From Solibacillus sp. FSL R7-0682 (GTDB taxonomy: Bacteria > Bacillota > Bacilli > Bacillales_A > Planococcaceae), in NCBI RefSeq assembly GCF_038005985.1, contig NZ_JBBOUI010000001.1:2748001-2812000 (forward strand): a stretch of 64,000 nt of DNA, given 5' to 3'. A program made the translations under genes and the position numbers. Within the stretch, counting starts at the first letter, position 1. Each line of letters begins with the position of its first letter. Positions 1-64,000 of the stretch are shown piece by piece. The notes beneath the pieces are model-generated. The model searched no databases and was not told the DNA's origin. It saw nothing but the letters and a program-made list of their open reading frames with translations.

Positions 1-768
1 TTAATCCCAAATAACGTATCAGATGGAGGGGTTACAGGAATTAGTATCGTGATATCACAAGTCACACCGATATCTTTAGGAATATTAATTGCTGTACTTA
101 ACATTCCATTTATTTATTTAGGCTATAAGCAAATCGGAAAAAGCTTTGCCATTAATTCGGTAATCGGTATTGCATCATTATCGATTGGTACATCATTAAT
201 GCACCACGTACCTACAATTATCGAAGGAGATGCGTTATTAATTACTGTAGTCGGAGGGATCATCCTTGGGCTAGGAATGGGGTTAGCGCTTCGTAACGGT
301 GGAGCATTAGATGGAATCGATATGCTCGCTGTTTTACTATCTAGAAAGCTACCATTTGGAACAAGTGATTTAATCTTATTTTTAAATTTCTTCGTATTCA
401 TTGTTGTATCTTTAGTATTCGGCTTTAAAGGGGCCTTACTTTCTGCAATTGCTTACTTTATCGCTTCAAAAGTAATACACATTGTGGAAGAAGGTTTAAG
501 TGGCTCTAAAACATTTAAAATTATCACAGTTGAGCCAGTAGAAATGGTCGAAACAATTCGCGATCGTTTAGGTCGTAGCGCAACGTTCAATACGGTACAA
601 GGTGCTTATTCAAACCAAGAATTTAAAGAAATTACATGCGTCATCAACCGAATGGAAGAAAGTAAAATGAAGGCAATCATCCGCGAAATCGATCCGAACG
701 CTTTCGTAACGATTTATGAAGTTGTCGAAGTTAAAGGTGGTAACTTCCAAAAGAGAGACGTCCATTAA
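1..768 (+). CDS. YitT family membrane protein, 5'-truncated by window
   Basis: The reading frame is open from the first base (LIPNNVSDGGVTG...), so the gene begins before the window; the GTG at 49 is internal. The visible part has several hydrophobic helices (YitT membrane domain) followed by a soluble C-terminal domain of about 85 residues beginning near KTFKIITVEP, which matches the DUF2179 tail of YitT proteins. The family is widespread in Firmicutes; its transport or sensing role is unclear, so I give no function. It is convergent with brnQ and they share a bidirectional terminator. Confidence 0.85.
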   Translation, partial: LIPNNVSDGGVTGISIVISQVTPISLGILIAVLNIPFIYLGYKQIGKSFAINSVIGIASLSIGTSLMHHVPTIIEGDALLITVVGGIILGLGMGLALRNGGALDGIDMLAVLLSRKLPFGTSDLILFLNFFVFIVVSLVFGFKGALLSAIAYFIASKVIHIVEEGLSGSKTFKIITVEPVEMVETIRDRLGRSATFNTVQGAYSNQEFKEITCVINRMEESKMKAIIREIDPNAFVTIYEVVEVKGGNFQKRDVH

Positions 769-778
769 GTTCAAACAT

Positions 779-819
779 AAATGCGGTAGCAGCACAATAT
801 TTTGTGCCGCTACCGCATT
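779..819. terminator. Bidirectional intrinsic terminator between yitT-like gene and brnQ
   Basis: A 19-bp stem with one mismatch (AAATGCGGTAGC... / ...GCTACCGCATTT) and a tiny loop sits between the two convergent stop codons. A-rich and T-rich flanks let it serve both strands. Confidence 0.85.
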
Positions 820-821
820 TA

Positions 822-2156
822 TTACTTTTTCGATGGAATAATTATCCCAATAATAGCTCCTACGAGAGCAGGAACAATCCAACCTAACCCAATCGAATAT
901 AAAGGTAAAAATTCTTTATAAAATTCAGCAATTGATGATAAAAAACCTATTTCGAAGGCAGGTACACTGTCAATTAATGCATTATATCCATCAATAATAC
1001 TAATAAAGAACGTAAATAAAATCGCCGTTGCAAAGACTAACTGTTTGTTTCTAAACAGCGGTCCAGCTAATGCAAGTAAAATTAATACAATTGCTAATGG
1101 ATATAAGAACATTAAAACAGGAATAGCAAATGTTATAATATTCGTTAAGCCAAAGTTAGCAATAGTAAACGATACAATACAAAGTACTACAACGAAAGTT
1201 TTATAGCTGATTTTCGGATACACTTCATTAAAAAATTCACTACAAGCAGTAATTAAACCAATACTCGTTTTCAAACAAGCTAATACAATAATAATCGCTA
1301 ATAAAATCGCACCGTATGACCCGAAATAATGATCAGCTACGGCAGCAAAGATTTGACCCCCATTATCATATGTACCTATTGCTGTTACACTTGATGCGCC
1401 CATATAGGCAATAAGCCCGTATATTAACATCATTAAGGCCATCGCAAAAATACCTGATTTCCAAGTTGCTTTAGCAATTTCCTTTTTATCTGTGATTCCT
1501 GTTCTTTTTATTGCATTAATGACGATAATACCGAACGCAAGGGAAGCAAGGGCATCCATTGTGTTATAGCCTTCTTTAAAGCCCGTCATAAACGCTTCAT
1601 TTATATAACTGCCTACAGGCTCAACGAAATTACCCATCGGTGAAAACAAACTAACAGCAATTAATATAAATAAAAAAATTAAAAATGCTGGGGTTAAATA
1701 TTTTCCGATATAATCCATAATTTTCGCTGGATTTAGCGAAAAATAAAAGACAATAGCAAAGAATATAAAGCTAAATACGGCGAGCCATATTTTCGCCTGC
1801 GATGGGTCAATAAACGGTTCAAATCCTACAACAAACGGCACCGTTGCCGTACGTGGAATTGCAAAAAACGGACCAATTGTTAAATAGAGTGCTAAGGCAA
1901 AGATGACACCAAATACTGGGTGCACTCGACTCGCTAAATCTCGTAAACCATTGCTCCCTGATAAGCCTATTGCTAAAATTCCTAAAAACGGCAATCCAAT
2001 CGCCGTTACTAAAAAACCAAATAGTGCTAGCGAATAATTTGTACCTGCAAGTTGACCCATTTGGATTGGAAAAATTAAGTTACCCGCTCCAAAAAACATC
2101 CCAAACAGCATCGTACCAATTACCGCATACGTTGAAAATGGTATTTTTTTATCCAT
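822..2156 (-). CDS. brnQ: Branched-chain amino acid transporter BrnQ (LIVCS family)
   Basis: The 444-residue protein is hydrophobic throughout, with about 12 predicted membrane segments. Its N-terminus (GTMLFGMFFGAGNLIFP) is the signature of the Na+-coupled branched-chain amino acid carrier II family, which imports Leu, Ile and Val. Full length for the family. The ATG follows an AGGAG SD at good distance. The gene is a single unit; its 3' end meets the shared terminator at 779-819. About 430 bases without a gene lie upstream. In them a weak CodY-like match (11 of 15, about 2287-2301) would fit control by branched-chain amino acids, but I would not rely on it. Confidence 0.93.
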   Translation of the reverse strand: MDKKIPFSTYAVIGTMLFGMFFGAGNLIFPIQMGQLAGTNYSLALFGFLVTAIGLPFLGILAIGLSGSNGLRDLASRVHPVFGVIFALALYLTIGPFFAIPRTATVPFVVGFEPFIDPSQAKIWLAVFSFIFFAIVFYFSLNPAKIMDYIGKYLTPAFLIFLFILIAVSLFSPMGNFVEPVGSYINEAFMTGFKEGYNTMDALASLAFGIIVINAIKRTGITDKKEIAKATWKSGIFAMALMMLIYGLIAYMGASSVTAIGTYDNGGQIFAAVADHYFGSYGAILLAIIIVLACLKTSIGLITACSEFFNEVYPKISYKTFVVVLCIVSFTIANFGLTNIITFAIPVLMFLYPLAIVLILLALAGPLFRNKQLVFATAILFTFFISIIDGYNALIDSVPAFEIGFLSSIAEFYKEFLPLYSIGLGWIVPALVGAIIGIIIPSKK

Positions 2157-2341
2157 TGTCGTCTCTCCTAAGATGAAAAATTTCTTTGTTGAGTATTGAC
2201 GAAATATATCGATTTTTCACAACAATAGACAATATGATAACAGGCAATTAAAGTGAAAACAATAGCAAATCTTTAATAATGAAATTTTTATTCAGAATAT
2301 TACCGAAAATCTACTATTTCAAAAAAAGGTTCTAAGTCAAA

Positions 2342-2516
2342 TGTTGGGGTAATGTCATAATGATTCATTAATTGGCACTACCTTTTTGTTTTTTTCTAAA
2401 CAAGTCCGTTGATTTCCATTACGGGCGGACGCTTTCCGCGGGCTCACAATTTTCTAAGATTAAACCTTTTAATCCTGGGATATTCATATAGCACAAATTG
2501 AATAGATACCCCAACA
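2342..2516. repeat. 175-bp element with 10-bp terminal inverted repeats, carrying a REP-like core
   Basis: The ends are TGTTGGGGTA (2342-2351) and its exact complement TACCCCAACA (2507-2516). Inside, at about 2424-2443, is a GC-rich block (GGCGGACGCTTTCCGCGGGC) also found in the repeats at 26.65 kb and 58.85 kb. There is no coding capacity. It looks like a miniature or decayed mobile element, or two overlapping repeats; the origin is inference. Confidence 0.45.
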
Positions 2517-2537
2517 AATATTATAGAACCCAAAAAA

Positions 2538-2577
2538 AGAGCTGCACTGTGAATACACGTATTCATAGTGCAGCTCC
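2538..2577 (-). terminator. Intrinsic terminator of ribU
   Basis: A long stem (AGCTGCAC... / ...GTGCAGCT) lies just after the ribU stop and is followed on the minus strand by a run of seven T. Confidence 0.85.
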
Positions 2578-2590
2578 TACTATATATTCA

Positions 2591-3169
2591 TTATGCAATA
2601 TATTGACGACGCTGATTTTCAATCCACACACGCATTGTACGGTAAATCATCGTGACAATAACTAGCATCATAATTCCTTTAATAAGATTGAATGGTAAAA
2701 TACCTAATATAACTGTTTCATACATATCGAATTCTGGCATTCCTAATAGATACGTATACATAGGTAAAAATGCTAAATAATTTAACGCTGCCATACCGAC
2801 TGACATCACAACAGTTGACGCAACCAAGCCTATAATTAAACCTTTTACAGTTGGAATTTTTTTATAGATGAAGTAAGCAGGTAAAATGAATAATACACCT
2901 GTAGCAAAATTCGCTAAATGCCCTACAGGAATCCCTTCAGGCGCTCCTGTGTATACCCAATCTAAAATATTTTTAATAAGTTCCACTAAAATACCAGCAA
3001 CCGGTCCCATTGTAATTGCCGCTATTAATGCAGGCACATCACTAAAATCGATTTGTAAAAAGACAGGAAACCACGGTAACGGGAAGTTAAATAACATTAA
3101 TACAAATGAAATCCCACTTAGCATTCCGATTGTTACGAATGAACGTAACTTTAAACTTTTCTTTTTCAT
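2591..3169 (-). CDS. ribU: Riboflavin ECF transporter S component RibU
   Basis: This is the substrate-binding membrane subunit (S component) of an energy-coupling-factor importer for riboflavin; it works with a shared EcfAA'T module that is not in this window. The 192-residue protein has about six hydrophobic helices and the family pattern FPLPWFPVFLQIDFSDVPA near the N-terminus. I chose the ATG at 3169 (MKKKSLKLRSF) because a GAGGAGA SD lies 6-7 bases before it; an upstream in-frame ATG at 3205 has none. An FMN riboswitch and a transcription terminator lie upstream on the same strand, so import is turned off when FMN is plentiful. B. subtilis FmnP/YpaA is the equivalent. Confidence 0.93.
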   Translation of the reverse strand: MKKKSLKLRSFVTIGMLSGISFVLMLFNFPLPWFPVFLQIDFSDVPALIAAITMGPVAGILVELIKNILDWVYTGAPEGIPVGHLANFATGVLFILPAYFIYKKIPTVKGLIIGLVASTVVMSVGMAALNYLAFLPMYTYLLGMPEFDMYETVILGILPFNLIKGIMMLVIVTMIYRTMRVWIENQRRQYIA

Positions 3170-3240
3170 ACTAAATCTCTCCTCATTGCTGATTCTATCT
3201 CGCAAGAAGAAAGGACGGACATACCATTTTCATGAAAAAA

Positions 3241-3290
3241 CCCTTATGTAATATTTACATAAGGGAGAAATAGGCACACTTAAATAAGGG
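3241..3290 (-). terminator. Attenuator hairpin and antiterminator segment of ribU leader
   Basis: On the minus strand CCCTTATGTAA / TTACATAAGGG (3265-3241) forms a perfect 11-bp stem followed by six T, a classic terminator 72 bases before the ribU start. A second copy of CCCTTAT lies upstream (3290-3284) and can pair with the ATAAGGG of the 3' arm, giving a mutually exclusive antiterminator. This is the expected layout for FMN-controlled termination. Confidence 0.8.
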
Positions 3291-3412
3291 TCTATCCGTA
3301 CATTTGTAGTTATAACATCCTATTTTTTGTATACAAAAGAAGCCTTTATACAAAAGGATATTTTTATTGTACTACAAGCGTACGACATTTTTCATAAAAT
3401 GACGACCGTACC

Positions 3413-3586
3413 TTCATCTTCTCCCATCCAGACTATACTGTCGGCTTTGGAATCACACCAAATCCTGCACACACAAAGTGGCTCGCGGGCTCGAAAAGTT
3501 TTGACGCAACGTCCTCCAAGTGAATGGTCAGAGGTTGACACTTTTATTACCGCCGGTCGGGAATTACACCCTGCCCCGAAGATGAA
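3413..3586 (-). promoter_or_regulatory. FMN riboswitch (RFN element)
   Basis: Read on the minus strand it carries the conserved RFN blocks in order: CTTCGGGGCAGGGTG, ATTCCCGACCGGCGGT, AGCCCGCGAGC, GGATTTGGTG, ATTCCAAAGCCGACAGT, and GTCTGGATGGGAGAAG closing the P1 stem with the first block. It precedes the attenuator and ribU. The insert between the second and third blocks is somewhat long but within the known variable P2 region. Confidence 0.96.
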
Positions 3587-3688
3587 TCAATATTAAATTA
3601 TGTTACACTACCTATTATAAATAAAAAAAAAGAATTGTAAAGACTATTGCATACAATTCCTAGTAAATTTATTTGAATTTATAGATAA

Positions 3689-3723
3689 GGTTTCATCTTC
3701 CGACCATTACGTAAGATGAAACC
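3689..3723. terminator. Hairpin after rsiX
   Basis: GGTTTCATCTT (3689-3699) and AAGATGAAACC (3713-3723) form an 11-bp stem 17 bases after the rsiX stop. The downstream T-run is poor, so termination strength is uncertain. Confidence 0.55.
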
Positions 3724-3739
3724 CCATGATTTATAATTA

Positions 3740-4954
3740 TTAATAATAAAAGATATTTGCTGCAATTGGTTTATCTAATGGCCCTGTAAAATTAAAGCCA
3801 TTCCACTCTTCTTGGACAATTTGTTCGAACTTTACTTGTCGATCAAATTGGGCAGCTGTCATTAATATCCCTTCGATCATACGCATCACTTCAATGGCAT
3901 CAAATTGTTGTAAATCAAGTTCATTATCAAATTTCACAGTAACTACATTCTTATCGCTCTTCACTGTGTAAGTTACATTTGGCAAAATTACTGTTCGATA
4001 AATATCATTCGCTTCGGTTGTCATATTTTGTAGTGCTTCTTCCACTGTGGAATAGCTCATACGAAAATTAGGACTTAAATAGACCGCGCCAGTACTCATT
4101 TGATAAGCATAATAATTATATTTTTCCGACGAACTTCTTAACGAAATCGGCTCTTTCACCTCGCCCACATAATCAAGGTCAATACTTGCTCCATCCATGT
4201 TTTCTAAATACACTTGCTCATAATCATCACTAAAAGTATCAATAAGGGTACCAGTATAATTCGATAATGCCCCTAAACTTGTATCATATGGATGATCTTT
4301 AGGCAATTGATGAACTAATTCTCCATCCTTTTCCAGGAATTTCCCCTTAAAAGGATGGAATTCTCTGAAACCTCGCCCCTCTTCATCAATTAATGGAGCA
4401 AATGCTTCATACAACTGCAACTTGGTTGGTGCTGTCGTTCCTAATTTTTCATTGACAATTTCATTGGGAATTAAAAAACTAACTGGTACACTTTCTGCAT
4501 TATCACCTGATAAGCCAATTGTGAATAGCGTTACATCTTGTAATTGTGACTCATATACTAACGTATGTGCAGCTAATGATTCATCCAGAGAAAAGGATGA
4601 GGCTTCTTCCGGCAAAGCCAATCGTTCATTTTTCGCTGCGCTATCAGCCATTTTTAAAGAGCTTTCGGTTAATGCCTCACTTGCTTGATCCTGTGCTACA
4701 TTATTTGACGAACCAATAAACTGTCTTGCAAATACAACAATTAAAAATAGCGAAGCAATAGAAGCAATTAATGGCGTCCAGCGAATTCCTTTCGGTTTAA
4801 CAACTTTTTTTTGTGGCTGAGGCGATTGTTCACTAAATGCACCTTCATCTAAAAGTCGCTGGAAAACTTCCTCTTTGGAACGATTGTCTGTAACTTTTGG
4901 CGACTGCTTTAATAAATTTTCAATCTCACTCTCATCCCAATGCTCTTTTTTCAT
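3740..4954 (-). CDS. rsiX: Anti-sigma-X factor RsiX
   Basis: This is a predicted single-pass membrane anti-sigma factor: about 58 cytoplasmic residues, one transmembrane helix (WTPLIASIASLFLIVVFA), then a long extracytoplasmic domain. At 404 residues it is slightly longer than B. subtilis RsiX. Its ATG overlaps the sigX stop by four bases, so the two are translationally coupled, as usual for an ECF sigma factor and its antagonist. Function is inferred from topology and from the resDE-sigX-rsiX order, which is the same as in B. subtilis. Sequence similarity is moderate, so an RsiX-like call is safest. Confidence 0.85.
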   Translation of the reverse strand: MKKEHWDESEIENLLKQSPKVTDNRSKEEVFQRLLDEGAFSEQSPQPQKKVVKPKGIRWTPLIASIASLFLIVVFARQFIGSSNNVAQDQASEALTESSLKMADSAAKNERLALPEEASSFSLDESLAAHTLVYESQLQDVTLFTIGLSGDNAESVPVSFLIPNEIVNEKLGTTAPTKLQLYEAFAPLIDEEGRGFREFHPFKGKFLEKDGELVHQLPKDHPYDTSLGALSNYTGTLIDTFSDDYEQVYLENMDGASIDLDYVGEVKEPISLRSSSEKYNYYAYQMSTGAVYLSPNFRMSYSTVEEALQNMTTEANDIYRTVILPNVTYTVKSDKNVVTVKFDNELDLQQFDAIEVMRMIEGILMTAAQFDRQVKFEQIVQEEWNGFNFTGPLDKPIAANIFYY

Positions 4955-5484
4955 AATGAATTCGCCTCCTTTCCATTATTTCGATCAAGTATTTGGCGTA
5001 AGTTTTTCAGTGCTCGATGCTGTGTTGTTTTAACTTTACCAATTGTCCAACCAAGCACTTCTGCCGTCTCTTGTATCGATAACTCTTGCATGTAGCGCAT
5101 TATGACAACCATTTTTTGATCTCCAGAACATTCTTCTAATGCAACTAATATTTGCTGCAATTGATCATTATGCTCCGTATACTCTTCAGGTGAAGGTACC
5201 GGTGAAACAAGTTGCTCTGTCTCCCAATCAAATGCTGTAAACGCATGCTTATCTCGAATTTGTTTCTTCCGAAAATGATCTATCGCTACGTTTTTGGCAA
5301 TAGAGAATAGCCATGTCTTTTCACTACTTTTCCCTTCAAATCGATCATAGGATTTCAATACACGTATATATACTTCATGCGAAAGATCTTCCGCAACTGA
5401 ACGATTTTTCACTAAATAAAACAAAAAATTAAAAACATCTTGATGATACATGTCGTATAATCGATGGAATATGGATTGTTGCAC
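4951..5484 (-). CDS. sigX: ECF sigma factor SigX
   Basis: This 177-residue group IV sigma factor carries region 2 (YDMYHQDVFNFLFYLV, DLSHEVYIRVLKSYDRFEG, SSEKTWLFSIAKNVAIDHFR) and region 4 (ECSGDQKMVVIMRYMQELS, ETAEVLGWTIGKVKTTQHR). The wording is close to B. subtilis SigX, which controls envelope modification and resistance to cationic peptides. I place the start at the GTG at 5484, eight bases after GGAGG. The TTG at 5520 has no SD and falls inside a SigX-type promoter, so the extra 12 residues are not translated. Autoregulated and coupled to rsiX. Confidence 0.93.
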   Translation of the reverse strand: MQQSIFHRLYDMYHQDVFNFLFYLVKNRSVAEDLSHEVYIRVLKSYDRFEGKSSEKTWLFSIAKNVAIDHFRKKQIRDKHAFTAFDWETEQLVSPVPSPEEYTEHNDQLQQILVALEECSGDQKMVVIMRYMQELSIQETAEVLGWTIGKVKTTQHRALKNLRQILDRNNGKEANSL

Positions 5485-5510
5485 CCATCCCACCTCCGTT
5501 CTATTAATTT

Positions 5511-5536
5511 GTCGTTTCAAAACAAAAAAAGTTACA
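5511..5536 (-). promoter_or_regulatory. Autogenous SigX-type promoter
   Basis: On the minus strand TGTAAC (5536-5531), a 16-base T-rich spacer and CGAC (5514-5511) match the known SigX/SigW-like consensus (TGTAAC, about 16-17 bases, CGWC). The element ends about 27 bases before the sigX GTG, close enough for positive autoregulation. Confidence 0.75.
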
Positions 5537-5590
5537 AACCAGCAAATAATTATTAGTTAGTTAGGCTCATCTACTCAACATATGAAGAAA

Positions 5591-5628
5591 GGAGCTGCTC
5601 TGAAAGTAATTACTTACAGGACAACTCC
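5591..5628 (-). terminator. Imperfect hairpin between resE and sigX
   Basis: GGAG.TG..CTG.AAGTAATTACTT.CAG..CA.CTCC forms a long, mismatched, almost symmetrical stem. It may limit transcription from the upstream sigX-rsiX unit into the downstream res genes or act as a processing site. The T-run is weak. Confidence 0.4.
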
Positions 5629-5698
5629 CCTCTCCTTGCATATTTCCATTATAGTAAAAAGTCATACACTGTGCCAAATTGTACCTCATTAAACATTT

Positions 5699-7474
5699 TT
5701 ATGATAATGGTAAATAAAATGTAAAAGTAGTACCTTGCTGTTCGACACTGTCAACAGAAATTGTTCCTTTATGAGCTTCAACAATGTTTTTAGTAATCGC
5801 CAAACCAAGTCCTGTACCACCCTTTGAGCGAGTACGCGCTTTATCTGCTTTATAAAAACGCTCAAATACGTATGGTAGATCGTCTTGAGGAATTCCTTGG
5901 CCAGTATCCTGTACTTGTATTTTTGCAAAATTTTGCTTTTGCTGAATCGATACTGTTACCAAACCTTCAGCTGACGTATGTCGAATAGCATTATCAATTA
6001 AATTCGTTAAAACTTGTTCAATTCGATCTTCATCAATATGAATTTCCATATCCTCTGGAATATCCGTTTCAAACTGCAAAGTAACGTGATTTTCTTTTGC
6101 AGCTTGTCCAAATTTTTGCGTCATACGTTCAATCACTGTAACAAGTGAAACATTTTCTTTATATAAAGTCATATGTCCTGATTCCATACGCGCCAAATCG
6201 AGTAAATCTGTAACAAGTCTTCCCATGCGCTGGGATTCTTCATAAATCACTCGAATCATATCATTACGCTCTTCTTCTGTTGTGACGACACCATCGATTA
6301 TTGCTTCTGAGTAGCCTTGAAGCATTGCAATAGGCGTACGCAGTTCATGAGAAACATTGGCAATAAAATCAGATTTTAATTTTTCAAGCTTTGTTTCCTC
6401 TGTTTTATCGCGAATAACAGCTACAGCACCACGAATGGCATCCCCACTATAAAGAGGGTTAATGGAAATACTATAATTGGATTTTCCGATCTCTAATTCC
6501 TCATCTAAATGGTCTTCAAAATTTAAAACATGATCCAACATATGATAAAACTCTTCCGGAATAGGCTTCGAACTATCCAATCCCTTTGCAACAAACCATT
6601 TTTGTAATAATCGCTCTGCTGGTGGATTGCTCAGCAAAATTGTTTTATCTCGGTTAAACGTAATTACAGCATCACTCATCGAAGTCAAAATACTCGATAA
6701 TTGTTCTTTTTCTTGGTTAATAACCTCTAAATGATGACTTAGTTGACGCCCCATTTGATTAAAGGCAACTGCTAACTGACCAATTTCGTCATTTTGCTTC
6801 GTTTCAATTTTCGCATCAAAACGTCCCTTCGCTAATTCAAATGCGTGTTCTCGCATTTTCCTTAAGGGGAAGGTTATTTTTGATGATAAGAAAAAGGCAA
6901 AAATTGTTGTTAATATGAAAGCAATTGCTGCAGCTATAAAGACAATTTTCGTCGTCTGTCTACTTGTTTGATAAACAGCATCCGGATTTTTATAAATAAA
7001 TACAGCTCCATGGGTTTCCTCTTCACCCTTCAGTGGGAAACCAAGAACAATATAAGTACTCTTCTTATTGTTCTCTTCATTCGAAGGGAGTACTAGCTCT
7101 TTGACGATTGGTTCTGTTGTAGCGTATACTTTTTCAAATGCTCTATTCGAAATAATATCCTGCTGTATTTGTTGTTGATTTACACCTATTTGCTCTGCAT
7201 AAAGTACTTCATTTGGATTTTTTGCTATGAGTACATTTGTTGATTCAGTTAAAATTTCTGAAATAATTGTAAATTTTTTATCATCAAGTCCCTCATCATC
7301 AACAATACTTGCAATGGCTGCCGCAGTTTGACGTAAGGATTGTTCAGACTGTTCATTATGGTATTTTTCTAAAAACTCCAGCATAAAGACCGTAAAAATA
7401 AAAAGTACAAACGAAACGAGAAGCAAAATGGTTACCCATAGCTTCCCGACAATACTTGTTGCTATTCTATTCAT
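5699..7474 (-). CDS. resE: Sensor histidine kinase ResE
   Basis: This 591-residue membrane kinase is paired with ResD for aerobic/anaerobic respiration control. Order of parts: membrane helix about residues 12-34, extracytoplasmic sensor region, second helix about 177-198, HAMP linker, PAS domain about 255-355, HisKA with phospho-acceptor His376 ([12 protein letters not shown]), then the HATPase domain with N box NLIDNAIRH and G boxes DTGQGIP and GTGLGLAI. The start overlaps the resD stop by eight bases. B. subtilis ResE is 593 residues, so this is full length. Confidence 0.95.
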
Positions 7475-8183
7475 TTACAACCTCAAATTTGTAGCCGACA
7501 CCCCAAACCGTTACGATCATCTTTGCCGCATTTTCAGAAACACGGTTTAATTTTTCACGTAAACGTTTTACATGTGTATCAACTGTACGTAAGTCACCAA
7601 AGAAATCATAGTGCCATACTTCTTTTAAAAGCTGTTCACGGTCAAATACTTTATCAGGTGATTTCGCAAGGAAATATAATAACTCGTATTCCTTAGGAGT
7701 TAAATTCACTTCTGTGCCATCAGCAGTAACACGGTGCGCGTCATGATCAATTGTTAAATGTGGAAATACCACTAAGTCTTTCGATGATGATGCATTTGAT
7801 ACTGGTGAGAATACTGCAGATCGACGTAAAATTGCTTTTACGCGTAGGACAACCTCACGTGGACTAAATGGTTTCACTATATAATCATCTGCTCCAAGCT
7901 CAAAGCCTTGTACACGATTTGCTTCTTCACCTTTAGCAGTTAATAAAATTATAGGTGTTGTCTTCTTTTCTCGTAATTCTGCACAAACTTCTAGTCCATC
8001 TTTTTCAGGCATCATAATATCTAATAAAATACAATGATATTCTTTTTCAAGAGCCATCGTAAGCGCTTGCTCACCATTCTCTGCCTCATCTACTAAATAA
8101 CCCTCACGCTCTAAATACATTTTTAATAAGCGACGAATACGATCCTCATCATCTACGATTAATACAGAAATATTTTCAGACAC
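7467..8183 (-). CDS. resD: Response regulator ResD (OmpR/PhoB type)
   Basis: Receiver domain with the acidic pair (VDDEDR), phospho-acceptor Asp in [11 protein letters not shown] and Lys in VKPFSP, followed by an OmpR-type winged helix ending [10 protein letters not shown]. The GTG at 8183 gives 238 residues, the family length, and follows an AAAGGGG SD by nine bases. The open frame upstream (to 8267) has no SD and reads as non-coding. ResD activates resABC, ctaA and fermentation genes under oxygen limitation in Bacillus. Here it is transcribed in the order resA-resB-resC-resD-resE. Confidence 0.95.
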
Positions 8184-8304
8184 TGGTGTTACCCCTTTCA
8201 ACTCTCTATTCACTCTTCTATTGTACCTTTTCAAATTGCGATTGAAAAGAAAAGCTCTACCAAACATGGAAGAACTTTTCTAAAATTATGATATTTTGTT
8301 AAAC

Positions 8305-9489
8305 TTATGCGTAAGAATGTAAGCCGGCAATAACTAAATTCACTACGACTAAATTAAAGAGAATAATTAAGAAGCCGATTACAGTTAACCAAGCTGTTTT
8401 TTTCCCTTCCCATCCTTTTGAGAGACGTAAGTGTAAAAAGGCAGCATAGAATAACCAGGTAATAAGTGCCCACACTTCTTTAGGATCCCATCCCCAGAAG
8501 CGACTCCATGCGATTTGCGCCCAAATCATTGCGAATATTAACGCACCTAGTGTAAAAACAGGGAAGCCTATTAGTACAGCACGGTACGCAATCTCATCCA
8601 TTAATGTCGAATTAACACGGGACACTAACGGCTGTAACATTGTAGAAACTTTCTTTCTAAAAATTATACGAATCAATACATATAATACAGATCCAAAAAT
8701 AATAGACCAAACGACCGTCGTTAATTTACGTGCATCAATTAATGCAGGTAATTCAAAAATTGGGGTCATTTTGTTCGTTGAAAGCTCAACATATTCATTC
8801 ATCCCAAAAATTGCAGGCATCGTATAGGTAATTTCTTCTGTATTATCCATCGTATCTACATATTCAAATTTGGCTTCATAGTTCATTACGTTAAAAGTTG
8901 TCGTTGCAACAACAAAGCCAACTACAAGTACGCAGAAGAACATGACAAATTCAAGCCAGAAACTTTCCTTTGAGCGTACCTTCGTATTAACGTTTTTCAA
9001 TAAGTATATTAACCCTGCTACTGCACTAATCGCAAAAATTGATTGCCCTAATGCTGCCGTAATAACGTGAATTGTAAGCCAATGACTCTTTAAAGAAGGC
9101 ACAAGCGGACTTACTTCACTCGGGAACATAGAAGCATAAGCAATAATTAATAAAGCAATAGGTAGTGCTACAACACCAATTGCCGATACTTTATACATGA
9201 AATAAATCACAATAAAGGACAGGACAATAAACATCCCAAATGCAGTAGTAAATTCAAACATGTTACTTACAGGTGCGTGTCCCGTATAAATCCAACGTGT
9301 AATAAAGTAACCAAGCTGTGCCACAAAACCGATAATCGTTATAATAATCGCAATCTTACCATACTTGTTTGCGCGATTAGCTGCCGTGTCATTTTTTTCT
9401 TTTATAGCACCACCAAATAACAATGTACCAACTAAATAGCAAATGAACGCAACATATAGTAAGTTACCACTTAAATCGATTAAACTCAT
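8305..9489 (-). CDS. resC: Cytochrome c biogenesis protein ResC (CcsA/CcsB type)
   Basis: This 394-residue polytopic membrane protein has the tryptophan-rich heme-handling segment WGWDPKEVWALITW near the C-terminus, the mark of CcsA/ResC proteins. With ResB it forms the system II heme-delivery and cytochrome c ligation complex. The start overlaps the resB stop by four bases, so the two are coupled. Full length for the family. Confidence 0.95.
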   Translation of the reverse strand: MSLIDLSGNLLYVAFICYLVGTLLFGGAIKEKNDTAANRANKYGKIAIIITIIGFVAQLGYFITRWIYTGHAPVSNMFEFTTAFGMFIVLSFIVIYFMYKVSAIGVVALPIALLIIAYASMFPSEVSPLVPSLKSHWLTIHVITAALGQSIFAISAVAGLIYLLKNVNTKVRSKESFWLEFVMFFCVLVVGFVVATTTFNVMNYEAKFEYVDTMDNTEEITYTMPAIFGMNEYVELSTNKMTPIFELPALIDARKLTTVVWSIIFGSVLYVLIRIIFRKKVSTMLQPLVSRVNSTLMDEIAYRAVLIGFPVFTLGALIFAMIWAQIAWSRFWGWDPKEVWALITWLFYAAFLHLRLSKGWEGKKTAWLTVIGFLIILFNLVVVNLVIAGLHSYA

Positions 9490-11144
9490 AAGGTTTTACC
9501 TTCCTTTTCGTTTTCTTCATTATCTAATTGTTCAGACTCTTGCTGATCAAAATATTGCGGCAAATATGCATGTACTGTTAATGAATCTAAATCTTTCTTC
9601 ATACTAAACCAATTTTTGTTCGTATGAGCTGCTAAACGAATTGTGCCATCTGAAAGTTGTTCCACCCATATACGGCGGTGATTCCAATAAGATCCGATAA
9701 TGACACCAAGCATAAAGATAAAGCCGCCGACAAATAGTATTGGAAGTGTGCGGTCGTAACGAATCGTCAACCCAGACATATTACGCATTTCGACATTCGA
9801 GAATTTCATTTTGTATTGATTTTCACCGTCAGGCTCAAGCGTTTGTTGAATCGCTACAAAGCTTGTCTCCCCATCTGGTGTTTCGGGTGTGAACATTTTA
9901 AATATAAATGCTGGATTATTTGGGGTTTGTGTTGCTGTTTGTGGCACCCCTTCTTTAAATCCTGAGAAATCCGGATAGTAACCTAGTAAATTTACTTTTG
10001 CCCCGTTTTCTAAATCATACGTATCTTTTGGATCAGTTAAATCAATGCTAACTTGTCCTAAAGAAACTTCAGTCTCTTTATTTGTTAACTCAAAAACCAT
10101 CGTTTTTAATTCATTTAAACGATAATCCATTTGGTAGATTGCATAGCCCTCATGTTTAAGCGGATGGTTCACTCGAATTTCATAACTTTTTATTTCAGCC
10201 AAATTCTCAGATTGACCAGCAACCGCTCCCTCTTCCTGTTTAAAAAGGGTCACATCCGTTTGGAAGTTTTTTGCTACTACGTTAACCCCTTGCTTTAATT
10301 GCTCCCCTTGTGGATCATTGTCGTAAGTTTCTAAAATAAATCGATCGTTATGTAAGAAATAGCCGTCCATGCCTGGAATAGCACGCGTTTCTCCTTCACG
10401 TAGCCACATCGATTCATCAACATAAAAACCAGGTACTAAATGAAGCATAACACCAATTATAAAGACAATTAGTCCAACATGGTTAACATAGGGGCCGTAA
10501 CGAGAAAAACGCCCTCGCTCCGCTAAAAGTGCATTGTCTTCTCGACGTACATTATAATTTAATTCTTTTAATTTTTTCTCTACTAACGATAACGTCTCTT
10601 CCTTATTTTCAGTAGGTTGTCCCTCTGCAATAATGCGTTGTCGTTTCATAAAGCTTTGATGTCTTTTTACTCGCTGATTTTTTAATGATTTATGTAAAGG
10701 AATTCCTCGGTCAATACTGGCAATAATAATGGATACACCTAACATTAATACAAGTATTTGGAACCAAATAGATGAATAAAGATCCGATAAACCTAACGTA
10801 TAGTATATTTCACCGAACCAACCGTAAACATCTGAATAATACGCTTCCTTCTCTGCGTCAGTTGCTACACTAACATAAAATTCTTGAGGTAAAATTGTAC
10901 CAATGGATGCTGCTATTAAATTTAAAATGATAAGTGCTATACCAACTTTTACACTCGAGAAAAAATTCCAAACTTTATCGATTATTGATTTGTTATACGT
11001 TTTTGAACGAATCGCAGTTCCTTCATAACGCATGTCTGCAATTTTTTTATCTTTTTCCTCTGCAGTAAGCGGCCTTCCACATTTTTGGCAGAGCTTTGTA
11101 CCTTCTGGATTTTCGTGCCCGCATTCACAAATAATTTTATTCAT
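9486..11144 (-). CDS. resB: Cytochrome c biogenesis protein ResB
   Basis: This 552-residue membrane protein has four hydrophobic helices and a large extracytoplasmic domain, the ResB/Ccs1 half of the system II cytochrome c synthase. The N-terminus carries a four-Cys zinc ribbon (CECGHENPEGTKLCQKCG, Cys6, 8, 20 and 23) ahead of the ResB domain, as in several Bacillus ResB proteins. It lies 11 bases after resA and overlaps resC. The charged C-terminal tail (EESEQLDNEENEKEGK type) is variable. Confidence 0.94.
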   Translation of the reverse strand: MNKIICECGHENPEGTKLCQKCGRPLTAEEKDKKIADMRYEGTAIRSKTYNKSIIDKVWNFFSSVKVGIALIILNLIAASIGTILPQEFYVSVATDAEKEAYYSDVYGWFGEIYYTLGLSDLYSSIWFQILVLMLGVSIIIASIDRGIPLHKSLKNQRVKRHQSFMKRQRIIAEGQPTENKEETLSLVEKKLKELNYNVRREDNALLAERGRFSRYGPYVNHVGLIVFIIGVMLHLVPGFYVDESMWLREGETRAIPGMDGYFLHNDRFILETYDNDPQGEQLKQGVNVVAKNFQTDVTLFKQEEGAVAGQSENLAEIKSYEIRVNHPLKHEGYAIYQMDYRLNELKTMVFELTNKETEVSLGQVSIDLTDPKDTYDLENGAKVNLLGYYPDFSGFKEGVPQTATQTPNNPAFIFKMFTPETPDGETSFVAIQQTLEPDGENQYKMKFSNVEMRNMSGLTIRYDRTLPILFVGGFIFMLGVIIGSYWNHRRIWVEQLSDGTIRLAAHTNKNWFSMKKDLDSLTVHAYLPQYFDQQESEQLDNEENEKEGKTL

Positions 11145-11155
11145 TGCGTTAACTC

Positions 11156-11689
11156 CTATTCCGGCTTAATCGAATCCATATACTGAGCTATTTGTTGCTC
11201 ACTCATTTCACCTTTAGTAATGCGTTCGATTTCACCATTCGGTTTAATGAAAATAGTAGTTGGGAGTGGACCAATATTGTAGGCAGTAAAAACACTCTTT
11301 GTTTTATCAATGGCAACCGGGAATGTCATGCCCATATTAGCAACGTAATTTTTTACTTCAAATTCAGATTGCGCAAAATTTACTGCTATTATTTGAACAC
11401 CTTCATTTTTAAAAGCTTTATATTGTCTCGTCATCGCTGGGAATTCACGTTCACATGGCTCACACCAAGTGCCCCAAAAATTTAAAACAACGCCTTGCCC
11501 CTCATAATCTGCTAAACGATGCTTTTTACCATTTAAATCAACTACTTCAAAATCCGGCGCCTCTGCCCCTACTTTAATGATTTCTATTTTATCTTTTGTA
11601 ACAGCTGCAAAAACAGTGTACCCTATGGCAATTGCTAGTATTGCTAAAATAATACCACGTGTAACAGAACGACGCTTTTTCTTTTCCAA
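11156..11689 (-). CDS. resA: Thiol-disulfide oxidoreductase ResA
   Basis: A membrane-anchored thioredoxin-fold protein that reduces apocytochrome c cysteines outside the membrane. Signal anchor at about residues 10-30; active site CEPC at Cys76-Cys79 within FWGTWCEPCE. The Glu between the cysteines is typical of ResA. Length 177 (B. subtilis about 179). First gene of resABCDE, with an AAAGGAGG SD. Confidence 0.95.
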   Translation of the reverse strand: MEKKKRRSVTRGIILAILAIAIGYTVFAAVTKDKIEIIKVGAEAPDFEVVDLNGKKHRLADYEGQGVVLNFWGTWCEPCEREFPAMTRQYKAFKNEGVQIIAVNFAQSEFEVKNYVANMGMTFPVAIDKTKSVFTAYNIGPLPTTIFIKPNGEIERITKGEMSEQQIAQYMDSIKPE

Positions 11690-11727
11690 ATAAAAACCTC
11701 CTTTCTTTTAGCAAACTTCTGTTGCCT

Positions 11728-11756
11728 ATTATAGCAAATTAATACAATTAACTAAT
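11728..11756 (-). promoter_or_regulatory. Candidate promoter of res operon
   Basis: The minus strand has a perfect TATAAT (11733-11728) about 39 bases before the resA start. At 17-base spacing the -35 is poor (ATTAGT), which would fit an activator-dependent promoter such as one bound by ResD. No clear ResD site was identified. Confidence 0.4.
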
Positions 11757-11803
11757 GATTTTATTATGAAGGATTTATGAACGTTACTACTATATTTCCG
11801 GTG

Positions 11804-12538
11804 TTAATCTAATTTACCTGTTTCCGCTAATACACGTAACAGCTTTACTTCGTGTTTTGTTAACTCACGGTATTCACCGGGTGTTAACCCTGCTAAGTCT
11901 AAAAAGGCAAAGCGCTCACGCTTTAATTTAACAACTGGTGTACCGATTGCTTCAAACATTCGACGTACTTGACGGTTTTTTCCTTCGTGAATCGTAATTT
12001 CACAAATGGCTTTACCTGCCTTTTCATCAAAGCTTGTCATACTTACTTTTGCAGGCGCAGTTTTGCCATCTTCTAAACGGATTCCGCCTTGCAGCTTCAT
12101 TAAGCCTTGTTTTGTTGGGACGCCTTTTACACGTGCAATATACGTCTTATCAATTTTAAATTTCGGATGAGTCATTAAATTTGAAAATTCACCGTCATTT
12201 GTTAATAATAGTAAGCCAGTTGTATCATAATCTAGACGACCAACTGGGAAAATTCGTTGGTGAACACGCTTTTTAAAAATATCTGTAACTGTTTTACGAC
12301 CTTTATCATCTGTTACTGCTGAAATGTAGCCACGTGGTTTATATAATAAGAAGTATACTTTATCTTCTTTTTCTAATTTCACGCCTTCAACTTCGATCTC
12401 GTCTGAATTTGACACCTTAGTTCCCAATTCGCGGACGATATTACCATTTACTCTAACTTTACCTTCTAAAATTAATTGCTCTGCTTTTCGTCTTGATGCT
12501 ACTCCTGCATAAGCAATAACTTTTTGTAATCTTTCCAT
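11804..12538 (-). CDS. rluB: 23S rRNA pseudouridine synthase RluB
   Basis: An N-terminal S4 RNA-binding domain (MERLQKVIAYAGVASRRKAEQLI) is followed by the RsuA/RluB catalytic domain with the Asp motif GRLDYDTTGLLLLTNDG. It isomerises a uridine near the peptidyl-transferase centre of 23S rRNA. 244 residues, full length, good SD. In B. subtilis rluB (ypuL) is also just upstream of resA; here the spmA-spmB pair that normally precedes it is missing. Confidence 0.93.
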   Translation of the reverse strand: MERLQKVIAYAGVASRRKAEQLILEGKVRVNGNIVRELGTKVSNSDEIEVEGVKLEKEDKVYFLLYKPRGYISAVTDDKGRKTVTDIFKKRVHQRIFPVGRLDYDTTGLLLLTNDGEFSNLMTHPKFKIDKTYIARVKGVPTKQGLMKLQGGIRLEDGKTAPAKVSMTSFDEKAGKAICEITIHEGKNRQVRRMFEAIGTPVVKLKRERFAFLDLAGLTPGEYRELTKHEVKLLRVLAETGKLD

Positions 12539-12689
12539 AAGTTCACCTCATTGATTGATAAATTGCAGTAAACGTATACCTTCACAGCATTCGCCTCTGC
12601 ATATTTTAACTGTTGAAAATTATGTCATACTTTCCTTCAATATTAAAGAAAATTAACTTTTCTAATAATAGGGTAACATTTACAAAAGA

Positions 12690-13664
12690 TTAATTTCTTC
12701 TTACTAGTTTCGTCATGAGTAATTCATCTTTTAAATACACATGCCAAACTGCACGTTTCGATTTATCAACCCTCGATAAATAAACAACATGACGAAATTG
12801 CTCTAGCTCGCCTTTTTTAATGAGTACACGCATAGGCTCTTGTAAATAAATTGTCACATCGTTTTGTTTGTATGGCCCTTTATCGGCGATTGTAACAATG
12901 TCGTATTCCCGTTCGATTTCATCGGCTAAATTACGGTGGACATTCCAATCATTTCCTTCATTTATTGTAACGATAATAAATTGTTTTTGTTCCCGCTCAA
13001 AAAAAGTGGCGAGTGTACGTCCTGCGACCTTTGTGTAGCCTGTCTTACCAATTGTCGCTCCAATGTCCTGATGCAACAATCGGTGTTTATTACTCCAATG
13101 TGCACCTTCTTTATACAATTTTGTTGATGCAATTTTACGAAATGCTTCATTTTGCATCGCTATTTGCAACATTTTCGCCGTATCATAAGCTGACGCTAAG
13201 TGTGTTGGCTCATGGAGGCCTGTCGGATTATCAAAATGTGTTTGCTTAAGACCATTGTATTGTGCTTGTTCATTCATAAGTTGAACAAACCCTTCCACTG
13301 AACCACCAACGTGCTCAGCTAAAGCCACTGCAGCATCATTTCCAGAACGCATCATTAAACCATAAAGCAAATGCTCAACAGTATAGACTTGCCCTTCCTC
13401 TACATAGATTGATGAACCTTCAACTAGTGAAGCTCGTTTTGAAATTGTCACTTCGTCTGATAGCTCACTATTTTCAAGAACGACATATGCCGTCCAGATT
13501 TTTGTCAAACTGGCAATTGGAAGCGGAATATGCTCATTTGATCCCATTAATGTTCGACCATTTTGCATATCCATTACAACATAGCTACGTCCTTGCGCTT
13601 CACTAGTAGAGCTATTTAAAAACACAAGTAAGCCTACTACTACGCACACAAACCACTTTTTCAA
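12690..13664 (-). CDS. D-alanyl-D-alanine carboxypeptidase (DacB/DacF-like)
   Basis: A secreted low-molecular-weight penicillin-binding protein that trims the fifth D-Ala from peptidoglycan stem peptides. Signal peptide about residues 1-23; active-site motifs SLTK (Ser52-Lys55), SGN (107-109) and KTG (207-209). At 324 residues it is shorter than B. subtilis DacB or DacF, with a reduced C-terminal domain. It sits where dacB sits in B. subtilis, between scpB and rluB, and no dacF is found next to spoIIAA. It may therefore be the spore-cortex enzyme of this genome, but that is inference. Twelve bases separate it from scpB. Confidence 0.85.
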   Translation of the reverse strand: MKKWFVCVVVGLLVFLNSSTSEAQGRSYVVMDMQNGRTLMGSNEHIPLPIASLTKIWTAYVVLENSELSDEVTISKRASLVEGSSIYVEEGQVYTVEHLLYGLMMRSGNDAAVALAEHVGGSVEGFVQLMNEQAQYNGLKQTHFDNPTGLHEPTHLASAYDTAKMLQIAMQNEAFRKIASTKLYKEGAHWSNKHRLLHQDIGATIGKTGYTKVAGRTLATFFEREQKQFIIVTINEGNDWNVHRNLADEIEREYDIVTIADKGPYKQNDVTIYLQEPMRVLIKKGELEQFRHVVYLSRVDKSKRAVWHVYLKDELLMTKLVRRN

Positions 13665-13676
13665 TTAGTCACTCCT

Positions 13677-14264
13677 TTAGTTTTGATTAAATGTTTCCTG
13701 GAATTTCGTTAAAAATAAATCCGTTGGTTGATCATCATCCTGCTCAACATGCTCAGGTAATGGCGGCAATTCGTTAATATTCTGTAACCCGAAATAGTTT
13801 AAAAACTCTTTCGTTGTTCCATATAGAATCGCTCGACCTGTACCTTCTGCTCGACCTACCTCTTGTACAAGAGCACGTGAAACAAGTGTAGCAATTGGTC
13901 GTTCACTTTTCACGCCTCGTAAATCCTCTACCTCAGCGCGAGTAATTGGTTGCTTATAGGCAATGATCGCTAATACTTCAAGGGAAGCACCTGTTAAAAC
14001 TTGATTTGTTGGGTTTTCAATTAATTTTTTTAACGTTGCAGACATATCTGGTTTTGTTGTTAATTGATACGTACCGGCTAGTTGTTTTATTGTAATGCCA
14101 CGCATTTCGGATTCATTATATTGTGATTCCAATTCGCTTAATCCAGCTTCAATATCCATCGTGTCTACTTCTATATATTGTGCTAGTTGCTTAACAGTCA
14201 TTCCTTCATCCCCAGCTACGAATAATAGTGCCTCAATTCGGCTCAATAAATTGTTCGAGTTCAT
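13677..14264 (-). CDS. scpB: Segregation and condensation protein B
   Basis: ScpB is the winged-helix dimer that binds the kleisin ScpA in the SMC condensin complex. The sequence has the typical ALLFVAGDEGMTVKQLA start and the TNQVLTGASLEVLAIIAYKQPITRAEVE core (quoted in parts: TGASLEVLAIIAY, KQPITRAEVE). 195 residues from the ATG at 14264, nine bases after an AAGGAGG SD; the TTG at 14270 is too close to it. It overlaps the end of scpA by 32 bases. Confidence 0.94.
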   Translation of the reverse strand: MNSNNLLSRIEALLFVAGDEGMTVKQLAQYIEVDTMDIEAGLSELESQYNESEMRGITIKQLAGTYQLTTKPDMSATLKKLIENPTNQVLTGASLEVLAIIAYKQPITRAEVEDLRGVKSERPIATLVSRALVQEVGRAEGTGRAILYGTTKEFLNYFGLQNINELPPLPEHVEQDDDQPTDLFLTKFQETFNQN

Positions 14265-15015
14265 CGCCAATATCCTCCTTTTGTAGCAATACAGTTAAAT
14301 CATCGAAGTTATTTTGTTGCTCCACAAAAACAACTTGGCGCTTCATCAATTCTAATAATGTTAAAAATGTTAGCACAAGGGTTGGTTTATCATCTGCCTC
14401 AAAAAGCGTTGAAAACATAACTTTCCCACCTGCGCCTTTTAAAATATTTACGACCGTACGCATTTGATCTTTCACTGAAATTTCTTGTCTTGCAATTCTT
14501 GTAGCTAAAGGCTTTTTCAATTGCTTACGACGCATTAACTTTTGGAAAGCACTTAACATATCATACACATTTACATTTTGGTCAAATAATACAAGCTGTT
14601 CATCCGGCATAAATTCCGACAAATCCGCTGGTGCTTTCGTGAAAACTTGCCCACGTTCGCTTTCTAATTCTTGCAATTGAACTGCAGCTTCTTTATATTT
14701 TTTATATTCGATTAAGCGAGCTACTAACTCATCACGTGGATCGGGCTCGTCAACTTCGAGTTCAGTCTCGTCTATTTCACCTTCATGAATTGGGATTAGC
14801 ATACGACTTTTAATAGCAAGTAATGTTGCAGCCATTACTAAATATTCGCTTGCTTCATTTAATTCTAACGTTTGCATCGCATGGATATGATCAATATATT
14901 GTTCCGTCAGTTCTGCCATTGGAATATCATAAATATCAATTTCCAAGCGATGAATTAAATGTAATAATAAATCTAGTGGCCCTGAAAAGGCATCAAGCTT
15001 CACTTCATAAGACAT
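14233..15015 (-). CDS. scpA: Segregation and condensation protein A (kleisin)
   Basis: ScpA bridges SMC heads during chromosome segregation. The N-terminal motif FSGPLDLLLHLI and the C-terminal winged-helix region (VTFLTLLELMKR type) are clear. The ATG at 15015 (MSYEVKLDAF) is eight bases after GGTGG; the GTG at 15027 lies within that SD, so I exclude it. 260 residues, full length. Operon scpA-scpB-carboxypeptidase. Confidence 0.94.
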   Translation of the reverse strand: MSYEVKLDAFSGPLDLLLHLIHRLEIDIYDIPMAELTEQYIDHIHAMQTLELNEASEYLVMAATLLAIKSRMLIPIHEGEIDETELEVDEPDPRDELVARLIEYKKYKEAAVQLQELESERGQVFTKAPADLSEFMPDEQLVLFDQNVNVYDMLSAFQKLMRRKQLKKPLATRIARQEISVKDQMRTVVNILKGAGGKVMFSTLFEADDKPTLVLTFLTLLELMKRQVVFVEQQNNFDDLTVLLQKEDIGDELEQFIEPN

Positions 15016-15190
15016 TTTATTTACCACCTGTCAATTCTAGTCGAAAATTGAAGCATCTTGTACAACTTTCACTCGGAATAATTTTTTAATATTTCGGTCT
15101 TAGTAAGACCAAATTCATAACGCAAAAATTAGCGAAAAATACACGCTGATTAATGCTCCACTTTAATAGTATAAAAGAAAGGTGAGAACA

Positions 15191-15691
15191 ATGCATCCTT
15201 TGTTTCATCCACTGTTTGTCGATTACTGTGCTTATTTTAACGACAATAAAGATTATTTTGAATGCCACGAGGTATTAGAAGAATATTGGAAAGAAATTGC
15301 ACCAGGTGAAAAGTTTCATCCGCTCGTAGGGTATGTGCAATTAGCGACGAGTATGTATCATTGGCGTAGAGAAAATTTTGCCGGTGCGAGTAGAACTTTG
15401 CAAAAAGCAATCAATAATTTTGAACAAAATCAATTTGATATATTTTTCTCATTTATTGACCTTCCACACCTTTTAAATGATATGAAAAAATGTCACTTCA
15501 ACATGATTCATCATAAGCCTTTTTCTGAAATTCTATTACCTATTACAAACAAGGAACTTCAACTACTAGTTAATGAAAAAATAACCACCCTTCCTTCACT
15601 TTCAAAGCAGTTTATTTTCAATAAGCATATGCTAAGGGACCGTTCAGAAATTCTTTCAGCAAGAGAACAGAAAAAAAGAAGTCGAGATTAG
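15191..15691 (+). CDS. DUF309 family protein (YpuF-like)
   Basis: A 166-residue soluble helical protein with the family motif YFECHEVLEEYWK followed by LVGYVQLATSMYHWRR, typical of DUF309. Its biochemical role is unknown. The ATG at 15191 follows AAAGGTGAG. It is the only plus-strand gene in this block, divergent from scpA and convergent with ribT: its TAG stop overlaps the ribT TAA stop by four bases. B. subtilis ypuF also sits beside scpA. Confidence 0.85.
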   Translation: MHPLFHPLFVDYCAYFNDNKDYFECHEVLEEYWKEIAPGEKFHPLVGYVQLATSMYHWRRENFAGASRTLQKAINNFEQNQFDIFFSFIDLPHLLNDMKKCHFNMIHHKPFSEILLPITNKELQLLVNEKITTLPSLSKQFIFNKHMLRDRSEILSAREQKKRSRD

Positions 15692-15703
15692 TCGACTTCT
15701 TTT
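15674..15703. terminator. Bidirectional terminator overlapping two stop codons
   Basis: AAAAGAAGTCGA / TCGACTTCTTTT forms a strong stem that contains the overlapping, convergent stop codons of the DUF309 gene and ribT, with T-runs on both strands. Confidence 0.8.
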
Positions 15704-16047
15704 AATATAGGTATACATTTTTCAACGAAAGTCTTCGTTTCTTCATTTGCTAAAATTTGCTCATATCCATGCTCGCGAAGCTCTTGCAACATCTCAAGTG
15801 CAACACCTTCACCTCTATAAGACGGGATTACCGTTATATGTTGAATAGTTGCAATATTATTTTCCTCAACTAAACCTACTGATCCAACGTATTCTTCGCC
15901 TTTTTTCCATAAATAAAGTGTCCAATTTTCGTTTTGCTCGTAATGCTGAATGGTTTCCATTAAGCGCTTAATGTCCTTTTCTTGTGGCATTAATGAAAGT
16001 AAGCCCATTGCAATTTTTTCAAGTGCTTTTTTATATCGAACTAACAT
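15688..16047 (-). CDS. ribT: RibT-like GNAT acetyltransferase
   Basis: A 119-residue GNAT-fold protein with the family start MLVRYKKALEKIAMGLLS and an acetyl-CoA binding loop (PSYRGEGVALEML). It matches RibT, which in B. subtilis ends the rib operon; the substrate is not known. Here ribDEAH are absent and ribT remains alone between lysA and the DUF309/scpA genes, a trace of the ancestral order. The ATG at 16047 fits the GAGGGA SD better than the GTG at 16053. Confidence 0.85.
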   Translation of the reverse strand: MLVRYKKALEKIAMGLLSLMPQEKDIKRLMETIQHYEQNENWTLYLWKKGEEYVGSVGLVEENNIATIQHITVIPSYRGEGVALEMLQELREHGYEQILANEETKTFVEKCIPILKEVD

Positions 16048-16146
16048 TTTCACATTCCCTCAATTCTACCATTGCAAATGCTATCAAAAGTTTGATTGAA
16101 ATGCAATAACACAATTTTCCAACGTTCCAATGAGCGGCACGGCACA

Positions 16147-16263
16147 TTACGATTTCGTAAACATGTAAACTAACGGACTAATGACATAAATAAATAGTAG
16201 AGACCAAAGTATAACCCCGGCTACTAAACCGATTCCCCATTTTGCTTGTTTTGATAATTTCAT
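16147..16263 (-). CDS. 38-aa membrane microprotein behind lysA
   Basis: The 38 codons read MKLSKQAKWGIGLVAGVILW then a second hydrophobic stretch and MFTKS. It starts three bases after the lysA stop, with the SD (GGGTGAG) inside the last lysA codons, so it is probably translationally coupled. One long or two short membrane helices are predicted. I recognise no family. Likely real because of coupling, SD and hydrophobic pattern; codon use matches its neighbours. Confidence 0.65.
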   Translation of the reverse strand: MKLSKQAKWGIGLVAGVILWSLLFIYVISPLVYMFTKS

Positions 16264-16266
16264 CGA

Positions 16267-17586
16267 TTACTCACCCTTTTTAAATGCTAGCGGGAGATCA
16301 TTTGCGACGATATCTTCATAGCTTTCTCGCTTAATTGCTAACTGATGCTCGCCATTTTCTACGAATATGACTGCAGGTCTTGGTAATCGATTATAGTTTG
16401 ATGCCATTGAATAACCATATGCTCCGGTACAGAACATCGCCAAAATATCATCTGTTTGTGCTTGTTGTAATGCTGCATCAATAATTAATTTATCGCCTGA
16501 CTCACATAACTTTCCTGCAACTGTGTATGTACTAGATTTTGCTTCATTTGCTTTATTAGCAATGATCGCCTCATATTTTGCATCATATAATGCAGGACGA
16601 ATATTGTCACTCATCCCACCATCTACAGCAATATACTCACGTACGCCTGGAACTGTTTTTTGTGAGCCAATTGTATAAAGTGATGTCCCTGCATCTCCTA
16701 CAAGAGAACGACCAGGTTCAATCCAAATTTCCGGCATTGCTAATTTTAACTTAGCACTTTCAGCCTGTACAGTTTTGATCATATCTTCTACATATTCATG
16801 GGGTTCTAGCGGTGTATCATCTTCTGTATATCGAATGCCGAAGCCACCACCTAGATTTAGAACAGTTGCTTCAAATTGATAGTCCTCTTTCCATGTACCC
16901 ATTTTTTGCATTACTTTTTCTGCAGCTAAGCGAAAGCCTTCTGTTTCAAAAATTTGTGACCCGATATGACAATGTAAGCCTAAAAGTTGAATATATTCAT
17001 CATTCACCACTTGCTCAAAAGCTTTGTCTGCTTGCCCGTTAGTTAAGTCAAATCCGAATTTAGAATCCGCTTGTCCTGTTGTAATGAAATCATGTGTATG
17101 TGCCTCTACACCTGGTGTTACACGTAATAATATGTTTATTTTTTGCTTTCGTGCTTGTGCAATCTCTTTAATCAGTGTTATTTCATAAAAGTTATCCACT
17201 ACGATACAGCCAATACCCGTCTGAAAAGCTAAATCTAGCTCTGTAAAAGATTTGTTATTCCCATGGAAATGTATACGATCAGCTGGGAAGCCCGCTTTAA
17301 TTGCTGTATATAATTCTCCACCGGAAACAACATCTAGCGATAAATCTTCTTGTGAAGCTAATTGATAAGCAGCTACGCATGAAAAAGCTTTTGAAGCATA
17401 TGCAACTTGTGCTTTCACACCTAATTTTTTAAATGTGTTAATAAATCCACGCGCACGTTGACGAATTAAAGCCGTATCGTAAATGAATAATGGTGTACCA
17501 TAGTGTTTTGCTAGCTCTATTGTATCTACGCCACCAATTGCTAAATGCCCATGCTCATTTATTTGTTGAGTTCCGTATAAATGCAT
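16267..17586 (-). CDS. lysA: Diaminopimelate decarboxylase
   Basis: A PLP enzyme that makes L-lysine from meso-diaminopimelate, the last step of lysine synthesis. PLP-binding Lys in VAYASKAFSC; conserved LDVVSGGELYTA, LGLHCHIGSQ, GGGFGIRY, EPGRSLVGDAG and the C-terminal CESGD and GAYGYSM motifs are all present. 439 residues from the ATG at 17586 (GGGGAGA SD, five bases). It follows spoVAF as in B. subtilis. No lysine riboswitch is seen upstream. Confidence 0.96.
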   Translation of the reverse strand: MHLYGTQQINEHGHLAIGGVDTIELAKHYGTPLFIYDTALIRQRARGFINTFKKLGVKAQVAYASKAFSCVAAYQLASQEDLSLDVVSGGELYTAIKAGFPADRIHFHGNNKSFTELDLAFQTGIGCIVVDNFYEITLIKEIAQARKQKINILLRVTPGVEAHTHDFITTGQADSKFGFDLTNGQADKAFEQVVNDEYIQLLGLHCHIGSQIFETEGFRLAAEKVMQKMGTWKEDYQFEATVLNLGGGFGIRYTEDDTPLEPHEYVEDMIKTVQAESAKLKLAMPEIWIEPGRSLVGDAGTSLYTIGSQKTVPGVREYIAVDGGMSDNIRPALYDAKYEAIIANKANEAKSSTYTVAGKLCESGDKLIIDAALQQAQTDDILAMFCTGAYGYSMASNYNRLPRPAVIFVENGEHQLAIKRESYEDIVANDLPLAFKKGE

Positions 17587-17688
17587 ATTATTCTCCCCTA
17601 ACTTAGCCAATCCGCGCTAATATTCTTAAAAGTCACAAAATAGTATATGTGAACTTTAACATAGGAGAGAATGTCATGCAATGTGCGT

Positions 17689-19131
17689 CTATACCCTTTT
17701 TCGCTGTTTTGCACCTACAACAAAAGGTCTGAGCGCATCGTTGGACATCGGGAAGCGAATAATCACCCGCGCAAATGCCTTTGGGAAGAATGGAACAAGT
17801 GGCCATAAATATGGAACTTTCATCGGTTTTAAAGTACATAAATACGTGAAAATAAGGAAAATTCCAATGAAAAAGCCGTTCATACCTAACAGTGCCGTAA
17901 TCGCCAATAGTAGGTTTCTGAAAACTTTAATGGATATACTTAATTCATAGTTCGGAATTGCAAAGGTAAAGATCGCTGTAATTGCCGTATAAAGGACAAC
18001 CTCACTTGAAAATAACCCGACATCAATTGCTATTTGTCCAATGATGATACCGGCAATTAGTCCCATTGCGGTCGATAATGGGGTTGGTGTATGAATAGCA
18101 GCAATACGTAAAAATTCAATCCCTATATCTGCAATTAATAATTGTAAAAATATGGGTATATCACTTTTTTCATTAATACCTATAAAGGCTAAACTATCAG
18201 GTAATAAATGTTCATTAGTTACTAATAAATACCAAAAAGGAAGCAGTATAAAGCTCAACATTACAGCTCCATAGCGGAGTATACGCATCATCGATCCAAT
18301 AAGTGGAGCTTGCCGATACTCTTCTGCGTGTTGCAATAAATGAAACATCGTAACAGGAAGTAACATAACAGAAGGTGAAGTATCGACAATAATCGCAATA
18401 TGACCTTCTAAAAGATGGGCTGCAACAATATCAGGCCGCTCCGAATAGCGGACAAATGGTAAAGGATGATATCTTTGCTTAAATAACCATTCTTCTAATG
18501 ATTTGTCCCCCATCGTTAATCCATCATGCTGTATTTGAGAAAGTCGATCTATTACCCATCGCAAATGATCCTCATTCACTAAATTTCCCATATAAGCAAC
18601 GACGACGTCCGTCTGACTGTAAGTAGTTACTTTATGCATTTGATATCGAAGCTCTGTACTTCTAATTCTCCGACGAATTAATGCGACATTTTGAATGACA
18701 TTCTCTGCAAAGCCATCGCGCGAACCTCGAATTACCTTTTCGTTGTCGGGCTCTTCTGGGTTTCGACCTGGGTACTCTCTAAATTCAGCTAGGAAGCTAT
18801 AACCACTTAAAGTAACAAAGCCTACTCGTCCACTTAAAACTCCAAGTAAAAAGTCATCGATCGATGTTGCTTCTTCTTTACCATGATAATTAAAGTGTGC
18901 ATTAAAATAAGCTACTTCATCTTCAATTTCTTCTTCTTGCTCCCACTGTAAATTTGTAAGCATCTCTGCAAGACTTTCACCGTTGACTAATCCACTGATG
19001 TATACGACTAGCGTCGGTAAATTTTTAATCGTTATATTTTTAATACACACATCGAATGTGTTTTCCGAATCAAAACAAGTTTCAAAATACGTTTTTGCGA
19101 TCTCATATGTTGCAAATAATTGATTCGTCAT
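17689..19131 (-). CDS. spoVAF: SpoVAF / GerA-family membrane protein
   Basis: This 480-residue protein has a soluble N-terminal half and about five membrane helices, the layout of GerAA-type germinant receptor A subunits. The motifs GLVNGESLAEML, SRDGFAENVIQNVALIRRRI and VDTSPSVMLLPVT are typical of SpoVAF. In B. subtilis it is the last gene of spoVAA-AF and sits in the spore inner membrane. Here spoVAA-AE are absent and the start overlaps the sigF stop by four bases, so expression with the forespore sigF unit is implied. Downstream neighbour is lysA. Confidence 0.9.
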   Translation of the reverse strand: MTNQLFATYEIAKTYFETCFDSENTFDVCIKNITIKNLPTLVVYISGLVNGESLAEMLTNLQWEQEEEIEDEVAYFNAHFNYHGKEEATSIDDFLLGVLSGRVGFVTLSGYSFLAEFREYPGRNPEEPDNEKVIRGSRDGFAENVIQNVALIRRRIRSTELRYQMHKVTTYSQTDVVVAYMGNLVNEDHLRWVIDRLSQIQHDGLTMGDKSLEEWLFKQRYHPLPFVRYSERPDIVAAHLLEGHIAIIVDTSPSVMLLPVTMFHLLQHAEEYRQAPLIGSMMRILRYGAVMLSFILLPFWYLLVTNEHLLPDSLAFIGINEKSDIPIFLQLLIADIGIEFLRIAAIHTPTPLSTAMGLIAGIIIGQIAIDVGLFSSEVVLYTAITAIFTFAIPNYELSISIKVFRNLLLAITALLGMNGFFIGIFLIFTYLCTLKPMKVPYLWPLVPFFPKAFARVIIRFPMSNDALRPFVVGAKQRKRV

Positions 19132-19907
19132 TTTTTCACCGTCTTTGCATTATTCGAAACACTCATCCAAGTTTTTAATTGGGCTAAAATTTTCTTTTCA
19201 AGTCTTGATACTTGTACTTGTGAAATACCTAACCTTTCCGCAATTTCTGTTTGCGTTAAATCTAGATAATAGCGAAAATAAATAATGGATTGCTCACGTT
19301 TGCCTAACCGTTTCAGTAAATCCTTCAACGGAATGTAATCGAATGGTAGCACCGATTTGTCGTCTCGCATTTGATCCATTAGTGTAATCGAGTCGCCATC
19401 ATTTTCAAATAATTGATCATGAAGACTTGCGGGATCTCGCATCGCATCGGTTGCCATTAAAATATCATCCTGGGAGACATTTAATATCGCAGCTAATTCT
19501 GCAATAGATGGCGATTTTTCATTCGTTTTTAAATATTCATCTGTTGCATGACGAATTTTAAAATTCAATTCCCGAATGGATCGACTCACCTTTACCATGC
19601 CATCATCTCGTAAAAAGCGTTGAATTTCCCCAATAATCATCGGCACCGCGTATGTCGAGAATTTCACCTCATAACTTAAATCAAATTTATCAACGGACTT
19701 CATCAATCCAATGCAACCTATTTGAAATAAATCATCGAGTTCTACACCACGAGAAGCAAATCGCTGAACGATTGACCAAACAAGGCGAGTATTCCCTTCA
19801 ATCATAATTTTTCTAGCGACTTTATCTCCTGATTGAGAACGGGCAATAAGCTCGCGCATGTAGGATTGCGTTAATAACGTTTCAGATGACTGTTCGATGT
19901 TCCTCAC
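19128..19907 (-). CDS. sigF: Forespore sigma factor SigF
   Basis: Sigma-70 family factor for the early forespore. Region 2 (GNTRLVWSIVQRF, DDLFQIGCIGLMKSVDKFDL, KFSTYAVPMIIGEIQRFLRDDG), region 3 (VKVSRSIREL) and region 4 (ERLGISQVQVSRLEKKIL) all match SigF. Third gene of spoIIAA-spoIIAB-sigF. The start is unclear: the GTG at 19907 overlaps the AGGGGGTG SD, while the codon at correct spacing (19898) is ATC; B. subtilis sigF also uses GTG. The next ATG would remove needed residues. It is held inactive by SpoIIAB until SpoIIAA is dephosphorylated. Confidence 0.95.
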   Translation of the reverse strand: MRNIEQSSETLLTQSYMRELIARSQSGDKVARKIMIEGNTRLVWSIVQRFASRGVELDDLFQIGCIGLMKSVDKFDLSYEVKFSTYAVPMIIGEIQRFLRDDGMVKVSRSIRELNFKIRHATDEYLKTNEKSPSIAELAAILNVSQDDILMATDAMRDPASLHDQLFENDGDSITLMDQMRDDKSVLPFDYIPLKDLLKRLGKREQSIIYFRYYLDLTQTEIAERLGISQVQVSRLEKKILAQLKTWMSVSNNAKTVKK

Positions 19908-19919
19908 CCCCTAAAGTCG

Positions 19920-20360
19920 TCACGTAACAAGTGTGCGTACAGGTGAAATATGCTTTGTAAAAGTTATAACTGTTCCTGCACCAACTATTGATTCGACTTG
20001 TAAAAAATCCGCAAAGCTTTCCATTATTGTGAAGCCCATACCTGAACGTTCCATTTCAGGCTTCGTTGTAAATAGAGGCTCTCTAGCACGTTCAATATTT
20101 TCAATGCCACAGCCTTCATCCTTAATTACTACGCTCATTTCTGAACCATTTCTAACAGCGTGAACGGTTATAATGCCGTCAGGATTATTGGCGTAACCAT
20201 GAATAATCGCATTCGAAACGGCTTCTGATACAATTGTTTTGCATTCAGATAACTCTTCAATCGTTGGATCTAATTGCGCCATAAAGCTTGTTACAGCAAT
20301 ACGAGCAAGTCCCTCGTTTTCACTGCGTGCTAAAAATGTTAGTGTCATTTCGTTATCCAT
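19920..20360 (-). CDS. spoIIAB: Anti-sigma-F factor / serine kinase SpoIIAB
   Basis: A 146-residue GHKL-fold kinase, the exact length of the B. subtilis protein, that binds SigF or phosphorylates SpoIIAA. ATP-site motifs EAVSNAIIHGY, DEGCGIENIE and RSGMGFTIMESF are present. I choose the ATG at 20360 (MDNEMTLTF) after GGGGGA; it overlaps the spoIIAA stop by eight bases. Confidence 0.96.
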   Translation of the reverse strand: MDNEMTLTFLARSENEGLARIAVTSFMAQLDPTIEELSECKTIVSEAVSNAIIHGYANNPDGIITVHAVRNGSEMSVVIKDEGCGIENIERAREPLFTTKPEMERSGMGFTIMESFADFLQVESIVGAGTVITFTKHISPVRTLVT

Positions 20361-20706
20361 TGACAATCCCCCTTGCCTGTAAAATTGCATCATGTTCAGA
20401 ACCAAACATCATTAAGTTGCCTAGTCCTGAAAATTTAAATATTTTTTGCATCGTACTTGATGGATTTAGGATGATTGTTTGTCCATCAACAGCACGAAGT
20501 TCTCGCATTCTGCCTAAGACAAGCCCAATCCCCGCACTATCCATAAAATGCAGGTGCTCTAGGTTCCAAATTAGCCATTTTACATTTCCTTGAAAAATAG
20601 CCTTTGATATTTGTGTACGTATTTTTTCCGTTTCATGGTGGTCAAGTTCTCCAAATAGTTTTATGACGAGCACCTCATTTGGATGCAAAGTGATATCAAA
20701 TTTCAT
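20353..20706 (-). CDS. spoIIAA: Anti-anti-sigma factor SpoIIAA
   Basis: A STAS-domain protein of 117 residues with the phosphorylated serine in HFMDSAGIGLVLGR. Unphosphorylated SpoIIAA displaces SpoIIAB from SigF in the forespore. First gene of the spoIIA operon; the usual upstream dacF is not present. SD is GGAGG. Confidence 0.96.
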   Translation of the reverse strand: MKFDITLHPNEVLVIKLFGELDHHETEKIRTQISKAIFQGNVKWLIWNLEHLHFMDSAGIGLVLGRMRELRAVDGQTIILNPSSTMQKIFKFSGLGNLMMFGSEHDAILQARGIVNG

Positions 20707-20762
20707 AAATGCCGCCTCCTTCTTCTACGCAAATTCTCTAGTCTTTTGTCTTTTCCTTTACG

Positions 20763-20809
20763 ATTGACAAAACTAGTATCCATTCGCTAAAAGTAGTGTT
20801 GTTGCGACA
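20763..20809 (-). promoter_or_regulatory. Candidate Spo0A boxes before spoIIAA
   Basis: The minus strand has TGTCGCA (20809-20803, six of seven to the 0A box TGTCGAA) and TGTCAAT (20769-20763, weaker), about 40 bases apart and 60-100 bases before spoIIAA. The spoIIA operon is a known SigH/Spo0A target, so sites are expected here; these two are only candidates. Confidence 0.4.
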
Positions 20810-20885
20810 ACTGCTAGTAGTATAGGAAAATGTGAATTGTTTTAAACATCGAAAATTTAAATTGCCTTATATATTTACGAACAAA

Positions 20886-20935
20886 AAAAGAGTAGTGGTT
20901 ATGTCCGTGCGAATAGACATAACCACTACTCTTTT
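20886..20935. terminator. Strong bidirectional terminator
   Basis: A perfect 20-bp inverted repeat (AAAAGAGTAGTGGTTATGTC and its complement) with a 10-base loop and T-runs on both sides. It isolates the spoIIA operon from pdp. Confidence 0.9.
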
Positions 20936-21050
20936 CGATTTTCATAGCACTTGAAATTCCTTGTAACACTCAATTTAACAGTCGATTTCTACGATAAAAA
21001 AAAGAATATTTTTATATTCGTATGGATTCACCTAACATGCAGATATGAAT

Positions 21051-21083
21051 AAAACCACCTAGAATAGAACTCTAGGTGGTTTT
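21051..21083. terminator. Terminator of pdp
   Basis: AAAACCACCTAGA / TCTAGGTGGTTTT, a 13-bp perfect stem with a 7-base loop, 21 bases after the pdp stop. Confidence 0.88.
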
Positions 21084-21103
21084 GTATATAAGCCAAATGT
21101 TTG

Positions 21104-22354
21104 TTATTTAATTACAAATGCTTGTTCGGCCTTTTTAATCATGTCTTCAGTAATTTCTTTGTTCGAGTATAATTTTGCAACTACATCACCTTGTTGAATG
21201 TGCATACCTTTTTTTCCAACTAAAGCTACACCCGCATCAAAGTCTAAAGTAGACTCTTTTGTTAGACGACCAGCACCTAATGCTAAAGAAACTTCACCAA
21301 TTAATAAAGCATTTACTTTTTCAACAGTACCGCTATTCCCCGCCTTAATTTCTTCTATATATTTTGTTTCATTCAGGTGAATATCTGCAACATCTCCACC
21401 TTGGATAGTAATTAACTCTTTAAATTTCTCAAGCGCTTTACCGTTTTCAATTACTGCTTTAACAGCTTCAACAGATTCCTCCGAAGTTTTACTTGTTGCA
21501 ATTTCATACATTAATGAAGCAATAATTACACATTCTTCATAAAGATCTTCATGCGTATTATTCATATTACCTGAAAGCAAGTCCATTGCTTCCACAACTT
21601 CCATTTTATTACCAACCATTAACCCTAGTGGATTATCCATATCCGAAATATGGGCTACAACTTTTCTACCTAATTTTTCACCGATTGACGACATTGTATC
21701 AGCTAATAACTTTGCTTCTTCATAAGTTTTCATGAATGCACCTGAACCACATTTTACATCTAATACTATACCATCAGAACCGCTTGCAATTTTCTTACTC
21801 ATGATCGAAGCTGCAATTAAAGGAATCGAATCAACTGTTCCAGTAACATCACGTAATGCATAAAGTTTTTTATCCGCAGGTACTAAATTTGCAGTTTGAC
21901 CAGCGACTGCGATTTTGTACTGATTCACATTATTAATAAATTCTTCTGAAGTTAATTCCGTTCTTAATCCCTTTACAGACTCTAATTTATCTATTGTGCC
22001 ACCAGTGATTCCTAAACCTTTACCGCTAAATTTTGCTACTGGTATACCAAGAGCGGCAATAATTGGCGTAACAATTAACGTAACTTTATCACCAACACCG
22101 CCCGTAGAATGCTTATCTACTTTAAATCCTTCAATAGAGGATAAATCAATAACATCACCCGATTCAATCATTGATTTCGTTAAGTAGAATGTTTCATTAT
22201 CTGTCATATCATTTAATCGAATCGCCATTAATAATGACGAAATTTGGTAATCAGGAATTGAACCGTTTGTATAGTTTTGAACGAAGAAATCAATTTCTTG
22301 AGCATTTAATTCGTGTTTATTCTTCTTCTTTTCAATAATTTCTAAAATATTCAA
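21104..22354 (-). CDS. pdp: Pyrimidine-nucleoside phosphorylase
   Basis: Splits uridine, thymidine or deoxyuridine with phosphate to give a base and (deoxy)ribose-1-phosphate. The family signature is seen as SGKGLGITGGTIDKLES, with VDKHSTGGVGDKV as the phosphate-binding loop. 416 residues, slightly short of the usual 430-435 because of a compact C-terminal domain. It lies between deoB and spoIIAA, where B. subtilis has the purine enzyme punA. With deoB it makes a ribose-phosphate salvage pair. Confidence 0.93.
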   Translation of the reverse strand: MNILEIIEKKKNKHELNAQEIDFFVQNYTNGSIPDYQISSLLMAIRLNDMTDNETFYLTKSMIESGDVIDLSSIEGFKVDKHSTGGVGDKVTLIVTPIIAALGIPVAKFSGKGLGITGGTIDKLESVKGLRTELTSEEFINNVNQYKIAVAGQTANLVPADKKLYALRDVTGTVDSIPLIAASIMSKKIASGSDGIVLDVKCGSGAFMKTYEEAKLLADTMSSIGEKLGRKVVAHISDMDNPLGLMVGNKMEVVEAMDLLSGNMNNTHEDLYEECVIIASLMYEIATSKTSEESVEAVKAVIENGKALEKFKELITIQGGDVADIHLNETKYIEEIKAGNSGTVEKVNALLIGEVSLALGAGRLTKESTLDFDAGVALVGKKGMHIQQGDVVAKLYSNKEITEDMIKKAEQAFVIK

Positions 22355-22404
22355 ATTAATAATTTCCCCTTTAAAGTTATTTTCTTTTCTCCCAATTCAC
22401 GATT

Positions 22405-23583
22405 TTATTTCAACTCAGCTAAAAAGCTTTTTCCAAATTCAGGTGCTTTTAACTTGAAGTTTTCTGCAACTGTTGCCGCAATATCTGCAAATGTTTCGCG
22501 TAAAGGTAATTCCAACCCTTTACTAAATCTTGGTGAGTAAACAATTAATGGTACATATTCACGTGTATGATCAGTACCTGGGAATGTCGGGTCGTTTCCA
22601 TGATCTGCTGTAATGATTAATAAATCTTCATCTGTTAATGCATTTAACACTTCTGGTAAACGACGGTCAAATTCCTCTAACGCTTCCCCATACCCAATTG
22701 GATCACGTCTATGACCAAAGTTTGCATCAAAATCAACTAAGTTTAAGAAACTCAAACCATGGAAATCACGCTTTACTACTTCAGCAATTTTATCCATGCC
22801 ATCAGTATTATTTTTTGTACGAATTGATTCTGTCACACCATCATTATTGAAAATATCAGAAATTTTACCGATAGCAATCACGTCAAGGCCAGCGTCTTTC
22901 ATTTCAGCCATCGTTGTACGACCAAATGGCGTTAGTGCATAATCATGACGATTGGCTGTACGTGTAAAGTTACCTGGCTCGCCAATAAATGGACGGGCAA
23001 TAACACGACCTACTAAATATTCAGGGTCTAACGTTAACTCACGAGCAATTTCACAAATTTTATATAATTCTTCAACCGGAATCACGTCTTCATGAGCAGC
23101 AATTTGTAGGACTGGGTCTGCCGAAGTATACACAATAATGGCACCTGTTTCTATATGTTCCTTTGCATAATCGTCAATAACAGCAGTACCACTGTATGGT
23201 AAGTTACAAAGTACTTTGCGACCAGTTGCTTGTTCTAATTTTGTAATGAGCTCTTGTGGGAAACCATTAGGATATACTTTAAAAGGCTGATCAATATTAA
23301 GACCCATAATTTCCCAATGTCCGGTCATTGTATCTTTTCCGACAGATGCCTCTTGCATCATGCCGTAAAATGCTTTTGGTTGCTCAGCTACTTCGACGCC
23401 CTGTAATTTTCGAATATTCGATAAACCTAAGCTTTCCATAACAGGCATTGATAATCCATTCATTTTTTCAGCAATGTGACCTAATGTATGAGAACCAACA
23501 TCGCCAAACTTCTCTGCATCTGGTGCTTCACCAATTCCAACAGAATCCATTACAATCACATGAATTTTTTTAAACGGTTGCAT
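22405..23583 (-). CDS. deoB: Phosphopentomutase
   Basis: Interconverts (deoxy)ribose-1-phosphate and -5-phosphate; manganese enzyme of the alkaline phosphatase superfamily. Metal-site motifs [16 protein letters not shown], the phospho-Thr region KDTMTGHWE, and [11 protein letters not shown] are intact. 392 residues, full length. Works directly on the product of the downstream pdp. Called drm in B. subtilis, where it also follows xerD. Confidence 0.96.
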
Positions 23584-23692
23584 TTTACTCTCACTCCTCT
23601 TTTATCCTTTATTATTTTACATAAAATATCTTAATAAATAAAGGTCAGACATCTGATTTCGATATAATTTATAAACAGACACTACGAAAGGA

Positions 23693-24595
23693 TTATGCAC
23701 GCGGATGAAACTGTTTATATACTTCAGATAATCGGGTTTTACTTACATGGGTATATATTTGTGTCGTAGAAATGTCTGCATGTCCTAATAACTCTTGAAC
23801 AGCTCGTAAATCTGCCCCATTTTCTATTAAATGGGTCGCGAATGAATGCCGCAATACGTGAGGCGTTATTTCTTTTTTTATACCCGCTACTTCTGCATAT
23901 TCTTTAATGATTTTCCAACATCCTTGTCTTGTAAATCTTCTCCCTCTTTGTGTGATAAAAAACGCATTATTTTTTGGTGCATCTCCAAGAAGTTTTGGTC
24001 TTGCTGTATCAAGATAATGAATACATGCTTCTAATGCTCCTTTTCCTAATGGAATTATACGCTCCTTACCACCTTTACCAAATACACGAACGAAGCCCAT
24101 CGTAATATGCACATCTTCTAAATTCAATGATACTAGCTCACTAATACGCATTCCAGAACCATAAAGCATTTCTAGTAATGCAATATCCCGAACTCCTTGA
24201 GGCTTATCAATCGTAGGAGCAGAAATTAAAGCATCGATATCTGCAATTGATAATACTTTAGGTAAAGTTTGCTCCTTTTTTGGCATTTCTAAATGCACAG
24301 TTGGATCTTGGTCCGTTACTTTCTCACGGAGTAAAAATTGATGAAAAGAGCGAATGGAAGAAATTTGACGCGATACCGTCTTAGATGACTTCCCTACCGC
24401 TCTAATACTATCTAAATATAATAAAATATGTTCCCTTGCTACTTCATTAAATGTCTTTATTTTTTGTTCATATTGTAAATGTCGTGCATAAGCAACTAAA
24501 TCTCTTTTATATGATTGCAATGTATTTTCAGATAATTGACGCTCAACTTTAATAAAATGAAGATAATCTTCGATTGGATCATTTAATAGTTGCAA
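23693..24595 (-). CDS. xerD: Tyrosine recombinase XerD
   Basis: Resolves chromosome dimers at dif with XerC. N-terminal SAM-like domain (residues about 1-90) and catalytic domain with Arg in GMRISELVSL, Lys in GKGGKERIIPLG, His-x-x-Arg in HVLRHSFATHL, second His in LLGHADISTTQIYTHV and the Tyr nucleophile in the same motif. I take the TTG at 24595 (eight bases after AGGGG) giving 300 residues; the TTG at 24613 lies before that SD. Confidence 0.94.
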   Translation of the reverse strand: MQLLNDPIEDYLHFIKVERQLSENTLQSYKRDLVAYARHLQYEQKIKTFNEVAREHILLYLDSIRAVGKSSKTVSRQISSIRSFHQFLLREKVTDQDPTVHLEMPKKEQTLPKVLSIADIDALISAPTIDKPQGVRDIALLEMLYGSGMRISELVSLNLEDVHITMGFVRVFGKGGKERIIPLGKGALEACIHYLDTARPKLLGDAPKNNAFFITQRGRRFTRQGCWKIIKEYAEVAGIKKEITPHVLRHSFATHLIENGADLRAVQELLGHADISTTQIYTHVSKTRLSEVYKQFHPRA

Positions 24596-24731
24596 AAAAA
24601 TCGCCCCTCTCAATATCTCTTATAAATGATTTTACCACTTCTACCAAAATAGGCGGTACAAATCACTTTTTCTATTTTTAATTTATTTTTCTAATATATT
24701 AAACTAACAGATTCAAATTTAGTTCGATTTA

Positions 24732-24760
24732 TTTACAAAAAGATACGATTACGTTATGCT
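24732..24760 (+). promoter_or_regulatory. Candidate promoter of merR-type gene
   Basis: TTTACA, 17 bases, TATGCT, about 40 bases before the regulator. Moderate match to the housekeeping consensus. Confidence 0.35.
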
Positions 24761-24799
24761 TTATAGTAAAACGTGTTACATTGAGGTGATCATTTTGGG

Positions 24800-25198
24800 A
24801 TCGAGAAATTAAAAATCGGAGAAATTGCCGCTGCAACGGGTGTAACAAAGAGAACAATAGATTATTATACAAATTTAGGACTTTTAATAGTAGAAAGATC
24901 TGCATCAAATTACCGTTATTACGACAAATCAATGATTGAACGTATTCATTGGATTGAAGAACAAAAAAAATTAGGTAAATGCTTAGATGAAATCCATGCA
25001 TTAATAGAACCAACTAAAGTAGTGCATGAAGAAGAAATTGATATCCAAGATATTCGCTTGCAAATGCGCAAGTTAGAGCATGATGTAACATTATTAATGG
25101 AAAATTTAGATGATAATGAACGTCAAAAATTGCGAAAAAAAGTTTCTCCAGAGAGCGTTGCACTGATGCAATCCCTATTATTAATTTTAAATAACTAG
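24800..25198 (+). CDS. MerR-family regulator without a normal start codon
   Basis: An N-terminal MerR helix-turn-helix (LKIGEIAAATGVTKRTIDYY) and a C-terminal coiled coil are clear, about 132 residues in all. No ATG, GTG or TTG lies in frame between the upstream stop (24782) and the helix-turn-helix. The in-frame candidate is the ATC at 24800. The best-spaced start is the TTG at 24795, eight bases after AGG, but it is out of frame by one base, as if one G of the run had been lost. Either a near-cognate start, a real frameshift or a sequencing error. The CorC/MpfA-type gene follows directly; in B. subtilis yhdP is also next to a MerR gene. Confidence 0.75.
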   Translation: MEKLKIGEIAAATGVTKRTIDYYTNLGLLIVERSASNYRYYDKSMIERIHWIEEQKKLGKCLDEIHALIEPTKVVHEEEIDIQDIRLQMRKLEHDVTLLMENLDDNERQKLRKKVSPESVALMQSLLLILNN

Positions 25199-25237
25199 GA
25201 GGTGAACGTTCTACTTCGTGAGTAGAACGCTTGTTTG
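25197..25237 (+). promoter_or_regulatory. SD and start codon split by a 9-bp hairpin
   Basis: AGGAGG (25197-25202) is the only SD for the next gene, yet its TTG start is at 25235. Between them CGTTCTACT-TCGTG-AGTAGAACG (25207-25229) forms a 9-bp stem. Folding it brings the SD to nine bases from the TTG, the ideal spacing. An in-frame stop (TAG at 25223) excludes any earlier start. Confidence 0.65.
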
Positions 25238-26557
25238 ACCACAGTCATTAATTTAATTATTTTCGCGGTGTTAATCGCGTTAACTGCATTCTTCGTAGCA
25301 ACTGAGTTTGCTATTGTAAAGGTGCGTCAATCTCGTATCGATCAACTTTTAGCAGAAGGAAAGACTGGCTCTGTTGCCGCTAAAAATGTGACAACACATT
25401 TAGATGAATATTTGTCTGCATGTCAGCTTGGTATTACTGTAACTGCACTTGGTATTGGTATGGTTGGAGAATCGACATTTGAATTTATTTTGCATCCTCT
25501 ATTTGAATCTATCGGTATTCCACTAGATTATATTCACTGGTTTACAATTGGCGGTGCGTTCTTTTTAGCAACTTTCTTCCACGTAGTTGTTGGTGAATTA
25601 GCGCCAAAAACGATTGCGATTCAAAAGGCAGAGGCGATTACATTAGCTTTTGCAAAACCTATTCAAATTTTTTATAAATTGATGTTCCCACTCATTTGGC
25701 TACTAAATGGTTCTGCTCGTTTATTATTAAAAGCATTTGGTATGCAGCCTGCAAGTGAACATGAATTATCTCACACAGAAGAAGAATTACGTTTATTACT
25801 TTCTGAAAGCTATAAATCTGGTGAAATCAATATGAACGAATTGAAATACGTAAACAACGTATTTGAATTCGACGACAAAATCGCGCGTGAAATTATGGTA
25901 CCACGTACAGATATCGTTGGTTTTGACATAACAGCTACCTTTGAAGAAGTATTAACCCAAGTATCGGAAGAGCGCTATACACGCTATCCAGTTTACGAAG
26001 GTGACCGTGATACTATTTTAGGTTTTTTAAATATTAAAGACTTTTTAACATTAGGGATGAATAATCGAATTCAACCAGCAAAATTTAAATTAGAAGATTT
26101 CATTAACCCTGTCATACTTATAATCGAAACGACGCCTATTCAAGATTTATTACAAATTATGCAGAAGAAACGCAGTCATATCGCAATTTTATTAGATGAA
26201 TATGGTGGTACAAGTGGTATGGTTACCGTAGAAGATATTTTAGAAGAGCTTGTTGGAGAAATCCGAGATGAATTTGACGATGATGAGATTCCTGATATTC
26301 GAAAAATCGGTGAAGAACATTACTTAATCTACTCAAAAGTTCTATTAGACGATGTCTCAAAGCTTTTATCCCTTGATTTAGAAGATCCAAATATCGACAC
26401 AATTGGCGGATGGTATTATACTAATATGCCAGAATTAAATATTAACGAATCGTTTATTTATGAGAACTTCGAGTTTAAAATTCGTGAAATTGATGGACAC
26501 CAAATTCAGTATTTAGAAATAAAAAAAGTTTTAGCTGATATTGAAATAGAAAATTGA
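25235..26557 (+). CDS. CNNM/CorC-type transporter (MpfA/YhdP-like)
   Basis: 440 residues: DUF21/CNNM membrane domain with about four helices (residues 1-190, ending ESYKSGEINMNEL), two CBS domains (about 210-335, VPRTDIVGFD and DEYGGTSGMVTVEDILEE) and a C-terminal CorC_HlyC domain. B. subtilis YhdP (MpfA), a Mg2+ efflux protein, has the same layout and similar wording, so Mg2+ export is likely. TTG start; see the split ribosome-binding site. Probably co-transcribed with the MerR gene. Confidence 0.9.
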   Translation: MTTVINLIIFAVLIALTAFFVATEFAIVKVRQSRIDQLLAEGKTGSVAAKNVTTHLDEYLSACQLGITVTALGIGMVGESTFEFILHPLFESIGIPLDYIHWFTIGGAFFLATFFHVVVGELAPKTIAIQKAEAITLAFAKPIQIFYKLMFPLIWLLNGSARLLLKAFGMQPASEHELSHTEEELRLLLSESYKSGEINMNELKYVNNVFEFDDKIAREIMVPRTDIVGFDITATFEEVLTQVSEERYTRYPVYEGDRDTILGFLNIKDFLTLGMNNRIQPAKFKLEDFINPVILIIETTPIQDLLQIMQKKRSHIAILLDEYGGTSGMVTVEDILEELVGEIRDEFDDDEIPDIRKIGEEHYLIYSKVLLDDVSKLLSLDLEDPNIDTIGGWYYTNMPELNINESFIYENFEFKIREIDGHQIQYLEIKKVLADIEIEN

Positions 26558-26582
26558 GTACAAAATATTCAGATACACATAT

Positions 26583-26821
26583 AGAGACTAGGACAAAACA
26601 AAAATACAATTTTTCTCTACGGAGAAAAATTGTATTTTTTAATGCGCGTAAATTGGTTCTTCCGTGCACGCTTTCCGCGGGCACGGCCAGAGCCTGTAGC
26701 CTCAGGCGCCGTGCTGTTTTTGCTGGTGTCGACCCTTCACTTCAACCAATTTAAAGAAAGTTTATTTTTATTATTTAAATATTGCAAAACACAAAAACTT
26801 TCTACTTATATCCTAGTCTCT
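26583..26821. repeat. Composite intergenic repeat, intact copy
   Basis: Three nested parts: outer inverted repeats AGAGACTAGGA (26583-26593) and TCCTAGTCTCT (26811-26821); a 17-bp perfect hairpin AAAATACAATTTTTCTC (26601-26617) with a TACG loop closed by C-G, a UNCG-type tetraloop; and a 103-bp GC-rich inner unit bounded by AAATTGGTT (26650) and AACCAATTT (26744-26752) with the ACGCTTTCCGCGGGC core. The same order is found at 57493-59004. No gene inside; open frames here are accidental. Confidence 0.8.
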
Positions 26822-26867
26822 TTTTTGCGAAATTCACTCATTTACCCTATAAAAATATTAGATTTAT

Positions 26868-26893
26868 GTTTATTGATATATATCCACGGGTAT
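26868..26893 (+). promoter_or_regulatory. SigB-type general stress promoter
   Basis: GTTTAT (26868-26873), 14 bases, GGGTAT (26888-26893) matches the SigB consensus (GTTT.., 12-15 bases, GGGTAT). It lies 35 bases before the start of a general stress gene. Confidence 0.8.
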
Positions 26894-26928
26894 TAAATAA
26901 CTAATCACAAAAAAGGAGTGATGTTAAA

Positions 26929-27276
26929 ATGGTAATGATGAAATCTGTAGAAAATGGTGTACAAGCACAAAATGCAATTGAAAACTTTATTTCTGAAGGG
27001 TATGACCGAGATCATATTCATGTTTTTGCAAACAGTAACAAACGCGCGGAAGATATTGCAGAATTTTATAATGTAGACGCGGGTTCGACAGCCGAAACTT
27101 CTGGTGAAAATAAAGGTTTTATTGAAAGCATTAAAAACTTTTTCCAAACAACTCCAGAGGACTTCCATAATCATTTAACAAAGCTAGGATTATCGGATAC
27201 GGATCAAATAACAGCTAAAAATGACTTAGATTCAGGTAAAGTAGTTATCGTCGCACACCATCCAGAAAGATATTAA
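26929..27276 (+). CDS. General stress protein, YflT domain
   Basis: A 115-residue soluble protein with the YflT/GsP17M fold pattern (VENGVQAQNAIENFISEGY, HIHVFANSN) followed by a linker and a second acidic segment. B. subtilis YflT-type proteins belong to the SigB regulon, and a SigB-type promoter precedes this gene. Molecular role unknown. SD AAAAGGAG. Single-gene unit ending at a strong terminator. Confidence 0.85.
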   Translation: MVMMKSVENGVQAQNAIENFISEGYDRDHIHVFANSNKRAEDIAEFYNVDAGSTAETSGENKGFIESIKNFFQTTPEDFHNHLTKLGLSDTDQITAKNDLDSGKVVIVAHHPERY

Positions 27277-27285
27277 AAAGGATAC

Positions 27286-27319
27286 AAAAAAGGAGCAGCC
27301 CCTCAGCTGCTCCTTTTTT
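27286..27319. terminator. Bidirectional terminator between stress gene and fur
   Basis: AAAAAAGGAGCAGC / GCTGCTCCTTTTTT, 14-bp stem with a short loop, between convergent genes. Confidence 0.92.
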
Positions 27320-27331
27320 GTGTTGATTTAC

Positions 27332-27799
27332 TTATGCATTGCTGTCTCCAGAATCATCTTTTCCATCATGACAACGCCAACAAATGCCATGGAAAGTTAG
27401 GCGGTGATCTTTAATAATAAAGTTCCAACGATTTTCCACGATTGCTTCTACGTCTTCTAATAAATCTTCTTGAATTTCATCTACTGCGCCACATTCGATA
27501 CAAACTAAATGATGGTGGAAATGCTTTGCACCTTCCTGACGTAAATCATAACGAGATACACCATCACCAAAATTAATTTTATCGACGATTTTCAGCTCTG
27601 TTAGAAGCTCAAGTGTACGGTATACTGTTGCTAATCCAATCTCTGGTGCTTTTTCTTTTACTAATAAGTAAACATCTTCAGCACTTAAATGATCTTCCTC
27701 ATGCTCAAGTAATACAGCTACAGTTGCTTCTCGCTGTGGCGTCAGCTTATAGCTCGCACTATGCAGTTGCTTTTTAATTCGATCAATACGGCTCTCCAT
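27332..27799 (-). CDS. fur: Ferric uptake regulator Fur
   Basis: 155-residue Fur-family repressor: winged helix (KLTPQREATVAVLL, LATVYRTLELL), metal-binding HFHHHLVCIECG and two CxxC zinc sites (CIEC, CWRC). It lies a few kb from xerD-deoB as in B. subtilis, where fur is directly next to xerD. Here the MerR gene, CorC-type gene, repeat and stress gene separate them. Identity as Fur rather than PerR or Zur rests on position and on the CIECG...CWRC pattern. Confidence 0.88.
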   Translation of the reverse strand: MESRIDRIKKQLHSASYKLTPQREATVAVLLEHEEDHLSAEDVYLLVKEKAPEIGLATVYRTLELLTELKIVDKINFGDGVSRYDLRQEGAKHFHHHLVCIECGAVDEIQEDLLEDVEAIVENRWNFIIKDHRLTFHGICWRCHDGKDDSGDSNA

Positions 27800-27864
27800 A
27801 TGTGACGCCCTCCTAAACTCATTCCATTATACCAAATGAGTAAAACTTATTACAAGACAATGAT

Positions 27865-28380
27865 TTATTTAAATAAGTAAGATATTACGAAATTTTCTAA
27901 ACCAAATAATAGAATCATCACAAGTAATAATTGTATTACCTTTCTCCATGGTGTAGTAGCTTTTAACGCTCGTCCATTTATCTTATTATTTTTAAAGCAA
28001 TTATTATAAAGCACAATTAGTAAAATACAGTAAAATAACTGAAAGGGAAACCACCAAAGGCCATAAAATTTAACAGATTGATGCTGTACGAGTAAAAAAA
28101 CCGAACTAAACCCTAAAAAAGTGAGTTTTATCGCAATAAAAACTGGTGCAATGACCGTTAAATATTTATGCGTTGAAAAAAATAATACAATACTTATCGC
28201 TACAATGAAAGGAACTGCACTCCAAATCAAAGTAGGCTTGTCCAATGTTAAAAGACGCCGATCGCCCCATTCAATAATTTGCTTTACTTGTTCGATATGG
28301 AATAATTGATAAATGGCTACACCACAGACAAAACATAGTACGATCATCGTTGTGTATTGGACATACATCGCTTTTCGCAT
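27865..28380 (-). CDS. Integral membrane protein at the spoIIM position
   Basis: 171 residues from the ATG at 28380 (AAGGGGGAG SD), with about five membrane helices and a basic MRK start. It lies between nudF and fur, exactly where B. subtilis has spoIIM, and has similar size and topology. I cannot recognise the SpoIIM sequence pattern in it, so it could be a very diverged SpoIIM or an unrelated replacement. Confidence 0.7.
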   Translation of the reverse strand: MRKAMYVQYTTMIVLCFVCGVAIYQLFHIEQVKQIIEWGDRRLLTLDKPTLIWSAVPFIVAISIVLFFSTHKYLTVIAPVFIAIKLTFLGFSSVFLLVQHQSVKFYGLWWFPFQLFYCILLIVLYNNCFKNNKINGRALKATTPWRKVIQLLLVMILLFGLENFVISYLFK

Positions 28381-28438
28381 ATTGGACTCCCCCTTGTCCA
28401 TACAACTTATGCTATTGTCTTGTCCTTATGCGTAAAAA

Positions 28439-28978
28439 TTATTGATTCATTTTCAGCCATAATACGGCAAATGCTGTTTTTGCATCAAAAATTCGACCAT
28501 CAGCAATCATTGCCTCTGCCTCCTCTAATGAAACTTCCAATAACTCTACAAACTCATCCTCATCCAGCTCAGCAGGTGTTGACAATTTCGTTAACTTTTC
28601 CGCTAAAAATACATGGATAATTTCATCAGCAAAACCGGGTGATGTAGCAAATGCTTGCACAAATTGCAAATAATCTGTTGTATAGCCTGTTTCTTCTTCT
28701 AATTCACGGCGAGCAGTGACAATCGGTTCTTCCCCTTTTTCAAGCTTCCCTGCAGGAATTTCAATTATTGAACGCTCTAATGCCTTTCGATATTGCTCAA
28801 CAAGTAGAATTTTGTTGTTTTCTGTAATGGCAATAACTGCGACCGCACCTGGGTGGTTAATAATTTCCCTTTTGCTCATTTCTCCATTTGGTAATTTGAC
28901 ATCATCAACCTTTAGTGAAATAACTTTTCCAGTGTAAATCTCTTCCGAGTGAATGGTTTTTTCTTCAAATTTCTTCAT
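28439..28978 (-). CDS. nudF: ADP-ribose pyrophosphatase
   Basis: Nudix hydrolase with a complete Nudix box starting GKLEKGEEPIVTARRELEEE and the array GAVAVIAITENNKILLVEQYR. It hydrolyses ADP-ribose to AMP and ribose-5-phosphate. 179 residues, full length. Divergent from the aldo-keto reductase; in B. subtilis nudF is next to yqkF as well. Confidence 0.93.
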   Translation of the reverse strand: MKKFEEKTIHSEEIYTGKVISLKVDDVKLPNGEMSKREIINHPGAVAVIAITENNKILLVEQYRKALERSIIEIPAGKLEKGEEPIVTARRELEEETGYTTDYLQFVQAFATSPGFADEIIHVFLAEKLTKLSTPAELDEDEFVELLEVSLEEAEAMIADGRIFDAKTAFAVLWLKMNQ

Positions 28979-29065
28979 TACGAGTCCTCACTTGTTCTAT
29001 TTGTTGATTTCATTGTACCATTAGTAAGAACTTTTCTAAAATATTGAACGATTGGGGATTTTTCG

Positions 29066-29956
29066 TTGAAAACACGTACATTAGGAAACAGCACATTCGA
29101 AATTTCAGAAATTAGCTTAGGTTGTATGTCATTACCTCCAATAGAAAACGAAGCAAAACAAGTTATTCATACAGCAATTGATGCGGGAATTAACTATTTT
29201 GATACAGCAGATCTTTATAACTATGGTGAAAACGAAAAAGTTGTCGGTGCAGCACTTAAAGAACACCGACAAAATATTTTCATCGCATCTAAAGTTGGGA
29301 ACCGCTGGGAAGATGGAAAGAATGGCTGGGGTTGGGATACTTCACCTACCTATTTACAACAGGCATTAAAAAATAGCTTACAGCGCTTACAAACGGATTA
29401 TTTAGATGTCTATCAATTGCATGGAGGCACCAATGAAGATAATTGGGAAGAAGTTATTGATACGTTTGAGGGACTAAAAAAAGAGGGGCTTATTCGAGAG
29501 TATGGGATTTCCTCCATTCGTCCAAATGTTTTTATACCGTTCCTAAAAAATAGTCATGCCATTAGTAATATGATGCAGTTTAATATTTTGGATGAACGCG
29601 CGAGTGAATTTTTCTCACAAATCCAATCATCTGGTGCTTCAGTTGTGACAAGGGGATCTATTGCAAAGGGCATTTTGACAAATGAGTGGAGAGATCGTTT
29701 AAAAACTTATATGAGCTATGATGAAACAGAAATAAAAGAACTGTTGTTTCAAATTGAGCAAAAGTATGAAGATGTCCATGCAACTGCCCTTGCGTTTAAT
29801 TTACAAAACGATGCAATTGCTTCCACAGTCATTGGCGCAAAAACACCACAGCAGTTACAGGAAACGTTGAAAGCATATGGAAAGGCATTAACATTAAACG
29901 GAGTCTCTGAAATTTCAAAATGGACGAAACAAGACCGTTATACGGAGCATCGATGA
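29066..29956 (+). CDS. Aldo/keto reductase (YqkF-like)
   Basis: 296-residue TIM-barrel NADPH-dependent oxidoreductase. Catalytic tetrad residues in DTADLYNYG (Asp, Tyr), IFIASKVG (Lys) and VYQLHGG (His). C-terminal coenzyme region TVIGAKTPQQLQE. Substrate unknown. TTG start after GGGGA. The stop overlaps the start of the VanZ-like gene. Confidence 0.9.
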   Translation: MKTRTLGNSTFEISEISLGCMSLPPIENEAKQVIHTAIDAGINYFDTADLYNYGENEKVVGAALKEHRQNIFIASKVGNRWEDGKNGWGWDTSPTYLQQALKNSLQRLQTDYLDVYQLHGGTNEDNWEEVIDTFEGLKKEGLIREYGISSIRPNVFIPFLKNSHAISNMMQFNILDERASEFFSQIQSSGASVVTRGSIAKGILTNEWRDRLKTYMSYDETEIKELLFQIEQKYEDVHATALAFNLQNDAIASTVIGAKTPQQLQETLKAYGKALTLNGVSEISKWTKQDRYTEHR

Positions 29957-30447
29957 AAAAAATCGTTTTCTTTGTCGCAATTGGCGTTATGCTCGTTGTC
30001 ATTGCTTCCAATATGAGCTATCAACAACAAACGCTTATACCTTCACTGCAACTTCTCTTAAAAGATAAGCCATTTTTAAAACTGTTAAGTCAACTAGAAA
30101 TCCCTTATTGGGGCACTACTGTTTCTGTTGAAACAAGAGGCTATTATTTCTTTGTTGAGTTTTTAATGCGTAAGGGTGCACATTTTTTCGGTTACGGTAT
30201 TTTAGCAGTAATTTTTTTTACTTTATACACTAAATTAGTGTGGCGTTTCCCTGCTGTATTAGCATTTTTTACAATACTCCTTATCGCAAGCTTAGATGAA
30301 TATCGTCAAAGCATGATCCCTGGTCGTACAGGCATTGTAAGTGATGTCATTCTTAATGCTACAGGTGCAATCACTTTACTATTAATTGTAAAAGGAATTC
30401 ATTTGTTAAAAAATATCATTAACAAGAAAACTGCTGAGCAACGATAA
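29953..30447 (+). CDS. VanZ-like membrane protein
   Basis: 164 residues with an N-terminal helix and three more helices; the pattern RKGAHFFGYGILAVIFF and DEYRQSMIPGRTGIVSDVILNATG is the VanZ-like signature. Role unknown; VanZ itself gives low-level teicoplanin resistance. ATGA overlap with the aldo-keto reductase. Confidence 0.88.
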   Translation: MKKIVFFVAIGVMLVVIASNMSYQQQTLIPSLQLLLKDKPFLKLLSQLEIPYWGTTVSVETRGYYFFVEFLMRKGAHFFGYGILAVIFFTLYTKLVWRFPAVLAFFTILLIASLDEYRQSMIPGRTGIVSDVILNATGAITLLLIVKGIHLLKNIINKKTAEQR

Positions 30448-30464
30448 ATTTGCTCAGCAGTTTT
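30427..30464. terminator. Bidirectional terminator after VanZ-like gene
   Basis: AAAACTGCTGAGCAA / TTGCTCAGCAGTTTT, 15-bp stem spanning the stop codon, shared with yqkE on the other strand. Confidence 0.9.
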
Positions 30465-30471
30465 CATTTAG

Positions 30472-30726
30472 TTAATATTTTGAACCTTTATCCCCATACT
30501 GATCTAACAATTGTTCAAAACTCATATTTTTTTCCCGTTGCTTTTTTTCGAATGCAGCTTGTGCAAGACGTTCTTCTTCTTTTACCTTTTCATCCGCTAC
30601 CATTTCTTGCTTTGCTGCCTTCAGCTTTGCAAGTATATCGCCACCTAATTGATCAGCTAATGTGGCTGCCTTTTCTTTTGGCAGTTCAAATTCATTTGTT
30701 TGGCGTTGTTGTTTTTTTCTTGCCAT
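30472..30726 (-). CDS. yqkE: YqkE family protein (DUF3886)
   Basis: 84 residues, very charged and helical (KLKAAKQEMVADEKVKEEE), ending MSFEQLLDQYGDKGSKY, which is typical of YqkE/DUF3886. Function unknown. ATG at 30726 after AGGTGA; 22 bases after the thiolase gene, so likely the same transcript. Confidence 0.85.
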   Translation of the reverse strand: MARKKQQRQTNEFELPKEKAATLADQLGGDILAKLKAAKQEMVADEKVKEEERLAQAAFEKKQREKNMSFEQLLDQYGDKGSKY

Positions 30727-30748
30727 TTTGTTCACCTACCAGTTATTT

Positions 30749-31930
30749 TTAGCGTCGAACGATTGTAGCGACTCCTTGTCCGCCTCCAATGCATAATGTT
30801 GCAAGCCCTAAATTAACGTCCTGCTTTTGCATTTCATGTAGAAGCGTAACTAAAATACGCGCACCACTTGCTCCAATTGGATGTCCTAGTGCAATCGCTC
30901 CGCCATTTACATTTAGTTTATCATGATTGAAAGCTAATTCGCGATCAACTGCAATCGCTTGAGCGGCAAATGCTTCATTCGCCTCAATTAAATCGATTTC
31001 ATCTAAAGCTACATTTGCTTTTGCCAAAGCCTTTTTAACGGCCTGTACTGGACCTACCCCCATAATCGCAGGATCTACACCTGCACTTGCATTAGCTACA
31101 ATCGTTGCCATAGGCGTTAAGCCTAGTTCAAATGCTCGCTGCTTTGACATAACAACAACTGCAGCTGCTCCATCATTAATACCTGATGCATTTCCTGGAG
31201 TTACCGAGCCATCTTTTTTAAATGCTGGACGTAAGCCTAATAATTTTTCTGCTGTCGTTCCTTGTTTCACATACTCGTCTTGTGTAAAGAGCAGTGACTC
31301 TCCTTTACGTTGTGGAATTTCCACAGGAACAATTTCATCGACAAATTTCCCTGCTTTCAATGCCTCTGTTGCACGTGCTTGAGAACGAGCTGAGAAGGCA
31401 TCTTGCTCTTCGCGAGAAATGGAATAGTGATCACATAAATTTTCTGCTGTAATGCCCATATGATAATCGTTAAATGCACACCATAAACCATCTTTAATCA
31501 TCGTGTCGACTACTTTTTGATCACCCATTCTGAACCCTTCTCGAGCATTTTGTAATACGTATGGAGCTTGACTCATATTTTCAAAACCACCTGCAACAAC
31601 AATTTCTGCATCCCCTGCTGCAATTGCCTGTGCTGCTAAATGAACTGCCTTTAATCCGGAACCACATACTTTATTAATTGTCATCGCTGGTACAGTCTCC
31701 GGTATGCCCGCTTTAATACTTGCTTGTCTTGCAGGATTTTGACCTAAACCAGCTGCTAACACATTCCCCATAATGACTTCATCCACTAATGCCGGATTTA
31801 ATTGAATGCGATTCAATGCTTCCTTCAAAACGATACTCCCTAATGTTGTTGCTGGGATATTCTTTAACGATCCTTGAAATGAACCAATTGCTGTTCGCAC
31901 CGCGCTTACGATCACTACCTCTTGCCCCAT
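30749..31930 (-). CDS. Acetyl-CoA C-acetyltransferase (thiolase)
   Basis: Thiolase of 393 residues. Catalytic Cys in [17 protein letters not shown], His in [11 protein letters not shown], second Cys in [11 protein letters not shown]. Condenses two acetyl-CoA or cleaves acetoacetyl-CoA, for the mevalonate pathway or fatty acid use. The absence of other beta-oxidation genes nearby leaves the physiological direction open. Confidence 0.93.
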
Positions 31931-32126
31931 TTAATTTCCCCCTTTAGCTACTTCCCTTTGTGCTCCGAATATTATGTATTCGTATTAATCATTTTATCAA
32001 ATCTTTTTTCCAATTTATAGAGATGAGTAAATATTCAATTTCTTATTGGGAATAGTTGATTAATTCAAACAAAAAGGAAATAATGAAATAATATATAATA
32101 AAATACGTCAGTGAGGTGCACGCTTT

Positions 32127-33080
32127 ATGAAGAAAAAATATGTGCTCGCTTCAGGACTTGCTACAACCGCTGTCGCTACAGCCATTACTGGACTTCTACT
32201 TACAAATCGTCTCATGTATATAAAGAAGAAAGATGATAACGTCATCTTATCAAGAGAACAGGAAGCAAAACGTTTTGATGAAGTATGGTATGAAAGTTGT
32301 CCAAAAGAGCAATTAACAGTAACTTCTCCAAGTGGCTATGCAATAAAAGGAATTTTTTTAAAACCGCTCGATACGACAAACACGGTCATCATCTGTCACG
32401 GTGTCACTGAAAATAAAATTAACTCCATGAAATATGCACGGATGTTTGAACGTCTTGGTTTTAATGCAGTTGTTTACGACCATCGGAGACACGGAGATTC
32501 GGAAGGAAAGACGACAAGCTACGGACATTACGAAAAATTTGACTTACAAGCAATGGTGCAAGCAGTACGCGAAACAATTGGTAACGACGCTCTTTTAGGT
32601 ATTCATGGGGAATCAATGGGTGCAGCAACGACCATTTTATATGCAGGTAGTTTAGAAAGTAATGCTGATTTTTACATTTCGGATTGCGCGTTCTCTAACT
32701 TCCCAGATCTATTAACGTCAATTTTTAAAGATTCACTAATCCCTAAATATACAATTCCTTTTGCAAATGTTTTTTTGCGCTTACGGGATGGTTATTCGCT
32801 ATCTGAAGTAAATCCATTAAAAGCAGTAATTGATATTGAAAAACCGGTATTATTTATTCATAGTGCGCCAGATACGTTCATTCCCGCAGATATGTCGAAA
32901 CAGTTGTATGAAGCTAAAAAAGGGAGTAAAATGTTGAAAATTTTCGAAAAAGGAGCTCATGCAAAATCCTTTAATGAATCACCTTTAGAATACGAGCAAA
33001 CCGTCGCTAAATTTCTACATGATTATGTACCTCAATATCGGATCGAAAATGACACTCTTGCATCAGATCAACTTGATTAA
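32127..33080 (+). CDS. yqkD: Alpha/beta hydrolase (YqkD-like)
   Basis: 317 residues: an N-terminal membrane anchor (about 8-28), then a serine hydrolase domain with oxyanion motif HGVTEN, YDHRRHGDSEG, nucleophile elbow HGESMGAA, acid in SAPDTFIPADM and His in GAHAKSF. Closely resembles B. subtilis YqkD. Substrate unknown; probably faces outward. Confidence 0.88.
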   Translation: MKKKYVLASGLATTAVATAITGLLLTNRLMYIKKKDDNVILSREQEAKRFDEVWYESCPKEQLTVTSPSGYAIKGIFLKPLDTTNTVIICHGVTENKINSMKYARMFERLGFNAVVYDHRRHGDSEGKTTSYGHYEKFDLQAMVQAVRETIGNDALLGIHGESMGAATTILYAGSLESNADFYISDCAFSNFPDLLTSIFKDSLIPKYTIPFANVFLRLRDGYSLSEVNPLKAVIDIEKPVLFIHSAPDTFIPADMSKQLYEAKKGSKMLKIFEKGAHAKSFNESPLEYEQTVAKFLHDYVPQYRIENDTLASDQLD

Positions 33081-33084
33081 CATA

Positions 33085-33123
33085 AAAAGGATGAACGCTG
33101 TAGGAAACAACGTTCATCCTTTT
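33085..33123. terminator. Bidirectional terminator between yqkD and luxS
   Basis: AAAAGGATGAACG / CGTTCATCCTTTT stem between convergent genes. Confidence 0.9.
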
Positions 33124-33124
33124 C

Positions 33125-33598
33125 TTACTCTTCGTTAAATACAATATGCCATTCCGTGCGTTTTTCTAAAAATTCCTTCGCTAGCGCCTGTGCACCTTCT
33201 AAACTATGACTTGCAGCCCAGCCGCATTGTACTTCATTACATGCTGGAACAGAAGTAGCAGCTAACACATCCTGTGCTGTTTTTTCTAGTATTGTTAAAA
33301 TCCCCTCAAAGTCATCATAGTTAATGAATGATACATAAAAACCTGTTTGACAGCCCATTGGTGAGAAATCTACAACTGCATCAGAATGATTTCGAATGCG
33401 ATCAGCCATTAAATGCTCTAGCGAGTGTAACGCAGGCATTTCCATATGGGCTTTATTTGGTTGCTTAAAGCGAATATCGTATTTTGTTACAACATCCCCT
33501 TTTTCGCCTACCTTAGTTCCTGCTAGACGCACATACGGTGCAACGACTTTCGTATGATCTAAATCAAAGCTTTCTACGTTTGTCTTTTCTGTTGTCAT
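33125..33598 (-). CDS. luxS: S-ribosylhomocysteine lyase LuxS
   Basis: Makes homocysteine and the AI-2 precursor DPD in the activated methyl cycle. Iron ligands in [13 protein letters not shown] (HxxEH) and Cys in [10 protein letters not shown]; the C-terminal [14 protein letters not shown] is also present. 157 residues from the ATG at 33598, the standard length; the TTG at 33616 is before the GGAGG SD. Confidence 0.96.
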
Positions 33599-33713
33599 GC
33601 TATTCCCTACCTCCAAAAATTACTTCCTCTTTAGAGTAGACTACAAAACCAACTAAATCAATAGAATATTCTGATTTTTATAAATAAGGTGAACCTTCTA
33701 TGGAAAAAAGGAC

Positions 33714-33757
33714 AAACAAAAACTACCTATATAATTTATGCAAATTAGAAAGGTAGT
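33714..33757 (-). terminator. Terminator of yneF
   Basis: Minus strand ACTACCT ... AGGTAGT followed by a T-run, just after the yneF stop. Loop is long (about 22 bases). Confidence 0.6.
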
Positions 33758-33766
33758 CATTCATAA

Positions 33767-33985
33767 TTATTTGTCTTGGAACTTGTTCATTTGTGCCATC
33801 ATTTGGCGAACTTGCTTTTCAGATGGTTTACGTCCCATTTGTGCCATCATCACACGAATCATTTGCTCGTTAATTGGTGGATTATCTTTTAAATACTTCA
33901 TCATATATTGACGAGCACCGTAGAAACCAATCGCTATACCTGCGATTAATGCAACAATAATACCTAAAATCCATGCCCATGTCAT
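33767..33985 (-). CDS. yneF: YneF family membrane protein (UPF0154)
   Basis: 72 residues: an N-terminal transmembrane helix ([19 protein letters not shown]) and a C-terminal motif [20 protein letters not shown] repeated in part as RQMMAQM, the UPF0154 signature. Function unknown. Strong AGGAGG SD. Confidence 0.92.
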
Positions 33986-34140
33986 AACTAACTACCTCCT
34001 CCACTACCGATATCCCGAGAAAAACTCTCCATGAAGGATTATACACTAATTTTATAGGCGTTTCTATACATTTAATTTGGACATGTGTGTCTTAGTTATT
34101 CTCAGCCTCTAGCCCTAGATGAAAATACAGTCTGGGGTCG

Positions 34141-34169
34141 TTATCGAAAATAGAAGAAAAAGGTACGAT
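34141..34169 (+). promoter_or_regulatory. Candidate lia operon promoter
   Basis: TTATCG, 17 bases, TACGAT, 30 bases before liaI. The poor -35 suits an activator-dependent LiaR promoter; the GTCTGGGGTC just upstream may be part of an operator but I could not define a palindrome. Confidence 0.4.
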
Positions 34170-34199
34170 TAATACATCACGAACGAGGAGGAACAAATC

Positions 34200-34547
34200 A
34201 TGAAGAAATTTTTACTTTATTCTGCAGGCTTCTTTGCAGCAATCTTTGCAATCGCATTGCTCGCACCTGTTGCAGGACTATTAGTCTCAGGGCTACTGTT
34301 AGCAGCTGGACTACATTACTATACAGAAAGCACATCTACTTTTGTAAAAGTAATGAGCTTAGTCATTGCATTAGCAGGCTTAGTGAGTGCATTATCGAAC
34401 ATTCCAGGCTTTATCGGATTAGCAGCTATTGGAATTTTGTATTACATTTTTAAAACGCGTAAAAATGAAAAAGTGGAAATTTTCCCGACGAAAGAAGAAG
34501 ACCCTTTCACTAACTTTGAACGAGAATGGGCAAAATTAAACAAATAA
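34200..34547 (+). CDS. liaI: LiaI-like membrane protein
   Basis: 115 residues with about four short hydrophobic helices and a charged tail ending FTNFEREWAKLNK, similar to the tail of B. subtilis LiaI. LiaI anchors the phage-shock protein LiaH at the membrane under lipid II stress. First gene of liaI-liaH-liaF-liaS-liaR. Overall identity is low, so the call rests on topology, tail and position. Confidence 0.8.
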   Translation: MKKFLLYSAGFFAAIFAIALLAPVAGLLVSGLLLAAGLHYYTESTSTFVKVMSLVIALAGLVSALSNIPGFIGLAAIGILYYIFKTRKNEKVEIFPTKEEDPFTNFEREWAKLNK

Positions 34548-34561
34548 GGAGCGGATTCAAC

Positions 34562-35188
34562 ATGAAAAACTTATTAACAAAATTTAAATATTCAATTCAA
34601 GCGGACTTACACGATTTATTCGATAAAAAGGTCGAAAAAAATCCAATCTCTATTTTAAATCAATACATTCGTGAAGCGGAGAAGCAAACAGAGCAAACAG
34701 GTAAATTACTTGCTCGACAAGCACAACTAAAAAACGAATTAGAACAGCAGCTTGCACAAACAATTGACATGCTTGAAAAACGTGAAAAGCAATTAACACT
34801 TGCATCATCTACAGAAGAAACTGAATTAATTGCCTTTGCCCAAGATGAAGTGACAGCTTATACTGCACGTAAGCAATCTTTACTAGCAAGCATTGATGCA
34901 GCGAATGCAGAATATTTTACTTTAGAGCGCAAGTTTGAAACGATGAAGCATAAAATTAAAGATATGAAAGTTCGTCAGCTTCAATTAATGGGGAAGGAAA
35001 ATGTCGTTCGTGCACATCACCAAATGGATAAAGTATTAACAACGAATAAAGCAGATAACTTTGATGAGTTATCTACTTATATTGATGACTTAGCTCAAAA
35101 CATCGATCGCAAATATGAAGTAACAACATTTGAAGCACGTTTAGCTCAATTAGAAAAAGAACAAAAATTAATCGAACAACCAAAATAA
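34562..35188 (+). CDS. liaH: PspA/IM30 family protein LiaH
   Basis: 208 residues, nearly all coiled coil, starting LLTKFKYSIQADLHDLFDKK and NPISILNQYIREAEKQ, the PspA/IM30 pattern. It forms large oligomers that protect the membrane during envelope stress. 14 bases after liaI. liaG, present in B. subtilis between liaH and liaF, is missing. Confidence 0.92.
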   Translation: MKNLLTKFKYSIQADLHDLFDKKVEKNPISILNQYIREAEKQTEQTGKLLARQAQLKNELEQQLAQTIDMLEKREKQLTLASSTEETELIAFAQDEVTAYTARKQSLLASIDAANAEYFTLERKFETMKHKIKDMKVRQLQLMGKENVVRAHHQMDKVLTTNKADNFDELSTYIDDLAQNIDRKYEVTTFEARLAQLEKEQKLIEQPK

Positions 35189-35256
35189 TGGTATACTGCT
35201 AGAGGGAGAAGGCATTTTGCTTTCTCCATTTTGCACGTTTTATAGGGGGAAGCTTA

Positions 35257-35934
35257 ATGCCTAAACTAACATCCGATCAATTAGCTATTACAATCATATC
35301 GATTGCCTTAATCGTGTTAATTGAATTGACACTATTTAATAATGGTGCGGTCTTTTTATTAGTCGTTGGTGTTCTTTTACTTTTTATGAGTTTCAAAAGG
35401 AAAAAACAGTTTCTATTATGGGGTGGACTTGCATTTTTGTTTTTAGCTATTATTAATCTATGGACATTACGCCTCCTTATAATTGGTTTGTTAATCTATT
35501 TACTTTATAAATATACGACTAAAAAAGAAGACATCATTGAGATTAAAAATCCTATTGAAAATTATTCAACCGAGCAAAATCAATTATTAGGAACAGCACC
35601 AACTACTTCTGAAGCTTATAAATGGAATGACCTCCAAATTCAACGGTTTATTGGAGATACAACAATCGACGTAACCGAAACAATTCTGCCACATGGAAAA
35701 TCTGTTATCGTCGTTCAGCAGGCTTTAGGGAAAGTACGTGTTATCGTACCTTATGAAGTAACAATTCAACTGCATTATTCTACGCTTTATGGAGAAGCAA
35801 CATGCTTACACTATGCGCCAAAGCAATGTATCAATGAAAAGCTCCAATTTGAAGATGGGGATGAAGATGCTAAACGAATACTTGTACTGTATGTGACATC
35901 TTGGATTGGAGATGTGGAGGTGCGACGAGGATGA
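35257..35934 (+). CDS. liaF: LiaF, inhibitor of the LiaSR system
   Basis: 225 residues: about four membrane helices in the first 100 residues and a soluble C-terminal domain (WNDLQIQRFIGDTTIDVTET) of the LiaF/VraT family. It keeps the kinase LiaS silent without cell-wall stress. The stop overlaps the liaS start (ATGA). Confidence 0.92.
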   Translation: MPKLTSDQLAITIISIALIVLIELTLFNNGAVFLLVVGVLLLFMSFKRKKQFLLWGGLAFLFLAIINLWTLRLLIIGLLIYLLYKYTTKKEDIIEIKNPIENYSTEQNQLLGTAPTTSEAYKWNDLQIQRFIGDTTIDVTETILPHGKSVIVVQQALGKVRVIVPYEVTIQLHYSTLYGEATCLHYAPKQCINEKLQFEDGDEDAKRILVLYVTSWIGDVEVRRG

Positions 35935-36956
35935 TCGCTTTAATTGCTCGTTTTTTTATATTACTATGTATAATTGCAACATTTACAATAAGTATTTTAT
36001 TTTTTATTATTGGAGAGCCAACTGAGGAAAAATGGGCATTTTTATTGGAAAAAACATCTTATGGGCTTCCTCTCGCTGGGATTTTTATTATAAGCGCTAG
36101 CTCCATTAGTTTTTTTTTAGCCCTTTGGATGAGTATCTCTATTAAGCTTAAAGAAAATAGTACGACACGTTACGTCAAAAAAGTAGCTGACCCTGACTTT
36201 GCAAAGATGCTAAAAAAGACGAGCGGATCATTAAAAAAAGCGCTTAGAGATGCGAATGACTTAATTGAAACCCAGCGTTCTTCTCTTCAACGACTTGCAA
36301 GTGAAAAAGTTGAAACGAATGATGCCATTGTCCAAGAACGCTTACTAGCTGAGCGCCAACGACTCGCGCGTGAGCTTCACGATTCTGTGTCACAGCAATT
36401 ATTCGCTGCCTCTATGCTGCTATCCGCGCTAACAGAACAAGAAAATGATGCCCAATCACAAAAACAGCTTGGGCAAGTGGAAAAAATTGTTCAGCAAGCC
36501 CAACTAGAAATGCGTGCGTTATTGCTTCATTTAAGACCCGTCGCGCTTCGCAACAAAAGCTTAGCAGAAGGCTTAGAAGATTTAATTGTTGAATTACAGG
36601 AAAAAGTGTACTTTCAGATTGATTATCAAATAGAAGAAATCTCTTTATCAAAAACAGAAGAGGATCATTTATTCCGAATTGCGCAAGAAGCTTTATCGAA
36701 TACACTTCGTCATGCAAAGGCAACCGAAGTAGAATTACTTTTGATTGCCAGAGATCAGCTCGCCATATTGCGAATACAGGATAATGGATTAGGCTTTCAT
36801 AATGAAGGTGATAAAACCTCTTCATACGGCTTAAAAAATATTGCTGAACGTGCTGTGGAGATCGGCTGTACGTATAAGATCGTCTCAGTGCCAAATGAAG
36901 GAACAATAGTAGAGGTAAAGGTTCCAATAACAAAGGAGGAACAAATAAATGATTAA
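35931..36956 (+). CDS. liaS: Sensor histidine kinase LiaS
   Basis: 341 residues: two N-terminal helices with a short external loop, HAMP-like linker, HisKA_3 domain with phospho-His in RQRLARELHDSVSQQLFAAS, and an HATPase domain (ALSNTLRHAKAT, IQDNGLGF). Intramembrane-sensing type. ATG at 35931 inside the liaF stop; the frame upstream from 35901 is a liaF overlap. Confidence 0.94.
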   Translation: MIALIARFFILLCIIATFTISILFFIIGEPTEEKWAFLLEKTSYGLPLAGIFIISASSISFFLALWMSISIKLKENSTTRYVKKVADPDFAKMLKKTSGSLKKALRDANDLIETQRSSLQRLASEKVETNDAIVQERLLAERQRLARELHDSVSQQLFAASMLLSALTEQENDAQSQKQLGQVEKIVQQAQLEMRALLLHLRPVALRNKSLAEGLEDLIVELQEKVYFQIDYQIEEISLSKTEEDHLFRIAQEALSNTLRHAKATEVELLLIARDQLAILRIQDNGLGFHNEGDKTSSYGLKNIAERAVEIGCTYKIVSVPNEGTIVEVKVPITKEEQIND

Positions 36957-37578
36957 AGTCGTTATTGCCGATGATCATGAAATGGTACGTATTGGTGTAT
37001 CCGCCTATTTATCTGCTCAGCCCGATATAGAAGTAATAGGTGAGGCAACTAATGGACAAGAAGCAGTTGATAAAGTTTTAGCATTACGACCAGACTTAGT
37101 GTTAATGGATAATGTTATGCCAATAAAAACAGGGGCGCAGGCAACAGCCGAAATTTTAGCACAATGGCCTCAAGCAAAGGTAATGATGGTTACGAGCTTT
37201 ATCGATGATGATAAACTTTATCCCGCTTTGGAAGCTGGTGCAGTCAGCTATATTTTAAAAACATCAAACGCAAAGCAAATTGCCGATGCGATTCGCAAAA
37301 CAATGGCTGGAGAGACCGTACTTGAACCGGAAGCAACTACAAAAGTAATGGCTCGCATGCGTGGTACCTCTCCTGCTCTGCATGATCATTTAACGGAACG
37401 TGAGATGGAAGTATTACAATGCATGTCTCGTGGAATGGCCAATCAGGAAATCGCAGAGGAATTATTTATTGCGTTAAAAACAGTAAAAACACATGTTAGC
37501 AATATTTTAAGTAAATTAGAAGTACAGGACCGTACACAGGCGGTTGTATATGCATTTCAAAATGGATTAGTAGATTAA
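36949..37578 (+). CDS. liaR: Response regulator LiaR (NarL/FixJ type)
   Basis: 209 residues: receiver with VIADDHEMVR, phospho-Asp in LVLMDNVMP and Lys in YILKTS; C-terminal LuxR-type helix-turn-helix (LTEREMEVLQCMSRGMANQE). Activates the lia operon. Overlaps liaS by eight bases. Confidence 0.94.
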   Translation: MIKVVIADDHEMVRIGVSAYLSAQPDIEVIGEATNGQEAVDKVLALRPDLVLMDNVMPIKTGAQATAEILAQWPQAKVMMVTSFIDDDKLYPALEAGAVSYILKTSNAKQIADAIRKTMAGETVLEPEATTKVMARMRGTSPALHDHLTEREMEVLQCMSRGMANQEIAEELFIALKTVKTHVSNILSKLEVQDRTQAVVYAFQNGLVD

Positions 37579-37589
37579 AGGAGCGACCT

Positions 37590-37910
37590 ATGGAAAAATC
37601 ATTTACGTACGAAAAATTCGCCTCTGACGGCACATTAACATTACTTGACCCATTATTTACCCTGATCTTAATCTTTTCCGCACTTTTTGTGATTGTGCAA
37701 CTACGCTTTACAGTAAATTCAAAAATCATGCTTTTTATTGGGGCGTTTATTATTTTATTAAGTGCACAAATGCTTTCGATTACTGGCATTTTAGCAGATG
37801 AAATAAATTTAAGTAGTTCACAAAAAAACTTTTATATGTTCATCGCTATTGTCATCATCCAGCTTGGTTTAATAATCTACTCTTTCATCAAGGAAAAGAA
37901 GAAAAAATAG
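37590..37910 (+). CDS. Unrecognised small membrane protein at end of lia operon
   Basis: 106 residues with three hydrophobic helices and a lysine-rich tail (IKEKKKK). AAAGGAG SD, 11 bases after liaR and before the operon terminator, so it is probably co-expressed with the lia genes. I recognise no family. Confidence 0.75.
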   Translation: MEKSFTYEKFASDGTLTLLDPLFTLILIFSALFVIVQLRFTVNSKIMLFIGAFIILLSAQMLSITGILADEINLSSSQKNFYMFIAIVIIQLGLIIYSFIKEKKKK

Positions 37911-37922
37911 TGCACATAAATT

Positions 37923-37958
37923 GAGCTACCCATTTCATTAAAAAGGGTAGCTCGTTTT
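37923..37958 (+). terminator. Terminator of lia operon
   Basis: GAGCTACCC / GGGTAGCTC followed by GTTTT. Confidence 0.8.
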
Positions 37959-38018
37959 CATATACATAAAAAGGACCAAATGCTTTCTGCTCAGGATTCA
38001 CAATAGCTCCTTCAATAA

Positions 38019-38058
38019 AATAGTAGTACAAACTATAAACTTTGTTTGTACTACTATT
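38019..38058 (-). terminator. Terminator of cyd operon
   Basis: Perfect 15-bp stem AATAGTAGTACAAAC / GTTTGTACTACTATT with a 10-base loop, 22 bases after the cydS stop, then T-rich on the minus strand. Confidence 0.85.
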
Positions 38059-38079
38059 AATTAATTGATTATTTTCTAT

Positions 38080-38175
38080 TTAATGTGTTTTCGTTTTTGT
38101 CGCTACAACAAAGGCTGCTAACACTGCTAAAATGACAACAATAAACGGTGCATAAAAAATTAATAAGTCATTCAT
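38080..38175 (-). CDS. cydS: Cytochrome bd oxidase small subunit CydS
   Basis: 31 residues: MNDLLIFYAPFIVVILAVLA, then AFVVATKTKTH. The pattern LLIFYAPFIVV is close to CydS, the small third subunit seen in the Geobacillus bd oxidase structure, which packs against CydA near heme. Strong SD (AAGGAGAGG) and 12 bases after the cydB stop. Single transmembrane helix. Easily missed because of its size. Confidence 0.85.
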   Translation of the reverse strand: MNDLLIFYAPFIVVILAVLAAFVVATKTKTH

Positions 38176-38187
38176 TGTAACCTCTCC

Positions 38188-39216
38188 TTATACATGCGTT
38201 TCATCTTCCCCTGAAATATAGCCTTTATTGAAAATAAACAACTTAAACACTAAATACATGGAAGGAATAAGTAAGCCAAGACCTGCTATAAACGCGACAA
38301 CAAGTGCAATCGCCATCGCTTCATTTGTAAAGCTATCATGGATTGTTAAATATGGGTAAAGTAAATATGGATAATGCGATATCCCGTACGCAAAGAAGGC
38401 GGTCGCAAACTGTAAAAACATGACTACTACAGCTAATCCATACTTAACTTTTGCCCAAAGTAACCAAATTGTCGCTAAAAACATAATTCCTGATACGATG
38501 AATAACCAAGAGATGTCTACCATTTGCTCATAATGCCAATTTCCTGTAGCTTTCAGTTCAATAATAATCCCAAAAGCACTAACGATTAAAGGGATCGCCC
38601 AAACAAGAGCATACTTACGCATTAAATCGCTCGCTTTTCCATCGCCAGCCTTTTTCGCATACCATGTTAAAAAGACAGCTGAAATGTAAAGGACGGCGGT
38701 TATACTTAAAACGACAATGGACCAAGCGAGTGGACTTGTAAAGAGCGTTAAGTAATCGAGTTTCGGACCTGCTTCGTTCATTGTCACAAAACCACCCTCA
38801 GAAATCGTTAAAACAACAGATAATGATGCAGGAATGAATAAACCCGCTAAACCATATGCAACCGCGTACCCTTTATGACCTCTTAAACCACTGTAAGATT
38901 CAAACGCATAATAGCTGCCTCGTATTGTGAGTAAAATTAAAGCAATCGATGCTGGCACCAATAAAACTGTACCGTAGTAGTAAGCTGTTTGTGGGAAAAA
39001 GCCGACAATTCCAACGAAGAAAAATACTAAAAATACATTTGTAATTTCCCATACCGGCGATAAATAACGCTTAATAACTTTTGATAAAATCTGATTTTTC
39101 CCTGTTACAAGGCTATAAGCGTTGAAAAATCCAGCTCCGAAGTCAATGGATGCTACTATGACATAGCCAAACAAGAATATCCACAAGACAGAAATTCCTA
39201 ATATTTCTAACCACAT
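38188..39216 (-). CDS. cydB: Cytochrome bd ubiquinol/menaquinol oxidase subunit II
   Basis: 342 residues with about eight to nine membrane helices; start WLEILGISVLWIFLFGYVI and motif SIDFGAGFFNAYS fit CydB of the YthB type. With CydA and CydS it makes a heme-copper-independent quinol oxidase. The ATG overlaps the cydA stop by one base, so the two are coupled. Confidence 0.92.
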   Translation of the reverse strand: MWLEILGISVLWIFLFGYVIVASIDFGAGFFNAYSLVTGKNQILSKVIKRYLSPVWEITNVFLVFFFVGIVGFFPQTAYYYGTVLLVPASIALILLTIRGSYYAFESYSGLRGHKGYAVAYGLAGLFIPASLSVVLTISEGGFVTMNEAGPKLDYLTLFTSPLAWSIVVLSITAVLYISAVFLTWYAKKAGDGKASDLMRKYALVWAIPLIVSAFGIIIELKATGNWHYEQMVDISWLFIVSGIMFLATIWLLWAKVKYGLAVVVMFLQFATAFFAYGISHYPYLLYPYLTIHDSFTNEAMAIALVVAFIAGLGLLIPSMYLVFKLFIFNKGYISGEDETHV

Positions 39217-40547
39217 TATTTCGCACCGCCTTTACGTAATGCTAATTCCTTTTCAACAGGGTTATTTTTAAACATTCGACGTAATACTACGATACTACCA
39301 ATCCCTAATACTAAGTAGACAAGACCAAATGCAATAAATAACCATTCTACCCCTGTTGCGGTAGTTGCTCCTTCTTCGGTACGCATAATACCATATAAGA
39401 TCCATGGCTGACGACCTAGCTCGGCTAACCACCAACCTGCTTCAATTGCAACGAGGGATAAAGGACCACTTAATACAATGAACCATCTAAATAACCGAGA
39501 TTCAACCCATTTCCATTGTCGCCATTTCCCTATCACAAAGGACATTGATAAGAAAATCATCAGCATGCCTATTGATACCATTACATCAAAGAAGTAGTGT
39601 GTAATGAGCGGTGGTCGTTCATCTTCTGGAAATTCTTCAAGTCCTGTCACTTCCGCATTAAAATCATTGCTTGCTAAGAAGCTTAATACTTTCGGAATAC
39701 GAATCTCATATTTTACCTCATCCCCATCAAGTACACCAAAGAAGATTAGATCGGCACCTTCTTCTGTTTCAAAGTGCCATTCTGCTGCAGCTAATTTTTC
39801 AGGCTGATATTCCGCTAAATATTTCGCTGAAAAATCGCCAACAATTGCCGTAGCAATTGAGAATATAATACCGAGCTTCATCATTAAATAAAGCGCTTTT
39901 TTATGATAAACTTGTTCTTCCCCTTTTAGTAGTTTGTAAGCGGCAATCGCTGCTAAAATAAAGGCTACTGTCATGAAGCTTGATGTTAAAACATGCCCAA
40001 TTTTTGTAGGCATTGCAGGTGTAAACATTGCTAAAATCGGTTGAATATTAATAAGCTCTCCACCAACAATATCAAAACCTCTTGGCGCGTTCATGAAAGC
40101 ATTAACAATCGTAATAAACACCGCTGACATGGATGCTCCAATTGCTACTGGAATAAGCAGTAACATATGGTGTTTTGGATTTTTAAATCGGTCCCATGTA
40201 TATAAATAAATTCCTAAAAAGATTGCTTCAAAGAAAAATGCAAAAGTCTCCATGAAAAGTGGTAACGCAATAATCTGACCTGCTATTTCCATAAATTGCG
40301 GCCATAAAAGAGACAGCTGTAACCCAATAACTGTACCAGTCACTACTCCAACCGCTACTGTAATGGTAAATCCTCTTGCCCATCTACGTGCCATTAAAGT
40401 ATAGTGTTCGTCATTTCTTTTATATCCAACATATTGTGCAATCAAAATCATCAGTGGCACACCGACACCTAGTGTTGCAAAGAGTATATGGAAGGATAAT
40501 GTTAACTCTGTAAGTGCTCTACTCCAAAACACTGCTGAATTTTCCAT
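39216..40547 (-). CDS. cydA: Cytochrome bd menaquinol oxidase subunit I
   Basis: 443 residues; carries the b- and d-type hemes and the quinol site. Heme-ligand His in LTLSFHILFATLGVGVP, the core LPLFMETFAFFFEAIFLGIY, and GRQPWILYGIMRT. The quinol (Q) loop is of the short form, as in YthA and Geobacillus CydA. bd oxidases have high oxygen affinity and resist sulfide, which is relevant to the neighbouring genes. Preceded by the 25-aa ORF and tauE-like gene on one likely transcript. Confidence 0.94.
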   Translation of the reverse strand: MENSAVFWSRALTELTLSFHILFATLGVGVPLMILIAQYVGYKRNDEHYTLMARRWARGFTITVAVGVVTGTVIGLQLSLLWPQFMEIAGQIIALPLFMETFAFFFEAIFLGIYLYTWDRFKNPKHHMLLLIPVAIGASMSAVFITIVNAFMNAPRGFDIVGGELINIQPILAMFTPAMPTKIGHVLTSSFMTVAFILAAIAAYKLLKGEEQVYHKKALYLMMKLGIIFSIATAIVGDFSAKYLAEYQPEKLAAAEWHFETEEGADLIFFGVLDGDEVKYEIRIPKVLSFLASNDFNAEVTGLEEFPEDERPPLITHYFFDVMVSIGMLMIFLSMSFVIGKWRQWKWVESRLFRWFIVLSGPLSLVAIEAGWWLAELGRQPWILYGIMRTEEGATTATGVEWLFIAFGLVYLVLGIGSIVVLRRMFKNNPVEKELALRKGGAK

Positions 40548-40565
40548 TTTATTTGCCTCCTATCT

Positions 40566-40643
40566 CTAAAAAATTGCTGAAACAATTACAACCATCACAA
40601 TTGACGATACTATGAAACTTACAACCCTAAATTTTTTACTCAT
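40566..40643 (-). CDS. 25-aa membrane microprotein upstream of cydA
   Basis: Reads MSKKFRVVSFIVSSIVMVVI then VSAIF: three basic residues and one hydrophobic helix. SD AGAGGTG is seven bases before the ATG. It lies in the 109-base gap between the tauE-like gene and cydA. Could be a further small subunit, an assembly peptide or a translated leader; no family recognised. Confidence 0.6.
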   Translation of the reverse strand: MSKKFRVVSFIVSSIVMVVIVSAIF

Positions 40644-40656
40644 ATATACTCACCTC

Positions 40657-41433
40657 TTATAAAATATCTATCCATGTTTTTATCGCTGTGCCTAAAATTA
40701 AAATAGCTAAAATAAATTGCAACATTTTAACGTTTAATTTATTGCCCAGTTTAGCACCAAGTGGAGCTGCAATAATACTTGCAATAATCATGACAGTTGC
40801 AGGTCCGTAATCAATTTGACCTGTCATCACTTTCCCAACGGTTCCACCAATCGATGAAATAAACGTTACGGCTAAACTAGTCGCAATTGTCATACGTGTT
40901 GGTATTTTTAGCACCACTAATAAAATTGGTACTAGTAAAAATCCGCCCGCCGCACCGACGATACCAGATCCGATACCTACGATAAAGGCTAATCCTGCTG
41001 CTACTAGTTTGTTAAATGAGATTTCATGGATGGATTGATCATCAATTTGTTTTTTAGGAATAAACATCATGATGGCTGCAATAAGCGCCAAAAGCCCGTA
41101 AACAAGATTCACTGCACCTTCTGATAAATAGCCCGATCCAAAACTACCGATAAAGCTACCAATTAAAATGGAGCCTCCCATATACATGATCAATTCTTTA
41201 TGCAATAATCCACTTTTTCTGTAAGCCCACACACCCGCAATCGATGCGAAAAACACTTGAATTGCACTAATACCTGACACTTCATGTGCAGAGAATGCGG
41301 CTAATCCAAATAATGGTGGAATGTAAAGTAGCATTGGATATTTAATAATTGAGCCCCCGACACCAACCATTCCAGATACAAAGGAGCCAATAAAGCCAAT
41401 TAAAAATATGACAACGATGAACGAAAGATCCAT
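40657..41433 (-). CDS. TauE/SafE family sulfite/organosulfur exporter
   Basis: 258 residues, about eight helices in two repeats, with the family motif [14 protein letters not shown] and its second copy [17 protein letters not shown]. Members export sulfite or other sulfur oxyanions; a tauE gene also belongs to the Staphylococcus cst sulfide-response locus. Start at the ATG 41433 after GGAAGG. Its promoter carries the conserved palindrome shared with sqr and cydD. Confidence 0.88.
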
Positions 41434-41466
41434 CGTACACACCTTCCTTCTAACTAATTTAAATTA

Positions 41467-41511
41467 AGTATAGTAAGGTTTGTCATCATTAAATATAGGG
41501 GTTTACCACTA
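41467..41511 (-). promoter_or_regulatory. tauE-cydABS promoter with conserved operator (site 1)
   Basis: The palindrome TAGGGGTTTACCACTA lies at 41496-41511 on the plus strand; on the minus strand the -10 is TATACT (41472-41467). Centre-to-centre distance is 34 bp, the predicted centre being near -43. The -35 is poor, consistent with an activator. The identical 16 bases occur, inverted, before cydD. Confidence 0.75.
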
Positions 41512-41561
41512 TAACCGCTTTAAAAGCCAATCAAATTTGACGTTTTTTTCACATAAAAATA

Positions 41562-41597
41562 CCCAACATTAAAGTGTGATGATTACTTTAAGTTGGG
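41562..41597 (-). terminator. Terminator of the NreC-like gene
   Basis: CCCAAC.TTAAAGT / ACTTTAA.TTGGG stem, 10 bases after the response-regulator stop, with T-rich sequence following on the minus strand. Confidence 0.8.
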
Positions 41598-41606
41598 TTG
41601 ATTTTC

Positions 41607-42242
41607 TTATTGTATATAGCCATTCGTAATACCGTATTGAATTAACTCTGCTTTACTTTTTAAGTTTAACTTTTGCATAATGTTAGATTTATGACTCTCT
41701 ACTGTTTTTGAACTAATAAACAATTTTTCAGCTATTTGCACATTTGTATAGCCTAAAATTGTTAGACGCACAATTTCTTGCTCCCGTGTAGAAAGAACAT
41801 CTGCTTTTTGATTTCCTTTATTTTTAAATAACTTTTCAATCTGTTCCTTAGGTAGACCTACTTCATAATAAGCTTTATGATTATAAACGTTTTGAATTGC
41901 CTCGTACATAATACCACCCTGGCTATTTTTTAAAATGTAGCCATCTGCCCCGATTTCTATTGCTTGTTGAATATAGGCAACTTCATTATGCATTGTTAAA
42001 ATAATAATCTTAATTTCAGGTAAATTCTTTTTTATTTCCTTTGTTGCCGTAAATCCATCAATTCCATTCGGTATTGAAATATCCATTAAAATAACATCTG
42101 GACTCGTCTGGTAAGCTAATTGAATCGCTTCCTCTCCGTCACTTGCTTCTCCTACTACGGAAATATCTACGTGATTTTCAAGTAACAGTGCTATGCCCCT
42201 TCGAATAAGAACATGGTCATCTACTAATAATACTTTAATCAT
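41607..42242 (-). CDS. NreC-like response regulator (NarL/FixJ type)
   Basis: 211 residues: receiver with VDDHVLIRRG, phospho-Asp in VILMDISIPNGIDG and Lys in YILKNSQGG; LuxR-type helix-turn-helix (LSTREQEIVRLTILGYTNVQ). The insert PNGIDG after the phospho-Asp loop is like NreC/DegU-group regulators. It overlaps the kinase gene by eight bases. By position and by the operators around it, it is the prime candidate to bind the TAGGGG-type palindromes of the cyd/sqr block; S. carnosus NreC is reported to bind a similar TAGGG/CCCTA palindrome. Confidence 0.88.
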   Translation of the reverse strand: MIKVLLVDDHVLIRRGIALLLENHVDISVVGEASDGEEAIQLAYQTSPDVILMDISIPNGIDGFTATKEIKKNLPEIKIIILTMHNEVAYIQQAIEIGADGYILKNSQGGIMYEAIQNVYNHKAYYEVGLPKEQIEKLFKNKGNQKADVLSTREQEIVRLTILGYTNVQIAEKLFISSKTVESHKSNIMQKLNLKSKAELIQYGITNGYIQ

Positions 42243-43269
42243 TTTGTGGTCTCCACCTTGGTAAAACGATCGTAATACTTGTACCGTTTCCTAAATTTGA
42301 ATGAATTTCGAACTTGCCGCCCAATAGATCAATACGCTCTTCCATATGTTTCAATCCTAAGCCTGCACTCTTAATTTTTCCTCGGTCAAATCCGATGCCA
42401 TCATCGACAATATCCATATAAATATGTGTTTTGTCCTTCACAATACGAATTTGAACATGACTAGCATTTGCATATTTCACTATATTATGGAGTGCTTCTT
42501 GAATAACTCGATATAAGTTAATTTCTACGACCGGATCACATCGATTTAAACCTTTTGTTATTAAATCAATTGTAAGTGAAGGTAGATTTTTCATAATATT
42601 GTCTATCATCATCTGAATTGTTGGTTCTAAGCCTAATTGATCTAGACTATGTGGACGTAATTGATGTGAATACGCATTAATATCATCCATCGCCTTTTGA
42701 AGTTCATCCTGCACTTCGTTAATATATGTATTCAGTTTTGGGTTATCTTTTACAAATGATTCAACTGCTTGCAACGCAACAGATACTGTAAATAAAGATT
42801 GCCCTATCCCATCATGTAATTCTTGTGCCAGACGTTTGTGCTCCGATTCTTTTGCTTCAATAAGCGCACGAATCATTTTTTTCGTATTTTCAGTTTCTTG
42901 GGCTTTTTTAAAGGTTTCTTGATCACGTAATACTAGTAAGTACTCGACTTCACCCGTTTCGTTATTTTCATAAATAGCGGCCGTACTCATTTCCACATCA
43001 ATTTTTTTTCCATGATATGTTGGCATTTGCGAAAGAAAAGAAGGTACTTCACTATTCGCCATCAAATAGCAAGTTGCCTCACCGTCTTTTTTTTGCCTTG
43101 TCATACAAAATGTACAATATGGAACAGAATCTCCAATGTTCCAACCTGTTAGTTTTTTGGCTGCGGGATTCATCATAATAATTTCACGAGTCGCTTTCAT
43201 AATAATGATTCCATCTTGTATATGTTCATAAATTTCCTGTAAATAATCACTTGGTAAACGAGCAGTCAT
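42235..43269 (-). CDS. NreB-like cytoplasmic sensor kinase with Cys-rich PAS domain
   Basis: 344 residues with no membrane segment. PAS domain (about 8-120) contains Cys52, Cys55 and Cys67 in CX2CX11C spacing (YCTFCMTRQKKDGEATCYLM). NreB, the oxygen sensor of staphylococci, binds a [4Fe-4S] cluster through CX2CX11CX2C; here the fourth position is Met70. Then HisKA_3 with phospho-His in LAQELHDGIGQSLF and HATPase (ALHNIVKYANAS, DDGIGFD, GLGLKHMEER). The three-Cys site could hold a cluster with another ligand, or react with oxygen or persulfide; that is inference. Own promoter likely, as a terminator precedes it. Confidence 0.88.
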   Translation of the reverse strand: MTARLPSDYLQEIYEHIQDGIIIMKATREIIMMNPAAKKLTGWNIGDSVPYCTFCMTRQKKDGEATCYLMANSEVPSFLSQMPTYHGKKIDVEMSTAAIYENNETGEVEYLLVLRDQETFKKAQETENTKKMIRALIEAKESEHKRLAQELHDGIGQSLFTVSVALQAVESFVKDNPKLNTYINEVQDELQKAMDDINAYSHQLRPHSLDQLGLEPTIQMMIDNIMKNLPSLTIDLITKGLNRCDPVVEINLYRVIQEALHNIVKYANASHVQIRIVKDKTHIYMDIVDDGIGFDRGKIKSAGLGLKHMEERIDLLGGKFEIHSNLGNGTSITIVLPRWRPQND

Positions 43270-43371
43270 TTATTCTCATCCCCTTCCTTTATCCATATTC
43301 TCACGCACGATTTTTAACATGCCATTTTCTATTTAATATTTTAATACGAAGCGTTGCAAAATAAGTACTAA

Positions 43372-43398
43372 AAGGTACCCTCTCTTAAGAAGGTACCC
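43372..43398 (-). terminator. Terminator of sqr-cstB unit
   Basis: GGTACC repeats flanking TTCTTAAGAGA (minus strand) form a short strong hairpin followed by TTTT, just after the cstB stop. Confidence 0.65.
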
Positions 43399-43405
43399 AT
43401 AACGA

Positions 43406-44803
43406 TTATTTTATTTCATTTTTCCAACGACTATAGCCACCTGTCATATTCACTAAATTATGAATACCATTGGCTTTTAAAATACTTGCCGCAATTGCTG
43501 AACGTCCTCCTGCCTGACATTGGACAATTAATTTTTTTTCTGGAACTTCTGAAAGTCTGTTCTTTAACGTACCTACCATAATGTGCTGAGCACCTTCAAT
43601 ATGACCTTCGTTGAATTCTGTTAAATTTCGAACATCAATCACTTCGACATCTTCAGATTCCATTAGAACTTTTGCTTCAGATGGTGTTACATTTTCATAG
43701 CTATCTAATGTAAGTGATTGTTCAACAATTAAATTCACATTCGCATAACCTAGCACTAAATCAATACCAATAGAATGTAAAGCAATCATCATTTCTTCTA
43801 AATATTCTTCATCCTCAACTAAAAGATATAATGGTTTTTGGTAGTCGACAATCCATCCCATCCAATTCGTAAAAGAGTTATTGAATGGAATATTTACCGT
43901 TCCCTTAATATGTCCTTCTGAGAAGCTCTCTGCATTTCGGGTATCTACTACTAAATGACCAGCTTCTAAAATTTCATTAATCTGTTCTACCTTCGTGATT
44001 ACTTCGAGTGTAGGTAGATTTTTTAAGAGCTCGATTCCAATTTTATTAACCGATTTCATAATAGCAAAATAATATGGTGGTTCTGGCTGGCCGTCTAACA
44101 ATCCTTTTACAAAATCAGCTTCATTGTCAAACTGCATTGCCCAGTTAAATTGTTTCTCATAGCCTACTGTTGTAGATGGAACAGCACCTAACGCCTTACC
44201 ACAGGCACTACCCGCTCCATGAGCTGGCCATACTTGTAAATAGTCTGGTAACTGTTTGAAGCGTTCGACAGATTGATACATCACTTTTGCTCCTGAATCA
44301 GCTGTCCCTTGAATACCCGCTGCCTTTTCAAGTAAGTCTGGTCGTCCAATATCGCCAGCGAAAACAAAGTCACCTGTAAAAATCCCGATAGGCTTATCTG
44401 CCGCGGCACCATCCGTTAATAAAAATGAAATTGACTCTGGTGTGTGACCTGGTGTATGCAAGACCTCAAAAACAAGTTTCCCTAGCTCGAACTTGTCCCC
44501 ATCCTTTAAAAGGACATGATTGATATTTTCTAAATTCGTATATTTCCAACTCTCATCCCCTTCGTCAGAAATATACATCGTCGCACTGAAACGATCTGCT
44601 AATTCACGTGAACCCGCTACAAAATCAGCATGAATATGCGTTTCTAATGCACCCACAATTTTCATATTTTCTTTATTTGCTACCTCAATATATGGCGTAA
44701 TATTACGCATCGGATCCACAATTACAGCTTCACCTTTTTGCTGACACCCTATCATGTAGGAAGCATGTGCTAATTTTTCATCATAAAAATAACGTAGTAA
44801 CAT
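43406..44803 (-). CDS. cstB: CstB-type persulfide dioxygenase-rhodanese fusion
   Basis: 465 residues in three parts: metallo-beta-lactamase persulfide dioxygenase (about 1-240; THIHADF metal ligands, HTPGHTPES, TGDFVFAGDIGRPDL), a rhodanese-like domain without active Cys (about 270-365) and a catalytic rhodanese (about 372-463) with Cys429 in VQCQAGGRSA. Cys201 in GSACGKALG aligns with Cys201 of S. aureus CstB. It oxidises low-molecular-weight persulfides to sulfite/thiosulfate. Last gene of sqr-DUF1641-cstB. Non-heme iron enzyme of the cytoplasm. Confidence 0.9.
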   Translation of the reverse strand: MLLRYFYDEKLAHASYMIGCQQKGEAVIVDPMRNITPYIEVANKENMKIVGALETHIHADFVAGSRELADRFSATMYISDEGDESWKYTNLENINHVLLKDGDKFELGKLVFEVLHTPGHTPESISFLLTDGAAADKPIGIFTGDFVFAGDIGRPDLLEKAAGIQGTADSGAKVMYQSVERFKQLPDYLQVWPAHGAGSACGKALGAVPSTTVGYEKQFNWAMQFDNEADFVKGLLDGQPEPPYYFAIMKSVNKIGIELLKNLPTLEVITKVEQINEILEAGHLVVDTRNAESFSEGHIKGTVNIPFNNSFTNWMGWIVDYQKPLYLLVEDEEYLEEMMIALHSIGIDLVLGYANVNLIVEQSLTLDSYENVTPSEAKVLMESEDVEVIDVRNLTEFNEGHIEGAQHIMVGTLKNRLSEVPEKKLIVQCQAGGRSAIAASILKANGIHNLVNMTGGYSRWKNEIK

Positions 44804-44816
44804 ATACCATTCACTC

Positions 44817-45362
44817 CTATTCGTTGTTTTTATTCAAGACCTTCAATGTTGCTTGGATATATTTTAAAGATGTTTGTACACCTGGGTCTTTTAACCATTT
44901 CATTAACGTAAATAATTTTATTGGTTCCTCAATTGTTTTCACTTCTTGTTGTACTTCTTTCAATAAATCAAAGCCTTGTTTCCCTTTTGTAATTACAGGA
45001 TCTGTATATTCTTTTAAGCTTTGTTTGGCATAATCGAGAGAAGTTTCATCTGTTAAGATCGACGTAGCAAAATTCAATAAATTCTCTACTTGATTTAATT
45101 TCTCGAGCACATTTGGTAGCTTTTCGAGCAACTCCAATAATGCTCCTAGCGTGTGAATATTAATATCATAACTTCTAAAAATTTCTTCATATTTATTAAG
45201 TGCATTATCCGCTAATACGGCTTGGCCAAATGCGCTAAGATTATTCATAGCTTCTAAATTCTTCGTATACTCCGGTAATTTTTCTAATAGAGAAAGTAGC
45301 GCTGTTTGCGTAGCAGGGTTATTTAATTGTTCTAGTAGAGGGTTATGTTCCACTATGCACAC
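44817..45362 (-). CDS. DUF1641 family protein
   Basis: 181 residues, helical, with repeated Leu-rich LLEKLPEYTKNLEAMNNLS and DPGVQTSLKYIQATLKVL segments typical of DUF1641. Such proteins are often found beside pyridine-nucleotide/sulfide-quinone oxidoreductases or formate dehydrogenases; the role is unknown. Sits between sqr and cstB with short gaps (7 and 13 bases), so it is probably part of the sulfide pathway. Confidence 0.85.
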   Translation of the reverse strand: MCIVEHNPLLEQLNNPATQTALLSLLEKLPEYTKNLEAMNNLSAFGQAVLADNALNKYEEIFRSYDINIHTLGALLELLEKLPNVLEKLNQVENLLNFATSILTDETSLDYAKQSLKEYTDPVITKGKQGFDLLKEVQQEVKTIEEPIKLFTLMKWLKDPGVQTSLKYIQATLKVLNKNNE

Positions 45363-45369
45363 ATCCTTT

Positions 45370-46563
45370 CTACATCGTTCCTTTTAACATGCCGTTCCAG
45401 TACATTAAAGGAAGGAGGTCTTTTTTCATTACATACATACTTGTTCTCTCTACAGCTTGGTTAAATGGCATTGACTCTGCAGGCTCTTTTGAATAATCAA
45501 ATTCTGCTAAAATTAATTTGTTATACCCTGTAACAATCGGACAGGATGAATAACCGTCATAGTGATGTGTAGTAGGCTGGTTTCGAATAGAAGCGACAAT
45601 ATTTTCCGCTACGACAGGTGCTTGTTTGCGAATCGCTGCCCCTGTTTTAGATGTCGGTAAGCCAGCACAATCACCTAATCCAAATATGTTAGCAAACTGC
45701 TTATGCTGTAGCGTGTGCATGTCCACATCTACCCAGCCATCCTCATTTGCTAAAGTGCTTTCTGCAATAAAGCGTGGTGCTCTCATATACGGCGTAACAT
45801 GAATCATGTCGTATTTTATTTCCTCTTTTTCACCTGTTTCTAAATTCTCAAAAATAGCTAATTTTTCATTCGCTTTAATTTCAATTAAATTTCTTCTAAA
45901 ACGAGCATCAATCTTTTTACGATCAATTACTTTTTCTAAAGCGTTTCGATACTTTATGACATCAAAAATGGCTGGGTTAGCAGAGCCAAATACGACATTG
46001 ATATTTTTACGTACACCCTTATGTTGGAAATAGTCTTCTGCTAAATGCATAATTTTCTGTGGCGCTCCCCCACACTTCACAGGTGAATTCGGATGTGTGA
46101 AAAGGGCTGTACCAGTTTTAAAGTTGCGTATCGTTTCCCACGTATAATCAACATGTTCAAATGAATAGTTACTACATACAGACTTCGTACCTAACGCCTC
46201 TTTCAATCCTTTAATAGCACCCCAGTTAATTTCGATGCCTGCTGCTACAACTAAATAATCATAATTAAGTACTGTTTCGTCCTTTAATAACACTTGATTT
46301 TTGTGAGGAACAAATGCTTCCACATATTCATTAATCCAAACGGCGCCATCTGGTATTACAGATTCCATAGAACGCTCTGAATCTTCTTTTTTGGCTGCTC
46401 CACCACCAACTAATGTCCATAGCGGTTGATAGTAATGATTTTGGGCTGGATCAATAATCGCAACCTCATTGGCTAAACTTTTTGATTTATTGAGAAGTCG
46501 GGCAGCGACTGAAATCCCAGCAGTTCCACCACCTACAATGATGACTTTAAAAGAGCTTCTCAT
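45370..46563 (-). CDS. sqr: Sulfide:quinone oxidoreductase
   Basis: 397 residues, FAD protein with VGGGTAGIS at the N-terminus. Cys130, Cys164 (VKCGGAPQK) and Cys341 (SSCPIVTGY) are the expected redox cysteines; the Cys164/Cys341 pair resembles the type II (SQOR-like) enzyme. It oxidises sulfide to a protein persulfide, passes sulfur to a thiol acceptor and electrons to menaquinone, which the bd oxidase can re-oxidise. First gene of its operon; membrane-associated through a C-terminal amphipathic part. Confidence 0.92.
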   Translation of the reverse strand: MRSSFKVIIVGGGTAGISVAARLLNKSKSLANEVAIIDPAQNHYYQPLWTLVGGGAAKKEDSERSMESVIPDGAVWINEYVEAFVPHKNQVLLKDETVLNYDYLVVAAGIEINWGAIKGLKEALGTKSVCSNYSFEHVDYTWETIRNFKTGTALFTHPNSPVKCGGAPQKIMHLAEDYFQHKGVRKNINVVFGSANPAIFDVIKYRNALEKVIDRKKIDARFRRNLIEIKANEKLAIFENLETGEKEEIKYDMIHVTPYMRAPRFIAESTLANEDGWVDVDMHTLQHKQFANIFGLGDCAGLPTSKTGAAIRKQAPVVAENIVASIRNQPTTHHYDGYSSCPIVTGYNKLILAEFDYSKEPAESMPFNQAVERTSMYVMKKDLLPLMYWNGMLKGTM

Positions 46564-46609
46564 TATATATAAACCTTCTTTCTGATAATCTTTTATTCTT
46601 TACACACAC

Positions 46610-46654
46610 ATCATAAGGAAAATCAAAAATAAATAGTATAGGGGTTTCCCCCTA
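46610..46654 (-). promoter_or_regulatory. sqr promoter with conserved operator (site 2)
   Basis: TAGGGGTTTCCCCCTA at 46639-46654 is an almost perfect palindrome (six-base arms around TTTC). On the minus strand the -10 is TATGAT (46615-46610). Centre-to-centre distance is again 34 bp. Confidence 0.75.
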
Positions 46655-46670
46655 ATCAAACAAACTTTTT

Positions 46671-46715
46671 TAGTGGTAAACCCCTAGTTTTCTTTTACAC
46701 AAATTTGATTATTAT
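46671..46715 (+). promoter_or_regulatory. cydDC promoter with conserved operator (site 3)
   Basis: TAGTGGTAAACCCCTA at 46671-46686 is the exact reverse complement of site 1. On the plus strand the -10 is TATTAT (46710-46715). Centre-to-centre distance is 34 bp, as for the other two. Sites 2 and 3 are 32 bp apart, about three helical turns. Confidence 0.75.
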
Positions 46716-46735
46716 ATAGGAAAGGAGATGATTAG

Positions 46736-48436
46736 ATGCCATTTTTACAGCATTTAATACGTGTAAATAAATCCAAAATCATTATTTTATTTTTCTTATC
46801 ACTATTTTTGGGTGGTAGTATTCTTTTACAAGGCATTAGCATTGTAGAAATTGTGAACCTTGTCTTTATTGAAAAAGCAGCATTTTCAAATACGTATATA
46901 TTTTTTTTATTCTTCTTATTAGCAATTATCGTAAGGCTCACGTCACAATTTACAATGGGGCGAGTGGGGGGCTTATTAGCAGCGGGCGTAAAGGTTTCAA
47001 TCCGAGAGCAATTAATGCAGCATTGGTCATTAATATCGATGGAAAAGCATGTGTCCTTTCAAACAGGGGAAAAAGTAACGCTTTTAGTGGATACAGTAGA
47101 CCAATTGGAAAGCTATTATAGAGAATACATTCCACAAGTTATTAAAACCGTTGTTGTACCGATTATGATTTTAATTGCGGTCTTCATTGTGCATCCAAAT
47201 AGTGGGTGGATTATGCTCATTACAGCGCCTTTTGTCCCGATTACTTATATTATTGTTGGGATGCAAACGAAAAAAAAATCAGAAGAACAGTTAGATGCAC
47301 TCAACCGTTTTTCTGGGAAGTTTTTAGATTTACTGCAAGGTATACAAACGATTCGTTTATTTGGACAAAGTAAACAGCAAGAGAACATTTTAGCAGAAAG
47401 TAATGAAGGCTTTATGAGCCGTACATTAAGCGTATTAAAAATTGCTTTTGCCTCTACACTGTTTATTGAACTAATTGCAACACTTGGCATTGGTATAGTG
47501 GCACTTGAAATCGGGTTTCAAATGATTGTCTTTAAAACACTTACTTTTGCACCCGCTTTTTTCATTTTGACATTAGCACCCGAATATTATAATTCGTTGA
47601 AAGAACTAGGTGCAGCATTCCATACAGGACGAGGAAGCTTAGGGGCTGCAGCATTAATTGAAGAACAATTACAGGAAGTAAAAAAGCCTGTTCAATGGGG
47701 AAATCAAAAACTAACTAATCAGCCTGAAATAACGGTTGACAATGCAAGTTTTAAATATGCGAATGGTCCAACAATAGGCCCACTATCATTTACAATTCAC
47801 CCTGGACAGACGGTTGCATTTATCGGACAAACCGGGCATGGTAAAACAACAATATTGAATCTGTTATCTAGTTTAACGGAGTTAGATACGGGTGAATTGT
47901 TTTTAAACAATAACCTTCGGAATACGTATTGTGCAGATGATTGGTACGCACAAACAAGCTATATTTCACAACATCCTTATATATTTTCAGGGACACTGCG
48001 GGAAAATATTTGTATGGGGCTTGAAGTTTCAGATGAAGAAATTTTTGCCGCCTTACAAAAATCCTATTTGTTAGATTGGCTAACTACATTACCGGAGGGA
48101 CTTGACACAGCACTCGGTGAAGGTGGTCTCGGACTTTCTGGTGGTGAGAAGCAAAGGGTTGCGATTGCAAGAGCATTCTTAAAAAATCCGTCCATTGTCT
48201 TTTTTGATGAGCCGACTGCAGGATTAGATGTGGTAACCGAACGTTTATTAATAAAATCGATAAAAACACTTCGAGAAATGGCTACCGTTATAATCGCGGC
48301 TCATCAGTATGAAAGTATTCGCTTTGCAGATGTCATTTATATTGTTGAAGGCGGGCAAATTATAGCTTCTGGAGCACCAGAATTACTGAAGAATCATCCA
48401 TTTTACAAAAAAATTACTGCAGGGAGGAAGGAATAA
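46736..48436 (+). CDS. cydD: Cytochrome bd assembly ABC transporter CydD
   Basis: 566 residues: six-helix ABC exporter membrane domain and nucleotide-binding domain with Walker A GQTGHGKTT, signature LGLSGGEKQRVAIARA and Walker B VFFDEPTAG. CydDC is a thiol (glutathione/cysteine-type) and heme-linked exporter needed for bd oxidase assembly. Divergent from sqr; AAAGGAG SD. Stop overlaps the cydC start by one base. Confidence 0.93.
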   Translation: MPFLQHLIRVNKSKIIILFFLSLFLGGSILLQGISIVEIVNLVFIEKAAFSNTYIFFLFFLLAIIVRLTSQFTMGRVGGLLAAGVKVSIREQLMQHWSLISMEKHVSFQTGEKVTLLVDTVDQLESYYREYIPQVIKTVVVPIMILIAVFIVHPNSGWIMLITAPFVPITYIIVGMQTKKKSEEQLDALNRFSGKFLDLLQGIQTIRLFGQSKQQENILAESNEGFMSRTLSVLKIAFASTLFIELIATLGIGIVALEIGFQMIVFKTLTFAPAFFILTLAPEYYNSLKELGAAFHTGRGSLGAAALIEEQLQEVKKPVQWGNQKLTNQPEITVDNASFKYANGPTIGPLSFTIHPGQTVAFIGQTGHGKTTILNLLSSLTELDTGELFLNNNLRNTYCADDWYAQTSYISQHPYIFSGTLRENICMGLEVSDEEIFAALQKSYLLDWLTTLPEGLDTALGEGGLGLSGGEKQRVAIARAFLKNPSIVFFDEPTAGLDVVTERLLIKSIKTLREMATVIIAAHQYESIRFADVIYIVEGGQIIASGAPELLKNHPFYKKITAGRKE

Positions 48437-50100
48437 TGCAACAGTTATTTAAACTAATCTGGCAAGATAAGAAAGATGTGTTACTTGCATTACTAGCAGG
48501 AACGGTTAGTGGTTTAACGGCTGTAGCATTGTTTGCACAAAGTGGTTTGTTAATTTCAAAGGCTGCGCTCATGCCCCCCTTTTACGTTATTTTAATCTTA
48601 ACAGCCTTCTTAAAACTTTTTGGAGTAACTAAATCAGCCAGTAAGTATGCTGAACGCCTTATCTCACACCGGGTTACATTTAAATTTATTAGTATTGTAC
48701 GGATGCGATTCTTTAAAAAGCTTCTCCCACAAGCTCATGTGCTTAACACCTATAAAAGTGGTGATTTACTAACACGTATTACAAGTGATGTTGAAATGTT
48801 ACAAAACTTCTTTTTACGTGTGCTGTACCCACCCTTTATTGCACTGTTTGTTTTTTTTGTAACGATATTATTTACATTATTCTTTTCGCCATGGATTTCA
48901 CTTCTTTTATTTGTAGGAATCGTGCTTACGAGTATTGTGATCCCGTATATTCTTTATCATCGCCCTTATCCAACCGGCGTATTAGAAAAAAAAGAGCTAA
49001 CTGTTCAAGCAACAGAATATTTTTATGGCTATCGTGAATTACTTCTCCATAATCAAAATCAGTCGAAAAAAGAAGAATTATTAGCATTGCAAAAAGCCTA
49101 TGGGACAGCACGAAGAAAGGAACTGAACAAAGAACAAACTTCTTACTTATGGAATCAGTTAGTAGCTTTACTTACAAGCTTTAGTGTTGTTTTTACAGGC
49201 GCTTATTTAACGTCTACTGGGGAATTAGAAGGTGTATATTTAGCTCTACTTGTACTCATTTCATTAACTGTTTTTGAATCTGCAGTTCCACTATCAATGG
49301 TGCCAATTTTTGCAAGACATACAAAAAAAGCTGTGGATCAACTAGATGAGGTGACCTCACAAGAAATAATTGATGGGACGATTCAAATTCATGATTTAGT
49401 AAAAGACATTCAATTACAAAATGTAGCTTATAGCTACCCCTCAGCTACACGGCAAGCTTTAAAAAATATTACGCTTCATATTCGAGCAGGGGAAAAAATT
49501 GCAATTATTGGTCCAAGTGGCTCGGGTAAATCAACACTTTTACAACTTCTCATGAAGGAATTTAGAAGAACAGAAGGGGCATTTTTCGTTGGGGACGATG
49601 ATATTGATTCCATAAGTTCACATTCTATGTATAAACATATGAGTACGATGCTACAGCACAATCACTTTTTCTCTGGGACGATTAGTAGCAATTTACTTTT
49701 TGCAAAACGTGATGCAACAGATGATGAGTTACAAATAGCACTTAAGAAGGCCGCGTTAGACAAAGATTTAGAGGATCCGGTTTTTGAAAAAGGCGGGAAT
49801 CTCTCAGGTGGGGAAAAACAACGTCTTGCCTTTGCTCGCCTATTATTAAAAGAAAGTAACTTATGGCTCGTAGATGAGCCCTTTACAAGCTTAGACGTAC
49901 AGACAGAAAAAACATTGTTCAACACATTACTGTCAGAAGCAGCTGATAAAACACTTATTATGGTTACGCATAAGCTAACAAACCTAGACCTTTTCCACCG
50001 TATTTACGTCATGCAGCAAGGGGAGATTGTTGAATTTGATACACATGATCAATTATTAGCGAACAAAGGACTCTACTATTCAATGTTTCATAAAAAATAG
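48436..50100 (+). CDS. cydC: Cytochrome bd assembly ABC transporter CydC
   Basis: 554 residues, partner half-transporter: membrane domain, Walker A IGPSGSGKST, signature GGNLSGGEKQRLAFAR and Walker B LWLVDEPFTSLD. Heterodimer with CydD. Near cydAB but in a separate, divergent transcription unit with the same operator type. Confidence 0.93.
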   Translation: MQQLFKLIWQDKKDVLLALLAGTVSGLTAVALFAQSGLLISKAALMPPFYVILILTAFLKLFGVTKSASKYAERLISHRVTFKFISIVRMRFFKKLLPQAHVLNTYKSGDLLTRITSDVEMLQNFFLRVLYPPFIALFVFFVTILFTLFFSPWISLLLFVGIVLTSIVIPYILYHRPYPTGVLEKKELTVQATEYFYGYRELLLHNQNQSKKEELLALQKAYGTARRKELNKEQTSYLWNQLVALLTSFSVVFTGAYLTSTGELEGVYLALLVLISLTVFESAVPLSMVPIFARHTKKAVDQLDEVTSQEIIDGTIQIHDLVKDIQLQNVAYSYPSATRQALKNITLHIRAGEKIAIIGPSGSGKSTLLQLLMKEFRRTEGAFFVGDDDIDSISSHSMYKHMSTMLQHNHFFSGTISSNLLFAKRDATDDELQIALKKAALDKDLEDPVFEKGGNLSGGEKQRLAFARLLLKESNLWLVDEPFTSLDVQTEKTLFNTLLSEAADKTLIMVTHKLTNLDLFHRIYVMQQGEIVEFDTHDQLLANKGLYYSMFHKK

Positions 50101-50127
50101 ATGATTCCTCTCTTTTAGGAAAAATAA

Positions 50128-50197
50128 AAAGCCCATAACGCCCATTTTAAATGTAGTAGTCCTTACACGTACATTCGGGAGAATCGTTATGGGCTTT
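50128..50197. terminator. Terminator between cydC and TPR gene
   Basis: AAAGCCCATAACG / CGTTATGGGCTTT, 13-bp stem with a 44-base loop; suitable for both convergent genes. Confidence 0.65.
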
Positions 50198-50222
50198 CTT
50201 ATGTACAACACTACATCAACTA

Positions 50223-50921
50223 TTAGAATAAGTACTCTTTTAAATTCTCCAATGTTGAATCAATACCATTTCGTAATGTTACTTGATCTGCACGACATAA
50301 CTTCATTGCTTTTTCAATGGCCATTAGGGCATTTTCTAAAAAAGCTTCTACTTGTAAATCCTTATATAATTGTGTTAATACTAACGCTTTATTCCATTGC
50401 CAACGCGCATTATGTTCATCCAATTCAATTGCTCGCTCAATGTAAACCATCACGTCGAATGGTGACCAATTAAAACGGTTCATCGTTTGTCCTGCAAATC
50501 CATAATATAACGCCTTGTTCGGATTGTGTTTGACTGCTTGCATAAAACAATGCACACTTTCATCATAATGATGTGCCATCAAAAATAAATGCCCTTGTAT
50601 AAAAAAGGATTGGGCCTTTCGTTCGTCATTAGCATTTTTGGCATCTTCCTCAAGCTGTTTAATTGCATTAGAAAATCGCTCTTCATCTTTAATTGAACGA
50701 ATTTGCTCCACTTCATCAAGCTCTGGATAAGTTTCATTTGCACGCTCAATACTTTGCGTAACAGTTTTAGTTACTTTTGGGAACTTTTCATATTCATATT
50801 TTGAGAACACATTCAAAAATTGCGTGGCCATTTGAGCATTTTCACTATTTTGCTGTAAAATTGCATCATTAAAACATTTTAAAAACTGTCCATCATAAAA
50901 ATAACGTTCCATAGTTTCCAT
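50223..50921 (-). CDS. TPR-like helical protein of unknown role
   Basis: 232 residues, soluble and all-helical. Segments such as FFIQGHLFLMAHHYDESVHC and ALYYGFAGQTMNRF, ARWQWNKALVLTQLY match tetratricopeptide spacing (about three to four repeats, residues 100-210). No enzymatic motif. ATG after AGGGGA. Single gene. Confidence 0.8.
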   Translation of the reverse strand: METMERYFYDGQFLKCFNDAILQQNSENAQMATQFLNVFSKYEYEKFPKVTKTVTQSIERANETYPELDEVEQIRSIKDEERFSNAIKQLEEDAKNANDERKAQSFFIQGHLFLMAHHYDESVHCFMQAVKHNPNKALYYGFAGQTMNRFNWSPFDVMVYIERAIELDEHNARWQWNKALVLTQLYKDLQVEAFLENALMAIEKAMKLCRADQVTLRNGIDSTLENLKEYLF

Positions 50922-50963
50922 GAGATTCCCCTACCTTCAACTAAAAATCCTCTATAAGCATAA

Positions 50964-51012
50964 GAGGGGCTACCAAAGATCAGGTGAAATCTGATTGACT
51001 TTGGCAGCCCCT
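50964..51012 (-). terminator. Terminator of hmoA-like gene
   Basis: AGGGGCT.CCAAAG / CTTTGG.AGCCCCT stem followed by T-run; lies between two same-strand genes. Confidence 0.75.
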
Positions 51013-51024
51013 TTTTGTTTAGCT

Positions 51025-51357
51025 TTATTTTGAAATTGACCCTACTACTTCTGCAACGACAATTTGTGAGCCTAACATTGGAGATTCCGCTTGTTCACCA
51101 TGTCCACCATGTGAGCTTTCTGGACGTTTATGTGCTTCTTTAAATGCATCACTTTCACGCCATGCTTCAAAGTTTTCTTTTCCTTCCCAATACATCACGA
51201 CACTCATCTCATCATATTCTTCAAATTGAGTTGCTACTAATACTTCTACTTTAATAAAGCCTTCAAATTGTTGTAAAGGACCTGCCTTAACAAAATTAGG
51301 CGCCATTTTATCTGCAAATCCTTTTTTTACTTTAATACGGTTTGTTACAGTAATCAT
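51025..51357 (-). CDS. HmoA-like heme-degrading monooxygenase
   Basis: 110-residue ABM-fold protein. Candidate IsdG-type catalytic residues: Asn in TVTNRIKVKKGF, Trp in VMYWEGKENFEAW, His in FKEAHKRPE. B. subtilis HmoA shares the GFADK motif. It would release iron from heme. Insert with SSHGGHGEQ after the His is specific here. ATG at 51357 (nine bases after GGAG); the ATG at 51366 touches the SD. Confidence 0.82.
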   Translation of the reverse strand: MITVTNRIKVKKGFADKMAPNFVKAGPLQQFEGFIKVEVLVATQFEEYDEMSVVMYWEGKENFEAWRESDAFKEAHKRPESSHGGHGEQAESPMLGSQIVVAEVVGSISK

Positions 51358-51524
51358 CTGTGACATCTCCTTTAAATATATACGCTAAATTATTTAACAT
51401 GTTTATTTAATCATTTTCAGAACAGTTGCGCAATGATTAACTCCGCAGTTCATCAATTCATACTACACAAGGAACATAAACCGTTATACTATTTATATAA
51501 AGGTAAAATAAAGGATGATTCAAC

Positions 51525-52970
51525 ATGAAATTTTCTATTATTGCAACGAGTGACATTCATGGGCATACAGAACGTTTTTCCCAACTTGCCACCATGATTC
51601 AAGCACGCAGGCCCGCCCTTCTCATTGATAACGGTGATTTTCTTCAAGGAAGCCATTTAAGCTTTTATTATGAAAACTATTTAGATGAAAAACACCCGCA
51701 AATTACATTAGCTAATAAACTCCGCTATGATTTAGCGGTTTTTGGCAACCATGAATTTAATTATCCTTTAAAAACGATTGAAGCAATGCGTGCAGCATGC
51801 CAGTTTGAGTGGATTGCAGCTAATATAAAAGATTTTGCAAAACCCTTTTTTATTAAAGAAGTTCATGGTATACGGATTGCCGTTATTGGTGTTGTAACGC
51901 ATTATACCGCGCTCTGGGATGAGGGAGAAGCAACAAAATCACTTTGCTTTGAGGATGCTTTTTTAGCTGCTCAAAGAACCGTAAAGTTTGTGCGTGAGCA
52001 TGAACAGGTACAGCTTGTTATTTTAAGCTACCATGGCGGCTTTGAGCGAAATATCGAAACAGGTGACCTAATTGACATAGAAATTGGTGAAAACCAAGCT
52101 TATCAAATGCTACAAGAAATTGATGGCATCGATATTTTCATTACGGGGCATCAGCATTTAGAAATTGCGTCAAAGTTTCGTGGAGTTTCTGTCGTGCAAC
52201 CAGGGTCGAATGGCAAATGCTTTGCTCAAATCGACATTACAATAGAAGATAAGCATATCTCTCATATGCCTTCACTTGTTTATGTAGATACATCAATAGA
52301 ACAAGTTAACTTCCCTTCTTTTAACGAGTGGAAAAATGAAGTGTTAGGAATTGCGTCAACGAATTTAATATATGAAGATTTTTTCACACCACGCCTTCAA
52401 GCAACGACTTATACGCAATTTGTACATAATATGCAATTACATTATACGAATGCCCAGTTGTCTGTGATTGAGCTACCCTATCATTCACATGGGGGGTTTC
52501 CAGAAAAAATTACGCGAAAAGATGTTTTACACAATATATCCCGTCAAAACCGGTTGCAAGTTATCCAATTAAATGGTTTAGAAATTCGTCAAGCGATTGA
52601 GTTAAGTGCAAGCGTTTTTGCAATTAATTCACAAGGGGCTATCGATTTTAGTATGAACGTCTATTTCCCTGAACCTCAGCCATATACTTATGATATTTGG
52701 GGCGGTATTGATTATGAAATTACATTATCAAATCCGGTTGGAAAGCGTTTGACAAAGCTTCAATATGGAAATCAAGACATCCAAGATGAAGATGTTTTTG
52801 AAGTGGTCGTCAATAGTTACCGTGCAACAGGTGCACATCAATTTACAATGTTTAAAAAAACGCCTATTCGTGAAACAACGCTGTACGTTCCACACTTAAT
52901 GATGCAATACATACTACAAACAAGCCCTATTCAAGTAGAAGTGAATAATCATTTTCAATTAAAGAAGTGA
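51525..52970 (+). CDS. yunD: Metallophosphoesterase / 5'-nucleotidase family (YunD-like)
   Basis: 481 residues: calcineurin-like domain with metal motifs SDIHGH, IDNGDFLQG, VFGNHEF, SYHGG and TGHQHLE, then a 5'-nucleotidase C-terminal domain. No signal peptide, so probably cytoplasmic as for B. subtilis YunD. Likely acts on nucleoside or sugar phosphates; exact substrate unknown. Confidence 0.9.
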   Translation: MKFSIIATSDIHGHTERFSQLATMIQARRPALLIDNGDFLQGSHLSFYYENYLDEKHPQITLANKLRYDLAVFGNHEFNYPLKTIEAMRAACQFEWIAANIKDFAKPFFIKEVHGIRIAVIGVVTHYTALWDEGEATKSLCFEDAFLAAQRTVKFVREHEQVQLVILSYHGGFERNIETGDLIDIEIGENQAYQMLQEIDGIDIFITGHQHLEIASKFRGVSVVQPGSNGKCFAQIDITIEDKHISHMPSLVYVDTSIEQVNFPSFNEWKNEVLGIASTNLIYEDFFTPRLQATTYTQFVHNMQLHYTNAQLSVIELPYHSHGGFPEKITRKDVLHNISRQNRLQVIQLNGLEIRQAIELSASVFAINSQGAIDFSMNVYFPEPQPYTYDIWGGIDYEITLSNPVGKRLTKLQYGNQDIQDEDVFEVVVNSYRATGAHQFTMFKKTPIRETTLYVPHLMMQYILQTSPIQVEVNNHFQLKK

Positions 52971-52988
52971 TTATCACTTCTTTTTTGT
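52962..52988 (+). terminator. Terminator of yunD
   Basis: GAAGTGAT / ATCACTTC stem overlapping the stop codon, followed by TTTTTT. Confidence 0.8.
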
Positions 52989-53110
52989 ATCAACTACTAG
53001 TGAAAAGTTCCCCAAAAAAGTAATTAAATTTATAAAAATTCCTTATTTTATGAAACTAAACCCATTTTTATCCGTATAGTTTAGTACAATAATAAAAGGA
53101 GGTGACATTG

Positions 53111-53647
53111 TTGTTTGGTTATTCAATTGAAATAATTTATTTAACAGTTTTAATTGTTATTGGCTGTTGTACAGTTCTCTACTTATTTTTTGCAGATATT
53201 GCAGATGGTTCATTTGAAGCAATTCCTTTTTTTGATCCTGCAGTCATTTTATCCTTTATTACTTTTACAGCAGCTGCGGGCTACTTTTTCGAACGTTTCT
53301 TCAATTTTTCTAGCCTTACGAACTTTATTATTGCAATTGTTCTCTCCTCAATGTTTACAGCACTACTTTATTATTTTTTACTCGTTCCTTTGCGATCAGC
53401 TGAAGTTTCACTCGCATATACAGATGAATCATTAGAAAGTCAATTAGCAAAAGTGATTGTACCTGTACCATTAAATGGATTTGGCGAAATTGTCATCGAA
53501 ACAGCAAATGGCATTATCTCAAAGCGTGCAGCTAGCTATCATGATGTTGAAATACCATACGATAGCCAAGTACTAATTATTGAAATGAAAGATGGAACTG
53601 CCTTTGTTGCGGTCTATGAAAATGAAAACTTTACGGTTTTAAATTAA
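53111..53647 (+). CDS. yuaF: NfeD-like membrane protein (YuaF-like)
   Basis: About 178 residues: four hydrophobic helices and a C-terminal OB-fold NfeD domain (VPVPLNGFGEIVIETANG). Start is one of two TTG codons; 53111 is eight bases after GGAGG, and the GTG at 53102 lies in the SD. Paired with the flotillin gene seven bases downstream, as yuaF-floT in B. subtilis. Confidence 0.88.
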   Translation: MFGYSIEIIYLTVLIVIGCCTVLYLFFADIADGSFEAIPFFDPAVILSFITFTAAAGYFFERFFNFSSLTNFIIAIVLSSMFTALLYYFLLVPLRSAEVSLAYTDESLESQLAKVIVPVPLNGFGEIVIETANGIISKRAASYHDVEIPYDSQVLIIEMKDGTAFVAVYENENFTVLN

Positions 53648-53659
53648 AGGAGGATGTTT

Positions 53660-55198
53660 ATGTTAACTGGAACTATGTTAGGTGGATTAATTGCGGTAGG
53701 TGTCGTGTTATTTTTAATACTAGCAATCGTAGGTGTATACATTACAAAATATAAAACAGCCGGGCCAGACGAGGCTTTAATTGTAACGGGAAGCTATTTA
53801 GGTAGCAAAAATGTACATACCGACGATTCTGGAAATCGAATTAAAATTATTCGTGGTGGTGGTACATTTGTGTTCCCTGTATTCCAACAAGCGGAGCCAT
53901 TAAGCTTATTATCAAGCAAATTAGAGGTGACTACACCTGAAGTTTATACAGAACAGGGCGTACCAGTCATGGCAGATGGAACAGCTATTATTAAAATTGG
54001 TGGGTCCATTTCAGAAATTGCTACAGCTGCAGAACAATTTTTAGGAAAAGAGAAGCATGAACGTGAAGGTGAAGCACGCGAAGTATTAGAAGGTCACCTT
54101 CGCTCAATTCTAGGCTCGATGACAGTAGAAGAAATTTATAAAAACCGTGATAAATTCTCTCAGGAAGTACAACGTGTCGCGTCACACGATTTAGCGAAAA
54201 TGGGATTAATTATTGTTTCGTTCACGATTAAAGATGTTCGCGATAAGAACGGATACCTTGAATCTCTTGGTAAGCCGCGTATTGCACAAGTAAAGCGTGA
54301 TGCAGATATTGCAACTGCAGAAGCGGATAAAGAAACACGTATTAAACGTGCGCAAGCTGCTCAAGAAGCAAAAAAAGCGGAATTAGAGCGAGCGACACAA
54401 ATTGCAGAAGCCGAAAAAGAAAATCAATTAAAAGTAGCTGAATTCCGTCGCGAACAAGATATTGCAAAAGCCCGTGCCGACCAAGCATATGAACTAGAAT
54501 CTGCTCGTGCAAAACAAGAAGTTACAGAACAAGAAATGCAAGTTAAAATTATTGAACGTCAAAAGCAAATTGAATTAGAAGAAAAAGAAATTTTGCGTCG
54601 TGAGAAACAATATGATTCTGAAGTTAAGAAAAAGGCCGACGCAGATCGTTATGCCATTGAGCAAAACGCGGAAGCACAAAAGCGAAAAGAACTTGCTAAT
54701 GCAGATGCGGAAAAATATCGTATTGAATCACTTGCAAAAGCGGAAGCGGAAAAAGTTAGATTGGACGGTATCGCAAAGGCCGATTCAGAACGTGCACAAG
54801 GTGAAGCAGAAGCAGAGATTATTCGCTTGAAAGGTTTAGCAGAAGCGGAAGCGAAAGAAAAAATAGCAGAAGCATTCGAGCAATTCGGTCAGGCTGCTGT
54901 TTTAGATATGATTGTTAAAATGCTTCCAGAATTTGCGAAGCAAATTGCAAGTCCTCTTTCAAATATCGATAAAATTACCGTAGTGGATACAGGGGGCGGC
55001 GCCAATGGTGGTGCCGGTAAAGTAACTGGATATGCTACAGATTTAATGTCATCCCTACAAGAAACGTTAAAAGCTTCTTCAGGAATTGATGTAAAAGATC
55101 TAATCGAAACTTATGTAGGGAAAAATGCACCTACTAAAGAAGCTTCCATTTTAGACCATACTATTTTTTCAAAAGAAGAGGAACTAGTAAAGAAATAA
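53660..55198 (+). CDS. floT: Flotillin-like protein FloT
   Basis: 512 residues: N-terminal hydrophobic segment (about 3-26), SPFH/PHB domain (about 30-190) and a long Glu-Ala-Lys-rich coiled coil with many EAE repeats, then a tail with a Gly-rich GGGANGGAGKV. It organises membrane microdomains. Start at 53660 (six bases after AAAGGAGG); the ATG at 53654 abuts the SD. Confidence 0.94.
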   Translation: MLTGTMLGGLIAVGVVLFLILAIVGVYITKYKTAGPDEALIVTGSYLGSKNVHTDDSGNRIKIIRGGGTFVFPVFQQAEPLSLLSSKLEVTTPEVYTEQGVPVMADGTAIIKIGGSISEIATAAEQFLGKEKHEREGEAREVLEGHLRSILGSMTVEEIYKNRDKFSQEVQRVASHDLAKMGLIIVSFTIKDVRDKNGYLESLGKPRIAQVKRDADIATAEADKETRIKRAQAAQEAKKAELERATQIAEAEKENQLKVAEFRREQDIAKARADQAYELESARAKQEVTEQEMQVKIIERQKQIELEEKEILRREKQYDSEVKKKADADRYAIEQNAEAQKRKELANADAEKYRIESLAKAEAEKVRLDGIAKADSERAQGEAEAEIIRLKGLAEAEAKEKIAEAFEQFGQAAVLDMIVKMLPEFAKQIASPLSNIDKITVVDTGGGANGGAGKVTGYATDLMSSLQETLKASSGIDVKDLIETYVGKNAPTKEASILDHTIFSKEEELVKK

Positions 55199-55226
55199 TC
55201 AACTGATAAATTGAAAATAAACGTCA

Positions 55227-55265
55227 AAATGACATAGGAAATTATTATGATTTCTTATGTCATTT
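55227..55265 (+). terminator. Terminator of yuaF-floT
   Basis: AAATGACATA.GAAAT / ATTTC.TATGTCATTT stem (one mismatch region), 28 bases after the floT stop; weak T-run. Confidence 0.6.
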
Positions 55266-55344
55266 CGTATATGTCTTGAAGTTTTACAAAATGAAGCGAT
55301 ACGTTTTTAAAATATGCGTTTGGGAGGTGTCGTTCATTAATAAG

Positions 55345-55797
55345 ATGAAGAGTGTACTTGGATTATTGTTAATCGCTATGCTTGCCGTCCTATTAATAGG
55401 CTGCAACAATAGCAAAGGCGAATTAAGGAAAGAGGAATGGGTGCAAAGCTCTTTATTTAAGTCAGGTAGTTTTTCGATGATTGGTGTGAAAAGTAAAATT
55501 GGATTTATTTATGAGGATAAAGATGAATTACGCTTTTATCCAAATAAGGCACAAAAATATATGTGGCATGTATGGTTGGACGATCAAACAAACGCGAAAT
55601 TAACTGTAAAGGCAATTTATCAAAATACGAATGAAGAAGTGTTAATAATCGACAATCAAGTTTTAGGTGGCCCTAATAATGGAGCAGATGCTCACCTTCC
55701 ATCACTCATCTCATTACCACATAGCGGAATGTGGAAGTTGGATACTTATATTGATGGCGAATATTTTGAATCCATCTATGTAAAGGTACATGAATAA
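55345..55797 (+). CDS. Lipoprotein (DUF4871-like)
   Basis: 150 residues: signal peptide MKSVLGLLLIAMLAVLLIGC with lipobox LIGC, then a domain with IGVKSKIGFIYEDKDELRF, KYMWHVWLDD and GGPNNGADAHLPSLISLP that resembles a small Bacillus lipoprotein family (DUF4871). Function unknown. The ATG at 55345 is 17 bases from GGGAGG; the in-frame codon at ideal spacing is ATT at 55336 (adding INK), so the true start is uncertain. The long frame further upstream is unlikely to be translated. Confidence 0.75.
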   Translation: MKSVLGLLLIAMLAVLLIGCNNSKGELRKEEWVQSSLFKSGSFSMIGVKSKIGFIYEDKDELRFYPNKAQKYMWHVWLDDQTNAKLTVKAIYQNTNEEVLIIDNQVLGGPNNGADAHLPSLISLPHSGMWKLDTYIDGEYFESIYVKVHE

Positions 55798-55804
55798 TAA
55801 CACC

Positions 55805-55846
55805 AAAAAGGTAAGCAATCTTTTTTACAGATTTGCTTACCTTTTT
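55805..55846. terminator. Bidirectional terminator between lipoprotein gene and ilvE
   Basis: AAAAAGGTAAGCAA / TTGCTTACCTTTTT, 14-bp stem with T-runs both ways. Confidence 0.88.
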
Positions 55847-55874
55847 CACGTAATCTTTATAGTGCTATTTTACC

Positions 55875-56945
55875 TTATAACTTAATTGTCCAACCAAATG
55901 GATCCTCTATTTTTCCGTATTGAATACTTGTTAAAGTATCATAAAGCATTTGCGTCACTTCACCAATTTCACCGTTGTTTACTTTAATGATTTCATCAAG
56001 CCATTTTAGCTCCCCAACTGGAGATATGACTGCAGCTGTACCTGTACCAAATGCTTCTTCTAGCGAACCATTTTTCGCTGCTTCTACAATTTCAGCAAAC
56101 TCAATTGCACGCTCTTCAACTGGAATATTTTTCGATTTCAACACTTGAATCATTGAGTCACGTGTAATACCTGGCAGAATACTCCCGTTTAGTGCAGGTG
56201 TTACAACCTTGCCTGCAATTTTAAAGAAAATATTCATACTACCAACTTCTTCAACATATTTATTTTCTTTTCCATCTAGCCATAACGTTTGAGAGTAACC
56301 TTGCTTCGCAGCTATTTCTGAGCCTTTTAAGCTTGAGGCATAATTCCCAGCTGTTTTCGCTTCACCTGTGCCTCCAACTACTGCACGTACGTAGTGCTGC
56401 TCTACAAGAATTTTGACTGGATTAATTCCCTCTTTATAATAAGAACCAACCGGTGACATAATAATGATAAATTTATAATTTTTTGACGGATTAACTCCTA
56501 AGTAAGGTTCAGTAGCGATAATAAATGGTCGAATGTATAAAGAAGTTCCTGGCGCAGTTGGTACCCACTCACGATCGACTTGGATGAGTTGCTTTAATGC
56601 TTCAAGCGCGAACTCTTCATCAATTGCAGGAATACATAATCGTTCATTCGAAGCATTTAATCTTTTAAAATTACGGGCAGGTCGGAATAAAATGATTTCT
56701 CCGTTTTCAGCGGCATATGCTTTTAAGCCTTCAAAAACAGCTTGCCCATAATGGAATACCATCGCGGCAGGATTTAATTCAATTGGCGCGTAAGGGGTAA
56801 TCGTAGCATTATGCCATCCCTTGCCTTCTACATAATCCATAACAAACATATGGTCAGTAAATACTTGACCAAAACCAAGCTGTTCAGCAGATATTTTTTG
56901 TTTTTTTGATGTTGCTAACTCCGTAGCAATTTGAATTGTTGTCAT
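55875..56945 (-). CDS. ilvE: Branched-chain amino acid aminotransferase
   Basis: 356-residue fold-type IV PLP enzyme that transaminates Leu, Ile and Val with 2-oxoglutarate. PLP Lys in GEAKTAGNYASSLKGSE; EEVGSMNIFF, GTGTAAVISPVGEL and the N-terminal GFGQVFTDHMFVMDYVEGKG fit the YwaA/YbgE group. Full length. A CodY-like box overlaps its promoter region. Confidence 0.94.
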   Translation of the reverse strand: MTTIQIATELATSKKQKISAEQLGFGQVFTDHMFVMDYVEGKGWHNATITPYAPIELNPAAMVFHYGQAVFEGLKAYAAENGEIILFRPARNFKRLNASNERLCIPAIDEEFALEALKQLIQVDREWVPTAPGTSLYIRPFIIATEPYLGVNPSKNYKFIIIMSPVGSYYKEGINPVKILVEQHYVRAVVGGTGEAKTAGNYASSLKGSEIAAKQGYSQTLWLDGKENKYVEEVGSMNIFFKIAGKVVTPALNGSILPGITRDSMIQVLKSKNIPVEERAIEFAEIVEAAKNGSLEEAFGTGTAAVISPVGELKWLDEIIKVNNGEIGEVTQMLYDTLTSIQYGKIEDPFGWTIKL

Positions 56946-56983
56946 AATAAATGCTCCTTAACAAAATAAAATTGATACATTCT

Positions 56984-57010
56984 ATCATACCACTTTATTT
57001 TTAGAAAATT
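56984..57010 (-). promoter_or_regulatory. ilvE promoter with CodY-like box
   Basis: The minus strand reads AATTTTCTAAAAATA (57010-56996), 13 of 15 to the CodY consensus AATTTTCWGAAAATT, directly before a TATGAT -10 (56989-56984). The overlap with the polymerase site fits CodY repression of ilvE when branched-chain amino acids are abundant. Confidence 0.65.
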
Positions 57011-57065
57011 TATAATTTTTTAATTTTAAATAAAAAATTTATTTATTGAGCTAATATCTGAATAA

Positions 57066-57398
57066 TTATAGCTTATCGAATATAAACAAATTAAAGTATC
57101 CAATTAGCCCAATTCCGATCACTATATTTAAGTTGATTGGAACAAATTTATGTAAGTGAATATGAAACATCTCGAAAATAATACGATACATATAGTAAAA
57201 AATAGATACACAAATAACAAAGAATAATGGAATACCCGTACTTAAAATTATTTTTCCTGTTACACTAATATCACCCGGTGGTATATCTGCTGCAGTAAAA
57301 CGAACTCCTGCAATAAACATCCATAATAGCCAATAAAATAGATATGTAGTACCTATAGTAATTGAAATATAAGTGGTATATGCCACTGCTTTTTTCAT
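57066..57398 (-). CDS. Unrecognised small membrane protein
   Basis: 110 residues with three hydrophobic stretches and a short polar middle (RFTAADIPPGDISVTG). Starts MKKAVAYTTYISITIG after a GGGGAA-type SD. Lies upstream of ilvE on the same strand with a 120-base gap. No family recognised. Confidence 0.7.
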   Translation of the reverse strand: MKKAVAYTTYISITIGTTYLFYWLLWMFIAGVRFTAADIPPGDISVTGKIILSTGIPLFFVICVSIFYYMYRIIFEMFHIHLHKFVPINLNIVIGIGLIGYFNLFIFDKL

Positions 57399-57629
57399 AA
57401 TTTATTCCCCTTCATTTTTAAATAGCCTTCCATCCCCTACAATAACAAAAACAAGCGTACACGGCACATAAATTAATTCCATCTATTGCAAAGAGGCTGG
57501 GTCAAAACCAAAACATCATTTTTCTCGAGTGAGAAAAAAGGACTAACCTAATTTTATAAGACAACATAAAACACCACTAAAATGGGTATGTATGTAATAC
57601 ATGCTTAATCATTTTGGAGGTGTTTTTTT

Positions 57630-57947
57630 ATGACAAGAGTAAGTTATTCTTCAGATATTAAATGGTCGGTTATAAAAGATAAATTAGCAGGTAAATTAAC
57701 GACAAAAGAAATTTTGGCGAAATATAACATTAAACATCGCTCTCAAATTAATACATGGATGCGGTGGTACAAAAATAATGAACTTTACCGATTCGATCAA
57801 CCTGTAGGCAAGCAGTATAGTTATGGACAAGGGCCTGAAGGGAAAAGCGAACAAGAAATGAAAGACCGCAAAATGATGCATCTAGAAATGGAAAATGAAA
57901 TCCTAAAAAAGTTTTTGGCCATCAAAAAGGAGTTGAACGGCAAGTAG
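57630..57947 (+). CDS. IS3-family transposase OrfA
   Basis: 105 residues: helix-turn-helix (SSDIKWSVIKDKLAGKL, RSQINTWMRWY) and a C-terminal leucine-zipper-like helix (KMMHLEMENEILKKFLAIKK). AAAAAAG at 57905-57911 is in phase for -1 frameshifting into orfB, which would give the fused OrfAB transposase. GGAGG SD. Confidence 0.92.
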   Translation: MTRVSYSSDIKWSVIKDKLAGKLTTKEILAKYNIKHRSQINTWMRWYKNNELYRFDQPVGKQYSYGQGPEGKSEQEMKDRKMMHLEMENEILKKFLAIKKELNGK

Positions 57948-57958
57948 TTTTACAAACT

Positions 57959-58792
57959 GTGGAGAATCTGCGTAAGAAATATACAGTCACATGTATTTTA
58001 AAGGTGCTAGGGATTCCTCGTGCAACCTATTATCGTTGGATGAAAGAAGGAATCCGAGGATTTTCAGCCATTGAAACAGTACTGATTGAGCTATGTAAAA
58101 AAACGAAATATCGTTACGGTCATCGTAAGATAAGATATTTACTTCAAAAAGAATATGGTTATCAATTGAATCGCAATACGGTACAAAAGCTGATGCAAAA
58201 GCACAACCTACAATGTCGGGTGAAAAAGAAACGAAAATTTAAAATAGACCAAGGGCCAGAAATCATTGCCCCTAATTTATTAGCACGCTGTTTTACAGCT
58301 ACGGCACCCAATGAAAAGTGGGTAACAGATATAACGTACATTCAATATGGTTCTACAACGATGTATTTGGCAACGATTTTAGATTTGTTTAACAATGAGA
58401 TTGTCGCATATAAATTATATGACCATCAACAAACACCACTTGTGATGGATGTGTTAAAGGCGGCTTTAGAAGAAAGAAATTATCCAAAAGGAATCCTTGT
58501 CCATTCAGACCAAGGAAGTGTGTATACATCGTATGCCTATCAAAATTTTTTAGAGGAAATGAATTGTCGAGCAAGTATGTCACGACGAGGAAACTGTTGG
58601 GATAATGCGGTGATTGAGTCATTTCATTCACATATTAAAAGCGAAGCATTTTTACGTGTGAAAGCTCATTCACTAACGAACGATGAAACGAAATTACGTG
58701 TAGCAGCATACATGTTCGAGTATAATCAAGAACGTATACAAGAAAAATTAGGCTACTTAACTCCCCTTGAATATGGAAAGCAAGTAGCTTAA
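57959..58792 (+). CDS. IS3-family transposase OrfB (DDE integrase domain)
   Basis: 277 residues as a separate frame, but probably made as the -1 frameshift fusion from 57911 (joint reads VFGHQKGVERQVV). HTH_21-type segment KYRYGHRKIRYLLQKEYGY and the rve core with the three acidic residues in WVTDITYIQYG, VHSDQGSVYTS and NAVIESFHSHIKSE. All catalytic residues present, so it may be active. Confidence 0.93.
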   Translation: MENLRKKYTVTCILKVLGIPRATYYRWMKEGIRGFSAIETVLIELCKKTKYRYGHRKIRYLLQKEYGYQLNRNTVQKLMQKHNLQCRVKKKRKFKIDQGPEIIAPNLLARCFTATAPNEKWVTDITYIQYGSTTMYLATILDLFNNEIVAYKLYDHQQTPLVMDVLKAALEERNYPKGILVHSDQGSVYTSYAYQNFLEEMNCRASMSRRGNCWDNAVIESFHSHIKSEAFLRVKAHSLTNDETKLRVAAYMFEYNQERIQEKLGYLTPLEYGKQVA

Positions 58793-59015
58793 TTAGGTGT
58801 TTTATGTGTGTCTCAAATGACTAGGTCAGTTCAAAATGATGTTTTTTTGTAATTGGTTTCCGTTGCGGAGACGCTTTCCGGGGGTGTTGCCTGAGCCTGT
58901 AGTTTCAGGTGTCACCCCTCCACTACAACCAATTTATTAAGTATCCAATTTTTAATACTGTATTTTACCGTAAATAGAGAAATTTTTACTTCTGTCCCAT
59001 CCTCAACGCAAATTT

Positions 59016-60053
59016 TTATAAATCGTCAAAGCCGTTATCTTCCACATTAATTTTTGTATATTGACGTGAGCGTTGTTCAAAGAAATCTGTTTTGCCTAAA
59101 TCTACTTCCTCATAGGCAACGATCCATTTCATTGGATTTTTACGGTAACCTTCATATGGACGTCCATGCCCTAATTGATTGCACCGAACATTTGCATAAA
59201 AGTAAATATATGCTTCTACATCCTCTACATCAAGACCATCAATTTTTTCACCAATAACTTCACGAGCCCAGTTTACTTCTAGCTCTGCAGCTTCTTTGAA
59301 GATTGCTTGAACTTCCTGTTCCCACTTAGGCGAATTGTATTCTGGATATTCCTCCAATATTTCTTTATAGATCTTTACAAATAAATCAACATGTAGCTGT
59401 TCATCACGATTAATATAATTAATCATTGTACTTGTCGCAACCATCTTCTGCTTGCGTGCTAGGTGATAAAAGAACGCAAAGCCAGAATAGAAGAAAAGTC
59501 CCTCTAAAATAACATCATACACTATTGCACGTAACATATTCTCTACAGTAGGATTTTCTGAAAAGTCAATGTAGCCCTTTACGACAAAGTCATTTCGCTT
59601 TTGTAGCACTGGTTCCGTTCGCCAAAAATCAAAGGTTTTATCTTGTACATCTTTTGTTACAATACTTGAAAGAATGTAGGAATAGGAGTGATTATGAATA
59701 ACTTCCTGCTGCGCTAAAATAATCATCAATGCACTTAAGCTTGAGTCCGTTAAATAATCTGCTACCTTCCCGGCAAAGTCTGTTTGAATACTATCTAATA
59801 ATGCAAGTAAGCCAATAATTTTTAAAAATGAATCTTGCTCTTCCTTTGTTAATTCAGGAAATTGCTTTACATCCGTACTCATATTTATTTCAAAGGGAGT
59901 CCAAAAATTGGCGAGCATTTTTTTGTACTTCGGATAGGCCCAGCTGAAACGAACATCATCCCAGTTTAAAATATTGGAGCTTTGCCCATTAATAATCCCC
60001 GTTGAACGGTTTGGTGCTGTTTTTTCCATTAGGTTTCTTTTCGTAACTTGCAT
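59016..60053 (-). CDS. nrdF: Ribonucleotide reductase class I, beta subunit
   Basis: 345 residues. Di-metal ligands in AQQEVIHNHSYSYIL (Glu, His; radical Tyr four after the His), EGLFFYSGFAFFYHL and NRDEQLHVDLFVKI. Generates the radical for reduction of ribonucleotides. Class Ia or Ib cannot be settled from sequence alone: no nrdI is adjacent and the subunit is longer than B. subtilis NrdF. 12 bases after the alpha gene. Confidence 0.9.
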   Translation of the reverse strand: MQVTKRNLMEKTAPNRSTGIINGQSSNILNWDDVRFSWAYPKYKKMLANFWTPFEINMSTDVKQFPELTKEEQDSFLKIIGLLALLDSIQTDFAGKVADYLTDSSLSALMIILAQQEVIHNHSYSYILSSIVTKDVQDKTFDFWRTEPVLQKRNDFVVKGYIDFSENPTVENMLRAIVYDVILEGLFFYSGFAFFYHLARKQKMVATSTMINYINRDEQLHVDLFVKIYKEILEEYPEYNSPKWEQEVQAIFKEAAELEVNWAREVIGEKIDGLDVEDVEAYIYFYANVRCNQLGHGRPYEGYRKNPMKWIVAYEEVDLGKTDFFEQRSRQYTKINVEDNGFDDL

Positions 60054-60065
60054 CCCATTTCCCCC

Positions 60066-62273
60066 TTAACTTGAGCATGATTCACATTCAAGTAGTTCGC
60101 TTGAAGTTGAACGAACATAATATGTCGTTTTAATTCCATTAGCCCATGCATCTATATGAAGCTGTAATAAATCTTTTGCTTTAATTGTATTTTGAACATA
60201 TAAATTAAGCGATATCCCTTGATCAATATGCTTACTACGTGCAGCATTTTGCTTTAAAGTCCATCGTTGATCAATGAAGTAAGCTGATTTATAGTACCAT
60301 GTTGTTTTTGAATTTAAGTCTGGCACTGTTACTGGAATTTTGTAATCCTTCTTTTCTTCAGAATAAGATTTTTGGAAAATCGGGTCAATTGTAGCGGTAG
60401 AACCAGCTAAAATAGATGTTGAGGAATTCGGTGCCACAGCCATTAAATAACCATTTCGCAAGCCTCCTGCTGAGACAAGCTGTGCTAATTCATGCCATCT
60501 TCCTTCCGTTAATCCACGCTCCTCAAAATAGGCACCTGTTTGCCAATCAGACCCTTTAAATAACGGGTATGAGCCTTTTTCCTGAGCAAGAGCATTCGAA
60601 GCCCGTATCGTTAAATAAGCAATTTCTTCATATAGCTTATCTGCAAATTGAACGGCCTCTTCTGTTTCCCAGGCAATTTCATGTAGCGCTAATAAATGAT
60701 GCCATCCAAATGTACCTAGACCAATTCCGCGATAACGTTTGTTTGTTAAATCTGCTTGCAGAACTGGAATGGTATTTAGCTCTATGACATTATCAAGCAT
60801 GCGGACTTGAATCGGTATTAAACGCTCAAGCACACCCGCTGGTACTGCACGCCCTAAGTTGATAGAACTTAAGTTACATACAACAAAATCCCCTGCTTTA
60901 CGACGCGTCACGATTGTATCATCATCTAGTTGCTGTGACTCGAATTGTGTAGCACTCATATTTTGAGCAATTTCTGTACACAGATTACTCGAATAGATCA
61001 TACCAGCATGCTTGTTTGGATTTTTACGATTGACTTCATCTCGGTAAAACATAAATGGTACGCCTGTTTCCAATTGACTACGCATAATGCGCTTCATAAT
61101 TTCAATTGCTGGAATAACTTCCCGTGATAAAGCTTCATTCGCTACACATTGTTCGTATCTTTCGCGGAATGATCCTTGTCCACGCTTCTCATCATAAAAA
61201 TCCTCTAAAGAAAAGCCCATTACTTTACGTACTTCATATGGATCAAATAAATGCCAATCATTACGTGCTTCTACCGCCTCCATAAAAATATCAGGTAAGC
61301 ATACGCCTGTAAAAATATCATGTGCACGAAGACGTTCATCTCCATTGTTTAAGCGTAAATCTAAAAACGTTAAAATATCACGGTGCCATACATCTAAGTA
61401 GACAGCAATTGCCCCTTGACGTTGTCCTAATTGATCAACAGATACTGCTGTGTTATTTAATTGCTTAATCCATGGTAGCACCCCACTTGAAGCACCTTTA
61501 TAGCCACGGATTTCAGAGCCTCGACTGCGCACTTTCCCCATATAAACACCAATACCACCGCCGTATTTTGAAAGCGTTGCAACATCAGTATTTGTATCAT
61601 ATATACTTTGAAGACTATCATCGACCGTATCAATGAAACAGCTCGATAATTGGCCATGCGTTTTACCTGCGTTTGATAAAGTCGGTGTCGCAACAGTCAT
61701 ATATAAATTGGATAATGCCCAATACGCTTCTTCTACTTTTTGAAGGCGGCTGTCCGTTTCATTCATCATTAACGTCATGGCAATAATTAACCAACGCTGT
61801 TGCGGGAGCTCTGCAATCGATTTGTCAAAATCACGAACAACATAACGGTCTACTAACGTACGTAAGCCGATATACGTAAATAGATCATCTCTTGAAGGTT
61901 CAATAATTGTTCCTAATAATTGACGCTCTGCTGCCGAGTATTTTTCCACTAGTTGTGGATTTAATAATCCTTTATCTACAAGATGTAAAATCCAGTCATT
62001 AAAGTTTGCATAAGGCTTTTCCACATTAAATTTTTCCATATACTGAATAGAAATTTTCTCATTTAACAGTTTTGCAGCAACATATGTCCAATACGGCTCT
62101 TGTTCATCGATATAGCTTATCGTTTCTAAAATACTTGCATCTATCCATTCAATAACAGATGCCCCTTCATTTTTCCTCATCCATTTTTGTGAGAAGCGAA
62201 TAAATTGTTCTAAATCCTCCTCACCGAATTGATTCACTAAGTTTTGCAAGTAATTTTCTTGTACAGCTATCAT
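60066..62273 (-). CDS. nrdE: Ribonucleotide reductase class I, alpha subunit
   Basis: 735 residues from the ATG at 62273 (GAGGAG SD, seven bases). Active-site cysteines in GQLSSCFIDTVDD and SSNLCTEIAQN; C-terminal relay CESCSS. Motifs LSKYGGGIGVYMGKVRSRGS and MAVAPNSSTSILAGSTATID are typical. No full ATP-cone is seen at the N-terminus. The gene is preceded by a terminator and a cobalamin riboswitch on the same strand, so the class I enzyme is predicted to be off when B12 is present. NrdE versus NrdA naming is uncertain. Confidence 0.92.
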   Translation of the reverse strand: MIAVQENYLQNLVNQFGEEDLEQFIRFSQKWMRKNEGASVIEWIDASILETISYIDEQEPYWTYVAAKLLNEKISIQYMEKFNVEKPYANFNDWILHLVDKGLLNPQLVEKYSAAERQLLGTIIEPSRDDLFTYIGLRTLVDRYVVRDFDKSIAELPQQRWLIIAMTLMMNETDSRLQKVEEAYWALSNLYMTVATPTLSNAGKTHGQLSSCFIDTVDDSLQSIYDTNTDVATLSKYGGGIGVYMGKVRSRGSEIRGYKGASSGVLPWIKQLNNTAVSVDQLGQRQGAIAVYLDVWHRDILTFLDLRLNNGDERLRAHDIFTGVCLPDIFMEAVEARNDWHLFDPYEVRKVMGFSLEDFYDEKRGQGSFRERYEQCVANEALSREVIPAIEIMKRIMRSQLETGVPFMFYRDEVNRKNPNKHAGMIYSSNLCTEIAQNMSATQFESQQLDDDTIVTRRKAGDFVVCNLSSINLGRAVPAGVLERLIPIQVRMLDNVIELNTIPVLQADLTNKRYRGIGLGTFGWHHLLALHEIAWETEEAVQFADKLYEEIAYLTIRASNALAQEKGSYPLFKGSDWQTGAYFEERGLTEGRWHELAQLVSAGGLRNGYLMAVAPNSSTSILAGSTATIDPIFQKSYSEEKKDYKIPVTVPDLNSKTTWYYKSAYFIDQRWTLKQNAARSKHIDQGISLNLYVQNTIKAKDLLQLHIDAWANGIKTTYYVRSTSSELLECESCSS

Positions 62274-62453
62274 GACAACACTCCTCTTCAAAAATCAAAT
62301 CCACCTCGGCATTATTTTTGTACGTTTGGCGTTATACTTTCATAAAGTACGAGTACTCCATTCCAAATCGTATAAATCGCCTGAGGTTTTACTACTTTCA
62401 GTGTCAGTTGAAATCATTCATCAACCCTTACAATGTAGATTTCTACTTGAAAG

Positions 62454-62489
62454 AAATAAAAAAACGAACCCCATTCATTCGGAGTTCGT
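62454..62489 (-). terminator. Attenuator terminator in nrdE leader
   Basis: Minus strand ACGAAC.CC / GG.GTTCGT hairpin followed by eight T, about 95 bases after the riboswitch and 180 before nrdE: the expected platform for riboswitch-controlled termination. Confidence 0.8.
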
Positions 62490-62504
62490 AGTATGTACGT
62501 ATTA

Positions 62505-62555
62505 GAAATGGAAAGAGAGTTATTGCCTAGGAAATAGAGCTCTCGCTTCCATTTC
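62505..62555 (-). promoter_or_regulatory. Hairpin between riboswitch and terminator
   Basis: GAAATGGAA..GAGAG / CTCTC.TTCCATTTC stem of about 14 pairs. It may be an antiterminator or a spacer hairpin of the leader; alternative pairing with the terminator was not obvious. Confidence 0.4.
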
Positions 62556-62584
62556 CTATCCCCCGAAGAAATGCATTGCATATT

Positions 62585-62735
62585 TACATGGCAGGTCTCC
62601 TGGCTTCGCTTCATCCTTCTGATTCCCCTTCCCGTTTTTAGACAGTGGGCTATGAATCATCGTCAGCGTTACAGTTGCGGGGACAGCATCAGCATTGAAC
62701 TGATTTCCCTTTTAATCTACATATTGTAGAACCAA
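62585..62735 (-). promoter_or_regulatory. Cobalamin riboswitch
   Basis: On the minus strand: GGGAAATCAGTTCAATGCTG, then GCTGTCCCCGCAACTGTAA, the core AGCCCACTGTC, and the B12 box GAAGCCAGGAGACCTGCC near the 3' end. These are the conserved parts of the AdoCbl/Cbl riboswitch. Direction is toward nrdE. Confidence 0.95.
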
Positions 62736-62815
62736 ATAAATAACGACACTATATATTGTGTTTTTTATTAACTGTTGTCATTGTATCATAGCTAATTTTT
62801 TAAGGCAACTACTGT

Positions 62816-63484
62816 TTATTCTTTTATAATTTCTGTGATTGGAGCCGAGATTTGCTGTGAAAACTGCTCTACATGTTGCTCTAACACGGCTACAAGTACT
62901 GCACAGGATGGTCCAGCAGACGTATGCAAATCCAACTCACAAAAGTAATTTCCACCAATAAAACGCGTTATTTCTGCCCCAATTCCTTTTGATCCAGTTG
63001 GCCATATTGCTTGTATCCACCCCTCTGTTAGCCCTTGATATAACTCATTTAATTGTGCAATTTGTTGCGGATTTTCAATAACTTCATTGCCGACTAGAGG
63101 CTGTCCAATGACAAAGTAGTGACAATTATTAATTGTACGTGAAATAATTTTTTCACCAATCATTGTCAGTGAAACAGCAGATTGAAGTGCATTAAAATTC
63201 GTTTCACTTGAACCGATGATTGGCGGACATGGAATTCCAATTTCCCCGAATACGCGTCGGATACCTTGCTCGTATTCCATCCAAACATGATCACCAGAAA
63301 AATTCGCCATTAATAGTTGGATTGGCATCGCTCCAGCACACCATTGCTCTAAAATAGCAGTTCTTGTAGTAAAATAAGCCGTTATCTCATTTGGCACTTG
63401 TACTGCATCAAGCTCCTTATTACCAATACACCCTGAGTTATCAATCGTTACGATTAACCCATTTACCTCTACCCCATTTCTCAT
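62816..63484 (-). CDS. cblS: CblS-like alpha-ribazole kinase (AIR synthase-like)
   Basis: 222 residues with the PurM/AIR-synthase-like pattern VTIDNSGCIGNKELDAVQV and MPIQLLMANFSGDHVWMEYE, IIGSSETNF. CblS phosphorylates alpha-ribazole for the lower ligand of cobamides in Listeria and Geobacillus. It overlaps cblT by four bases, which supports the call. Assignment is from family knowledge and context; a different AIR-synthase-like role is possible. Confidence 0.7.
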   Translation of the reverse strand: MRNGVEVNGLIVTIDNSGCIGNKELDAVQVPNEITAYFTTRTAILEQWCAGAMPIQLLMANFSGDHVWMEYEQGIRRVFGEIGIPCPPIIGSSETNFNALQSAVSLTMIGEKIISRTINNCHYFVIGQPLVGNEVIENPQQIAQLNELYQGLTEGWIQAIWPTGSKGIGAEITRFIGGNYFCELDLHTSAGPSCAVLVAVLEQHVEQFSQQISAPITEIIKE

Positions 63485-63972
63485 GATTGAACGCCTGATC
63501 TTATCATCACAGTTTTAAGAACGGGCATCACGATTATCGCAACTACTACATTTATAATTGTTGCAACAGTTAATGACGCAATTGATCCAATGTAAAATTC
63601 AGGTGAAATGAGAAAATAAAATGGAAGTGGTGCAATGATGCCATTTGCTACTATCATAAATGACCATTTTAATAGATGTTGACCTTTTCGATGTAATACT
63701 GTAAATAAAGTAATGATAATAAACATTTCTAGTGCAATAATTCCGTGGAATACACCAAGTGGGAAGCCAGAAGTCAACCCTGTAGCAATATGTCCAATTG
63801 CCCCTGCTGCTCCTGCAAAAATAGGTGGTAAAAATGCAGCACCAATCATAGCAGGTGCTGAATCAAGTGCAGCCGTAGTAATAAAGCCTGGTACTTTCAC
63901 AAAGCTACCTATAACACAAATTGCTGCGACAAAAGCTGTTAACGTCATATATCGTAATTTATTTTTATCCAT
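63481..63972 (-). CDS. cblT: CblT-like ECF transporter S component for alpha-ribazole
   Basis: 163 residues, about five to six membrane helices, start MDKNKLRYMTLTAFVAAICV and motif GHIATGLTSGFPLGVFHGII typical of ECF S components. CblT imports alpha-ribazole. Coupled to cblS (ATGA overlap). The upstream part of the transcript is outside the window. Confidence 0.75.
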   Translation of the reverse strand: MDKNKLRYMTLTAFVAAICVIGSFVKVPGFITTAALDSAPAMIGAAFLPPIFAGAAGAIGHIATGLTSGFPLGVFHGIIALEMFIIITLFTVLHRKGQHLLKWSFMIVANGIIAPLPFYFLISPEFYIGSIASLTVATIINVVVAIIVMPVLKTVMIRSGVQS

Positions 63973-64000
63973 GTTCCTACTGCTCTCCTTTTAAATATTG

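Follow-up and report, generated by a model that had tools for sequence, protein, structure and literature searches.

Genes for sulfide oxidation and for a terminal oxidase of the bd type, which is known as a sulfide-tolerant class, lie together in the soil bacterium Solibacillus sp. FSL R7-0682, with the genes of an NreBC-like two-component system among them, and the question is whether a single regulator switches them together. The preliminary description of the region had proposed one regulon, defined by a 16-bp palindrome at a fixed distance from three promoters. From sequence and genome comparison we consider it highly probable that this palindrome serves as operator for the NreC-like regulator of the locus, which would activate three units, sqr-DUF1641-cstB, tauE-cydABS and cydDC. 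In the window, that is, the whole stretch of 64,000 nt that was analyzed, the locus comprises the following genes and hairpins.

38080..38175, minus strand: small cydS-like ORF of 31 aa, name assigned by eye and position
38188..39216, minus strand: cydB, no NCBIfam match, called by its position after cydA
39216..40547, minus strand: cydA, NCBIfam matches below cut-off
40657..41442, minus strand: tauE-like exporter, only a weak MamO match in NCBIfam, name from the preliminary description
41545..41606, minus strand: hairpin with a T-run 3' of nreC, –16.0 kcal/mol, z –3.9
41607..42242, minus strand: nreC-like response regulator of the NarL/FixJ type, no NCBIfam family over cut-off among the 25 matches listed
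42235..43269, minus strand: nreB-like sensor kinase, PAS model TIGR00229 over cut-off
43355..43405, minus strand: stable hairpin between cstB and nreB, –16.2 kcal/mol, z –3.1
43406..44803, minus strand: cstB-like protein with metallo-beta-lactamase (MBL) fold and rhodanese, such models matching below cut-off, name from the preliminary description
44817..45362, minus strand: DUF1641-type protein, no NCBIfam match, name from the preliminary description
45370..46563, minus strand: sulfide:quinone reductase (sqr), best match NF049943, below cut-off
46736..48436, plus strand: cydD, TIGR02857 over cut-off
48436..50100, plus strand: cydC, TIGR02868 over cut-off

The locus therefore carries a PAS sensor kinase and a NarL-type regulator beside sqr and a persulfide dioxygenase gene, the latter called by its MBL-rhodanese make-up and the earlier naming, with no family over cut-off. 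Translation of tauE more probably begins at the ATG at 41433 than at the GTG at 41442. The hairpin 3' of nreC is a likely terminator, parting nreBC from the tauE-cydABS promoter, and the one between cstB and nreB is possibly a terminator or attenuator; neither is in the list from our scan for terminator-like sites. As the latter hairpin separates cstB from nreB, autoregulation of nreBC is uncertain.

Three copies of the palindrome TAGKGGNNNNCCMCTA precede the three units, and their positions are confirmed, with the cydDC copy matching the first motif on the minus strand. Each is accompanied by a –10 box.

41496..41511, minus strand: candidate NreC-type site of the tauE-cydABS unit, TAGTGGTAAACCCCTA read along transcription
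41467..41472, minus strand: –10 box TATACT of tauE-cydABS
46639..46654, minus strand: candidate NreC-type site of sqr-DUF1641-cstB, TAGGGGGAAACCCCTA read along transcription
46610..46615, minus strand: –10 box TATGAT of sqr
46671..46686, plus strand: candidate NreC-type site of cydDC, TAGTGGTAAACCCCTA
46710..46715, plus strand: –10 box TATTAT of cydD

Read directly from the sequence, the distance between the midpoints of site and box is exactly 34 bp in all three cases, and each hexamer matches the –10 consensus at five of six positions. Along transcription, the promoter-proximal half is CCCCTA at all three sites; TAGTGG is a possible distal half. The sqr site has two differences from the motif as first formulated, and by score this copy doubles as a terminator-like stem. 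The statement that the window holds no fourth copy stands with up to three mismatches allowed. Since three matches were also reached in two of 100 shuffles of the window, the window-level test by itself is modest.

In the 4.06-Mb genome, the degenerate pattern TAGKGGNNNNCCMCTA has exactly three exact matches, all at the locus, and the reversed control has none. All three precede sulfide or bd genes, and there are no nar or nir targets among them. It had been suggested to scan the genome for random scatter: the exact copies are confined to the locus, but looser matches are no better than controls, both for the first motif with three mismatches (27 matches versus 41 in controls) and for the degenerate pattern with two (196 versus 246), i.e., at background level. 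Ten one-mismatch copies lie elsewhere in the genome, seven of them within ORFs of 100 aa or more; one of these seven has a 5/6 hexamer at +34. The three non-ORF copies yield no further regulon members, as none exceeds 3/6 at +34 whichever way it is read.

For comparison, 63 loci carrying NreBC or its distant homologues were collected, and a site was assigned to a system gene if located within –60 to 420 bp of it. These loci contain 67 exact sites, of which 63 are assigned (sqr 27, tauE 18, cydD 8, cydA 7, nreB 2, cstB 1). At exactly +34, a match to TATAAT of at least 4/6 is found for 59 of the 63 assigned sites, and of at least 5/6 for 45, the next best offset giving eight. Hence in related genomes, too, most assigned sites lie 34 bp from –10-like hexamers before sulfur or respiratory genes, which lends comparative support to the proposed activator-type position near –43. 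For 26 hand-oriented sites the mean –10 match at +34 is 4.42/6, whereas the highest of the maxima from 2000 simple shuffles is 3.15. The four sites that lack the box (L042, L056, L160, L167) include one, L042, whose gene is 410 bp off and only a 25% SQR match. In 36 of the 63 loci (690,904 bp) we observe 38 exact sites versus none in the reversed control, and with one mismatch, 49 versus two. An assigned exact site is absent from 28 of the 63 loci; among 15 operon starts re-scanned (14 sqr, one cstB), six have a site with zero or one mismatch, seven a variant with two or three, and two nothing close. The counts span related sequences, including the near duplicates L048/L049, L053/L054 and L138/L140/L141, and are not independent because of this kinship. 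Still, site and NreBC occur together in several families within the class, most loci from genomes other than Solibacillus and G047 have sqr inside the NreBC locus, and the whole architecture is also found in L137 and L139.

The site follows NreBC in whole genomes as well. An NreB orthologue, defined by at least 45% identity, is present in 17 of 121 genomes, which contain 25 exact sites (control, 0), 21 of them in the NreBC locus. Of the four off-locus sites, two are one recurring terminator-like hairpin past trp genes, a third is ORF-internal and the fourth lies in G056. The 104 genomes without an NreB orthologue contain 22 exact sites. Of the exact sites inspected in relatives, L108–L111 and L113–L116 gave no system gene by BLAST, L178, L179 and L181 are ORF-internal, and L180 is a hairpin of terminator-like form that follows trp genes. 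Among 16 Solibacillus sampled, five have NreBC, and all five carry sites in front of both cyd units, as does G047; in four related Solibacillus and G047, sites occur at cydAB and cydDC only and there is no close sqr. Conversely, of nine loci with divergent cydAB/cydDC that have no NreBC orthologue, none has a cyd site, even with one mismatch allowed. In three genomes (G440, G463, G477) the NreBC-sqr locus lacks cydAB, and the sole exact site outside this locus is immediately upstream of the distant cydAB and has TATACT at +34. The co-occurrence with NreBC, the nine regulator-less loci without a site and the unlinked cydAB genes together support the proposals of one regulon and of the NreBC-like pair as its probable regulator, and the motif is very likely an NreC-type operator of this pair.

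The steps that we infer, namely NreC binding, activation and the signal, would be as follows. The PAS sensor kinase NreB would respond to an activating signal, which is sulfide in Bacillus licheniformis, the sole studied relative. A dimer of phosphorylated NreC would then occupy TAGKGG-N4-CCCCTA, centered near –43.5, so that the bound operator would overlap the –35 region and RNA polymerase would be recruited to the –10 box, which lies 34 bp further along. Three units would be turned on: sqr-DUF1641-cstB for sulfide oxidation, tauE-cydABS for export of sulfur anions and the bd-type oxidase, and cydDC for the assembly transporter of this oxidase.

This scheme agrees with data on B. licheniformis, where NreBC controls sqr-pdo in response to sulfide and phosphorylated NreC binds the sqr promoter region (PMC9918477). 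The sqr arm of the regulon is thus not new. In strain MW3, too, sqr and a persulfide dioxygenase gene are linked to a PAS kinase and a NarL-type regulator, and the wider system likewise includes a YrkD/CstR-like repressor and a gene for TauE; there, the cluster consists of 11 genes with YrkD at its head, whereas the YrkD-like operon of Solibacillus is unlinked (PMC9918477). A conserved palindromic site precedes sqr at the Solibacillus locus, and would correspond to the site proven in B. licheniformis. Unlike in that account, predicted NreC-type sites of Solibacillus also precede tauE-cydABS and cydDC; "cyd" as a word start does not occur in the main text of PMC9918477. The staphylococcal NreABC system of nitrate respiration has a related kinase and regulator, and a G+C-rich palindromic region at its target genes, as here (PMC8139620). 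Inspection by eye of the locus ORF list reveals no nreA-like ORF beside nreBC. Three relatives, L130–L132, share the NreC recognition helix, and two of them adjoin ORFs that by eye are nitrate-transporter-like or NarG-like. Rex and ResDE exert redox control over cydAB. SrrAB control of cydAB is a table entry in PMC8774646. All these systems share the target oxidase with the candidate NreBC regulon but represent a different sensor class.

The alternative that weighs most keeps the operator and the regulator and changes the signal: NreB would be an oxygen-labile Fe-S sensor of oxygen limitation, with the sulfide genes riding along. We regard this as a serious, though minority, possibility. The bd oxidase is a classic low-oxygen enzyme, and staphylococcal NreB has four PAS cysteines for an Fe-S cluster. 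This [4Fe-4S] cluster is oxygen-labile (PMC8774646), and the Solibacillus and G047 loci with sites only at cyd units fit the same explanation. The PAS domain of the window NreB has three invariant cysteines, C52, C55 and C67, which align with three of the four in L130–L132. But three is one fewer than in these relatives and in staphylococcal NreB, and exactly three are found in the PAS stretch of the window protein and in that of 52 among 54 homologues sharing 40% identity or more; the sulfide response in B. licheniformis (PMC9918477) and the frequent presence of sqr in NreBC loci beyond Solibacillus and G047 also argue against oxygen as the signal. The AlphaFold model of NreB (seven sequences) has a mean pLDDT of 61.7, with residues 52–93, the cysteine loop, below 50, and therefore carries no weight here. 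A more specific proposal, which we consider rather unlikely, is that NreBC is a sulfide-respiration switch with the bd oxidase and sqr as ancestral or recurrent targets, whose PAS domain would sense sulfide via an Fe-S or other metal site on the three cysteines (C-x2-C-x11-C), the open coordination position (a further Cys in other NreB relatives) taking sulfide as a ligand.

Other binders of the palindrome are far less probable. The Staphylococcus aureus cst operon, with a similar gene set of sqr, cstB and tauE, is controlled by CstR (also cited in PMC9918477), and a sulfane-sulfur repressor of the CsoR/CstR/YrkD type could act likewise here. The claim that there is no CstR gene is true of the window, as all three CsoR-family genes of the genome lie outside it, but not of the genome: one CstR/YrkD-like gene, within C1:3634–3640 kb, heads a sulfur-transfer operon whose genes resemble those for DsrE, rhodanese, TusA, dioxygenase and TauE (mostly named by eye). 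Both motifs are G+C-rich palindromes; however, the promoter of this gene has ATACCCCTATGGGTA between –35-like and –10-like hexamers (by eye), with opposite polarity, the C-tract before the G-tract, while the locus palindrome is upstream of the –10 box at activator distance and tracks NreBC across genomes. On operator polarity and position we reject CstR/CsoR as the binder, giving this option very little weight. Slightly less still goes to the second NarL-family pair of the window (35901–37578, LiaSR-like by eye), which is of the same DNA-binding class and is separated from the cyd unit's end by only some 0.5 kb: the recognition helix of the LiaR-like protein is KTVKTHV, compared to KTVE[SN]HK in most NreC proteins, and the conserved neighborhood of the sites is nreBC, on which grounds we reject this paralogue. 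Chance or hairpin elements with no common regulator are the least probable; the stem-like score of the sqr copy, the L180 hairpin and the exact copies in genomes without a close NreB would fit them, but not the fixed +34 spacing, the zero control counts and the recovery of distant cydAB genes.

Our literature search found no report of cydAB or cydDC in an NreBC regulon, and no description of sulfide detoxification together with bd oxidase under NreBC was found in the open-licence papers searched. With operator control by NreC as the preferred reading, the explicit operator TAGKGGNNNNCCMCTA with a –10 box at +34 is usable to call regulon members in many Bacilli, sulfide sensing by NreB becomes testable at C52, C55 and C67, and Solibacillus species with only the cyd half of the regulon, S. 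palustris (L039/L048) being one example, offer a natural test of the identity of the signal. Sulfide detoxification would be tied, under one sensor, to the oxidase class least blocked by sulfide, as described for the E. coli bd oxidase (PMC4815019), and such coupling would be the logic wanted for aerobic life in sulfidic soil.

On sequence and comparative evidence, the three units of the locus preceded by a 16-bp palindrome make up a single predicted regulon, as the preliminary description had proposed, and its regulator is very likely the neighbouring NreBC pair (nreC, 41607-42242). Motif search and reading of the window sequence confirmed the positions of the palindrome, a putative NreC operator, and the proposed spacing, with site centers exactly 34 bp (+34) from the centers of the hexamers:

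41496-41511, before tauE-cydABS, hexamer TATACT
46639-46654, before sqr-DUF1641-cstB, hexamer TATGAT
46671-46686, before cydDC, hexamer TATTAT

The window indeed holds no fourth copy with up to three mismatches. Read in the direction of transcription, the sites share TAG(T/G)GG-N4-CCCCTA. The window-level motif test alone is modest, because three matches were also reached in 2 of 100 shuffles. The whole-genome scan that had been suggested, run with TAGKGGNNNNCCMCTA, yielded three exact copies, all at this locus, and none in the reversed control. Looser searches of the same genome gave background, both for the first motif at three mismatches (27 matches vs. 41 controls) and for the degenerate pattern at two (196 vs. 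246). Ten one-mismatch copies elsewhere in the genome were inspected individually: seven lie within ORFs (100 aa or longer), one of these happening to carry a 5/6 match to TATAAT at +34, and for the remaining three the match there does not exceed 3/6 in either direction.

Judged by the locus, the nearest named relative is Solibacillus palustris MA9. CydD and CydC score above NCBIfam cut-offs, and the NreB PAS domain above that of its domain model. CydA and SQR fall below the cut-offs of the NCBIfam families that they match, and the CstB-like protein matches metallo-beta-lactamase and rhodanese models. As the NCBIfam scan gave no match for CydB and DUF1641 and just a weak MamO match for TauE, these names rest on the preliminary description and context. 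A CydS-like ORF of 31 aa lies 3' of cydB. Hairpins are found 3' of nreC (with a T-run) and between cstB and nreB, neither listed by a simple terminator scan. A LiaSR-like two-component pair (35901-37578), its recognition helix unlike that of NreC, is encoded near the cyd genes.

At an identity of 45% or more, NreB orthologues are present in 17 of the 121 genomes sampled, this one included; a profile search (E up to 1e-80) identified NreB in 33 family genomes out of 261 and, at the level of the class, in 56 out of 398. The locus (up to 20 kb) was read for 32 of the 33 and 33 of the 56, the comparison set being 63 loci, some distant homologues and near duplicates among them. In the first set, the genes with sites before them are cydA and cydD in all four other NreBC-bearing Solibacillus and in genome G047, sqr and tauE in G059, G072 and loci L040 and L043, sqr and cydA in G106, cstB in G070, and sqr in L041. 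In the second set (36 loci, 690,904 bp) we observe 38 exact sites vs. none in the reversed control, and 49 vs. 2 with one mismatch allowed. Out of 67 exact sites in all 63 loci, 63 can be assigned to a system gene at a distance of –60 to 420 bp (sqr 27, tauE 18, cydD 8, cydA 7, nreB 2, cstB 1). A hexamer matching at least 4/6 stands exactly at +34 in 59 of these 63, and at least 5/6 in 45, the second-best offset giving 8 sites at the latter level; 26 hand-oriented sites average a match of 4.42 at +34, and the maxima reached in 2000 simple shuffles go no higher than 3.15. In loci L052 and L163 an exact site lies at nreB itself, the place taken by sqr in the window. Genome-wide, exact sites in the 17 NreB genomes number 25 (control 0), with 21 inside the NreBC locus, and the other 104 genomes, lacking a close NreB, contain 22. 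Three of the four off-locus sites were inspected, two being the same hairpin beyond trp genes and one intra-ORF.

The association is incomplete: in 28 of the 63 loci, no system gene has an exact site assigned to it, many site-less loci (e.g., L064-L067, L169-L174) carrying distant NreB homologues. Among 15 re-scanned operon starts (14 sqr, 1 cstB), six have a site at zero or one mismatch, seven a variant with two or three mismatches (e.g., TGAGGGACTTCCCCTA), several with at least 4/6 at +34, and two nothing close. Four assigned sites lack a –10 at +34 (L042, L056, L160, L167); in L042 it stands at +35, and the assigned gene is a weak SQR-like one 410 bp away. In L063, L165 and L168, of a deeper NreBC group, the variant TGAGGGACTTCCCCTA lies 5' of sqr with 4/6 at +34, a second similar copy being found approximately 134-144 bp further upstream.

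Nine divergent cydAB/cydDC loci without nreBC between or beside them (G007, G005, G004, G006, G032, G064, G049, G065, G050) form a natural control. The 33 genomes with an NreB match include none of them, G064 having a distant homologue (30% identity) on another contig. No site with up to one mismatch is found at their cyd genes; in two of the loci a copy with one mismatch occurs at a distance of several kilobases. The Solibacillus genome has a second cydAB (C1:435143-436453), its CydA 68% identical, also without an NreC-type site, and the two bd oxidases are apparently under different control. G440, G463 and G477 have an NreBC-sqr-tauE locus without cydAB, and a genome-wide search of 24 genomes found in each exactly one exact off-locus site, approximately 1.6-1.7 Mb distant or on another contig. 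As had been predicted, cydAB immediately follows this site in each genome, with TATACT at +34; the genomes are closely related, and this is therefore about one evolutionary case. Four other exact sites were read alongside: three fall within ORFs, and the fourth is a terminator-like hairpin.

The window NreC carries the recognition helix KTVESHK, and most orthologues, as well as the relatives in L130-L132, have KTVE[SN]HK; one deep group has KTVERHK, some distant homologues KTVExHR, and the LiaR-like paralogue (36949-37578) KTVKTHV. NreB cysteines 52, 55 and 67 are present in all 66 aligned proteins, including L130-L132, which have a fourth in this stretch. Exactly three are found in 52 of 54 proteins with at least 40% identity, the other two having an additional one, and extra cysteines also occur in the distant homologues of L034-L036 and L038. 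The predicted NreB structure is too poor for placing them. Nitrate-transporter-like or NarG-like ORFs (named by eye) adjoin L130 and L131, where related TAGGGG...CCC elements occur (L130 6279, L131 6135), one being 15 bp, one base shorter. No such neighbouring ORFs were noted for L132.

Of 16 sampled Solibacillus, one has a close sqr, and the remaining four species with NreBC have just cydAB-nreCB-cydDC; this distribution would therefore result either from insertion of sqr-DUF1641-cstB and tauE into a cyd locus that NreBC already controlled, or from their loss in the other lineages. The full window architecture recurs in L137 and L139, from another genus. In a distant family, an exact site (L112 8542-8557, G073) precedes a cydA of another type (30% identity) with 4/6 at +34, near an NreB homologue (31%) with the same three cysteines. 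In G082, which has an NreB homologue (38%), an exact site (L108 9953-9968) lies approximately 165 bp upstream of a gene whose product is, by eye, a NapH/CcoG-like membrane Fe-S protein; this site also overlaps a minus-strand ORF.

The sulfide arm of the NreBC regulon is already known. In a study of B. licheniformis (PMC9918477), NreBC was shown to respond to sulfide, NreC-P to bind in the promoter region of sqr-pdo, and the CstR-like YrkD to respond to sulfane sulfur; according to its authors, the mode of sulfide sensing by NreB needs further work, and no word starting with "cyd" occurs in its main text. Among the open-licence papers listed in literature searches, none was seen to join NreB/NreC with cydAB, cytochrome bd or sulfide sensing. 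The reported absence of a CstR gene holds for the window and fails for the genome, where a YrkD-like operon, separate from sqr, is located within C1:3634-3640 kb. There (L133, G000:C1:3634001-3644000) the CsoR/YrkD-like gene, with its own promoter element ATACCCCTATGGGTA, heads a run of DsrE-, rhodanese-, TusA-, dioxygenase- and tauE-like genes, the majority of them identified by eye. This operon looks like the sulfane-sulfur arm, unlinked from sqr.

For the present locus we infer NreC binding, activation and the signal. What it adds to the NreBC regulon is the bd-oxidase arm, an explicit predicted operator for it, and the three-cysteine signature.
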